DNA from: Bacteroidaceae bacterium
GTDB taxonomy: Bacteria > Bacteroidota > Bacteroidia > Bacteroidales > Bacteroidaceae
Length of the DNA stretch: 33,194 nucleotides
Direction of reading: 5' to 3'
Assembly: GCA_017470525.1 (NCBI GenBank)
Contig: JAFUYM010000049.1
Location: forward strand, 1 to 33,194
Position numbers and translations under genes: made by a program. Below, piece after piece: positions 1 through 33,194 of this stretch (position 1 is the stretch's first letter; each line of letters begins with the position of its first letter). The notes under the pieces were generated by a model, which did no database searches, was not told the DNA's origin, and worked only from the letters and a program-made list of their open reading frames with translations.

Positions 1-34
1 ATTATGAATTGTGAATTATGAATTATGAATTAAA
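1..34. repeat. AT-rich tandem repeat (AATTATGA unit)
   Basis: The window opens with overlapping copies of an AATTATGA-like 8-base unit ending in AATTAAAA. The same sequence occurs at 7612-7631 just before dnaG. It may be the end of a dispersed AT-rich element whose left part lies outside the window. Confidence 0.5.
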
Positions 35-39
35 ATACG

Positions 40-47
40 TACATTTG
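40..47 (+). promoter_or_regulatory. Candidate -7 box for the first gene
   Basis: TACATTTG matches the Bacteroidetes -7 consensus TAnnTTTG. The -33 region lies in the AT-rich repeat and has no clear TTTG. It would start a transcript about 45 bases before the first gene. Confidence 0.45.
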
Positions 48-96
48 CATCAAATTGCGCCCCCATTGGGTGGCAGATGAAAGGAGGTGAACTTTG

Positions 97-789
97 ATGA
101 CACTGAAGGAGAAGGTGATGCCATTGGTCGGCATGCGAGACTGGGAGGGACTGGCGCGCATGCTGAGGAGCCTGAGCAATATGGAGTTGAGGCGGATGGA
201 ACGTGTGATGCGGGAGGAGGTGCTGACGAGGTTGGAGAATGAACTCTTCTGGGAAACGCTCTTACACATTATTATATTTAAAAGGGCTGCGTTTCTGAGC
301 GGCGCTGTGGCTGTGGGGCATCTGGCTGAGGACGGGATGTTGGATTTCAGGACAGAGGGCACAAGGGGGCTGTATGAGCACCTGAGGGAGACGAACGCGG
401 AATCGCTGGTGAAGATTTGCAATATCATGCTGCCAGAAATGAAAACGGAGGCACAGGTGACGGGACTGCTGGAAGCCTTCCATGTGGAGAATGAGGTGAC
501 GCGGCTGTCGATGTTGCTGAAGGTGGATTCTGCCCTCTCCTACTTTCTCATTTTCAAGACTCTCAAAGTGATTGAGGACAAGGTCGTTGCCCGCAAATGC
601 TGCATGACCCTGATGAAACGGAAAGATGACCGAGCCTTCAATGCGGTGTGTCTCATCAAGGCATACTTCGGACTGGACGACTTGCCGGGACGGTTCTCGC
701 TGAACATCGAGCAGTATGAACTGAGCCACATCGACAGGGATTATGACACGTTTGTGCATGTGCTGAACGGCAAGAGACCACGGATATAA
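97..789 (+). CDS. Uncharacterised protein upstream of xseA
   Basis: I do not recognise this 230-residue protein. It has no signal peptide or clear membrane segment, is rich in Leu, Met, Glu and Arg, and looks alpha-helical throughout, which would fit a cytosolic helical-repeat or scaffold protein; that is inference only. The ATG at 97 is chosen over an in-frame TTG at 94 because a near-perfect Shine-Dalgarno (AAGGAGGTGA, 81-90) lies six bases upstream, which is unusual in this phylum. The gene ends 14 bases before xseA and is probably cotranscribed with it, hinting at a DNA-metabolism link but proving none. Confidence 0.75.
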   Translation: MTLKEKVMPLVGMRDWEGLARMLRSLSNMELRRMERVMREEVLTRLENELFWETLLHIIIFKRAAFLSGAVAVGHLAEDGMLDFRTEGTRGLYEHLRETNAESLVKICNIMLPEMKTEAQVTGLLEAFHVENEVTRLSMLLKVDSALSYFLIFKTLKVIEDKVVARKCCMTLMKRKDDRAFNAVCLIKAYFGLDDLPGRFSLNIEQYELSHIDRDYDTFVHVLNGKRPRI

Positions 790-803
790 GTACAAAATCG
801 TAA

Positions 804-2114
804 ATGAAGAAGGCACTGACACTATATGAGTTGAACGGGCTCGTGAGGGAGACACTGGAGTTGACCCTCGATGACGAGTATTGGGTGCAGGCTGAAATCA
901 GCGAACTGCGCGTGAACCGCCATTGCTACATGGAACTGGTGCAGAAGGAGCAGCATGGCAATGGAATTGTGGCGAAAGCACGGGCACAGGTGTGGGCGAA
1001 CCGATGGGCATTCATCAAACCGATGTTTGAACAGATGACGAGACAGACACTGGCAGCAGGAATGCAGGTGCAGATGAAGGTGGAGGTGACTTTCCACGAA
1101 CTCTATGGATATTCGCTGAATGTGACCGATATTGACCCCACCTACACGATGGGAGACATCGCCCGAAGGCGACAGGAGATTTTGCAGCAACTGGTGGAGG
1201 AGGGCATCGACACGATGAACAGGGAACTTCCATTGCCACGACTGCTGCAGCGCATCGCTGTCATCTCATCGGCTACGGCTGCTGGCTATGGTGACTTCTG
1301 TAACCAACTGAACAGCAACAAACGAGGCTTGGCTTTCAAGACCGAACTGTTTGCGGCAACCATGCAAGGGAACGATGTGGAACGAAGCGTGATTGATGCC
1401 CTGAACAGGATTGCGGAACAAATAGAAGAATGGGATGTGGTGGTCATCATCAGAGGCGGTGGCGCCACCTCCGACCTACAAGGGTTTGACTCGCTGTTGC
1501 TGGCTGAGAACGTGGCACAATTCCATCTGCCCATCATCACAGGCATCGGACATGAACGGGACGACACGGTGATTGACATGATTGCCCACACACGGGTGAA
1601 GACCCCGACGGCTGCCGCCGAGTTCCTCATCCATCATCAAGAGGAGGAACTGAACTGGCTGGAGGAGTTGGCGGCACGACTGACCGACAACATCGACAAT
1701 CTGCTGCTGACCGAAACGGCACGGCTGAAACTGCTTGCCAACAAACTGCCCATGCTCTTCTCCACCGTCAAGGCACGAGAAGAAATTCGGCTCAATCGCC
1801 TGTCTGCAGCCTTGGCAAACAACAGCATCCAATCCCTCAGCACTGCCAAAGAGAGGGTGCATCTGCTCGGACAACAATTGAGGCTTTATGCTCCTGCCCT
1901 GCTTCGCAATGAGGAGAAGCATATCGAACTGATAGAGAGCAAACTGCGTAGTGCGCACCCCGACAGGATTCTGCGTCTTGGTTTCAGCATTGCCCGCATT
2001 GACGGCAAGGCTATTCGGGATGCCAGCGAGGTGAAAGAGGGGGATGAGATTGAAACCACTCTGGCTACGGGAAGCATCAGGTCTATCATTCGGACCACGA
2101 ACAACGGAAAATGA
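804..2114 (+). CDS. xseA: Exodeoxyribonuclease VII large subunit
   Basis: This is the catalytic large subunit of exonuclease VII, which degrades single-stranded DNA to oligonucleotides in the cytoplasm. At 436 residues it is close to the usual length. The N-terminal ~100 residues fit the OB-fold DNA-binding domain (YELNGLVRETLE start). The catalytic domain has the family motifs GGGATSDLQGFDS near residue 218, GHERDDTVID near 249 and TPTAAAEFL near 266, followed by a long helical stretch and a C-terminal segment (LRLGFSIARIDGK). The small subunit xseB follows after 14 bases, so the two subunits are made from one transcript. Confidence 0.97.
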   Translation: MKKALTLYELNGLVRETLELTLDDEYWVQAEISELRVNRHCYMELVQKEQHGNGIVAKARAQVWANRWAFIKPMFEQMTRQTLAAGMQVQMKVEVTFHELYGYSLNVTDIDPTYTMGDIARRRQEILQQLVEEGIDTMNRELPLPRLLQRIAVISSATAAGYGDFCNQLNSNKRGLAFKTELFAATMQGNDVERSVIDALNRIAEQIEEWDVVVIIRGGGATSDLQGFDSLLLAENVAQFHLPIITGIGHERDDTVIDMIAHTRVKTPTAAAEFLIHHQEEELNWLEELAARLTDNIDNLLLTETARLKLLANKLPMLFSTVKAREEIRLNRLSAALANNSIQSLSTAKERVHLLGQQLRLYAPALLRNEEKHIELIESKLRSAHPDRILRLGFSIARIDGKAIRDASEVKEGDEIETTLATGSIRSIIRTTNNGK

Positions 2115-2128
2115 AAAATTGAATCGAT

Positions 2129-2317
2129 ATGGAGAAGAACATGACTTATGAAAAGGCGGTACAACGCCTTGAACAGATCGTAAAGCAGATAGAGAGCGGC
2201 GAGATGGATATTGACTCGCTGACTGCCCGTCTGAAGGAAGCGAAAACATTAGTGGAATTTTGCAAGGAGAAGTTGACAAACGTTGAAGCAGAAGTGAAGA
2301 AGTGCCTCGATTTGTGA
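2129..2317 (+). CDS. xseB: Exodeoxyribonuclease VII small subunit
   Basis: This 62-residue protein is the small subunit that binds XseA in several copies. The family pattern is plain: YEKAVQRLEQIVKQIESGEM, then a Ser/Asp-Leu turn and a second helix ending KCLDL. Length and position directly after xseA agree. The start at 2129 gives the short MEKN leader; an internal ATG at 2141 would also work. It is the last gene of this transcript, because ndk has its own promoter. Confidence 0.95.
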   Translation: MEKNMTYEKAVQRLEQIVKQIESGEMDIDSLTARLKEAKTLVEFCKEKLTNVEAEVKKCLDL

Positions 2318-2344
2318 AAAAAGTGTAATTTATCCACGACATTC

Positions 2345-2375
2345 TTGTGAGTGCGAAATATATTTCGTACCTTTG
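2345..2375 (+). promoter_or_regulatory. Promoter of ndk
   Basis: TTG (2345-2347), a 20-base spacer and TACCTTTG (2368-2375) match the Bacteroidetes primary-sigma promoter. The predicted leader before ndk is about 90 bases. Confidence 0.75.
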
Positions 2376-2468
2376 CATCGAGAATTGAATTACAGGTTAC
2401 AGTGCCGTTCATATATATGACGGGACAAAACATCAACTCGAACATTTAAGAGAATATCGGAAACAACA

Positions 2469-2930
2469 ATGGAGAAAACTCTTGTAATCTTGAAACCTGG
2501 TGCAGTACAGCGCGCACTCGTAGGTGAAGTAACAGCCCGTTTTGAGCGCAAAGGTCTGCGTTTAGCAGGTATGAAAATGATGCAACTGACAGATGAACTG
2601 CTGAATGAGCACTATGCTCACCTTGCTGGCAAGCCTTTCTTCCAGCGCATCAAGAACTCCATGATGGCTTCTCCTGTTGTTTGCTGCTGCTATGAAGGTG
2701 TTGACGCGGTGGAAACCGTGCGTTCGATGACAGGCAGCACCAACTCAAGGAAAGCCGCTCCAGGTACTATCCGTGGTGACTTTGGTATGAGTTTCCAAGA
2801 GAACATCATCCACACATCCGATTCTCCCGAAAATGCCGTGATTGAGTTGAACCGGTTCTTCAAGCCAGAGGAAATCTTCGATTACACACCTGGCGTATTC
2901 CAGTACTTGTATGCAAACGACGAGTACTAA
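2469..2930 (+). CDS. ndk: Nucleoside diphosphate kinase
   Basis: The enzyme transfers the gamma-phosphate of ATP to nucleoside diphosphates through a phosphohistidine. The 153-residue protein starts with the typical EKTLVILKPGAVQR. The active-site His is H115 in ENIIHTSDS, where Thr replaces the more common Gly or Ala after the His. RGDFG and the SPENA motif are also present. It is monocistronic or nearly so, with its own promoter and a 42-base gap to the next gene. Confidence 0.97.
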   Translation: MEKTLVILKPGAVQRALVGEVTARFERKGLRLAGMKMMQLTDELLNEHYAHLAGKPFFQRIKNSMMASPVVCCCYEGVDAVETVRSMTGSTNSRKAAPGTIRGDFGMSFQENIIHTSDSPENAVIELNRFFKPEEIFDYTPGVFQYLYANDEY

Positions 2931-2972
2931 AACAATCTTCCTTTTTACCAAACCCATTAAAATTATTTTCTC

Positions 2973-3686
2973 GTGGAATTTTCAACAATTAAAAAGACAC
3001 TCGGTATTGTAGCCCTTTCATTGGTATCCCTCAGTGGCATGGCACAGGACATCATTGCAAGACAGGCTCCATCCGACAAGCGACTCAAAGACATTCACAA
3101 CGTAAAACTCAACAATACAGCGGCACTTTCTGCCGACCTCAATGACCCAGCAGCCAATATTTACACCGACTGGACTGACAACATCAGAAGTTGTACGGGT
3201 GTGGTGCCATCCAACTACAAGATTGACCTGCGGGGTTTCTGCATGCCTACCCCAAGCCGAAAGATAAACTCTCCATTTGGTCCTCGTTGGGGCCGTCAGC
3301 ATGAGGGTTTGGACATCAAGGTGTATATCGGTGACACCATCCGTGCTGCATTCGACGGCAAGGTGCGCATCTGCAAGTACAACGGCGGTGGCTACGGCTA
3401 CTACATCGTGATTCGTCACCCCAATGGTTTGGAAACACTTTATGGTCACTTGAGCAAGCAGATTGTGAAGAAAGACCAGATTGTCCGTGCAGGCGAGCCC
3501 ATCGGACTGGGTGGAAACACTGGTAAATCCAACGGTTCTCACCTCCATTTCGAGACACGTGTGCTCGGTCAGCCCATTAATCCAGCACTGATGTTTGACT
3601 TTGAACACCAAGATGTGACAGGCGATTTCTTTGTTCTGAACAACGGAATCTCAAAAGGTTCTGTGGCAAAAAGTTCCAAGAAGTAA
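2973..3686 (+). CDS. Secreted M23-family metallopeptidase (LytM-like)
   Basis: This is a zinc-dependent peptidase or peptidase-fold protein acting on peptidoglycan cross-bridges in the periplasm. Residues 1-24 form a signal peptide ending SGMAQ. The M23 domain fills residues ~95-210, with SPFGPRWGRQHEGLDI giving ligands H110 and D114, then YGHLS, and HLHFE giving H190 and H192. All metal and catalytic positions are present, so it is probably active rather than a degenerate EnvC/NlpD-type activator. No ATG gives a full signal peptide; translation most likely starts at the GTG at 2973. A strong terminator follows. Confidence 0.9.
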   Translation: MEFSTIKKTLGIVALSLVSLSGMAQDIIARQAPSDKRLKDIHNVKLNNTAALSADLNDPAANIYTDWTDNIRSCTGVVPSNYKIDLRGFCMPTPSRKINSPFGPRWGRQHEGLDIKVYIGDTIRAAFDGKVRICKYNGGGYGYYIVIRHPNGLETLYGHLSKQIVKKDQIVRAGEPIGLGGNTGKSNGSHLHFETRVLGQPINPALMFDFEHQDVTGDFFVLNNGISKGSVAKSSKK

Positions 3687-3708
3687 GTGACTTCCACATT
3701 CCAATATC

Positions 3709-3748
3709 ATGCGCCAAGCAACAACAATTGCTTGGCGCATTGCTTTTT
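3709..3748 (+). terminator. Rho-independent terminator after the M23 gene
   Basis: A perfect 13-bp stem (3709-3721 with 3728-3740, loop CAACAA) is followed by TGCTTTTT. It separates the peptidase gene from the DUF1599 run and shows that the in-frame ATG at 3709 is not a real start. Confidence 0.9.
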
Positions 3749-3784
3749 CAGCCTCTTTTTTACACTTAATTCAAGAAAAAGCAG

Positions 3785-3792
3785 TAACTTTG
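3785..3792 (+). promoter_or_regulatory. Promoter -7 box of the DUF1599-tpiA-folE run
   Basis: TAACTTTG matches TAnnTTTG and ends 18 bases before the ATG at 3811. No good -33 box is seen. Confidence 0.6.
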
Positions 3793-3810
3793 CGCACAAT
3801 CTATAGAGAC

Positions 3811-4365
3811 ATGGACACTCAGCAACAATTCAAGCAAGCCATGGCAGGATGCCGCGACATCTTCAGCAAGAAGTTGCACGACTATGGTGCTGCATGGCGC
3901 ATTATGAGACCGTCATCGGTGACCGACCAAATCTTCATCAAGGCAAACCGCATCCGCAGCCTCGAGGTGAAGGGCGTTTCGCTGGTGGGAGAAGGTATTT
4001 ACCCAGAGTTTCAAGCCATCGTGAATTATGGTATTGTAGGACTCATCCAGTTAGAATTGGGTTATGCTGAGACGGAGGACATGAATGCGGCGACAGCAAT
4101 GGAATACTACGACAAGTATGCCCAAGTGGCTCTTGAACTGATGCTCCGCAAGAACCACGACTACGACGAGGCTTGGCGCTCCATGCGAGTGAGCAGTTAC
4201 ACCGACTTCATCCTGATGAAACTGAACCGCACCAAGCAGATAGAGGGGCACGACGGTCAGACGCTCATCTCGGAAGGCATTGACGCCAACTACCTCGACA
4301 TGATTAACTACTCCGTATTCGGACTCATAAAACTCTCTGAAGTGCAGCATGACAGTCAAGAATAA
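3811..4365 (+). CDS. DUF1599 protein with two tandem repeats
   Basis: This 184-residue cytosolic protein belongs to the uncharacterised DUF1599 family, found mainly in Bacteroidetes. Two tandem copies of one ~75-residue unit are visible: KLHDYGAAWRIMRPSSVTDQ in the first half and KNHDYDEAWRSMRVSSYTDF in the second, each followed by K-NR, an EGI segment and an NYxxxGLIxL helix. The repeated His-Asp-Tyr and Trp-Arg pairs suggest a shared ligand or metal site, which is inference. The start is placed at 3811 after the -7 box; the longer frame begins inside a terminator. The stop overlaps the next start by 17 bases, so the two genes are translationally linked. Confidence 0.85.
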   Translation: MDTQQQFKQAMAGCRDIFSKKLHDYGAAWRIMRPSSVTDQIFIKANRIRSLEVKGVSLVGEGIYPEFQAIVNYGIVGLIQLELGYAETEDMNAATAMEYYDKYAQVALELMLRKNHDYDEAWRSMRVSSYTDFILMKLNRTKQIEGHDGQTLISEGIDANYLDMINYSVFGLIKLSEVQHDSQE

Positions 4366-5500
4366 GTCTCTGCTTCTCACGATTGCGGTGAATGCTTGCC
4401 GCCTATTGCTGGCAGCGACATTCATCTTCAGCGGCTTTGTCAAAGCGAACGACCCACTGGGGACGGTCTATAAACTGGAAGATTACGTCAACGCCGTGGG
4501 ATGGCTCACACTGCCCGACACTTTCCTGTTGGGATGTGCCGTGATACTGGCATTCTTCGAGTTCACGCTGGGTGTGTTCCTCCTCTTCGGAATAAGCCGA
4601 AAAAAAACGTCGAGAACCGCTCTTGCCTTTATGGTGGCAATGACGATTCTGACGATTTACATAGTGATTGCCAACCCCGTATCGGACTGCGGATGCTTTG
4701 GCGATGCCATCATATTGAGCAACGAGGCGACGCTGGTAAAGAACATTGTGCTTTTGGGTGCGGCGGTGCTGATATGCCGCTATTACCGATTGCAAAAGGA
4801 CTTTCTCAGCGTGAGTGTCAAATGGTTCATTGCCTTTGTCACGCTTTGTTTCATCATTGGATATGCCATCTATTGCATCATCTGTCTGCCCGTGTTTGAT
4901 TTCCGTCCTTACAAGATTGGCACCAACCTCCGGGAAACTGTGGTGGGGATGTCGCAGCAGCAGATGTACGACATCAAGATTGTGTATGAAAAAGACGGTA
5001 AGACGCTGGAACTGACAGCCGAGGACGATGACCCAGATTCGACGTGGACATACGTGGAAACACGAAAGACTCCTTTAGAAACGGCAAACCTTGCAATGGT
5101 CGATTTCTACATCACCGACAATGATGAGGAGGACATAACGAAAGAAATCCTCCTTGATGACGGCTACACGTTCCTGCTCATCATTCCTGACCTGAAGAAT
5201 GCCGATGAAGGTTGTGTTGATAAAGTGAATGAGGTGTTTGACTATGCGCAGGACCACGATATCAGTTTCTACTGCCTCACTGCCTCTTCCGACCCACGGA
5301 CACAGGCATACTGGAGCGAACATACAGGAGCCGAGTATGAGTATTATCTGGCTGATGAGCGGATGCTGAAGACGGTGGTGCGCGCCAAACCCGGATTGGT
5401 TCTTTTGCGACAGGGCACCATCCTCAAGAAATGGAGCAACTACAATATGCCAGGCGAAGAGGAACTGGCAAGCAAGTACTCCTATCTGTTCAACGAATAA
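4349..5500 (+). CDS. BT_3928-family DoxX/MauE-like membrane protein
   Basis: This 383-residue inner-membrane protein has a four-helix DoxX/MauE-like N-terminus (residues ~8-150, SGFVKANDPLGTVYKLEDY), a further membrane segment near 150-175 and a soluble C-terminal domain of ~200 residues. An NPVSDCGCFGDA motif lies at a membrane boundary; such CxC motifs are redox-active or metal-binding in related quinone- or thiol-linked proteins. The C-terminal domain reads like a degenerate thioredoxin fold (FLLIIPDLKNADEGCVDKVNEV, then TEYEYYLADE-like strands). I infer a role in membrane thiol redox chemistry; the substrate is unknown. It overlaps the DUF1599 gene and sits 58 bases before tpiA. Confidence 0.8.
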   Translation: MTVKNKSLLLTIAVNACRLLLAATFIFSGFVKANDPLGTVYKLEDYVNAVGWLTLPDTFLLGCAVILAFFEFTLGVFLLFGISRKKTSRTALAFMVAMTILTIYIVIANPVSDCGCFGDAIILSNEATLVKNIVLLGAAVLICRYYRLQKDFLSVSVKWFIAFVTLCFIIGYAIYCIICLPVFDFRPYKIGTNLRETVVGMSQQQMYDIKIVYEKDGKTLELTAEDDDPDSTWTYVETRKTPLETANLAMVDFYITDNDEEDITKEILLDDGYTFLLIIPDLKNADEGCVDKVNEVFDYAQDHDISFYCLTASSDPRTQAYWSEHTGAEYEYYLADERMLKTVVRAKPGLVLLRQGTILKKWSNYNMPGEEELASKYSYLFNE

Positions 5501-5558
5501 AAGACAACGACAATACAAACATTCATATCAAGTTTAACTTATAAAAACAAGTATTATT

Positions 5559-6317
5559 ATGGCAAAGAAAATTGTTGCTGGAAACTGGAAGATGAACAAG
5601 AATCTCCAGGAAGGTATCGAACTGGCAAAGGGTCTCAACGAAGCACTCGCTGCTGACAAGCCCAACTGCGATGTCATCATCTGCACTCCTTTCATCCATT
5701 TGGCAAAGGTTTCTGAAATCATTGACCACAAGGTGATTGGTCTTGGTGCTGAGAACTGCGCAGACAAGGCTTCAGGTGCTTACACAGGTGAGGTTTCTGC
5801 TGAGATGGTGAAATCTACAGGTGCTGAATATGTCATCCTCGGCCACTCAGAGCGTCGCGAGTACTACAACGAGACCCCTGAAATTCTGAAAGAGAAGGTT
5901 GAGTTGGCTCTGGCTAATGGCTTGAAGGTGATTTTCTGCATCGGCGAGTCTTTGGCACAACGTGAGGCTAACGAGCAGAATGCTGTTGTGAAGGCTGAAC
6001 TCGAAGGTTCTGTATTCCATCTTTCTGAAGATCAGTTCAAGAACATCGTGATTGCTTACGAACCCATCTGGGCTATTGGTACAGGCAAGACTGCCACTGC
6101 TGACCAGGCAGAAGAGATTCACGCATACATCCGTTCTGTGATTGCTGAGAAGTATGGCGCACAGGTGGCTGCCGACACTTCTATCCTCTACGGTGGTTCT
6201 TGTAAGGCTTCTAACGCTCCTGAACTCTTCGCTAAGCCTGACATCGACGGTGGTCTCATTGGTGGCGCATCACTCAAGGTTGCCGACTTCAAGGGTATCA
6301 TCGACGCTTGGAAATAA
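5559..6317 (+). CDS. tpiA: Triose-phosphate isomerase
   Basis: The enzyme interconverts dihydroxyacetone phosphate and glyceraldehyde 3-phosphate in glycolysis. The 252-residue TIM barrel has all catalytic residues: K11 in AGNWKMN, H96 in GHSERR, and E168 in [13 protein letters not shown] followed by the flexible loop. The phosphate-binding end [11 protein letters not shown] and GGLIGGASL is intact. No promoter is evident in the 58-base gap, so transcription probably comes from the genes upstream. Two hairpins follow the stop codon. Confidence 0.98.
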
Positions 6318-6325
6318 TCGCTTTC

Positions 6326-6389
6326 TACTCCAGTACTTCCCCAGAAGTACTGGAGTACCTCCTCGAAAGTACTTCAGTTCTTCCGAGGA
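6326..6389 (+). repeat. Tandem palindromic hairpins after tpiA
   Basis: A perfect 13-bp stem (6326-6338 with 6345-6357, loop CCCCAG) built on AGTACTTC is followed by a second, weaker hairpin (TCCTCG at 6360-6365 with CGAGGA at 6384-6389) that again contains AGTACTTC. There is no T-run, so this is more likely a small palindromic repeat or processing/stability structure between tpiA and the SPOR gene than a terminator. Confidence 0.65.
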
Positions 6390-6476
6390 AGTGCCGAAGA
6401 GAAACAGAGAAAACCTCGAGGTGCTTTCGCCCCTTCTTATTCAAGAAAAAAACAACATTCAAATCTACAATTCAAA

Positions 6477-6965
6477 ATGAAAAGACTTCTGACTTTCACT
6501 TTTTCCATTCTTTTGTGTACCATCACCATGTCTGCACAAAACTTCACCGACCATCTGCAAAGCACAGCATCGGGGCAAGGCACAGTGACAGTACATCAAG
6601 ACTCAATTCTTAATGACATGGTGAACGGAAAGAAGCAATTCGTTCCTGAAAAGAAGGAAGAGAAGAAAGAACTCCCTGGTATTCAAACGGGGAAAAAGAC
6701 GAAAGCACGTGGTTACCGCATCCAAGTCTATTGGGGCGGCAGCACACGCACTGACCAGACCAACGCACAACGTGCAGGAACAAAGGTAACAACCCTCTTC
6801 CCTGAACTTCAATCATATACCTCGTTTGAATCACCCAACTGGCGATGCCGTGTCGGTGATTTCGTCACTCGACAAGAGGCATCTGATTACCTCAGCAAAC
6901 TTAAAGAAGCAAGAATTGCCAACGATGCCATTATTGTCAAGAGCGAGGTGTACATCTATCAATAA
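6477..6965 (+). CDS. Secreted SPOR-domain protein
   Basis: This 162-residue protein has a clear signal peptide ([20 protein letters not shown]). A Lys/Glu-rich linker at residues ~55-75 leads to a C-terminal SPOR-like domain: [54 protein letters not shown] and a final strand [13 protein letters not shown] domains bind glycan strands lacking stem peptides, so it probably acts at the cell wall during division. It has no lipobox Cys, so it is periplasmic or processed. folE starts two bases after its stop. Confidence 0.85.
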
Positions 6966-6967
6966 CA

Positions 6968-7546
6968 ATGAAAAAAGAGATGAATAAAGAAGAACAGATA
7001 GAAATACTGAAGAAAACTTGTATTCAAAATCTTGAAGCCATCGGCGAAGACCCACAGCGTGAAGGGTTGCAGAGAACTCCCGACCGATTGGCAAAGACTT
7101 TCCTCGAACTGACGAAAGGATATTCGATGGATCCGATTGCCACGCTGAAATCCGCCATGTTTCAGGAGGATTACGACCAGATGGTGGTGGTCAAGAACAT
7201 TGAGTTCTATTCACTCTGCGAACACCACATCCTGCCCTTCTTCGGCAAGGTGCATATCGCTTACATTCCCAATGGTCACATCGTTGGTCTCAGCAAGATT
7301 CCACGCATGGTCGATATTTTCTCCCACCGCCTGCAGGTGCAAGAGCATCTGACCAAGCAAATCTGCGACTGCCTCCAGCAGGCTCTCAATCCGCTCGGTG
7401 CCATTGTTGTGATTGAGGCACAACACATGTGCATCCAAATGCGAGGCATCGAGAAGCAAGGCTCTTCCACCACAACGGTGTACTATACTGGTGTTTTTGA
7501 AAACATTGAAAAGCGCAAGGAATTCCTTAACTTAATTCATAATTGA
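6968..7546 (+). CDS. folE: GTP cyclohydrolase I
   Basis: The enzyme converts GTP to 7,8-dihydroneopterin triphosphate, the first step of tetrahydrofolate synthesis. Zinc ligands are present: C84 and H87 in [11 protein letters not shown] and C155 in QHMCIQMRG, with the 71-residue spacing known from the E. coli enzyme. The [15 protein letters not shown] and [13 protein letters not shown] motifs complete the active site. The protein is 192 residues, a normal bacterial length. A second in-frame ATG at 6980 is a possible alternative start. It ends the tpiA run. Confidence 0.97.
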
Positions 7547-7631
7547 CCATTCATAACCCACCATCAGACTGGCGCAATGCACCTAAACCGAAAGGTCATT
7601 ATGAATCACCAATTATGAATTATGAATTAAA
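7531..7631. repeat. AT-rich imperfect inverted repeat between folE and dnaG
   Basis: The left arm (TTAATTCATAATTG, then ATTCATAA) overlaps the folE stop. The right arm (TTATGAATCACCAATTATGAA and one further ATTATGAATTA unit) ends just before dnaG. The right arm equals the AT-rich repeat at 1-34. No -7 box is seen here. Confidence 0.55.
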
Positions 7632-7634
7632 ACT

Positions 7635-9761
7635 ATGATACCACAATCCACCATCGACCGCATCGTAGATGCCGCCAACATCGTTGACGTTGTCTCCGAT
7701 TACGTCACGCTTCGCCGTGCTGGTGCAAGTTACAAAGGATTGTGCCCTTTCCACGACGACAAAACCCCCTCATTCTCCGTCTCCCCTGCCCGTGGCGTGT
7801 GCAAGTGCTTCAGTTGCGGCAAAGGTGGCAACTCTGTCCATTTCATCATGGAGATGGAGCAGATGAGTTATGTGGAAGCCTTAAAACATTTGGCAAAAAA
7901 ATACGGCATTCCTGTTGAGGAAGAGGAAATGACGGACGAGCAGCGTCAGAAAATGAACGAGCGGGAGAGCATGTTCGCCGTCAACGAATGGGCTGCCAAG
8001 TATTTCAGCCAAACCATGCAGAACAACCAAGACGGCCGCGCTGTCGGACTCGCTTACTTCCGTAGCCGTGGCTTCCGTGACGACATCATTGCCAAGTTCC
8101 GTCTCGGTTTCTGTCTCGATAGTCCCAATGCCATGTCCGACGAGGCGAAGGCAAAGGGATATAAAGAAAAGTATCTGATTGACACAGGATTGTGTGTCAA
8201 ACGTGACAACGGCACCATCTATGACCGCTTCCGTGGACGTGCTATGTTCCCATGGATAGCCGTGAACGGAAAGGTGGTGGCATTTGGCGGTCGTGTGCTC
8301 GATGCGCGCACCAAGGGAGTGAGCCAGAAGTATGTCAATTCACCTGATTCTCTCATCTACCACAAAGCCAACGAACTCTACGGCATCTTCCAAGCCAAGA
8401 AACAGATTGCCAAGGAGGACATGGTATATATGGTGGAAGGCTACACCGATGTGCTCGCCATGCATCAGTGTGGCATCGAAAATGTGGTGGCAAACTCTGG
8501 TACAGCCCTTAACGAGGCACAAATCCACTTGCTGCACCGTTTCACCAACAACATCACCCTGCTCTACGACGGCGACGAAGCGGGCATCCATGCCGCCACC
8601 CGAAGCACCGACATGCTCTTGGCTGAAGGCATGAACGTGAAGATTCTTCTGCTGCCCGATGGTGACGACCCCGACAGTTTCTCCCGTAAGCACAACGCAC
8701 AGGAGTTCAAGGAATATGTGGCGGCACACCAGACCGATTTCATCCTCTTCAAGAGCAATCTTCTGCTCAAGGATGCCCAGCGAGACCCCATCAAACGCGC
8801 CAAACTGACCGAGGAAATCGTGAGGAGCATTGCCGTCATTCCCGACGAAATCATCCGCTCCACCTACGTGCACGAGTGTGCTGAAATTCTCAACATGGAC
8901 GAGGCGGTGCTCATGCGCAGTGCCAACAAGAACCGTGCTGCCATCATTGAGAACATGAAGAAGGAAGCCCAGCGAGAGCGTGAACGCCAAGAACGCCTCC
9001 TGAACAACGCCCCCTCCTCCGCCACCCCTTCTCCCAACAGCACCCAAACTCAAAACATACCCACAGGCATCTCCACATCTCCCACCGACATCCCCGACGA
9101 CATTCCTCCCTTCGATGCCTTCCCCCCAGAAGATTTCCTTCCCGACTTTCCTACAGAAGACGGTTCCCCCGTCTCCACCTCTTCCCCCATCCTCACCAAA
9201 CAGCACCAATCAGAGCAGCGCCTCATCGGCATCGAACGCATGATTATGGCACTGGTCACACGCTATGGCGAACAACTGATTGACGGAGAAGATGCCAACG
9301 GAGAAAACATACAAACTCCTCTTGCCGAATACGTGCAAGGCGACCTCGCCTACGACAACATAGCCTTCCGTTCATCATTATATGCCAAGATGCTCCAACT
9401 CACCTGCGCCCATATCCACGACAGCGGCTTCATTGCCAGCAAGTTCCTCCTGAACAATCAAGAAGAAGACATCAGTCGCGAAGCCGCCGACCTCATCAGC
9501 GAACGCTACCAACTTAGCAAGGGCAACCAAATGGAACAGAGCGAAGAGGAACTCAAAAGCACTTACGTCTCCCGTCTGCTGCTCGACTATAAGAACGCCA
9601 TCATCGAGGAAGAACTGAAGCAATGCAATGCCGACCTCACACGTCCAGAGGTGAAGGACGACATCAACAAGACACTCGAAACCATGCGCCGCATCAAGGA
9701 ACTCAGCGAAATCCAACGTCAACTTGCTAAACTACTGGGAGACAGAGTGGTAGTAAAATAA
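7635..9761 (+). CDS. dnaG: DNA primase
   Basis: This enzyme makes RNA primers at the replication fork. The 708-residue protein has the expected order: a CHC2 zinc finger (C37, H40, C58, C61 in CPFHDDKTPSF and CKCFSCGKGG), the N-terminal catalytic domain, and a Toprim domain with VYMVEGYTDVLAMHQ and LLYDGDEAGIHAA at residues ~260-320. A Pro/Ser/Thr-rich linker at ~455-525 leads to a helical C-terminus expected to bind DnaB. The linker makes it longer than the ~580-residue E. coli protein, which is common in Bacteroidetes. recG follows after 17 bases. Confidence 0.97.
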   Translation: MIPQSTIDRIVDAANIVDVVSDYVTLRRAGASYKGLCPFHDDKTPSFSVSPARGVCKCFSCGKGGNSVHFIMEMEQMSYVEALKHLAKKYGIPVEEEEMTDEQRQKMNERESMFAVNEWAAKYFSQTMQNNQDGRAVGLAYFRSRGFRDDIIAKFRLGFCLDSPNAMSDEAKAKGYKEKYLIDTGLCVKRDNGTIYDRFRGRAMFPWIAVNGKVVAFGGRVLDARTKGVSQKYVNSPDSLIYHKANELYGIFQAKKQIAKEDMVYMVEGYTDVLAMHQCGIENVVANSGTALNEAQIHLLHRFTNNITLLYDGDEAGIHAATRSTDMLLAEGMNVKILLLPDGDDPDSFSRKHNAQEFKEYVAAHQTDFILFKSNLLLKDAQRDPIKRAKLTEEIVRSIAVIPDEIIRSTYVHECAEILNMDEAVLMRSANKNRAAIIENMKKEAQRERERQERLLNNAPSSATPSPNSTQTQNIPTGISTSPTDIPDDIPPFDAFPPEDFLPDFPTEDGSPVSTSSPILTKQHQSEQRLIGIERMIMALVTRYGEQLIDGEDANGENIQTPLAEYVQGDLAYDNIAFRSSLYAKMLQLTCAHIHDSGFIASKFLLNNQEEDISREAADLISERYQLSKGNQMEQSEEELKSTYVSRLLLDYKNAIIEEELKQCNADLTRPEVKDDINKTLETMRRIKELSEIQRQLAKLLGDRVVVK

Positions 9762-9778
9762 CAAAAAAGATTGAAGCC

Positions 9779-11959
9779 TTGAACATTCTCACCCAAGACA
9801 TCAAGTATTTGCAGGGAGTAGGTCCCAATCGCGCCACCTTGCTCGCCAACGAACTCGGCATTCAAACCGTTGGTGATTTGCTTGCATACTATCCCTACAA
9901 ATATGTGGATCGTAGCCGCATCTACAAAATCTGCGACATCAACGGCAACATGCCCTACGTGCAACTGTGCGGTCAAATCGCTTCCTTCGAGAGCATCGGC
10001 GAAGGGCGTGGCAAACGCCTCATTGCCCATTTCTCCGACGGCACAGGCTTCATCGACCTCGTCTGGTTCCAAGGCATCAAGTACGTCGCCAAAAATTACG
10101 ATTGCCGCAAGTCCTACATCGTTTTTGGCAAACCGACGGTGTTCAATGGTAAGATACAAATCGCTCATCCCGAAATAGAGAATGCGCCAGAGCATCTGAA
10201 GCCACAGGCGAGAACGACAGGGAATCTCTTTGAGGAACAGCCGTCTAACCCCAACCTGCAAGAGGCAGAACTGGAAGCACAACCCACCGTTTTCAAGGGG
10301 TTGTGCCCCTCCTACAACACCTCCGAGAAAATGAAAAAAGGCGGACTCACGTCCGCCAGCATGGCAAAACTCACCGCCAACATGTTCAAACTCATCAAGG
10401 AGCCATTGCAGGAAACCCTCCCCCCTTACATCGTGACACAGCACCGCCTCATGTCCTACGACGATGCGGTGCGCAATATCCACTACCCTTCTTCGCCAGA
10501 TGCCCTGCGCCACGCACAACTTCGCCTCAAGTTCGAGGAACTTTTCTATGTGCAACTGAACATTCTGCGGTACGTGAAAGACCGTCAGTTGCGCTACAAA
10601 GGCATTGTCTTCGACACGATTGGAAAACAATTCAACAACTTCTTTTTCAAGCACCTACCCTTCGAACTCACAGGAGCACAGAAGCGGGTCATCAAAGAAA
10701 TCCGTGCCGACATGAAGTCGGGACGACAGATGAACCGTCTCCTGCAAGGCGATGTGGGCAGCGGCAAAACCCTTGTGGCACTCATGGTGGCACTCATTGC
10801 TATCGACAACGGCTGCCAAGCCTGCATCATGGCACCCACCGAAATCCTTGCAGAGCAGCATCTGGAAACCCTACGAAAGTTCTTGAGTGACATGCCTGTG
10901 CGTGTGGAACTACTCACAGGGGCTGTGAAAGGCAAACGCCGCACGGAGGTGTTTGAGGGATTGGTGACAGGTGACATCCACATCCTCGTCGGTACGCATG
11001 CCGTCATCGAAGATAACGTGCTCTTCCACAAACTCGGCTTGGTGGTCATCGACGAACAGCACCGTTTTGGTGTGGCGCAACGTGCTAAACTCTGGATGAA
11101 GAACAGCGTGCCGCCTCATGTGCTCGTCATGACAGCAACCCCCATTCCACGCACCCTCGCCATGACCCTCTATGGTGACCTCGACGTGTCTGTCATCGAC
11201 GAACTGCCCCCCGGTCGTAAGCCCATCCGCACCATCCACATGTTCGATGCCCACCGTCTACGCATCTACGAACTGATGCACCGTGAACTCCAACTCGGAC
11301 GGCAAATCTACATTGTCTACCCCCTCATCAAGGAGACAGAGAAGATGGACTTGAAAGACCTTGAGGCAGGTTTTGAGGAGATTAGCAAGGCATTCCCCGC
11401 TTACAAGGTGAGCAAGGTGCATGGCAAGATGAAAGCTGCCGACAAGGACAGCGAGATGCAACGTTTCGCCAACCACGAAACCCACATCCTCGTCTCCACC
11501 ACCGTCATCGAAGTGGGTGTGAACGTGCCCAATGCCTCCGTCATGATTATCGAAAATGCCGAACGCTTCGGACTCAGCCAACTCCATCAGTTGCGTGGTC
11601 GTGTCGGCAGAGGAGCCGACCAAAGTTACTGTGTGTTGGTCACCAAATACGAACTCTCCAACACCACCCGCAAGCGCATCCAAGTGATGGTCGATACCAC
11701 CGACGGCTTCGAGATTGCTGAACAAGACCTCAAACTCCGTGGTCCCGGTGACCTCGAAGGCACCCAGCAATCTGGCATGGCATTCGACCTCAAGATTGCC
11801 AACCTCGCCCAAGACGGACAAATCCTCACCCTCGCCCGCGACACCGCCCAAGCCGTCATCACCTCCGACCCCGAAGAGCGCAACCAACAAAACAACATCC
11901 TCTGGATCCGCCTCCGCCAACTCAGAAAAAGCAATATCAATTGGGGTGCGATAAGTTGA
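9779..11959 (+). CDS. recG: ATP-dependent DNA helicase RecG
   Basis: RecG remodels stalled replication forks and branched recombination intermediates. The protein begins with the family start (LTQDIKYLQGVGPNRATLL), followed by the OB-fold wedge domain (~60-150). Helicase motifs follow: LLQGDVGSGKT (Walker A, ~324-331), DEQHRFG (~425), MTATPIPRTLAMTLYGDLD, then VSTTVIEVGVNVPNAS and the QLRGRVGRG arginine-finger motif. The frame has no ATG at the right place; a TTG at 9779 is the best start, with an ATT at 9770 as alternative. It is 726 residues, slightly long because of an insert near ~145-180. The stop codon lies inside the terminator stem. Confidence 0.97.
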   Translation: MNILTQDIKYLQGVGPNRATLLANELGIQTVGDLLAYYPYKYVDRSRIYKICDINGNMPYVQLCGQIASFESIGEGRGKRLIAHFSDGTGFIDLVWFQGIKYVAKNYDCRKSYIVFGKPTVFNGKIQIAHPEIENAPEHLKPQARTTGNLFEEQPSNPNLQEAELEAQPTVFKGLCPSYNTSEKMKKGGLTSASMAKLTANMFKLIKEPLQETLPPYIVTQHRLMSYDDAVRNIHYPSSPDALRHAQLRLKFEELFYVQLNILRYVKDRQLRYKGIVFDTIGKQFNNFFFKHLPFELTGAQKRVIKEIRADMKSGRQMNRLLQGDVGSGKTLVALMVALIAIDNGCQACIMAPTEILAEQHLETLRKFLSDMPVRVELLTGAVKGKRRTEVFEGLVTGDIHILVGTHAVIEDNVLFHKLGLVVIDEQHRFGVAQRAKLWMKNSVPPHVLVMTATPIPRTLAMTLYGDLDVSVIDELPPGRKPIRTIHMFDAHRLRIYELMHRELQLGRQIYIVYPLIKETEKMDLKDLEAGFEEISKAFPAYKVSKVHGKMKAADKDSEMQRFANHETHILVSTTVIEVGVNVPNASVMIIENAERFGLSQLHQLRGRVGRGADQSYCVLVTKYELSNTTRKRIQVMVDTTDGFEIAEQDLKLRGPGDLEGTQQSGMAFDLKIANLAQDGQILTLARDTAQAVITSDPEERNQQNNILWIRLRQLRKSNINWGAIS

Positions 11960-11996
11960 AAAGACACTCAATCTTTTCAACTTATCACACTTTTTT
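11946..11996 (+). terminator. Terminator overlapping the recG stop codon
   Basis: A 15-bp perfect stem (11950-11964 with 11972-11986, loop CACTCAA), extended by three pairs beyond one mismatch, is followed by TTTTTT. The recG TGA (11957-11959) is in the 5' arm. Confidence 0.9.
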
Positions 11997-12003
11997 ACAT
12001 TCC

Positions 12004-12092
12004 AATGTCACTTTTTCTTCATTTTTTTACATTCGAATGTAAAAATCACGCAAATTATCCTAAAAAGGATAATCCTAATTAGGATAATTTGC
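12004..12092. repeat. Stacked palindromes between recG and gtrA
   Basis: Three symmetric elements lie in a row: ACATTCCAATGT, a perfect 22-base palindrome at 12024-12045 centred on TTCGAA, and a 14-bp inverted repeat (12050-12063 with 12079-12092) whose core repeats ATTATCCT/AGGATAAT. They separate convergent recG and the gtr-like cluster and may be bidirectional terminators or a protein-binding array. The remainder to 12191 shows nothing I recognise. Confidence 0.65.
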
Positions 12093-12191
12093 AAAAAAAG
12101 CCTCATCACCCAAGACAAATCCATCAACATGGTTTACGACCCCTTTTTTGCTTTGTGGCAGAATCGGATGGAAACAGGTCGGTACATTCAT

Positions 12192-12578
12192 TCACAATTT
12201 CTTAAAAACAAATCTCACCAACAAGAAATTAATCGGAATAACCACCGCAAACACGGGAATCGGCACTAATTGCTTAGAAACACCCAACCACAAGAAGAGT
12301 TGAAGGAACAATACATGGAGTAAATAGTTCACACCATGTGCAACACCAAAACCTACCCCTCTTTTCACAGATGCCTTTTTGCGGAAGGTGAAGAAACTTG
12401 TCAGCAAGAAATTGCAGATAAAACTGATAGCGTATCCTATACTGTAGGCAACAGTAACATTAAGCCATTTCATCAATAGCCAATATACCCCATAATGTAT
12501 TGCAGTTGCAACGACTCCGACAATAACAAAACGGACTATCTCAAGAAAGGTCTGCTTACTTCTCAACATTTGTTTCAC
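12192..12578 (-). CDS. GtrA-family flippase-like membrane protein
   Basis: This 128-residue protein has four predicted membrane helices and the GtrA pattern (RFVIVGVVATAIHYGVYWLL, FICNFLLTSFFTFR, LVRFVFKK). GtrA proteins are thought to move polyprenyl-phosphate-linked sugars across the inner membrane. It overlaps the end of the upstream glycosyltransferase gene by 23 bases, so the pair is translationally coupled. The role assigned here is surface-glycan modification, by analogy with gtr clusters. The start at 12578 could also be the ATG at 12569. Confidence 0.88.
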   Translation of the reverse strand: MKQMLRSKQTFLEIVRFVIVGVVATAIHYGVYWLLMKWLNVTVAYSIGYAISFICNFLLTSFFTFRKKASVKRGVGFGVAHGVNYLLHVLFLQLFLWLGVSKQLVPIPVFAVVIPINFLLVRFVFKKL

Positions 12579-13500
12579 TCACTAAATATACAGGACGTCC
12601 TTTCGCCTCATTAAAGACACGTCCCAAATACTCGCCTATAATGCCCAAACTCAGCAATTGAACACCACCCAAAAACAGAATCACAACCATCAAGGATGGA
12701 AAACCTGCCACGGGGTCGCCCCACACAATTGCCTTGACCAAGACCCAGCACATATATATAAATGCTACCAATGAAATGAAGAAACCCACGATGGTGGAGA
12801 AACGCAAAGGTGCTGTAGTGAAAGATGTTATTCCATCAATGCCCAAGTTTAGCAAATCTCTGAAATGCCAAGAGGAGGCTCCTGTTTGCCTATCTCCTTG
12901 TTCAAAAAGTATTTCCTTCTTCTTAAAGCCAATCCATGCAAACATACCTTTGGTATATCTTTCATTCTCACGCATCTGTCTTAGGGCATCTATACAAACC
13001 CTATCTAACAAACGAAAGTCGCCAACATTTTCGAGGATGTCAAATCGGGATGTTTTCTGCAAAAGGCTATAATAAGCCAATGAGAAATGCCTCCTCAGCC
13101 AACTTTCCTTTCCTCTCGATTTCCGTTTGGCGTAAACATCCTGAAAGCCTTGCTCCCAATAGTTGAGCATCTCAGGTATCAGTGTAGGCGGATGCTGTAG
13201 GTCAGCATCCATGATGACCATACAATCTCCGCTTGCATAGTCAAAGCCCGAAAGCATAGCACATTCCTTGCCAAAGTTTCGGGACAAAGATATATACCTG
13301 ATGCGGGCATCCTGACCAGCATAATGCTTTATCGCCTCCAACGTCTTGTCTCGACTTCCATCGTTGATGAGCAGAATCTCAAAATCATAGCCTTTCAGTT
13401 TTTCGCAAATGCCACTTTGCCCACATAATGCATCATACAACATGGGGAGCCCTTCTTCTTCGTTGAAGCAAGGTATTAGAATTGACACCTTCTTATTCAT
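12556..13500 (-). CDS. Polyprenyl-phosphate glycosyltransferase, GT2 (GtrB-like)
   Basis: This 314-residue enzyme should transfer a sugar from a nucleotide donor to undecaprenyl phosphate on the cytoplasmic face. The GT-A domain opens with KVSILIPCFNEEEGLP and has the DADLQHPP metal site near residue 100 and DFRLLDR near 165. Two membrane helices follow (VGFFISLVAFIYMCWVLV and LMVVILFLGGVQLLSLGIIGEYLGR), as in GtrB, DPM1-like and ArnC proteins. Its start overlaps the end of the large membrane protein by eight bases. Which sugar it uses cannot be read from the sequence. Confidence 0.92.
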   Translation of the reverse strand: MNKKVSILIPCFNEEEGLPMLYDALCGQSGICEKLKGYDFEILLINDGSRDKTLEAIKHYAGQDARIRYISLSRNFGKECAMLSGFDYASGDCMVIMDADLQHPPTLIPEMLNYWEQGFQDVYAKRKSRGKESWLRRHFSLAYYSLLQKTSRFDILENVGDFRLLDRVCIDALRQMRENERYTKGMFAWIGFKKKEILFEQGDRQTGASSWHFRDLLNLGIDGITSFTTAPLRFSTIVGFFISLVAFIYMCWVLVKAIVWGDPVAGFPSLMVVILFLGGVQLLSLGIIGEYLGRVFNEAKGRPVYLVSETNVEK

Positions 13501-15190
13501 ACATTATATCTATCACACGTTCTTGAATCATAGGATTTTTCTTCAGTAAAAGGTACTTCGTTCCCTCAAATTCCATCAATACCACACCATTAACAGGCAT
13601 CTCCGTCGCTGCAAATCGTTCCATCCTGTTCAATATGGGGAAAGTTGCCCATTTTGATTCTTTCAATACATATTTCACCATAGAAGGAGGTTTTTCCCCT
13701 GTCCACTGACATGCATAAAAAAACGAATATTTTTGATTCACATCAAAACTATTACGAACTAACCCATGGCGTACATCATCCAAGAAACGCTCAGGCAAGA
13801 AAAGCAACTCACTTTGTTGCCGCCCATAATAATGTGCAACCCAACCATCATAAAAAGACCTATGCGGGTCTCGTTCGGATGGCAAAAATGGTAGAACCAT
13901 ACGTTCCGCATAAAAAGACGGATCAACCTCATGCATTGCAATAATTCCCATTTGTTTTTGCTTTATTTGTTTTTCCGCATTCTCAAAGTCTTGGTAGTTC
14001 TGCCAACAATAAGGCAAACACAGTAACAAATAGGCAATGGTTGCAGATAGTGTCAATTTACCAACAAACCTCGCTACGCTACTATATGGAAATGCATAAA
14101 GAATCATTATCAAAGAGAAAAATTCAATGCCGAAACGGGATTGACCACTATCATGGCGTGTAAATACCACAAAAACGAAAGAGGTCACAACACCTACGAG
14201 CCATTCTTTCCGTACCTTCTTCACAAAAAAGACCAGTATCAGCATCAAAAAAAAGATACGCAAATTAAGCATATAGGGCAGGGCCTTCAGGGATGATAAA
14301 AACACTTCTGCCAACGAAGAGGCACCAGTCTGCCGGTGTTCCAATGCCCTATGTATTGACCCTGGAGAAAACACACACAAAGCAACTCCGACAACCAATC
14401 CTGTCAACAATACCCATTGCGACCATGCCAATGTTTTCCTGCGAGCCACTACAACCAAGAGGTATGCACAGCACAAACCTATCACTACGGCTTCATTTGT
14501 CCATCCTACTACTACGCCATATAGAAACAACAGAGGCATCCACCATTTTGACTGTATCTTTCTGCCAAGCAACCAATGGAACAAAAGCACAAGAACTGCA
14601 ACAAATTCGTAATTGAAAACCCCACTCATCCACAAAAACTCATATTTGAAGCCGCACATGAAACATACGGTGAGAGCCGCTGAAATCGCCAGTCCCATCA
14701 CAGCGTATGCACGTTCTCTCACAAAATTGATGGTCAGAAGATGCAAATACAAACCGAACAAGACTGTACTAAAAAGATTAAAAGAGCACTTATCCAATAA
14801 TCCATCGAATGTCATTACAAAAAGATGAGGAACAACACGCCCATTTACTTGGAAATAATGGTAATAATTGCAAACAAAAACATCTGACAGAGTTTCAATC
14901 CGCCTATCCTCTCCTCCCATCATCATGCAGTAATTCCAATCATCACAAAAAAGTGGAGTAAGACTGATAATGACATAATAAAGCAACATCAGAAGGAGTA
15001 GAAATCCCCAATAATAAAAGGGTTCTCCATTCCTTCTACCATCTTCCAACCGCCAGTTATAGATGAAATATCGCCATTTACTATACGATGCGACATTTGA
15101 AGGAGCCGACACTTTCCCTCCCACCATTTTTGTCGTTTCATGTACAAGGCACGATACAGCGCCTCCATCTGTAGAAGTTTCCATTTGCAT
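13493..15190 (-). CDS. Large polytopic membrane protein, candidate glycosyltransferase (DUF6056-like)
   Basis: This 565-residue protein has about ten membrane helices from residue ~55 to ~400 and a soluble C-terminal part. It resembles DUF6056-type membrane proteins: an early SLTPLFCDDWNYCMMMGG motif with acidic residues just after the first helix, then a YYHYFQVNGRVVPHLFV loop. This DD-NGR-H layout recalls GT-C-type transferases that use polyprenyl-phosphate sugars, with catalytic Asp in the first outer loop. In gtr clusters the third, variable gene encodes the transferase that fixes specificity, and this gene holds that place. The ATG at 15190 lies inside a hairpin; the ATG at 15184 is an alternative. 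Family assignment is tentative. Confidence 0.7.
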   Translation of the reverse strand: MQMETSTDGGAVSCLVHETTKMVGGKVSAPSNVASYSKWRYFIYNWRLEDGRRNGEPFYYWGFLLLLMLLYYVIISLTPLFCDDWNYCMMMGGEDRRIETLSDVFVCNYYHYFQVNGRVVPHLFVMTFDGLLDKCSFNLFSTVLFGLYLHLLTINFVRERAYAVMGLAISAALTVCFMCGFKYEFLWMSGVFNYEFVAVLVLLFHWLLGRKIQSKWWMPLLFLYGVVVGWTNEAVVIGLCCAYLLVVVARRKTLAWSQWVLLTGLVVGVALCVFSPGSIHRALEHRQTGASSLAEVFLSSLKALPYMLNLRIFFLMLILVFFVKKVRKEWLVGVVTSFVFVVFTRHDSGQSRFGIEFFSLIMILYAFPYSSVARFVGKLTLSATIAYLLLCLPYCWQNYQDFENAEKQIKQKQMGIIAMHEVDPSFYAERMVLPFLPSERDPHRSFYDGWVAHYYGRQQSELLFLPERFLDDVRHGLVRNSFDVNQKYSFFYACQWTGEKPPSMVKYVLKESKWATFPILNRMERFAATEMPVNGVVLMEFEGTKYLLLKKNPMIQERVIDIMYE

Positions 15191-15209
15191 TAAAATGACC
15201 TTTTAATGC
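15187..15209 (-). promoter_or_regulatory. Hairpin over the start codon of the 565-residue protein
   Basis: A perfect 9-bp stem (15201-15209 with 15187-15195, loop GGTCA on the minus strand) holds the ATG in its 3' arm and AAAAGG, the only Shine-Dalgarno-like stretch, across its 5' arm and loop. Folded mRNA would hide the start. Confidence 0.6.
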
Positions 15210-15229
15210 GTCAAGCCAATAATACAAAA

Positions 15230-15402
15230 AGAGTTCCTGCAAGCACCTGATGTACAGACACAAAAACGTGGACGAATCCCGTCCAACGTTCAAGGTACTT
15301 GCAGGAAACCTAAATCCAAAAACAGGAAAACGCCCACTAAACAAGTAGGCGTTACCACTATTCTATAGATTTGTTCTTTCCACCTGCAAGTTTCTGAACG
15401 TT
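15230..15402 (-). promoter_or_regulatory. Structured leader with a triplicated motif: attenuator or invertible switch
   Basis: Three copies of a ~20-base motif starting CCTGCAAG occur: A at 15383-15402 and C at 15235-15254 on the plus strand, and B at 15285-15305 inverted. In the minus-strand RNA, B can pair with the earlier A (CCTGCAAGT and TGAACGTT match exactly) or with the later C (12 pairs, one G-U), but not both. The B:C hairpin is followed by AACTCTTTTTG, a terminator-like tail, so A:B would be the antiterminator. A separate hairpin (15329-15353, nine pairs) followed by TTCCTGTTTTT lies between A and B. Alternatively A and B are recombination sites flanking a small invertible segment. 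Confidence 0.6.
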
Positions 15403-15431
15403 TTTGAATAATAGCCAACGCTAAATTTAAC

Positions 15432-15480
15432 CCATAAGTCACACCACCGACCTCCGCTGAAGCCTTGTGGCGGTGATTAG
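15432..15480 (-). ncRNA. Hairpin at the 5' end of the gtr-like leader
   Basis: CACCGCC pairs with GGTGGTG in the minus-strand RNA (seven pairs, one G-U), enclosing a smaller CTTC/GGAG stem. It lies just after the predicted transcription start and may protect the 5' end or form part of the leader switch. Confidence 0.4.
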
Positions 15481-15483
15481 GTG

Positions 15484-15491
15484 CAAAGGTA
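15484..15491 (-). promoter_or_regulatory. Promoter -7 box of the gtr-like cluster
   Basis: On the minus strand the sequence reads TACCTTTG, a match to TAnnTTTG. The nearest TTG is only 16 bases upstream, shorter than usual. It predicts a leader of nearly 300 bases. Confidence 0.55.
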
Positions 15492-15551
15492 CGAAAAAAG
15501 TTGAAAACAATAAATCTTTTTCTTTTTTTTGGAATCTTTTTGCCTAAGACT

Positions 15552-15583
15552 TTTGTTTCTGTTATAAAAATCCATTACCTTTG
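15552..15583 (+). promoter_or_regulatory. Promoter of the DUF3800/nuclease-like pair
   Basis: TTTG (15552-15555), a 20-base spacer and TACCTTTG (15576-15583) form a near-perfect promoter. The first ATG is only 11 bases beyond the -7 box, so the mRNA is almost leaderless. Confidence 0.75.
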
Positions 15584-15593
15584 TACAAAATAA

Positions 15594-16292
15594 ATGAAAA
15601 AAATGACAGAAGAAAACACATCGCGTACATATAATATATATTGTGACGAAAGTTGCCATATTGAGCATGACCATAAAACTTCCATGTTTTTAGGGTCGAT
15701 CTGTTGTGCATATCCGCAAAGAAGAAGATTCAGTAAAAGAATCAACGAATTAAAAAAGGAACACTATTTCTATGCCGAAATAAAATGGTCGAATGTATCC
15801 AAATCAAAAATTCGTTTTTACCTTGACTTGGTGGATTTGTTTTTTGATACAAACATGGTGACATTTAGAACGATTGGCATCAAGAAAACCCAAATACATT
15901 GTAATGATTTCGACTCAACGTATGACGATTTCTATTACAAAATGTACTATCAATTGTTGCACTACAAAGTTGACACGACCAGCAAATATAATGTATTTTT
16001 AGATATTAAAGATACTTTGAGCGCGTATAAAGTTCACCGTCTGAAAGATATTCTAAATGTGAAATATGGTGTCTTTAATATTGTACAAAATATAAGTTCA
16101 AAGAAAAGTGTTTTATTACAATTAGCGGATTTCTTGATGGGTGCAGTATCTTATAATATTAATGATACAGAGCATCAAAACACGGCAAAATGCCAGATTA
16201 TTGAAAGAATAAAAAGAAGGGCAAACATTGAGAATTTAGGTAAGACAAATTATTCTTCAAAATTCAACATCTTTTTCATCAACTTAAAATAA
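15594..16292 (+). CDS. DUF3800-domain protein
   Basis: This 232-residue protein has the DUF3800 layout: an opening strand YNIYCDESCHI with the first acidic pair, a YFYAEIKWSNVSKSK segment, a KYNVFLDIKD strand near residue 140 with further Asp residues, and the closing LLQLADFLMGAVSYNIN. DUF3800 proteins are predicted RNase H-fold nucleases, often in defence or mobile regions; their activity is little studied. The coding sequence is clearly AT-richer than its neighbours and rich in Lys, Asn and Ile, which suggests acquisition. Seven bases separate it from the next gene, so they form an operon. The start could be the ATG at 15594 or 15603. Confidence 0.82.
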   Translation: MKKMTEENTSRTYNIYCDESCHIEHDHKTSMFLGSICCAYPQRRRFSKRINELKKEHYFYAEIKWSNVSKSKIRFYLDLVDLFFDTNMVTFRTIGIKKTQIHCNDFDSTYDDFYYKMYYQLLHYKVDTTSKYNVFLDIKDTLSAYKVHRLKDILNVKYGVFNIVQNISSKKSVLLQLADFLMGAVSYNINDTEHQNTAKCQIIERIKRRANIENLGKTNYSSKFNIFFINLK

Positions 16293-16299
16293 AGTATTT

Positions 16300-16806
16300 A
16301 TGCCTTTCAATTTGCTAAAGAGATATAATCAAACTCTTGATTTGTTGCCTTTTAACGAGAAAGAACGAATCTTATCTTTGAAGGGAGTATTCAATCGCGA
16401 TATTGTACAAAACTCCAACTTTTGTTTCCGATCCAAAAAGATTTTTCCCACAACAGCGGAAGGACAAGATGCAATGGAACGATTATTTTCTCATCTAACG
16501 ACTATTGTTGTTGAGAAAGAAACACAAAAACGAGAATATGATGCAGACCGTTCTATTAGGTTACATTGGATTAAATATCATATAGAAGAAAACAAAAAGG
16601 ATGAGATGTATGTGTTCTCTGTACAAGAACCGCAAGGAATTCGTACGTATATTTATGATAAAGTTGAAAATTATGTAATAGTTTTGGAACCAATGCGCAA
16701 TGGGAAAGGCTATTATCTGCTGACTGCTTATTACATGAAAGGTAAAGATGCTGCACGAAATAAGATGATGAGGAAATACAAAAGGAAACTTGATTCTTTA
16801 CTATAA
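16300..16806 (+). CDS. Uncharacterised protein, possible BECR-fold (PBECR-like) nuclease
   Basis: This 168-residue protein is probably soluble. Its second half resembles the phage/ICE Barnase-EndoU-ColicinE5/D-RelE-like (PBECR) nucleases: RLHWIKYHIEENKKDEMYVF, then GIRTYIYDKVENYVIVLEP, then GKGYYLLTAYYM and a basic tail KMMRKYKRKL. The His in HWIKYH, the Thr of LLTAYY and nearby Lys/Arg could be catalytic, but I cannot confirm this. It follows the DUF3800 gene by seven bases and shares its AT-rich composition. A toxin or RNase effector is a reasonable guess; no clear antitoxin is seen unless the partner gene plays that role. Confidence 0.65.
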   Translation: MPFNLLKRYNQTLDLLPFNEKERILSLKGVFNRDIVQNSNFCFRSKKIFPTTAEGQDAMERLFSHLTTIVVEKETQKREYDADRSIRLHWIKYHIEENKKDEMYVFSVQEPQGIRTYIYDKVENYVIVLEPMRNGKGYYLLTAYYMKGKDAARNKMMRKYKRKLDSLL

Positions 16807-16812
16807 AAAGCA

Positions 16813-16868
16813 GGGAACAATCAGCATCTATGGCTGGTGTTCCCCGATTTCCTTCCCTCAAATGAGGG
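16813..16868. terminator. Hairpin pair after the nuclease-like gene
   Basis: GGGAACA (16813-16819) pairs with TGTTCCC (16838-16844) around a CAGC/GCTG inner stem. A second hairpin CCCTCA/TGAGGG (16855-16868) follows. Neither has a long T-run, so termination is plausible but not certain. Confidence 0.5.
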
Positions 16869-16880
16869 ATGAACTCGTTG

Positions 16881-16888
16881 CAAAGTTA
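16881..16888 (-). promoter_or_regulatory. Candidate antisense promoter facing the nuclease-like gene
   Basis: The minus strand reads TAACTTTG, a -7 match, pointing left into the end of the 168-residue gene. No convincing -33 box is seen. The rest of 16889-17130 is AT-rich with no gene or RNA I recognise. Confidence 0.3.
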
Positions 16889-17159
16889 TATGATTTCTTT
16901 CTAATAGAGATGTTTTTGCAAAAGAAACTTTCACTAAATACATTTTTTTAACATTTTCCACGGCTTTTCTGTTTCATGGATACTATAAAAACGTCGTTCT
17001 TACATACATAAAAGCAAATAAAATAGTCTTCTACATTTTTTCTCTTTTTGAGTGCAAAGAATCACATTTTGAGAACCTATCAAGAACTTGAAGTAAGTGA
17101 AATAAAGGTTGACACTACACTTTTCTGACATAAGTTTCATGATTCTCACTTTTTTTCCT

Positions 17160-17167
17160 TATCTTTG
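17160..17167 (+). promoter_or_regulatory. Promoter -7 box of bcp
   Basis: TATCTTTG matches TAnnTTTG. A partial -33 element (TTTC, 17135-17138) lies 21 bases upstream. The leader to the ATG at 17203 is about 30 bases. Confidence 0.65.
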
Positions 17168-17202
17168 CAAAATCATAACAATCTTTTATCATCGTATTGA
17201 CA

Positions 17203-17676
17203 ATGAAAGTGGGAGACAAGTTGCCTGAGGTGCTCGGCGTGAACGAGCGGGGCGAAGAAGTGACGCTTGCTCAGTTCCGGGGCAAGAAACTGATTGTGTA
17301 TGCGTATCCGAAGGATAACACGAGTGGATGCACGGCTGAGGCGTGTTCGCTGAAGGAGCATTATGCGGAGTTGCAGAAGGCGGGGTATGCTGTGGTGGGG
17401 GTGAGCAAGGACTCGGCGGCAAGTCACCAGAAGTTCATCGAGAAGCATGGGTTGCCGTTTCCGCTAATTGCCGACACGGACAAGACGCTCTTGCAGGCAC
17501 TGGGTGCGTGGGGCGAGAAGACGATGTATGGCAAGAAGGTGGAGGGAACGTTGCGCACGACGTATCTGGTGAATGAGGAGGGCATCGTGGAGAAAATCTT
17601 CACGCCAAAGGACATCAAGACAAAGATTCATGCAGAGCAGATACTCGAACAAATTGCACCACCTTCTCTCGATTGA
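17203..17676 (+). CDS. bcp: Thioredoxin-dependent peroxiredoxin (PrxQ/Bcp type)
   Basis: The enzyme reduces hydrogen peroxide and organic peroxides with electrons from thioredoxin. The 157-residue protein has the AhpC/TSA fold with the Bcp signature YPKDNTSGCTAEACSLKE: peroxidatic C43 and resolving C48 five residues later, which marks the atypical 2-Cys PrxQ group. VVGVSKDSAASHQKFIEKH and the TTYLVNEEG strand follow. The ATG at 17203 is preferred to the TTG at 17197 because it gives the standard KVGDKLPE start. It stands alone behind its own promoter. Confidence 0.96.
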   Translation: MKVGDKLPEVLGVNERGEEVTLAQFRGKKLIVYAYPKDNTSGCTAEACSLKEHYAELQKAGYAVVGVSKDSAASHQKFIEKHGLPFPLIADTDKTLLQALGAWGEKTMYGKKVEGTLRTTYLVNEEGIVEKIFTPKDIKTKIHAEQILEQIAPPSLD

Positions 17677-17747
17677 TCGTTTTAGCACTTCCATAAGGGG
17701 ATTTCTCCACACACTATTATATATTAATAAGCATATCTTTTACAACC

Positions 17748-19268
17748 ATGAACAAGGTTTTCACTTTTATTTTTGCGTTGATGGCAACTACGGCAGTTCA
17801 TGCCATCACACACATCGTCATTGTGAGAAACACACGTTATCAGACCGTGACAGGTTTCGGTGCTGCTTGCTGCGATGGAGCCATGTGTCCTTTTGGCAAC
17901 GACACGCAACCAGTCAAATTACTCTATGGCCCCACATCGAAGATTGGACTGAACATCATGCGTATGGAAATATCGCCCAATTTCGTAGGCGATGTAGTTG
18001 TTCCAGAGTGGGGCAACTATGATACACCCTACGATTGGAAAGGTTCTTTGCCATCAGCCAAAATTGTCAAACAACGTGGTGGCATTGTCTTCGGCACTCC
18101 TTGGTCACCTCCAGGTGACTACAAGACCAATGGTACGGCTCAAGGCGGTAACACAGAAGATGACAATGCAGTGAAAGGCGAATTGCGTACCGACTGCTAC
18201 GAAAAGTTCTATCCGTGGCTCAACACGTTTTTAGCATATATGAAGAAAAACGGGGTCAATGTCGATGCCGTGTCCGTTCAAAACGAGCCCGACTGGTGGG
18301 TCAATTACTCTGGATGTCTCTACACGCCACAACAGCAGGTCACCCTTGTGAAGAACTACGCCAACCTGCTCGACAGAGAAACGTATAAAGGTGTGCGCCT
18401 CATCAGTGCCGAGCCCCTTGGATTCGACCCCAAATACTCCAATGCTCTGTTGAATGATGAAGTGGCACGTGACCAGATTGACATCATTGCGGGTCACCTC
18501 TATGGACACCCGCCATTGGGCAACATGAAGAGTGCAGCCGTTCTCGCTGCCAAATACGGGAAGGAGGTTTGGATGACGGAGCACTCTGTGACAGACAATA
18601 TTGACCATCTGCCCAACTGGAATGAGCAACTGACCTTTGCTCAGGAACTGAACGAATGCATGCTGGCAGGTTGCACGGGCTACATCTATTGGTACATGCG
18701 TGCCCATTGGGCTTTTGTGGGTACAGGCGAGTCAAAGTATAATCCTGGCAATACGAAAAACACACTACTGCCCCGTGCCTATGTCATGTCACACTTCTCC
18801 AAGCATGTCACAGGTTCCACCCGTCTGGACACCAAAGCCTCCTTCACCACCAGCACCAACTCTGACCTCGAAACCTCAGCATACATCAAGGGAGATTCCA
18901 TCATCGTGATGGCTATCAACGCCAGCAAGACTTCGCACAACCTGAAAATTAAACTGCCTTTCTATGTCAAAAGCGGCACACACTTGCTATCAACTGGCAA
19001 TGAGACCGAGAATCTCTGTCAAGAACAACCCATAGACATCAGTGAGCCAGTAAATGAAGTCACTGCCAGTATGCCAGCAGGCAGTCTGAGTACCTATATC
19101 TTCATCATTGACCCTGATGCAGCAGACATCAGCGATTTGACACAGACGGAAGATGATGGTCCCAAGACCTACTACGACCTGCAAGGGCGACGCTTAGACG
19201 CTCCCCATGGTCTTTGTGTGGAAAGAAGTGCCAACGGCTTCTCCCGAAAAGTTTACTTTGGTAAATAA
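17748..19268 (+). CDS. Secreted GH30 glycoside hydrolase (probable glucuronoxylanase)
   Basis: This 506-residue secreted enzyme has a signal peptide (residues 1-19) and a GH30 catalytic domain starting TVTGFGAACCDGAM. The acid/base is E180 in VSVQNEPDWWVNY and the nucleophile E278 in VWMTEHSVTD. VFGTPWSPPGDYKTNG and GYIYWYMRAH are family motifs, and the sequence most resembles subfamily 8, which cuts glucuronoxylan. A beta-sandwich of ~100 residues follows. The end (YYDLQGRRLDAPHG, then GFSRKVYFGK) looks like a type IX sorting signal, matching the porT gene in this window. Substrate is inferred; a TATCTTTT at 17734 is a weak promoter candidate. mscS follows by 15 bases. Confidence 0.88.
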   Translation: MNKVFTFIFALMATTAVHAITHIVIVRNTRYQTVTGFGAACCDGAMCPFGNDTQPVKLLYGPTSKIGLNIMRMEISPNFVGDVVVPEWGNYDTPYDWKGSLPSAKIVKQRGGIVFGTPWSPPGDYKTNGTAQGGNTEDDNAVKGELRTDCYEKFYPWLNTFLAYMKKNGVNVDAVSVQNEPDWWVNYSGCLYTPQQQVTLVKNYANLLDRETYKGVRLISAEPLGFDPKYSNALLNDEVARDQIDIIAGHLYGHPPLGNMKSAAVLAAKYGKEVWMTEHSVTDNIDHLPNWNEQLTFAQELNECMLAGCTGYIYWYMRAHWAFVGTGESKYNPGNTKNTLLPRAYVMSHFSKHVTGSTRLDTKASFTTSTNSDLETSAYIKGDSIIVMAINASKTSHNLKIKLPFYVKSGTHLLSTGNETENLCQEQPIDISEPVNEVTASMPAGSLSTYIFIIDPDAADISDLTQTEDDGPKTYYDLQGRRLDAPHGLCVERSANGFSRKVYFGK

Positions 19269-19283
19269 GAAAAAGAGGAGCAC

Positions 19284-21074
19284 ATGGGAAAACGATTCGC
19301 AAGGATGCTGTTGCTGTGCTTGGCATGGCTAACGATGACTCCAACCTTCTGCCAAGAGGTGGAAGAAGAAGCAACAATAGACAAAACGGTGTCGGCTATT
19401 GACTCGCTGAAAGCCATAAACGACTCCATCGTGGAGGAACTGCGCCAGCAGGTGCAAGAATTGAAGTTGCAAAGCATCATGATGCAGGAGCAGTTGGAGC
19501 GGACAGGCATGAGTGCCCGTGAGGACTCCCTTCGACAAGCCGAACGGAAAGCAAGGGTCGATTCGCTGAGGAACGTGACACAAGGTGCCCCATTGGTGGT
19601 GGAAGGCGACACACTGTTAGTCATCTATGCCCGAAAAGGCGGCATGCTGCCCGAAGCGCGTGTGCTGCAGGCAAAAGCCAAAATTCTGGAGACAGGAAAG
19701 AGCCTTTCCATGTTTGTCGATTCCATCTACGTGTTCGACAGCGAATTATCCACCGACGTGATGGTCGGCGAGAACGTCATCCTAAGCGTAACCGACCTCG
19801 ATGCCCTTTGGAACAATGCCGACCGTATGCAGTTGGCAGAGCAGTATCAGGATGTCATCCGACTGAAAGTGGCTGATTTGCATGAGAAATACGGCTTGCA
19901 GCAGAAACTCGAAAGCATCGGTTGGATGGTACTGATTGTGGTGGTGCTGATAGCCCTGATAGTTGGGGTCGTTTGGTTGTTCCGTCGTTGGAAATTCAGT
20001 GTGACCCGCAAGTTGCTGCGCACCATCAAGTCCGTCAGCATCAAGAACTATCCTCTGCTCGACACCCACCGACTGGGCGTGTTCATCATTGTGATGTTCA
20101 ACTTCTTGCGACTGTTGGTCATCCTGCTTTTAATCTTTGCCAGCGTACCCTTGCTCTTCTCCGTGTTCCCCGAAACCAAGACCTTCACCTACACCATCTT
20201 TGGCTACATCTGGGGACCCCTCAAGGACATCCTCAACAACATCGTGGCATACCTGCCCAAACTCTTCAAGATTATTGTCATCATCGTCTGCTTCCACTAT
20301 CTGCTACGGCTCGTCCGCTACTTTGCCAACGAAATAGCCAGTGGCAGACTCCGCATCAACGGCTTCTACGCCGACTGGGCAATGCCCACCCACGCCATCC
20401 TGCGTGTGCTGCTCTATTCGTTCATGTTGGTGATGATATGGCCCTTGCTGCCCAACTCCGACTCCGAAATCTTCCAGGGCGTGTCCGTCTTCATTGCCGC
20501 CATCGTCTCCCTCGGTTCCACCTCCGTGGTGGGCAACATCATGGCAGGACTGGTGATGACCTACATGCGTCCCTTCCGTGTGGGCGACATCATCCGCTTT
20601 GGTGAAACCGAAGGCGAGGTGATTGAGAAGACCATGCTCGTCACCCGAATCCGTACCAGAAAGAACGAGATTGTCACCATTCCCAACTCCAACATGATGA
20701 GTTCCGACACCTCCAACTTCTCCTCTTCGGCACAACGCTATGGCATCATTGTCCACACCAAAGTAACCATCGGCTATGACGAACCTTGGCAGAAAATCGA
20801 ACGTCTCCTGCTCGATGCCGCCGATGCCACCGACGGCATCAAAAAGCATCCCAAACCCTTCGTCCGCATCACCGCACTGGACGACTTCTATGTGGAATAC
20901 GAAATCAACGGCTGCACCGAACGCGCCAAGACCCTCACCACGGTCTATTCAACCCTGCACCAGAACATCCTCGACCACTTCCACGGAGCAGGTGTGGAAA
21001 TTATGTCGCCCCACATTGAGGCACAACGAAACGATTTGCCATTACAGATACCTCCACAAAATGATGGAATGTAG
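19284..21074 (+). CDS. MscS-family mechanosensitive channel
   Basis: This 596-residue inner-membrane protein is a larger MscS relative. After a signal sequence (residues 1-24) comes a periplasmic region of ~180 residues with heptad-like Glu/Gln/Leu stretches. Helices follow near ~212-235, ~270-300, ~320-345 and ~370-395, then the pore helix with SLGSTSVVGNIMAGLVMTYM. The cytoplasmic beta domain begins RPFRVGDIIRFGETEGEV and includes TIPNSNMMSSDTSNFSS. It probably releases solutes on hypo-osmotic shock. A GAGGAG Shine-Dalgarno lies six bases before the start. The 15-base gap to the GH30 gene suggests cotranscription despite unrelated function. Confidence 0.92.
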   Translation: MGKRFARMLLLCLAWLTMTPTFCQEVEEEATIDKTVSAIDSLKAINDSIVEELRQQVQELKLQSIMMQEQLERTGMSAREDSLRQAERKARVDSLRNVTQGAPLVVEGDTLLVIYARKGGMLPEARVLQAKAKILETGKSLSMFVDSIYVFDSELSTDVMVGENVILSVTDLDALWNNADRMQLAEQYQDVIRLKVADLHEKYGLQQKLESIGWMVLIVVVLIALIVGVVWLFRRWKFSVTRKLLRTIKSVSIKNYPLLDTHRLGVFIIVMFNFLRLLVILLLIFASVPLLFSVFPETKTFTYTIFGYIWGPLKDILNNIVAYLPKLFKIIVIIVCFHYLLRLVRYFANEIASGRLRINGFYADWAMPTHAILRVLLYSFMLVMIWPLLPNSDSEIFQGVSVFIAAIVSLGSTSVVGNIMAGLVMTYMRPFRVGDIIRFGETEGEVIEKTMLVTRIRTRKNEIVTIPNSNMMSSDTSNFSSSAQRYGIIVHTKVTIGYDEPWQKIERLLLDAADATDGIKKHPKPFVRITALDDFYVEYEINGCTERAKTLTTVYSTLHQNILDHFHGAGVEIMSPHIEAQRNDLPLQIPPQNDGM

Positions 21075-21082
21075 AGTAAAAA

Positions 21083-21164
21083 AAGTAAAAGTGAAAAATT
21101 TGCTACTGCATTACACACCAACAATTGGCGAACTCATGCGGTAGCAAATTTTTCACTTTTACTT
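21083..21164. repeat. Intergenic inverted repeat, copy 1
   Basis: Arms of 28 bases (21083-21110 and 21137-21164) match with one mismatch around a 26-base centre. The arm core is GTGAAAAATTTGCTACtGC. It lies between the convergent mscS and esterase genes and could terminate both. Related copies are at 24236, 28264 and 29321. Confidence 0.85.
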
Positions 21165-21195
21165 GTCACTTTTTATATGGAGAATGACTTGTGGC

Positions 21196-22164
21196 TTATT
21201 TCTTTCCGCGCGCATCGTTGAGGAAGTTCACCATCTTCTGGAGGTTCTCAGCAGAATACATGCCCATGCCGTGACCACCTTCAGGCTCGAAAGTCGCTTC
21301 CGTCTTCACACCAGCCGCCTTCAGCAATTCATAGAACTTCTTGCCTTGGCAGCAAGGAACCACATTATCCTTCTCACCGTGGAAAATGATGATGGGAGGG
21401 TCGTTCTTGTCCACATAGTTGGTAGCACTGAGTCCGAGATATTTGTCTGGCTCGTCAGCCAACTTCGTTCCGCCCAGCAACGCATCTTCAGGAGAAGAAG
21501 GACCAAAGTTCATGTGCTCGCCGCAATCCATATTCGTCAAATCGACAGGACCCGACCAGTCGCATGCAGCATTCACCTTGCTACTTTCCTTGGTGTATTT
21601 GCCCAGCGAACCCTCAATGTCCACCTTCTCCTTGCCCACTGTTGCCACCTTCACACCATTAGTGGTGCCACACATGGAAGAAAGGTGACCACCAGAAGAG
21701 AAACCAGACGTGGCAATGAACGAAGTGTCGAATTTATAAGTCTTAGCCTCACCACGAACAAAACGGATGACCGCCTTGATATCATTGATTTGTGCTGGCC
21801 ATTGAGCATCGCCACTCGAACGGTGGTTAGGGCATACAACCGCATAACCCGCATCGAGGAGAGCCTTCACAATAGTGCCGAGGTCGGCAGCACCCTTGCT
21901 GTTATTTGAGAACCAAGCACTGCCATAGATGTGGATGACCACAGGATAAGAAGCCTTCTCCTGCTTGGGCAGATAGATGTCGCAAGTGTGATAAGCCTGG
22001 TCGTCGCCTACATAGTTCACATCCTTCCATTCCTTCGAGGTCTCCAGTGCCTGTTGCTGCTGGAATCCGCCGAAACCGCCGAAACCGCCACCAGGTTGAG
22101 CCATCATGGTCGTAGCACTCATCAGTACAAAGCCAAAAGCCAATGAATACAAAAACCTTTTCAT
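21196..22164 (-). CDS. Secreted alpha/beta hydrolase, probable carbohydrate esterase
   Basis: This 322-residue secreted protein has a signal peptide ending TTMMAQ, then a short Gly/Phe repeat (GGGFGGFGGF) and a Gln run. The alpha/beta hydrolase domain shows an oxyanion segment IHIYGSAWFSN (a variant of HGGxW), nucleophile S156 in SGFSSGGHLS, D266 in FHGEKDNVVP and H298 in EGGHGMGMY, so the triad is complete. Sequence and neighbours (GH43 upstream, GH30 nearby) suggest removal of acetyl or feruloyl groups from xylan. No promoter is seen in the 99 bases after the GH43 gene, so the two are probably cotranscribed. Confidence 0.85.
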   Translation of the reverse strand: MKRFLYSLAFGFVLMSATTMMAQPGGGFGGFGGFQQQQALETSKEWKDVNYVGDDQAYHTCDIYLPKQEKASYPVVIHIYGSAWFSNNSKGAADLGTIVKALLDAGYAVVCPNHRSSGDAQWPAQINDIKAVIRFVRGEAKTYKFDTSFIATSGFSSGGHLSSMCGTTNGVKVATVGKEKVDIEGSLGKYTKESSKVNAACDWSGPVDLTNMDCGEHMNFGPSSPEDALLGGTKLADEPDKYLGLSATNYVDKNDPPIIIFHGEKDNVVPCCQGKKFYELLKAAGVKTEATFEPEGGHGMGMYSAENLQKMVNFLNDARGKK

Positions 22165-22263
22165 AAGTCTTGTTTTTTAGTAATTTTAATGAATAGTTAA
22201 TAAATAAAGATTGATACTGCAAGTAAGATATGGATTCTCCAAAAAGGTTTAATTTCTCACGCT

Positions 22264-23319
22264 TCATTTCCCGTTAAAATACTTCTCCAGCCGCTGATAC
22301 TCCTTCTTCGTCAGGCGCATGAAACTGCCATGCTGCGGTCCCGTGACGCCCTCGATGTCAACAGGGTCGTGGAAATTCGTCAAAAATTCATCCGTCTGAC
22401 AGATGCGGTAATGCTTGGGGCGGTCACTGTACTGGATGTAAGCCACACGCCAACCCTTCTCACCCACGATTTGGAAAGCACTGCTGCCCTCACACTTTTT
22501 CTTGCCTTCAAAATTCACGAAATCCTGCTCGTCAGGCTCGGGCCACGGACCCGTCAGTTTGTCCGCCTTCGTCTGGAATATGCCAGGATGCCCGCCCTCT
22601 TTCTTGATGAGCATGTGATACTTGTGGTCGCTCTCCAAGTAGTTGATGTCAGCATCAATCGTAGCATAGCCCCAGTCAAAGAGCACACGTGGCTTGGTCA
22701 GTTTCGTGAAGGTCTTGTCGGCATAACTATATACCATACGGTCGTACGAGTCGCCCTCATTCGAACTCCAGATGGAATAATAGATGAAATAGCCACCCTT
22801 CTCACCATTCGTCCACACATAGTCAGGGTCCCAGAACACCTGCGGAGCCCACACACGGTTGATCTTGCTCCAGTCGTCGATGACATCAGGACTCTCGGGG
22901 TCACAGAAAATCTCGTTACCTCTGCGGAAGTCGAACGTCTTCGAAGTCCAATGAATGAGGTCGTCACTCTTCAGCAGGTTGATGCCATAATTGAACCACG
23001 TGCGGCTCTTCCTGTTACACATGTCAGTCGTCACCATCAGGTAACCCTTGCCCGAGTCCGACTTGCGGCACACATACGCATCGCGCTGCCCACCCTCGAT
23101 TGCCGCCATCTCCTCTGGATTCATGATCGCCTTGCCTCCGTTCAGGTCGTGGTAATGCAATCCGTCACGGCTCAAAGCGTAAGCCGTATATTCGCCGTTG
23201 TCGCTCATGTGGCAATAGAGATAGCCATACGTGCCTTTCTGCAAATTCTGTGCCGAAAGGGTCAAAACAGACAAGCCCATCAACAGGAAGCCTGTCCCAA
23301 ACATTCTTTTCAAGGTCAT
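22264..23319 (-). CDS. Secreted GH43-like glycoside hydrolase
   Basis: This 351-residue protein has a signal peptide (ends VLTLSAQ) and one five-bladed beta-propeller. Blade features include YGYLYCHMSDNGEYTAYALS, LLKSDDLIHWT, RVWAPQVFWDPDYVW, GYFIYYSIWSSN and FDWGYATIDADINYLE. The WAPQVFWD strand and propeller repeats are typical of GH43 arabinofuranosidases and xylosidases. The first blade lacks the usual DP start, so I could not place all three catalytic acids. It is first in a two-gene transcript with the esterase. Confidence 0.78.
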   Translation of the reverse strand: MTLKRMFGTGFLLMGLSVLTLSAQNLQKGTYGYLYCHMSDNGEYTAYALSRDGLHYHDLNGGKAIMNPEEMAAIEGGQRDAYVCRKSDSGKGYLMVTTDMCNRKSRTWFNYGINLLKSDDLIHWTSKTFDFRRGNEIFCDPESPDVIDDWSKINRVWAPQVFWDPDYVWTNGEKGGYFIYYSIWSSNEGDSYDRMVYSYADKTFTKLTKPRVLFDWGYATIDADINYLESDHKYHMLIKKEGGHPGIFQTKADKLTGPWPEPDEQDFVNFEGKKKCEGSSAFQIVGEKGWRVAYIQYSDRPKHYRICQTDEFLTNFHDPVDIEGVTGPQHGSFMRLTKKEYQRLEKYFNGK

Positions 23320-23347
23320 AATTGTCAGTTTTTAGGTTGATTGGGCA

Positions 23348-23378
23348 CAAAGGTAACAATAATATCACAAACAACCAA
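23348..23378 (-). promoter_or_regulatory. Promoter of the GH43-esterase pair
   Basis: On the minus strand TTG (23376-23378), a 20-base spacer and TACCTTTG (23348-23355) form a good promoter about 30 bases before the GH43 start. Confidence 0.7.
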
Positions 23379-23410
23379 CCTTTTGTCCCACAAAGTCGAT
23401 TTCAGGGAGA

Positions 23411-24031
23411 CTATTCCCCACGTTTGTCAATCATCTTGTAATCCTTGTACTGACTACGTGGAAACGTGAAAGTGTCCTCGCTGATGCCGCCCGACTTGAA
23501 GTGGGAAATTTGCACCCTTGCCCAAATGAAAGCCACCTTGATACTGAGTTGGATAGGCGCACGGGTAGTCTTGTCGATGAGAGCACGAATCTCCTTCATC
23601 GCCTTCACCCCCTTCTTGCCTCTGAGCGTGATGAGATACCCCTGCGGGTCGTTGGCAATACTGTAGGTATAGTTCTCTGGCTCAAACTTGAAGTCATCAC
23701 CGAAACGGCTCTGCTTAGGGTCGTCCGCTTGATAAATTTCCACCTCTTTCCTGTTGCCCTTAATCACATACACCGACACCCCATTGTTCCACGCCTTGCT
23801 GGCTTTGGACACATACTTGCTCTTCTTGCCCTTATACCAGATGGTGCCCTCCGTTTTGTAGATGCTCGCCACATTCACATCATAGTGGAGCGTTGCCCCC
23901 TGTTCGCCAAACACCTTCTCAAACACCTCGTCAAACATCCTCCGTGCCTGACGGGCATTTGCACTTTCCTGTGCCTGCATGCCGAGCATCGACAGCATGA
24001 GCAGCAACAAAAGCATCAGTCTTGTCTTCAT
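23411..24031 (-). CDS. LolA-like outer-membrane lipoprotein chaperone
   Basis: This 206-residue protein has a signal peptide (KTRLMLLLLLMLSMLGMQAQ) and the LolA/LolB-like strand pattern: ATLHYDVNVASIYKTEGTIWY, KYVSKASKAWNNGVSVYVI, then RFGDDFKFEPENYTYSIAND and ISEDTFTFPRSQYKDYK. Such proteins carry lipoproteins through the periplasm, although this group may have other lipid cargo. The ATG at 24031 is chosen because the longer frame needs a TTG at 24040. A hairpin and tRNA-Leu lie directly upstream. There is hardly room for a separate promoter, except a poor GATATTTG in the hairpin loop. Confidence 0.75.
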   Translation of the reverse strand: MKTRLMLLLLLMLSMLGMQAQESANARQARRMFDEVFEKVFGEQGATLHYDVNVASIYKTEGTIWYKGKKSKYVSKASKAWNNGVSVYVIKGNRKEVEIYQADDPKQSRFGDDFKFEPENYTYSIANDPQGYLITLRGKKGVKAMKEIRALIDKTTRAPIQLSIKVAFIWARVQISHFKSGGISEDTFTFPRSQYKDYKMIDKRGE

Positions 24032-24055
24032 CGTTGTCAATTTTATCGAACAAAG

Positions 24056-24090
24056 AAGGACTTCTGCAAATATCTTTCACAGAAGTCCTT
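24056..24090 (-). terminator. Hairpin between tRNA-Leu and the LolA-like gene
   Basis: A perfect 11-bp stem (24080-24090 with 24056-24066) is followed on the minus strand by CTTTGTT, a weak U-tract. It ends the tRNA transcript or attenuates read-through into the LolA-like gene. Confidence 0.7.
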
Positions 24091-24096
24091 TCGTTG

Positions 24097-24178
24097 TACC
24101 CAGAGCCGGGATCGAACCGGCACGGATTGCTCCATTGGTGTTTGAGACCAACGCGTCTACCAATTCCGCCATCTGGGC
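24097..24178 (-). tRNA. tRNA-Leu (anticodon CAA)
   Basis: The 82-base gene folds as a class II tRNA. The acceptor is GCCCAGA with TCTGGGT (one G-U), the D arm contains GGAATTGGTAGACGCG, the anticodon stem TTGGT/ACCAA frames the loop CTCAAAC with CAA, a long variable arm follows, and the T arm is GCCGGTTCGATCCCGGC. Discriminator A is present and CCA is not encoded. It reads UUG codons. Confidence 0.95.
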
Positions 24179-24198
24179 ATCTTTCCTAAATGCGGGTG

Positions 24199-24229
24199 CA
24201 AAGTTAGGACTTTTTTTTGATTCAGCAAA
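24199..24229 (-). promoter_or_regulatory. Promoter of tRNA-Leu
   Basis: On the minus strand TTTG (24226-24229), a 19-base spacer and TAACTTTG (24199-24206) match the consensus exactly, about 20 bases before the tRNA. Confidence 0.85.
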
Positions 24230-24235
24230 GAAAAC

Positions 24236-24353
24236 AAGTGAAAAAGTAAAAGTGAAAAGTGAAAAATTTGCTACCGCAGCAGTATGTCACATGTTGACGA
24301 ACAAACCGCGATAGCAAATTTTTCACTTTTCGCTCTTCACTTTTCACTTACTT
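24236..24353. repeat. Intergenic inverted repeat, copy 2
   Basis: Core arms 24255-24277 and 24308-24330 match over 23 bases with one mismatch and are flanked by further AAGTGAAAA-type repeats on both sides. The proC stop codon (24348-24350) lies in its outer edge. Confidence 0.85.
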
Positions 24354-25127
24354 CAGTCCTGCTTTCAGCGAACGAATGACAGCAGAATTGAATCCTGCAT
24401 GGTCGAGTTCGTTGAGTCCCTTGATGGTCACACCACCAGGAGTGGTGACCTTGTCAATGGCTTCTTCGGGATGCCAACCTGTGGCTTTAAGCAGGGAGAC
24501 GGCTCCCTGCATGGTCTGAAGAGCGATTTGCTTGGCTTGCTGGGGATAAAAGCCCATTTCACAGCCACCTTCCATCTGGGCACGGATGTAACGCATCACG
24601 TAGGCGATGCCGCAGGATGCCATCATCATGCCAGGTCCCACAAGGTTTTCGGTCACCACGAGGGTGTCGCCGTCGATGGCATAGAGTTCCTCAACTGCCT
24701 TGAGGCTCTCATCGATGGCTCCGGCACCCTTGGCGATGAAACTCATGCTGGCTCCAAACTCGGCTGCGATGTTAGGAATCACATAGAAGAACTGACCGTC
24801 CTCCCCAAGTTCCTCTGCAAGGTTTTGAGTAGTGAAATTGGCTGCATCGGAGATGATGATTTGCTTTTCAAGGTTAAGCACATGCTTCACTTCGGCAAGC
24901 ACCAGTTTCATGAGCCAAGGCTTCACTACGAGCACGACGATGTCGGCATCGATCACAGCCTCTACATTGTCGGTGGTGATGTTGAGTGTGGGGTAGTCCT
25001 GCTTGAACTGTGAGAGCAGTGCCTCGTTCTTGTCAGCAATGGTGATGTTGCTAATCTTTCCACTTTTTGCCCATCCCTTGATGAGCGCGCCGCCCATATT
25101 GCCAGCGCCAATAACAGTAAGTTTCAT
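24348..25127 (-). CDS. proC: Pyrroline-5-carboxylate reductase
   Basis: The enzyme reduces 1-pyrroline-5-carboxylate to proline with NAD(P)H. The 259-residue protein starts with a Rossmann motif (LTVIGAGNMGGALIKGW), has VVLVVKPW near residue 70, and shows the C-terminal dimer-domain signature GPGMMMASCGIAYVMRYI and VTTPGGVTIKGLNELDHAG. It lies alone on the minus strand. Its promoter overlaps that of porT. Confidence 0.96.
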   Translation of the reverse strand: MKLTVIGAGNMGGALIKGWAKSGKISNITIADKNEALLSQFKQDYPTLNITTDNVEAVIDADIVVLVVKPWLMKLVLAEVKHVLNLEKQIIISDAANFTTQNLAEELGEDGQFFYVIPNIAAEFGASMSFIAKGAGAIDESLKAVEELYAIDGDTLVVTENLVGPGMMMASCGIAYVMRYIRAQMEGGCEMGFYPQQAKQIALQTMQGAVSLLKATGWHPEEAIDKVTTPGGVTIKGLNELDHAGFNSAVIRSLKAGLK

Positions 25128-25132
25128 CTTTT

Positions 25133-25165
25133 TTTGTATTTATTGAGTTTTAATGCGTATCTTTG
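25133..25165 (+). promoter_or_regulatory. Candidate promoter of the porT run
   Basis: TTTG (25133-25136), a 21-base spacer and TATCTTTG (25158-25165) point right. The predicted leader to porT is about 130 bases and contains a GTAACTT/AAGTTAC inverted repeat (25228-25252). Confidence 0.6.
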
Positions 25166-25170
25166 CACGA

Positions 25171-25202
25171 CAAAGTTACGAATAAGTGAGCGAATAACCA
25201 AA
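25171..25202 (-). promoter_or_regulatory. Promoter of proC
   Basis: On the minus strand TTTG (25199-25202), a 20-base spacer and TAACTTTG (25171-25178) point left. It faces the porT promoter only five bases away. Confidence 0.75.
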
Positions 25203-25303
25203 TATATTTGAGTTTTTCCGAGCAAAAGTAACTTGCACGGAGTGAAAGTTACGGCAAACTCCGCTTTCTACAAAATAAATCGCGGTTTTTCTCGTTTTAA
25301 TAA

Positions 25304-26029
25304 ATGATGAAATCTATACATTATTATATTATAGCATGTTTGGCGGCACTTCTCTGGCTGATTCCCTCCTCTCAAGCAGTGGCACAGAAGAGGAAAGTGA
25401 TGAACCGTCCGTATATCGACCAGCGGCTGTTCCACTACGGGTTCTTGGCGGGTGCCCACCTGCAAGACATCGAATTGGAGCAGAACGGGATGATGGACGT
25501 GGACGGCAGCCAATGGTTTTGCGAAACGCCCAACTATGAGCCGGGCTTCTCGGTGGGCATCCTCGGCGAGTTTTTCTTGACCAAGAATCTGGGACTTCGT
25601 ATCATCCCCACCATGCATTTCGGCACGAAAAACCTGACGTTCCGCAACGAATTGAACGGTGACAAGCAGTTTCAGACCATCAAATCGACTTATATCACGG
25701 TGCCGATTGACGTGAAGTTTGCCGCAGAACGGTTCAACAATTACCGCCCCTACGTGATGGCGGGCGTGACTCCCGCCCTTGACCTCACGGTGAAGAAGCA
25801 GAAGCAGTATCTGCTCAAGAACACGGACGTGTACCTGGAGGTGGGTATGGGATGTGATTTTTACCTGCCTTTCTTCAAGTTCATCCCCGAGGTGAAGTTC
25901 ATGTATGGTCTGATGGACGTGCTGAACAAGAATCGTTCGGACATCACAGACGAGACGCAACTCATCTTCACCCAATCGGTGAACAAGGCGAAAAGCAAGA
26001 TGATTGTCCTCACTTTCTATTTTGAATAG
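25304..26029 (+). CDS. porT: Type IX secretion system outer-membrane protein PorT
   Basis: This 241-residue protein has a signal peptide (to SQAVAQ) and alternating beta-barrel strands. The PorT pattern is strong: HYGFLAGAHLQDIEL, GFSVGILGEFFLTKNLGLRI, HFGTKNLTFRNE, IKSTYITVPIDVKF, RPYVMAGVTPALDLTVKKQ, and DFYLPFFKFIPEVKFMYGL. PorT is needed for the type IX system that exports proteins with C-terminal sorting domains across the outer membrane in Bacteroidetes. The start is ATG at 25304 or 25307. A glycosyltransferase gene follows after two bases. Confidence 0.85.
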   Translation: MMKSIHYYIIACLAALLWLIPSSQAVAQKRKVMNRPYIDQRLFHYGFLAGAHLQDIELEQNGMMDVDGSQWFCETPNYEPGFSVGILGEFFLTKNLGLRIIPTMHFGTKNLTFRNELNGDKQFQTIKSTYITVPIDVKFAAERFNNYRPYVMAGVTPALDLTVKKQKQYLLKNTDVYLEVGMGCDFYLPFFKFIPEVKFMYGLMDVLNKNRSDITDETQLIFTQSVNKAKSKMIVLTFYFE

Positions 26030-26031
26030 CC

Positions 26032-27099
26032 ATGAAGTATTCTGTTATCATACCTGTGTATAACCGTCCCGACGAAGTGGACGAACTGCTGGAGAGCCTG
26101 ACCCGACAGACGCTCAAAGACTTTGAGGTGGTGGTGGTGGAAGACGGCTCGAACGTGCCTTGCAAGGAGGTTGTGGAGAAATATGCTGAACTGCTCAACA
26201 TCCAGTATCTGCCCAAAAAGAACGGGGGACCCGGTCCTGCCCGCAACTACGGCGTGGAGCATGCGAAGGGGGAGTATATGCTCATTCTCGACAGCGATTG
26301 TGTGCTGCCCGATGGCTATCTGGCAGCGGTGGAAAAGGAATTGAAGGAGAACCCCTGCGATGCGTTTGGAGGTCCCGATGCGGCACACGAGTCGTTCACC
26401 CCTGTACAGAAAGCCATTTCTTACAGCATGACCTCGTTCTTCACCACGGGCGGCATCCGTGGGGGCAAGAAGAAGGGGGCGATGGACAAGTTCTATCCGC
26501 GTTCGTTCAACATGGGTGTCCGTCGCGACGTGTATCTCAAACTGCACGGATTCAGCAAGATGCGCTTTGGCGAGGACATCGATTTCAGTTATCGGATTGT
26601 GGAGGCGGGCTACAAGAGCCGACTCTTTCCCGAGACATGGGTGTGGCACAAAAGGAGGACGGACATGGACAAGTTCTTCAAGCAGGTGTTCAATTCTGGC
26701 ATTGCTCGTATCAACCTGACGAAGCGGCATCCTGGCACCTTGAAACTGGTGCATCTGCTGCCGATGGTCTTCACCGTGGGTGTGCTGCTGCTCATTGCTG
26801 GAGCGGTGTTCTTCCGCCTATGGGATTACTACAGAGACACTGCCACAGGATTGTTGTTACCCAACGGCGGCTTCATTCCAGCCTACGCGCTGTGCCTCTT
26901 GCCAATTGTATTGTATATGCTGCTGATTTTCATTGACTCCAGCATCAAGAATAAAAGCCTCGTCATCGGCTTCCTCAGTGTAGAGGCTGCGTTTGTGCAG
27001 TTGATGGGCTATGGCTTCGGCTTCCTCAAGGCTTGGTGGTTGCGGTGTGTGCAGGGGAAGGATGAATTTACTGCTTTTGAGAAGAACTTCTATGATTGA
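26032..27099 (+). CDS. Family 2 glycosyltransferase with C-terminal membrane helices
   Basis: This 355-residue membrane-bound enzyme has a GT-A domain at the N-terminus: YSVIIPVYNRPDEVDELL, nucleotide-binding VVVVEDGSN, the GGPGPARNYGVEHAKGEYM segment, metal site LILDSDCVLP near residue 85 and the acceptor-side FGEDIDFSYRI near 180. Three C-terminal membrane helices follow (~245-340). It probably adds a sugar to a lipid-linked surface glycan; the sugar is not identifiable. Two bases separate it from porT, and its stop overlaps the radC start by eight bases. Confidence 0.9.
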   Translation: MKYSVIIPVYNRPDEVDELLESLTRQTLKDFEVVVVEDGSNVPCKEVVEKYAELLNIQYLPKKNGGPGPARNYGVEHAKGEYMLILDSDCVLPDGYLAAVEKELKENPCDAFGGPDAAHESFTPVQKAISYSMTSFFTTGGIRGGKKKGAMDKFYPRSFNMGVRRDVYLKLHGFSKMRFGEDIDFSYRIVEAGYKSRLFPETWVWHKRRTDMDKFFKQVFNSGIARINLTKRHPGTLKLVHLLPMVFTVGVLLLIAGAVFFRLWDYYRDTATGLLLPNGGFIPAYALCLLPIVLYMLLIFIDSSIKNKSLVIGFLSVEAAFVQLMGYGFGFLKAWWLRCVQGKDEFTAFEKNFYD

Positions 27100-27784
27100 G
27101 CAACATACACCCATCAAGCAATGGGCTGAAGAAGACCGACCGCGTGAGAAACTCATGGCGAAAGGAGCCGAAGCCCTGACCAATGCCGAACTGCTTGCCA
27201 TCCTCATCGGAGGCGGCACGACCAAGAAGTCGGCGGTGGAACTGATGCAGGAGGTGATGAAGAGTTGCGGCGACACCCTCAGAGGGCTGCACCACCTGAC
27301 GCTGCAAGACCTGATGCGCTTCAACGGCATCGGCGAAGCCAAGGCACTCACCCTCATCGCGGCGGCTGAGATTGGAAAACGTCGTATGATGGAAGACAGC
27401 CACGACATCCAGCAGTTCAAGACCAGTGCCGACGTGCTGCGCTACATGAACCCGCTCATACAAGACCTCACCCACGAGGAGAGTTGGGTGCTCCTGCTGA
27501 ACAACTTTTCCCGCCTCATCAACTGCGTGAGAATCAGCACAGGAGGACTGACAGAGACGGCTGTGGATGTGAGAATGGTGCTCAAGGAGGCACTGCGGCA
27601 CGATGCCACCTCGTTCATCTTTGTGCACAACCACCCCAGCGGCAACCTGCGACCCAGCCGCTACGACGAGGAGTTGACCCAGCGCATGAACAAAGCGGCA
27701 CTAACGGTGAACCTGCGCATGATTGACCACGTCATCGTCACCGAAGGGGAGTATTACAGTTTTGCCGAAAACGGAAAACTCTGA
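27092..27784 (+). CDS. radC: RadC family JAB-domain protein
   Basis: This 230-residue protein has the RadC layout: IKQWAEEDRPREKLMAKGAE at the start, a helix-hairpin-helix-like FNGIGEAKALTLIAAAE segment and a C-terminal JAB1/MPN metalloprotease-like domain with FVHNHPSGNLRPSRYDEELT, which carries the metal ligands His, His and Asp. The role in DNA repair implied by the name is poorly supported. The start at 27092 overlaps the glycosyltransferase stop; the longer frame upstream lies inside that gene. Confidence 0.94.
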   Translation: MIEQHTPIKQWAEEDRPREKLMAKGAEALTNAELLAILIGGGTTKKSAVELMQEVMKSCGDTLRGLHHLTLQDLMRFNGIGEAKALTLIAAAEIGKRRMMEDSHDIQQFKTSADVLRYMNPLIQDLTHEESWVLLLNNFSRLINCVRISTGGLTETAVDVRMVLKEALRHDATSFIFVHNHPSGNLRPSRYDEELTQRMNKAALTVNLRMIDHVIVTEGEYYSFAENGKL

Positions 27785-27803
27785 CCGAAGCAGGACACCT
27801 AAA

Positions 27804-27879
27804 AGAATCGTACCCCTCGGGTACAATCAAGCGTACCCCTCGGGTACGGCAAAGTGTACCCCTCGGGTACGACGATTCT
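27804..27879. repeat. Three palindromes at exact 23-base period
   Basis: GTACCCCTCGGGTAC occurs at 27810-27824, 27833-27847 and 27856-27870, with 8-base spacers AATCAAGC and GGCAAAGT. The array is framed by an outer inverted repeat AGAATCGT/ACGATTCT (27804-27811, 27872-27879). It lies between radC and the DUF59 gene. Confidence 0.9.
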
Positions 27880-27886
27880 CAACTTC

Positions 27887-27905
27887 AGGCAGAAGATTTC
27901 TGCCT
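27887..27905. repeat. Hairpin before the DUF59 gene
   Basis: AGGCAGAA pairs with TTCTGCCT around GAT, ending 21 bases before the DUF59 start. There is no T-run, so it is probably an mRNA structure and not a terminator. Confidence 0.55.
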
Positions 27906-27926
27906 AATATAAGAAATAGACTGAAT

Positions 27927-28262
27927 ATGACCAAATACGAAGTAGAAGAAAAGACCGTCGAGTATCTGAAGACGGTGTTCGACCCCGAGATTCCCGTGAA
28001 CGTGTGGGACTTGGGCATGATATACAAGATTGACGTGAAGGAAACCGCCGAACCAATCGACGGTAAAGACTTTGACATCGACATCGACATGACCTTCACC
28101 GCCCCCAACTGCCCTGCTGCCGACTTCATCTTGGAGGACATCCAGCAGAAACTGGAAGGCATCTCTGCCGTGAAGACCGTGACCGTGAATGTAGTCTTCG
28201 AGCCTGAATGGACGAAAGACATGATGAGCGAAGAAGCCAAGTTGGACTTAGGGTTTATGTAA
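27927..28262 (+). CDS. DUF59/MIP18-family iron-sulfur assembly protein
   Basis: This 111-residue protein belongs to the MIP18/DUF59 family, which helps insert iron-sulfur clusters, like SufT or PaaD relatives. It shows YLKTVFDPEIPVNVWDLGMI, DMTFTAPNCPAADFILED with the conserved Cys, and the closing FEPEWTKDMMSEEAKLDLGF. The start at 27927 gives the normal family N-terminus; the open frame upstream runs through the palindrome array and is not coding. The Cys in APNCPAAD is the likely cluster-related residue. Confidence 0.92.
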   Translation: MTKYEVEEKTVEYLKTVFDPEIPVNVWDLGMIYKIDVKETAEPIDGKDFDIDIDMTFTAPNCPAADFILEDIQQKLEGISAVKTVTVNVVFEPEWTKDMMSEEAKLDLGFM

Positions 28263-28263
28263 G

Positions 28264-28286
28264 GTAAAAGTAAAAATTTGCTACCG
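28264..28286. repeat. Half copy of the intergenic repeat (copy 3)
   Basis: The sequence TAAAAGTAAAAATTTGCTACCGC carries only the left arm of the family seen at 21083, 24236 and 29321. It begins directly after the DUF59 stop. No right arm follows before lpxH. Confidence 0.75.
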
Positions 28287-28312
28287 CTTTTGAAAAGTAA
28301 TCCACAGAGAAT

Positions 28313-29176
28313 ATGAAGAACATCTACTTTATCAGCGATGCCCATCTCGGCAGCCGTGCCATCGAACACCGACGCACACAGGAACGCCGACTCGTCAACT
28401 TCCTCGACAAAATCAAGGACAAGGCAGAGGCGGTCTATATGCTGGGCGACATGTTCGACTTCTGGTTTGAATACAAGGAAGTGGTGCCGAAGGGCTACAC
28501 CCGTTTCCTCGGCAAAATCAGCGAACTCACCGACATGGGCGTGGAGGTACACTATTTCACAGGCAACCACGATTTGTGGATGGACGACTATCTGGAGAAG
28601 GAATGTGGCGTGACCCTCCACCGACAGCCCTGCACACTGGAACTGCGTGGCAAGGTGTTCTATCTCGCTCATGGTGACCGTCTGGGCATCGAAGACAAAG
28701 ACTGGAAGACTCGCTTCATGTTCCGATGCTTCCATAGCAAGACCTTGAGGCGCATGGCAAAATGGATTCATCCCCATTGGTTCATGAACTGGGGCTTGGA
28801 ATGGGCAAAACATTCGCGCATGAAACGGAAGAAGGATGCATTGCAGTCCGATGCCGACGGACGTGTGCTGACCAAAGAAGGTTTCCACAACGACACCCGA
28901 CTGGTGGGTTACGAGAGTGCGCCCGACAACGGTGAAGAGCCTTACCGTGGCGAAGACCAGGAAGGGCTTGTCCTCTATGCCAAGGAATATCTCAAGACTC
29001 ACCCCGAAGTCAACTACTTCATCTTCGGGCATCGCCACATCGAACTGGATCTCATGCTCAGCCGCGAGACCCGCCTCCTCATCCTTGGCGAATGGATTAC
29101 CCTCTTCACCTACGCCGTCTGGGATGGCGAACACCTCTTCATGGACAATTTCATCGAAGGTGAGACGGAACTTTAA
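28313..29176 (+). CDS. lpxH: UDP-2,3-diacylglucosamine diphosphatase
   Basis: The enzyme cleaves UDP-2,3-diacylglucosamine to lipid X in lipid A synthesis. The 287-residue calcineurin-fold protein has all metal motifs: FISDAHLGS (D9, H11), LGDMFDFWFEY, TGNHDLWM, YLAHGDRLG and FIFGHRHIELDL. It is longer than E. coli LpxH (240) because of an insert near ~195-215 rich in Asp, Glu and Gly, as seen in Bacteroidetes members. No promoter is visible in the short gap after the half repeat, so read-through from radC/DUF59 is likely. Confidence 0.92.
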   Translation: MKNIYFISDAHLGSRAIEHRRTQERRLVNFLDKIKDKAEAVYMLGDMFDFWFEYKEVVPKGYTRFLGKISELTDMGVEVHYFTGNHDLWMDDYLEKECGVTLHRQPCTLELRGKVFYLAHGDRLGIEDKDWKTRFMFRCFHSKTLRRMAKWIHPHWFMNWGLEWAKHSRMKRKKDALQSDADGRVLTKEGFHNDTRLVGYESAPDNGEEPYRGEDQEGLVLYAKEYLKTHPEVNYFIFGHRHIELDLMLSRETRLLILGEWITLFTYAVWDGEHLFMDNFIEGETEL

Positions 29177-29227
29177 CCCCTATCAAGAGAACGAAGTGTG
29201 TCATCTTCCACTTTTTTCTCTTTTTTA

Positions 29228-29272
29228 TGCATCTTATGCAATTTTTCTTTCATTTTATGCATGTTATATGCA
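29228..29272 (+). promoter_or_regulatory. Candidate pair of ARG boxes before argR
   Basis: Two dyads made of TGCAT and ATGCA half-sites lie at 29228-29240 (spacer CTT) and 29258-29272 (spacer GTTAT), centres about 31 bases apart, near three helical turns. The second covers the expected -33 region. This fits autorepression by ArgR, whose sites in other phyla also have TGnAT..ATnCA halves. Confidence 0.55.
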
Positions 29273-29282
29273 AGAAAAATGG

Positions 29283-29290
29283 TAACTTTG
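29283..29290 (+). promoter_or_regulatory. Promoter -7 box of argR
   Basis: TAACTTTG matches TAnnTTTG. The expected -33 position falls in the second TGCAT dyad. The leader to the ATG is about 160 bases and contains the full repeat copy 4. Confidence 0.65.
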
Positions 29291-29320
29291 CAGCCGATTT
29301 GTGAATAAATATACAGCAAG

Positions 29321-29438
29321 AAGTGAAAAGTGAAAAATGAAAAGTGAAAAATTTGCTACCGCATTTGTTTGTCCACAGGGTTGGTAGCACACGTTTGCGG
29401 TAGCAAATTTTTCACTTTTCACTTTTACTTTTTCACTT
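29321..29438. repeat. Intergenic inverted repeat, copy 4 (perfect arms)
   Basis: Core arms 29340-29363 and 29396-29419 are perfect inverted copies over 24 bases, flanked by more AAAAGTGAAAA-type units. It sits between the argR promoter and the argR start, so the transcript would carry a very stable hairpin. Confidence 0.9.
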
Positions 29439-29455
29439 AAAATATAAGATAAGCG

Positions 29456-29941
29456 ATGACTGCAAGACAATCTCGACTCGACATCATCAAGGCGATTATC
29501 CAGACACAGGAAATTGGCAGTCAGGATGAACTGGCTCAGGCACTCTCGAAGGAGGGCGTGAACATGACCCAAGCCACCCTGTCGCGCGACCTGAAACTGC
29601 TGAAGGTGGTGAAGAGGTTCTCGCCGAAGGGTCGCTCCATCTACATGATGCCTGACAATCCCTACTACCGCCGTGTGAGGGAGCATCGACAGACGGGCAT
29701 CGCCATCAGGAACGGGTTCATGTCGGTGAGGTTTACAGGGCAGTTGGCGGTCATCAAGTGTCGTCCGGGGTATGCCAGCGGACTGGCGAGCGACATTGAC
29801 AACGCCCACTTTGCGGAGGTGGTTGGCACCATCGCGGGTGACGACACCATTTTCCTCGCCCTGGAAGAGGGGTTCAACAAGGACACGCTGGAAGCAAACC
29901 TAAGAACAATCGTGCCTGTATATTCAGGCAGTCAATTATAG
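29456..29941 (+). CDS. argR: Arginine repressor
   Basis: ArgR is an arginine-dependent DNA-binding hexamer controlling arginine synthesis genes. The 161-residue protein has the N-terminal winged helix (IGSQDELAQALSKEG, MTQATLSRDLKLLKVVK) and the C-terminal oligomerisation and arginine-binding domain ending FAEVVGTIAGDDTIFLALEE with the conserved GDDT acidic pair. A GNAT gene follows after seven bases and argG lies next, so it heads an arginine cluster. TGCAT dyads over its own promoter suggest autoregulation. Confidence 0.95.
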   Translation: MTARQSRLDIIKAIIQTQEIGSQDELAQALSKEGVNMTQATLSRDLKLLKVVKRFSPKGRSIYMMPDNPYYRRVREHRQTGIAIRNGFMSVRFTGQLAVIKCRPGYASGLASDIDNAHFAEVVGTIAGDDTIFLALEEGFNKDTLEANLRTIVPVYSGSQL

Positions 29942-29948
29942 AAGAACA

Positions 29949-30584
29949 ATGATTTACGAAGACGGAATCAAGGTGATTGTGGCAGATGCCAGTCACGAGA
30001 AGTATGTGGACTTGATTATCGAGACCATCCGCGAGGCAGCCCGCAAGCGTGGCACCGGCATCGCAGAGCGTACCCACGAGTATGTGGCAACGAAGATGAG
30101 GGAAGGGAAGGCAGTGCTTGCCCTCGACCCGAGTGTGCAGACGGAGATGGGCGACAAGTTTGTGGGTTTCAGTTATATAGAGACGTGGGGCAACAAATCT
30201 TACGTGACGACATCGGGTCTCATCGTGCATCCCGACTATCAGGGCAGGAACATCGCGAAACGCATTAAGGACCACACGTTCACGCTGGCTCGTGTGCGTT
30301 GGCCACACGCCAAGATTTTCTCGCTCACCAGCGGTGATGCCGTGATGAAGATGAACACGGCGTTGGGCTATGTGCCTGTGAGTTTCAACCAACTCACCGA
30401 TGACGATGCCTTCTGGCGTGGATGCCGCGGCTGTATCAACCACCCCATTCTGGAGATGAAGGAACGGAAGTTCTGCATCTGCACGGGTATGCTCTACGAC
30501 CCTGAGAAGCACAAGGGCGAACCAACACCTGTAGAAATCTTCCAAGAAATCATGAAGGAGATGGTGCTGAGAGGGTATATGTGA
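29949..30584 (+). CDS. GNAT-family acyltransferase in the arginine cluster
   Basis: This 211-residue cytosolic protein has the GNAT acyl-CoA binding core: strand YVTTSGLIVHPDYQGRNIAK with the Q/R-x-x-G-x-A type motif, followed by the IFSLTSGDAVMKMNTALGYV segment. Its place between argR and argG suggests an arginine-pathway acyltransferase, possibly the glutamate N-acyltransferase of the first step. Bacteroides is known to use N-succinyl intermediates, so the acyl donor may be succinyl-CoA. That role is inference from context. Confidence 0.85.
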   Translation: MIYEDGIKVIVADASHEKYVDLIIETIREAARKRGTGIAERTHEYVATKMREGKAVLALDPSVQTEMGDKFVGFSYIETWGNKSYVTTSGLIVHPDYQGRNIAKRIKDHTFTLARVRWPHAKIFSLTSGDAVMKMNTALGYVPVSFNQLTDDDAFWRGCRGCINHPILEMKERKFCICTGMLYDPEKHKGEPTPVEIFQEIMKEMVLRGYM

Positions 30585-30610
30585 TTACACTACTTTACTC
30601 GCCTTCGGCG

Positions 30611-30742
30611 GACGAAGAAAAAACAAATAAAAACAAGTAAAAACAGAAAAAAACATTTTCTTCGCCCAAAATAAAATTTAGGAATACAAGAAGAACCTAT
30701 TTTTATTTGTTTTTACTTGTTTTTCTCTGTTTTTTCTTCGTC
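30611..30742. repeat. Long inverted repeat before argG
   Basis: The left arm (30611-30655, starting GACGAAGAAAAAACA) and right arm (30698-30742, ending TTTTTTCTTCGTC) are nearly perfect inverted copies of about 45 bases made of A-rich (AAAAACA) units, around a 42-base centre. CGCCTTCGGCG flanks it on the left. It fills most of the GNAT-argG gap. Confidence 0.85.
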
Positions 30743-30792
30743 ACGCGAAGCGTATAATACACAAATTGCAACAATAACAAAAACAATACAAT

Positions 30793-31995
30793 ATGGAAAA
30801 GAAAAAAGTGGTCGTTGCTTTCAGCGGCGGATTGGATACGTCTTATACGGTGATGTATCTGGCAAAGGAGAAAGGTTATGAAGTACATGCTGCATGTGCC
30901 AACACGGGTGGTTTTTCGGCAGAGCAACTGAAGACGAACGAGGAAAATGCTTACAAACTGGGCGCCACCAAGTATGTGACCCTCGACGTGACACAGGAGT
31001 ATTACGCTAAGTCGCTCAAGTACATGGTGTTCGGCAATGTATTGAGAAATAACTGCTACCCCATCTCGGTGTCTTCAGAGCGTATCTTCCAGGCTCTCGC
31101 CATCGCTCGCTATGCGAAGGAAATCGGTGCCAGTGCCATTGCTCACGGCTCCACAGGTGCCGGCAACGACCAGATTCGTTTCGACATGACGTTCCTCGTG
31201 ATGGCTCCGGGTGTGGAAATCATCACCTTGACCCGCGACGGCAACCTGAGCCGTCAGGAGGAAATCGACTATCTGAACAAGAACGGCTTTGCTGCCGACT
31301 TCGCAAAACTGAAATACTCCTACAACGTGGGCATCTGGGGCACCAGCATCTGTGGTGGCGAGATTCTCGACTCGAAGCAAGGTCTGCCCGAATCGGCTTA
31401 CCTGAAGCATCCCACGAAGGAAGGTCCCGAACTGCTGAAACTGGGCTTCGAGAAGGGTGAACTCTGCTCGGTGAACGGCAAGAAGTATGAGGACAAGATT
31501 GCTGCCATTCAGGCAGTGGAGGAGATTGGCGCCGCTTACGGCATCGGTCGTGACTGCCACGTGGGCGACACCATCATCGGCATCAAGGGTCGCGTCGGCT
31601 TCGAGGCGGCAGCCCCCATGCTGATTATCGGTGCCCACCGCTTCTTGGAGAAATACACGCTGTCGAAGTGGCAGCAGTACTGGAAAGACCAAGTGAGCAA
31701 CTGGTACGGCATGTTCCTGCACGAGAGCCAGTACTTGGAGCCTGTCATGCCCGACATCGAAGCAATGCTGACTTCTTCGCAGCGCAACGTGACAGGCGAG
31801 GTGACCCTCGAACTCCGTCCCCTCTGCTTCCAAACCGTCGGCGTAGATTCTCCCAACGACCTCGTCAAGAACAAACTCGGCGAATACGGCGAAACCGCCA
31901 AAGCATGGTCATCCGAAGATGCCAAGGGCTTCATCAAGGTCACTTCCACCCCACTCCGTGCTTATTATCTGGCACATCCCAACGAAGAAAGATAA
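30793..31995 (+). CDS. argG: Argininosuccinate synthase
   Basis: The enzyme joins citrulline and aspartate with ATP in the penultimate arginine step. The 400-residue protein has the PP-loop AFSGGLDTSYTVMYLAKEKG, the AIAHGSTGAGNDQIRFDMTF citrulline/ATP segment, GIWGTSICGGEILD, and RDCHVGDTIIGIKGRVGFEA. Length is normal. No TAnnTTTG box is visible in the 208-base gap, so transcription may come from argR through the inverted repeat. argC does not follow, unlike in many Bacteroidetes arginine operons. Confidence 0.97.
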   Translation: MEKKKVVVAFSGGLDTSYTVMYLAKEKGYEVHAACANTGGFSAEQLKTNEENAYKLGATKYVTLDVTQEYYAKSLKYMVFGNVLRNNCYPISVSSERIFQALAIARYAKEIGASAIAHGSTGAGNDQIRFDMTFLVMAPGVEIITLTRDGNLSRQEEIDYLNKNGFAADFAKLKYSYNVGIWGTSICGGEILDSKQGLPESAYLKHPTKEGPELLKLGFEKGELCSVNGKKYEDKIAAIQAVEEIGAAYGIGRDCHVGDTIIGIKGRVGFEAAAPMLIIGAHRFLEKYTLSKWQQYWKDQVSNWYGMFLHESQYLEPVMPDIEAMLTSSQRNVTGEVTLELRPLCFQTVGVDSPNDLVKNKLGEYGETAKAWSSEDAKGFIKVTSTPLRAYYLAHPNEER

Positions 31996-32020
31996 AAGAC
32001 AACAAATCACACACACTTGG

Positions 32021-32060
32021 AAGCCTCGTCAATCAAGAAATGGATTGACGAGGCTTTTTT
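32021..32060 (+). terminator. Terminator of argG
   Basis: A perfect 14-bp stem (32021-32034 with 32043-32056, loop AAGAAATG) is followed by a T-run (32055-32060). Confidence 0.93.
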
Positions 32061-32209
32061 GCCCTATTAATCTTCACTATTTAGATTGACTACAGGTTTT
32101 GATTGAATTTATGGTCATTACAAGGGTGAAAAGAGGTAGAAGTGCTACTATTTTTGTCCCTGCAATAAAGTTTTTCGGTGTTTCATTCTTCATTTAGGCT
32201 TCTTTTTAG

Positions 32210-32217
32210 TATTTTTG
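32210..32217 (+). promoter_or_regulatory. Candidate -7 box of the 72-residue protein gene
   Basis: TATTTTTG fits TAnnTTTG and lies 28 bases before the ATG at 32246. Another TATTTTTG at 32149-32156 is an alternative. No clear -33 box is seen. Confidence 0.4.
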
Positions 32218-32245
32218 CACACGTAAAAAAGAAAAACATCCTAAT

Positions 32246-32464
32246 ATGGCTACATTAGTTTTACAAGTTCCCGACGAGAGCCTTGTTTCGAAAGTGAAAC
32301 AGGCTTGCAAGATGTTTCGTGGTGTGGAATCGGTGAAAGTGCAGAAAACTACAGCCTCTCCAAAGACAAAAAGCAGTTACCTCCGCTCTCAAGAGGACAA
32401 GTTGGCTGGCCGCGTAGAGAAGTTCTCTTCCTCGGAAGACATGTTCAAGTCATTAGACGTCTAA
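32246..32464 (+). CDS. Small uncharacterised protein (antitoxin-like shape)
   Basis: I do not recognise this 72-residue protein with confidence. It begins TLVLQVPDESLVSKVKQACK, a strand and helix like many small antitoxin or dimerisation domains, then a Lys/Ser-rich middle and an acidic, amphipathic end SSSEDMFKSLDV. That layout resembles type II antitoxins of Bacteroidetes, but no RelE- or PIN-type toxin follows. It has its own -7 box and stands between the argG terminator and the Cys-rich protein gene. Confidence 0.6.
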   Translation: MATLVLQVPDESLVSKVKQACKMFRGVESVKVQKTTASPKTKSSYLRSQEDKLAGRVEKFSSSEDMFKSLDV

Positions 32465-32591
32465 ACTACCATATACGAAATTAAGAACGACACAGAACTG
32501 ACGCTGTTATTCCTACAAACAGGCACACATTCCGACTTGTTCTGAATTTGGCATACCAGAATTGCAAAGCATTATAAAATATAGAAAAATT

Positions 32592-32714
32592 ATGGACACA
32601 ATGAATTTTGCCAAAGTTAGTTTCCATCACATGCTCACTTTAGTACAAAGAGACGATGGAAACAAAAAGAACAAAACTTTGGAGAAGGAAGCAAAACTTC
32701 CGCGTGTTTAAGGC
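32592..32714 (+). CDS. Possible 40-residue leader peptide or small protein
   Basis: An ATG at 32592 opens a 40-codon frame (MDTMNFAKVSFHHM start, Lys-rich middle, end AKLPRV) that overlaps the next gene in another frame by 59 bases. It has an A-rich upstream region but no clear ribosome site. It may be a translated leader or chance. Confidence 0.25.
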
Positions 32715-32934
32715 TCGAATGATTTATTATGCATCATTCGAGAGCGAGTATTATTGTGCAGATGGCAGTCATCATTTGCCTCTGCACTGGTTTGAACTGG
32801 CAAAAGAACATTGGATGCAAGTCTATCGTTCAACTGGAACGCCGTGCAGTTGTTGGATGTGTCGAGGCAATGAGTACAATCGTTTAGCCTATAAACGGGA
32901 AACTCGCCACATCATTCAAGAATCAATGGATTAA
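32656..32934 (+). CDS. Small Cys-rich basic protein with CxCxxC motif
   Basis: This 92-residue protein starts with a basic stretch (TKRTKLWRRKQNFRVFKARM) and carries HWFELAKEHWMQVYRSTGTP, CSCWMCRGNEYNR and a closing helix TRHIIQES. CxCxxC together with His residues suggests a zinc or nucleic-acid site. Similar small HW..GTPCSCW.CRG..YNR proteins occur widely as hypothetical proteins in Bacteroidetes. The function is unknown. Confidence 0.7.
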   Translation: METKRTKLWRRKQNFRVFKARMIYYASFESEYYCADGSHHLPLHWFELAKEHWMQVYRSTGTPCSCWMCRGNEYNRLAYKRETRHIIQESMD

Positions 32935-32945
32935 CCTCTACTTTG

Positions 32946-32977
32946 AACGCCCCACATATCCTTTATGTTGGGGCGTT
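32946..32977. terminator. Terminator-like hairpin after the Cys-rich gene
   Basis: AACGCCCCA-CATA pairs with TATGTTGGGGCGTT with one bulged base around TCCTT. The T-run is short, so termination is probable but weak. Confidence 0.65.
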
Positions 32978-33094
32978 TATCATGGGCAAAGATACAAAGA
33001 ATCGGCGAGATAACAAAGCGATTTTGGAAGATTAACGCAGTTTGACCTGAAAAGAAAGGCATTACGAGGAAAATCGGGGAAGTTCAAAAAACGG

Positions 33095-33148
33095 GGTTAC
33101 GCAAATTTGGAAGGTTCGCAGAAGTGGTTAGGTTGCCAAATCGTAACC
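33095..33148. repeat. Inverted repeat with GGTTAC/GTAACC units at the window end
   Basis: GGTTACGCAAATTTGG (33095-33110) is an inverted match to CCAAATCGTAACC (33136-33148) apart from a 3-base insertion. Further GGTAACC and GTTAACCC units follow to the end. No gene is seen from 32978 to 33194. Confidence 0.45.
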
Positions 33149-33194
33149 CGGTAACCTCGTCGGAAGCAGGTTAAACTTTGTTAACCCGCTACGC

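Follow-up and report, generated by a model that had tools for sequence, protein, structure and literature searches.

As judged by sequence comparison, the triplicated motif upstream of a three-gene cluster in a Bacteroidaceae genome is part of a large structured leader RNA family in Bacteroidota that extends far beyond this one locus. We consider it probable that the family acts in cis as a bistable leader RNA, similar to an attenuator or a riboswitch, in which strand B pairs in exchange with an upstream strand A or a downstream strand C. Comparison across leaders bears out the RNA structure and its conservation, the complementarity of B to both A and C, the promoter box, and the gene context. 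Most striking is that a single RNA is attached to many kinds of restriction-modification (RM) system and to glycan modifiers, which suggests a common RNA switch for many different defence systems.

The leader of the window and its family

The window, the whole stretch of 33,194 nucleotides that was analysed, carries on its minus strand a cluster of a DUF6056 gene (13493-15190; PF19528, E 1.2e-46), a glycosyltransferase family 2 gene (12556-13500; PF00535, E 5.9e-35), and a GtrA/DPMS transmembrane gene (12192-12578; PF04138, E 4.2e-20). Ahead of the first gene lies the leader RNA (15191-15478, minus strand), which runs from a presumed start placed by the promoter box to the DUF6056 start codon and is supported by the alignment of orthologues, the z score of its fold, and a covariance model. 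The promoter -7 box TACCTTTG at 15484-15491 (minus strand), which we take to be a Bacteroidota-type TAnnTTTG box, recurs as a motif upstream of most leaders of the family. On the other side of the promoter, a divergent DUF3800 gene (PF12686; 15594-16292, plus strand) starts about 100 nt away and has its own TACCTTTG box a few bases ahead of its ATG; elsewhere in the window there is an ordinary tRNA-Leu (CAA) at 24096-24178 (minus strand).

Read along the minus strand, the leader begins with a 5' hairpin P0 with an RGCG tetraloop (15439-15476; seen in the fold and in compensatory changes in helices 1 and 2), which is present across the genus and absent from many order-level relatives, and continues with a small hairpin, UAGC-GUUG-GCUA (15412-15423), that is similar in many relatives in alignments read by eye. 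Strand A (15383-15402) comprises the 5' strands of P1 and P2, on either side of a conserved AA internal loop (helices 3 and 4), and strand B (15285-15307) comprises the 3' strands of P2 and P1, separated by RCC; B is common to A and C, as indicated by the repeat finder, covariation, and folding. A:B encloses hairpin P3, whose apical part spans 15329-15353 according to folds and covariation. Downstream of B are the terminator-like segment T (15261-15284), which ends in CGUCCACG and a U-run and in relatives often complements the P3 3' strand, and strand C (15234-15254), the rival of A for B according to the repeat finder, folding, and the comparison of own with foreign binding. After C comes a CUCUUUUU tract (15226-15233), recognised from the sequence, which together with B:C makes an intrinsic-terminator-like element; its U-run at 15226-15230 (minus strand) directly follows B:C, and the orthologues keep a similar U-run.

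The three motif copies lie where the first-pass annotation had placed them, A (15383-15402) and C (15235-15254) in direct and B (15285-15305) in inverted orientation. A repeat finder recovers the B:C arms (15234-15248 and 15293-15307) as 15 nt with 93% complementarity, the sole exception being a position capable of G-U pairing. It does not report A because A:B carries a 2x3 internal loop, which in the fold of the window is flanked by two helices of 9 and 9 bp. The 291-nt window leader folds at -101.7 kcal/mol, compared with -72.6 (sd 4.6) in 200 shuffles (z = -6.3), none of which was as good.

A DNA match to the locus was found in 7 of 61 genomes (60 relatives and the window's own genome, itself counted among the seven). 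The whole leader is present in two genomes of the same genus, at 89% (G020) and 85% (G036) identity, and in both it precedes the same three genes: their ORFs (539/578, 314/314, and 128/133 aa) cluster with the window genes in blastp, and the first matches DUF6056. Strands A, B, and C and the U-run after C are kept in both. Three weaker matches (L005-L007) have the 5' part in common and, by eye, the same structure in different letters. One further candidate, L008 in genome G024, was rejected, its likeness to the window being confined to the promoter, and L009, a 24-nt match to the window, was set aside from the family.

Six leaders show double-sided changes in 22 of 42 pairs (covariation score 0.586 compared with 0.245 shuffled), and from these six the covariance model R1 was built. 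R1 has matches at E<=0.01 in 38 of 45 genomes of the genus, with up to 10 per genome and 7 in the window's own genome, and at E<=1e-4 in 115 of 393 order-level and 23 of 395 phylum-level genomes, the two larger samples being evenly drawn under strict filters with the own genome counted in both. On one 50-kb stretch of E. coli, R1 gave no match at E<=10. A second set of leaders was collected with a DNA pattern fixing only the 3' strand of P3, RCCT, and ACGCTTTT; it gave 109 stretches in named genomes, of which 80, all titled Bacteroidota, were used, and 79 of these 80 match R1 at E<=1e-3 (six of the 79 being near-identical to leaders of other sets). Removal of near-identical sequences reduced 174 leaders overall to 165.

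The leaders searched have no match in Rfam 15. Scans of the window and 20 relatives returned only tRNAs and nothing at gathering score on the leaders, and scans of 20 order-level loci to E 0.5 returned nothing over the leader at gathering score, the matches at these loci being a 5S rRNA above its cut-off and an SSU rRNA end and a Thr_leader below theirs. Four matches to 551 bases of the window at a relaxed threshold (E 0.78-3.8) fall below gathering score and were dismissed as chance. In the open-licence PubMed Central literature searched, as represented by titles and the openings of abstracts and exclusive of preprints, no RM leader RNA was found, and the part of PMC9723704 consulted describes none of this type. 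Structured leaders in human microbiomes, Bacteroidetes included, have been discovered computationally (PMC8040213); the word "restriction" is absent from the main text of that study, to which the comparison is confined, and our family may overlap with one of its candidate RNAs.

Position relative to promoter and gene is regular across the family. Of 158 leaders, 140 have TAnnTTTG at a distance of 170-330 nt upstream of the end of B, as against 25 for the opposite strand and 14 for an upstream control window. A co-oriented first ORF begins within 350 nt in 155 of 165 leaders, at a median of 89 nt after B (starts are approximate, being the first ATG, GTG, or TTG), and five of the 165 have no downstream ORF on the stretch analysed. 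By its sequence context, then, the leader sits between a promoter box and a co-oriented gene, as would a cis-regulatory element. Attenuation through a translated leader peptide was considered and rejected: it is unlikely because short ATG frames running into A or P3 are rarer in the leaders (40 of 165) than in crude shuffles (94; ATG starts only).

Alternative pairings of strand B

Aligning the leaders of related genomes for covariation, as the first-pass annotation had proposed, revealed strong covariation of A:B in 94 leaders and again in 79. Across the 94 aligned leaders, 92.4% of cells pair and 38 of 42 pairs have double-sided changes; the covariation score of the whole structure is 0.621, compared with 0.213 (sd 0.006) when shuffled and at most 0.125 when slid. 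In A:B, pairing reaches 97.7% in helix 3 and 99.7% in helix 4, and 15 of the 16 pairs show double-sided changes. This alignment was fitted to R1 and is hence biased toward the model structure, a concern that is reduced because the slid controls stay so low and the second set agrees: in the 79 pattern leaders, whose DNA pattern fixed just one base of the A:B helices, these helices are 98.0% and 99.1% paired, again with double-sided changes in 15 of 16 pairs, and 30 of 42 pairs have such changes in the whole structure.

These data also bear on a second proposal of the first-pass annotation, that the motif copies form an invertible promoter with A and B as recombination sites. A and B are indeed near-identical inverted repeats 77 bp apart, as such a DNA switch would need, but the arms differ from locus to locus and show the pairwise covariation of an RNA helix, and no fixed recombinase site was found in them, P1 and P2 varying and covarying between loci in the 94 and the 79 leaders alike. 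The proposed internal promoter, TAGATTTG at 15366-15373, is present in the window and absent from both orthologues (alignment by eye), and the Bacteroidota-type promoter box already faces the cluster. A marker of the inverted interior occurs in none of the 165 assembled leaders, which is a weak test given that R1 favours one orientation. We regard inversion as scarcely credible here.

The pairing of B with C was assessed by binding each B to its own and to foreign downstream segments. For 64 leaders of the genus, the own segment binds at a mean of -19.6 kcal/mol compared with -11.8 for foreign segments, and for 39 of the 64 fewer than 5% of foreign segments bind B equally well; for 29 order-level leaders the values are -12.7 and -9.6 kcal/mol, with 8 of 29 loci below 5%. 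B:C is thus locus-specific in the genus and weak in the order-level set. Energy models, which disregard kinetics, proteins, and tertiary contacts, predict an exchange of partners as the RNA lengthens: in the window and its two orthologues, A:B has a probability of 0.97-0.99 when the RNA reaches the end of B, and B:C one of 0.90-0.93 just past C. With the window leader extended by the U-run alone the fold is balanced (A:B 0.60, B:C 0.37), and in the full leader A:B falls to 0.07 with B:C at 0.91. The claim that B can pair with A or with C has accordingly held up, given the covariation of A:B, the better fit of B:C to its own locus than to foreign ones, and the predicted succession of the two; the proposed attenuator layout is likewise upheld in its anatomy, by the pairing and by the modelled passage from A:B to B:C. 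That strand exchange would occur during transcription, as in an attenuator, is a prediction of the energy models.

The same behaviour is predicted for most leaders that precede RM genes. In 114 such leaders the mean probability of P1 drops from 0.87 at the end of B to 0.05 at 75 nt later, where B is paired downstream with a mean of 0.81; 107 of the 114 combine a P1 below 0.2 with downstream pairing of B, and under a strict rule (P1 above 0.8 before C and below 0.2 after it) 77 of the 114 switch. All five folded leaders before putative glycan-modifying genes switch, a sixth (L014) not being counted, as its row in the alignment is out of register and gives probabilities of zero. None of 26 leaders hand-labelled as preceding secreted or other proteins does so (labels set after the folding values had been seen), and a further 17, whose genes are truncated or unidentified, divide into 14 that switch and three that do not. 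Taken together, the folded leaders whose genes belong to neither the RM nor the glycan group number 43, of which 29 are non-switching, so the core must act without exchange as well.

A core that is also found without the switch, that is common to very different accessory operons, and whose first gene is co-oriented in 155 of 165 cases would fit processive antitermination, in which the core (A:B, P3, and T), by binding RNA polymerase or a NusG-like factor, would let transcription run through long foreign operons (RM, glycans, surface proteins), with C merely resetting or releasing the core. We think this unlikely: strand C, predicted mainly in RM and glycan leaders, would be superfluous for such an element. 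Under the exchange reading that we favour, transcription would start just upstream of the leader, and the nascent RNA would fold into an aptamer-like domain closed by A:B (P1, the AA/RCC internal loop, and P2) and holding P3, presumably stabilised in the cell by a ligand or a protein. As C emerges, its complementarity to B would let it displace A. In the window, the U-run that comes after B:C would make this helix an intrinsic terminator; its formation would turn the cluster off, and A:B would serve as the antiterminator that keeps the cluster on.

The output step may differ between leaders. In the window and both orthologues the U-run directly follows B:C; in RM leaders, for which the same A/B/C exchange is predicted, it follows T, which often has the P3 3' strand as a possible partner. 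Judged by eye, a U-run after C is missing from most RM leaders, so termination at B:C is not the common output, and what the exchange controls there might be premature termination or the accessibility of the start codon, which lies about 90 nt after B. In 122 of 165 leaders, the 50 nt after B contain GC, or GC and one base, followed by UUUU, compared with 10.1 expected from shuffles, a chance control added because the U-runs had been located with a permissive pattern; ten of the 165 lack either a located U-run or an alignment row. T and the 3' strand of P3 are complementary and vary together (GUAG/CUAC, GCGG/UCGC, AUGG/CCAU, AUAG/CUAU). Over 13 distinct in-register combinations, 96.2% of P3':T positions pair compared with 86.2% when shuffled (none of 5000 as high), and over all 59 combinations in a fixed register the excess is small, with 80.1% compared with 76.8% (3 of 2000 as high); one mismatch occurs in 38 of 126 in-register leaders. 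P3':T with its U-run would form a terminator competing with P3, although this is a weaker inference than A:B and B:C. In five leaders (L045, L047, L049, L064, and L080) GATAAG recurs, in T and again in the element CCGATAAGTGC before the start codon, and by eye both copies are complementary to CTTATC in P3.

Control of translation or of RNA processing, with B:C and the GATAAG element before the start codon setting ribosome access, could account for the scarcity of U-runs after C in RM leaders, for the median distance of 89 nt between the end of B and the first ORF, and for a recurring element after C that, by eye, reaches toward the start codon. The U-run after C in the window and both orthologues speaks against it, however, and the GC-ended U-runs after B, more frequent than in shuffles, point to transcription; we hold this reading to be distinctly unlikely.

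Genes behind the leader

RM genes of types I, II, IIG, and III follow 114 of 165 leaders, and putative glycan-modifying genes follow six. The RM share is 53 of 65 leaders in the genus, 11 of 29 at order level, and 50 of 71 in the pattern set; much of the order-level remainder is secreted- or lipoprotein-like by eye. RM labels were assigned by blastp to representatives scanned with Pfam (ten also with PADLOC), through the first ORF in 108 cases and the second in six; seven of the 114 were set by hand, among them L202 via its resemblance to L194 and L133 solely via a ResIII/SNF2 helicase match. The systems are varied: type I HsdM/HsdS, MmeI-type IIG, Eco57I/ResIII, an EcoRI-type methyltransferase with GmrSD/HNH, PLD-Snf2 with an Eco57I methylase, a type III-like methylase with a ResIII helicase, an N6/N4 methylase with CfrBI, a D12 methylase with AlwI, and C5 methylases. 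Other genes behind the leader encode acyltransferases, MBOAT, DprA, DarT, BspA-type leucine-rich repeat (LRR) proteins, and secreted-looking ORFs. Within the window's own genome, the other six copies precede a 356-aa ORF (L048), an MmeI-type gene, a D12/AlwI system, a split Eco57I system, a secreted-looking 1015-aa ORF, and a BspA-like ORF, the last two assigned by eye.

Viewed from the genes, at least 25 of 102 RM genes in the genus are preceded on their own strand by an R1 match no more than 2 kb away, whereas chance alone would give about 0.1. By Pfam family the counts are 8 of 30, 6 of 16, and 11 of 56 among the 117 R1 matches listed, which reach E 7.8e-6 (30 of 31 EcoRI_methylase rows were used, the last being the second fragment of one gene). 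For 77 of the 102 genes a leader was undetected among the matches listed. The association of leader and RM genes is therefore strong, yet most genes of the three Pfam families have no detectable leader.

That one leader family accompanies different RM types, in several copies per genome, could also mean that the structure marks where a mobile cassette ends, as a landing site in DNA or RNA, and that its position at defence genes stems from cassette exchange and not from regulation. The near-constant distance and orientation to the ORF and the upstream promoter box argue otherwise, as does the lack of any match in viral contigs to the family pattern (a single pattern that covers part of the family), and we find this very unlikely.

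Several loci are of interest in themselves. Leader L048 (1252-3985) lies before two ORFs of 356 and 515 aa, neither with a Pfam match, which are possibly a new defence system. At order level, the end of the ORF downstream of L122 (2-1414) matches DarT (PF14487, E 8.7e-7), and the leader may thus also serve defence of the toxin-antitoxin type. A sub-group before split Eco57I systems (L090, L092, L094, L098, L100-L102, and L104) has identical strand B letters across genomes and a distinct 5' part, and L107, L163, and L254 precede BspA-type leucine-rich repeat proteins, the last of them in the window's own genome and assigned by eye.

To our knowledge, the control of RM and other innate defences is mostly known from a few protein controllers. 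We offer tentatively, as a possibility, that the family is a Bacteroidota-wide RNA switch for self/non-self systems, in which RM systems of types I, II, IIG, and III, DNA methyltransferases, and modifiers of phage-receptor glycans stand behind one leader that might sense a common signal, such as phage infection, DNA entry, or cell state, and toggle defence through A/B/C, with the non-exchanging form given over to surface proteins. One leader family over many defence types in gut, rumen, and environmental Bacteroidota would amount to a common control layer. The leader also provides a sequence handle for new defence operons, such as the genes behind L048, and makes inducible restriction directly testable in cultured species such as Xylanibacter ruminicola Ga6B6, in which it precedes an MmeI-like gene (L188).

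Comparison with known systems

Promoter invertons of Bacteroidales have inverted repeats near surface-glycan genes, and the leaders resemble them in this and in their Bacteroidota promoter boxes; unlike invertons, however, the leader arms are locus-specific and covary pairwise, and no inverted form is seen among assembled leaders, weak as that test is. Antitermination of the UpxY, LoaP, and RfaH type, with UpxY found in Bacteroides, exerts leader-dependent control over polysaccharide operons. The present family would be similar in its leader-dependent control of surface-glycan and other accessory operons, but its conserved part is a large covarying RNA, many of its targets are RM genes, and none of the three genes of the window cluster is NusG-like. 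Attenuators and riboswitches work by exchange between terminator and antiterminator. Although the family differs from them in targeting mainly RM operons, not a metabolic pathway, and in that most leaders outside the RM and glycan groups (29 of 43) are non-switching, it is like them in its 5' leader position, in its U-runs, and in that B, the 3' strand of the closing helix, is shared by an aptamer-like domain and the downstream strand C.
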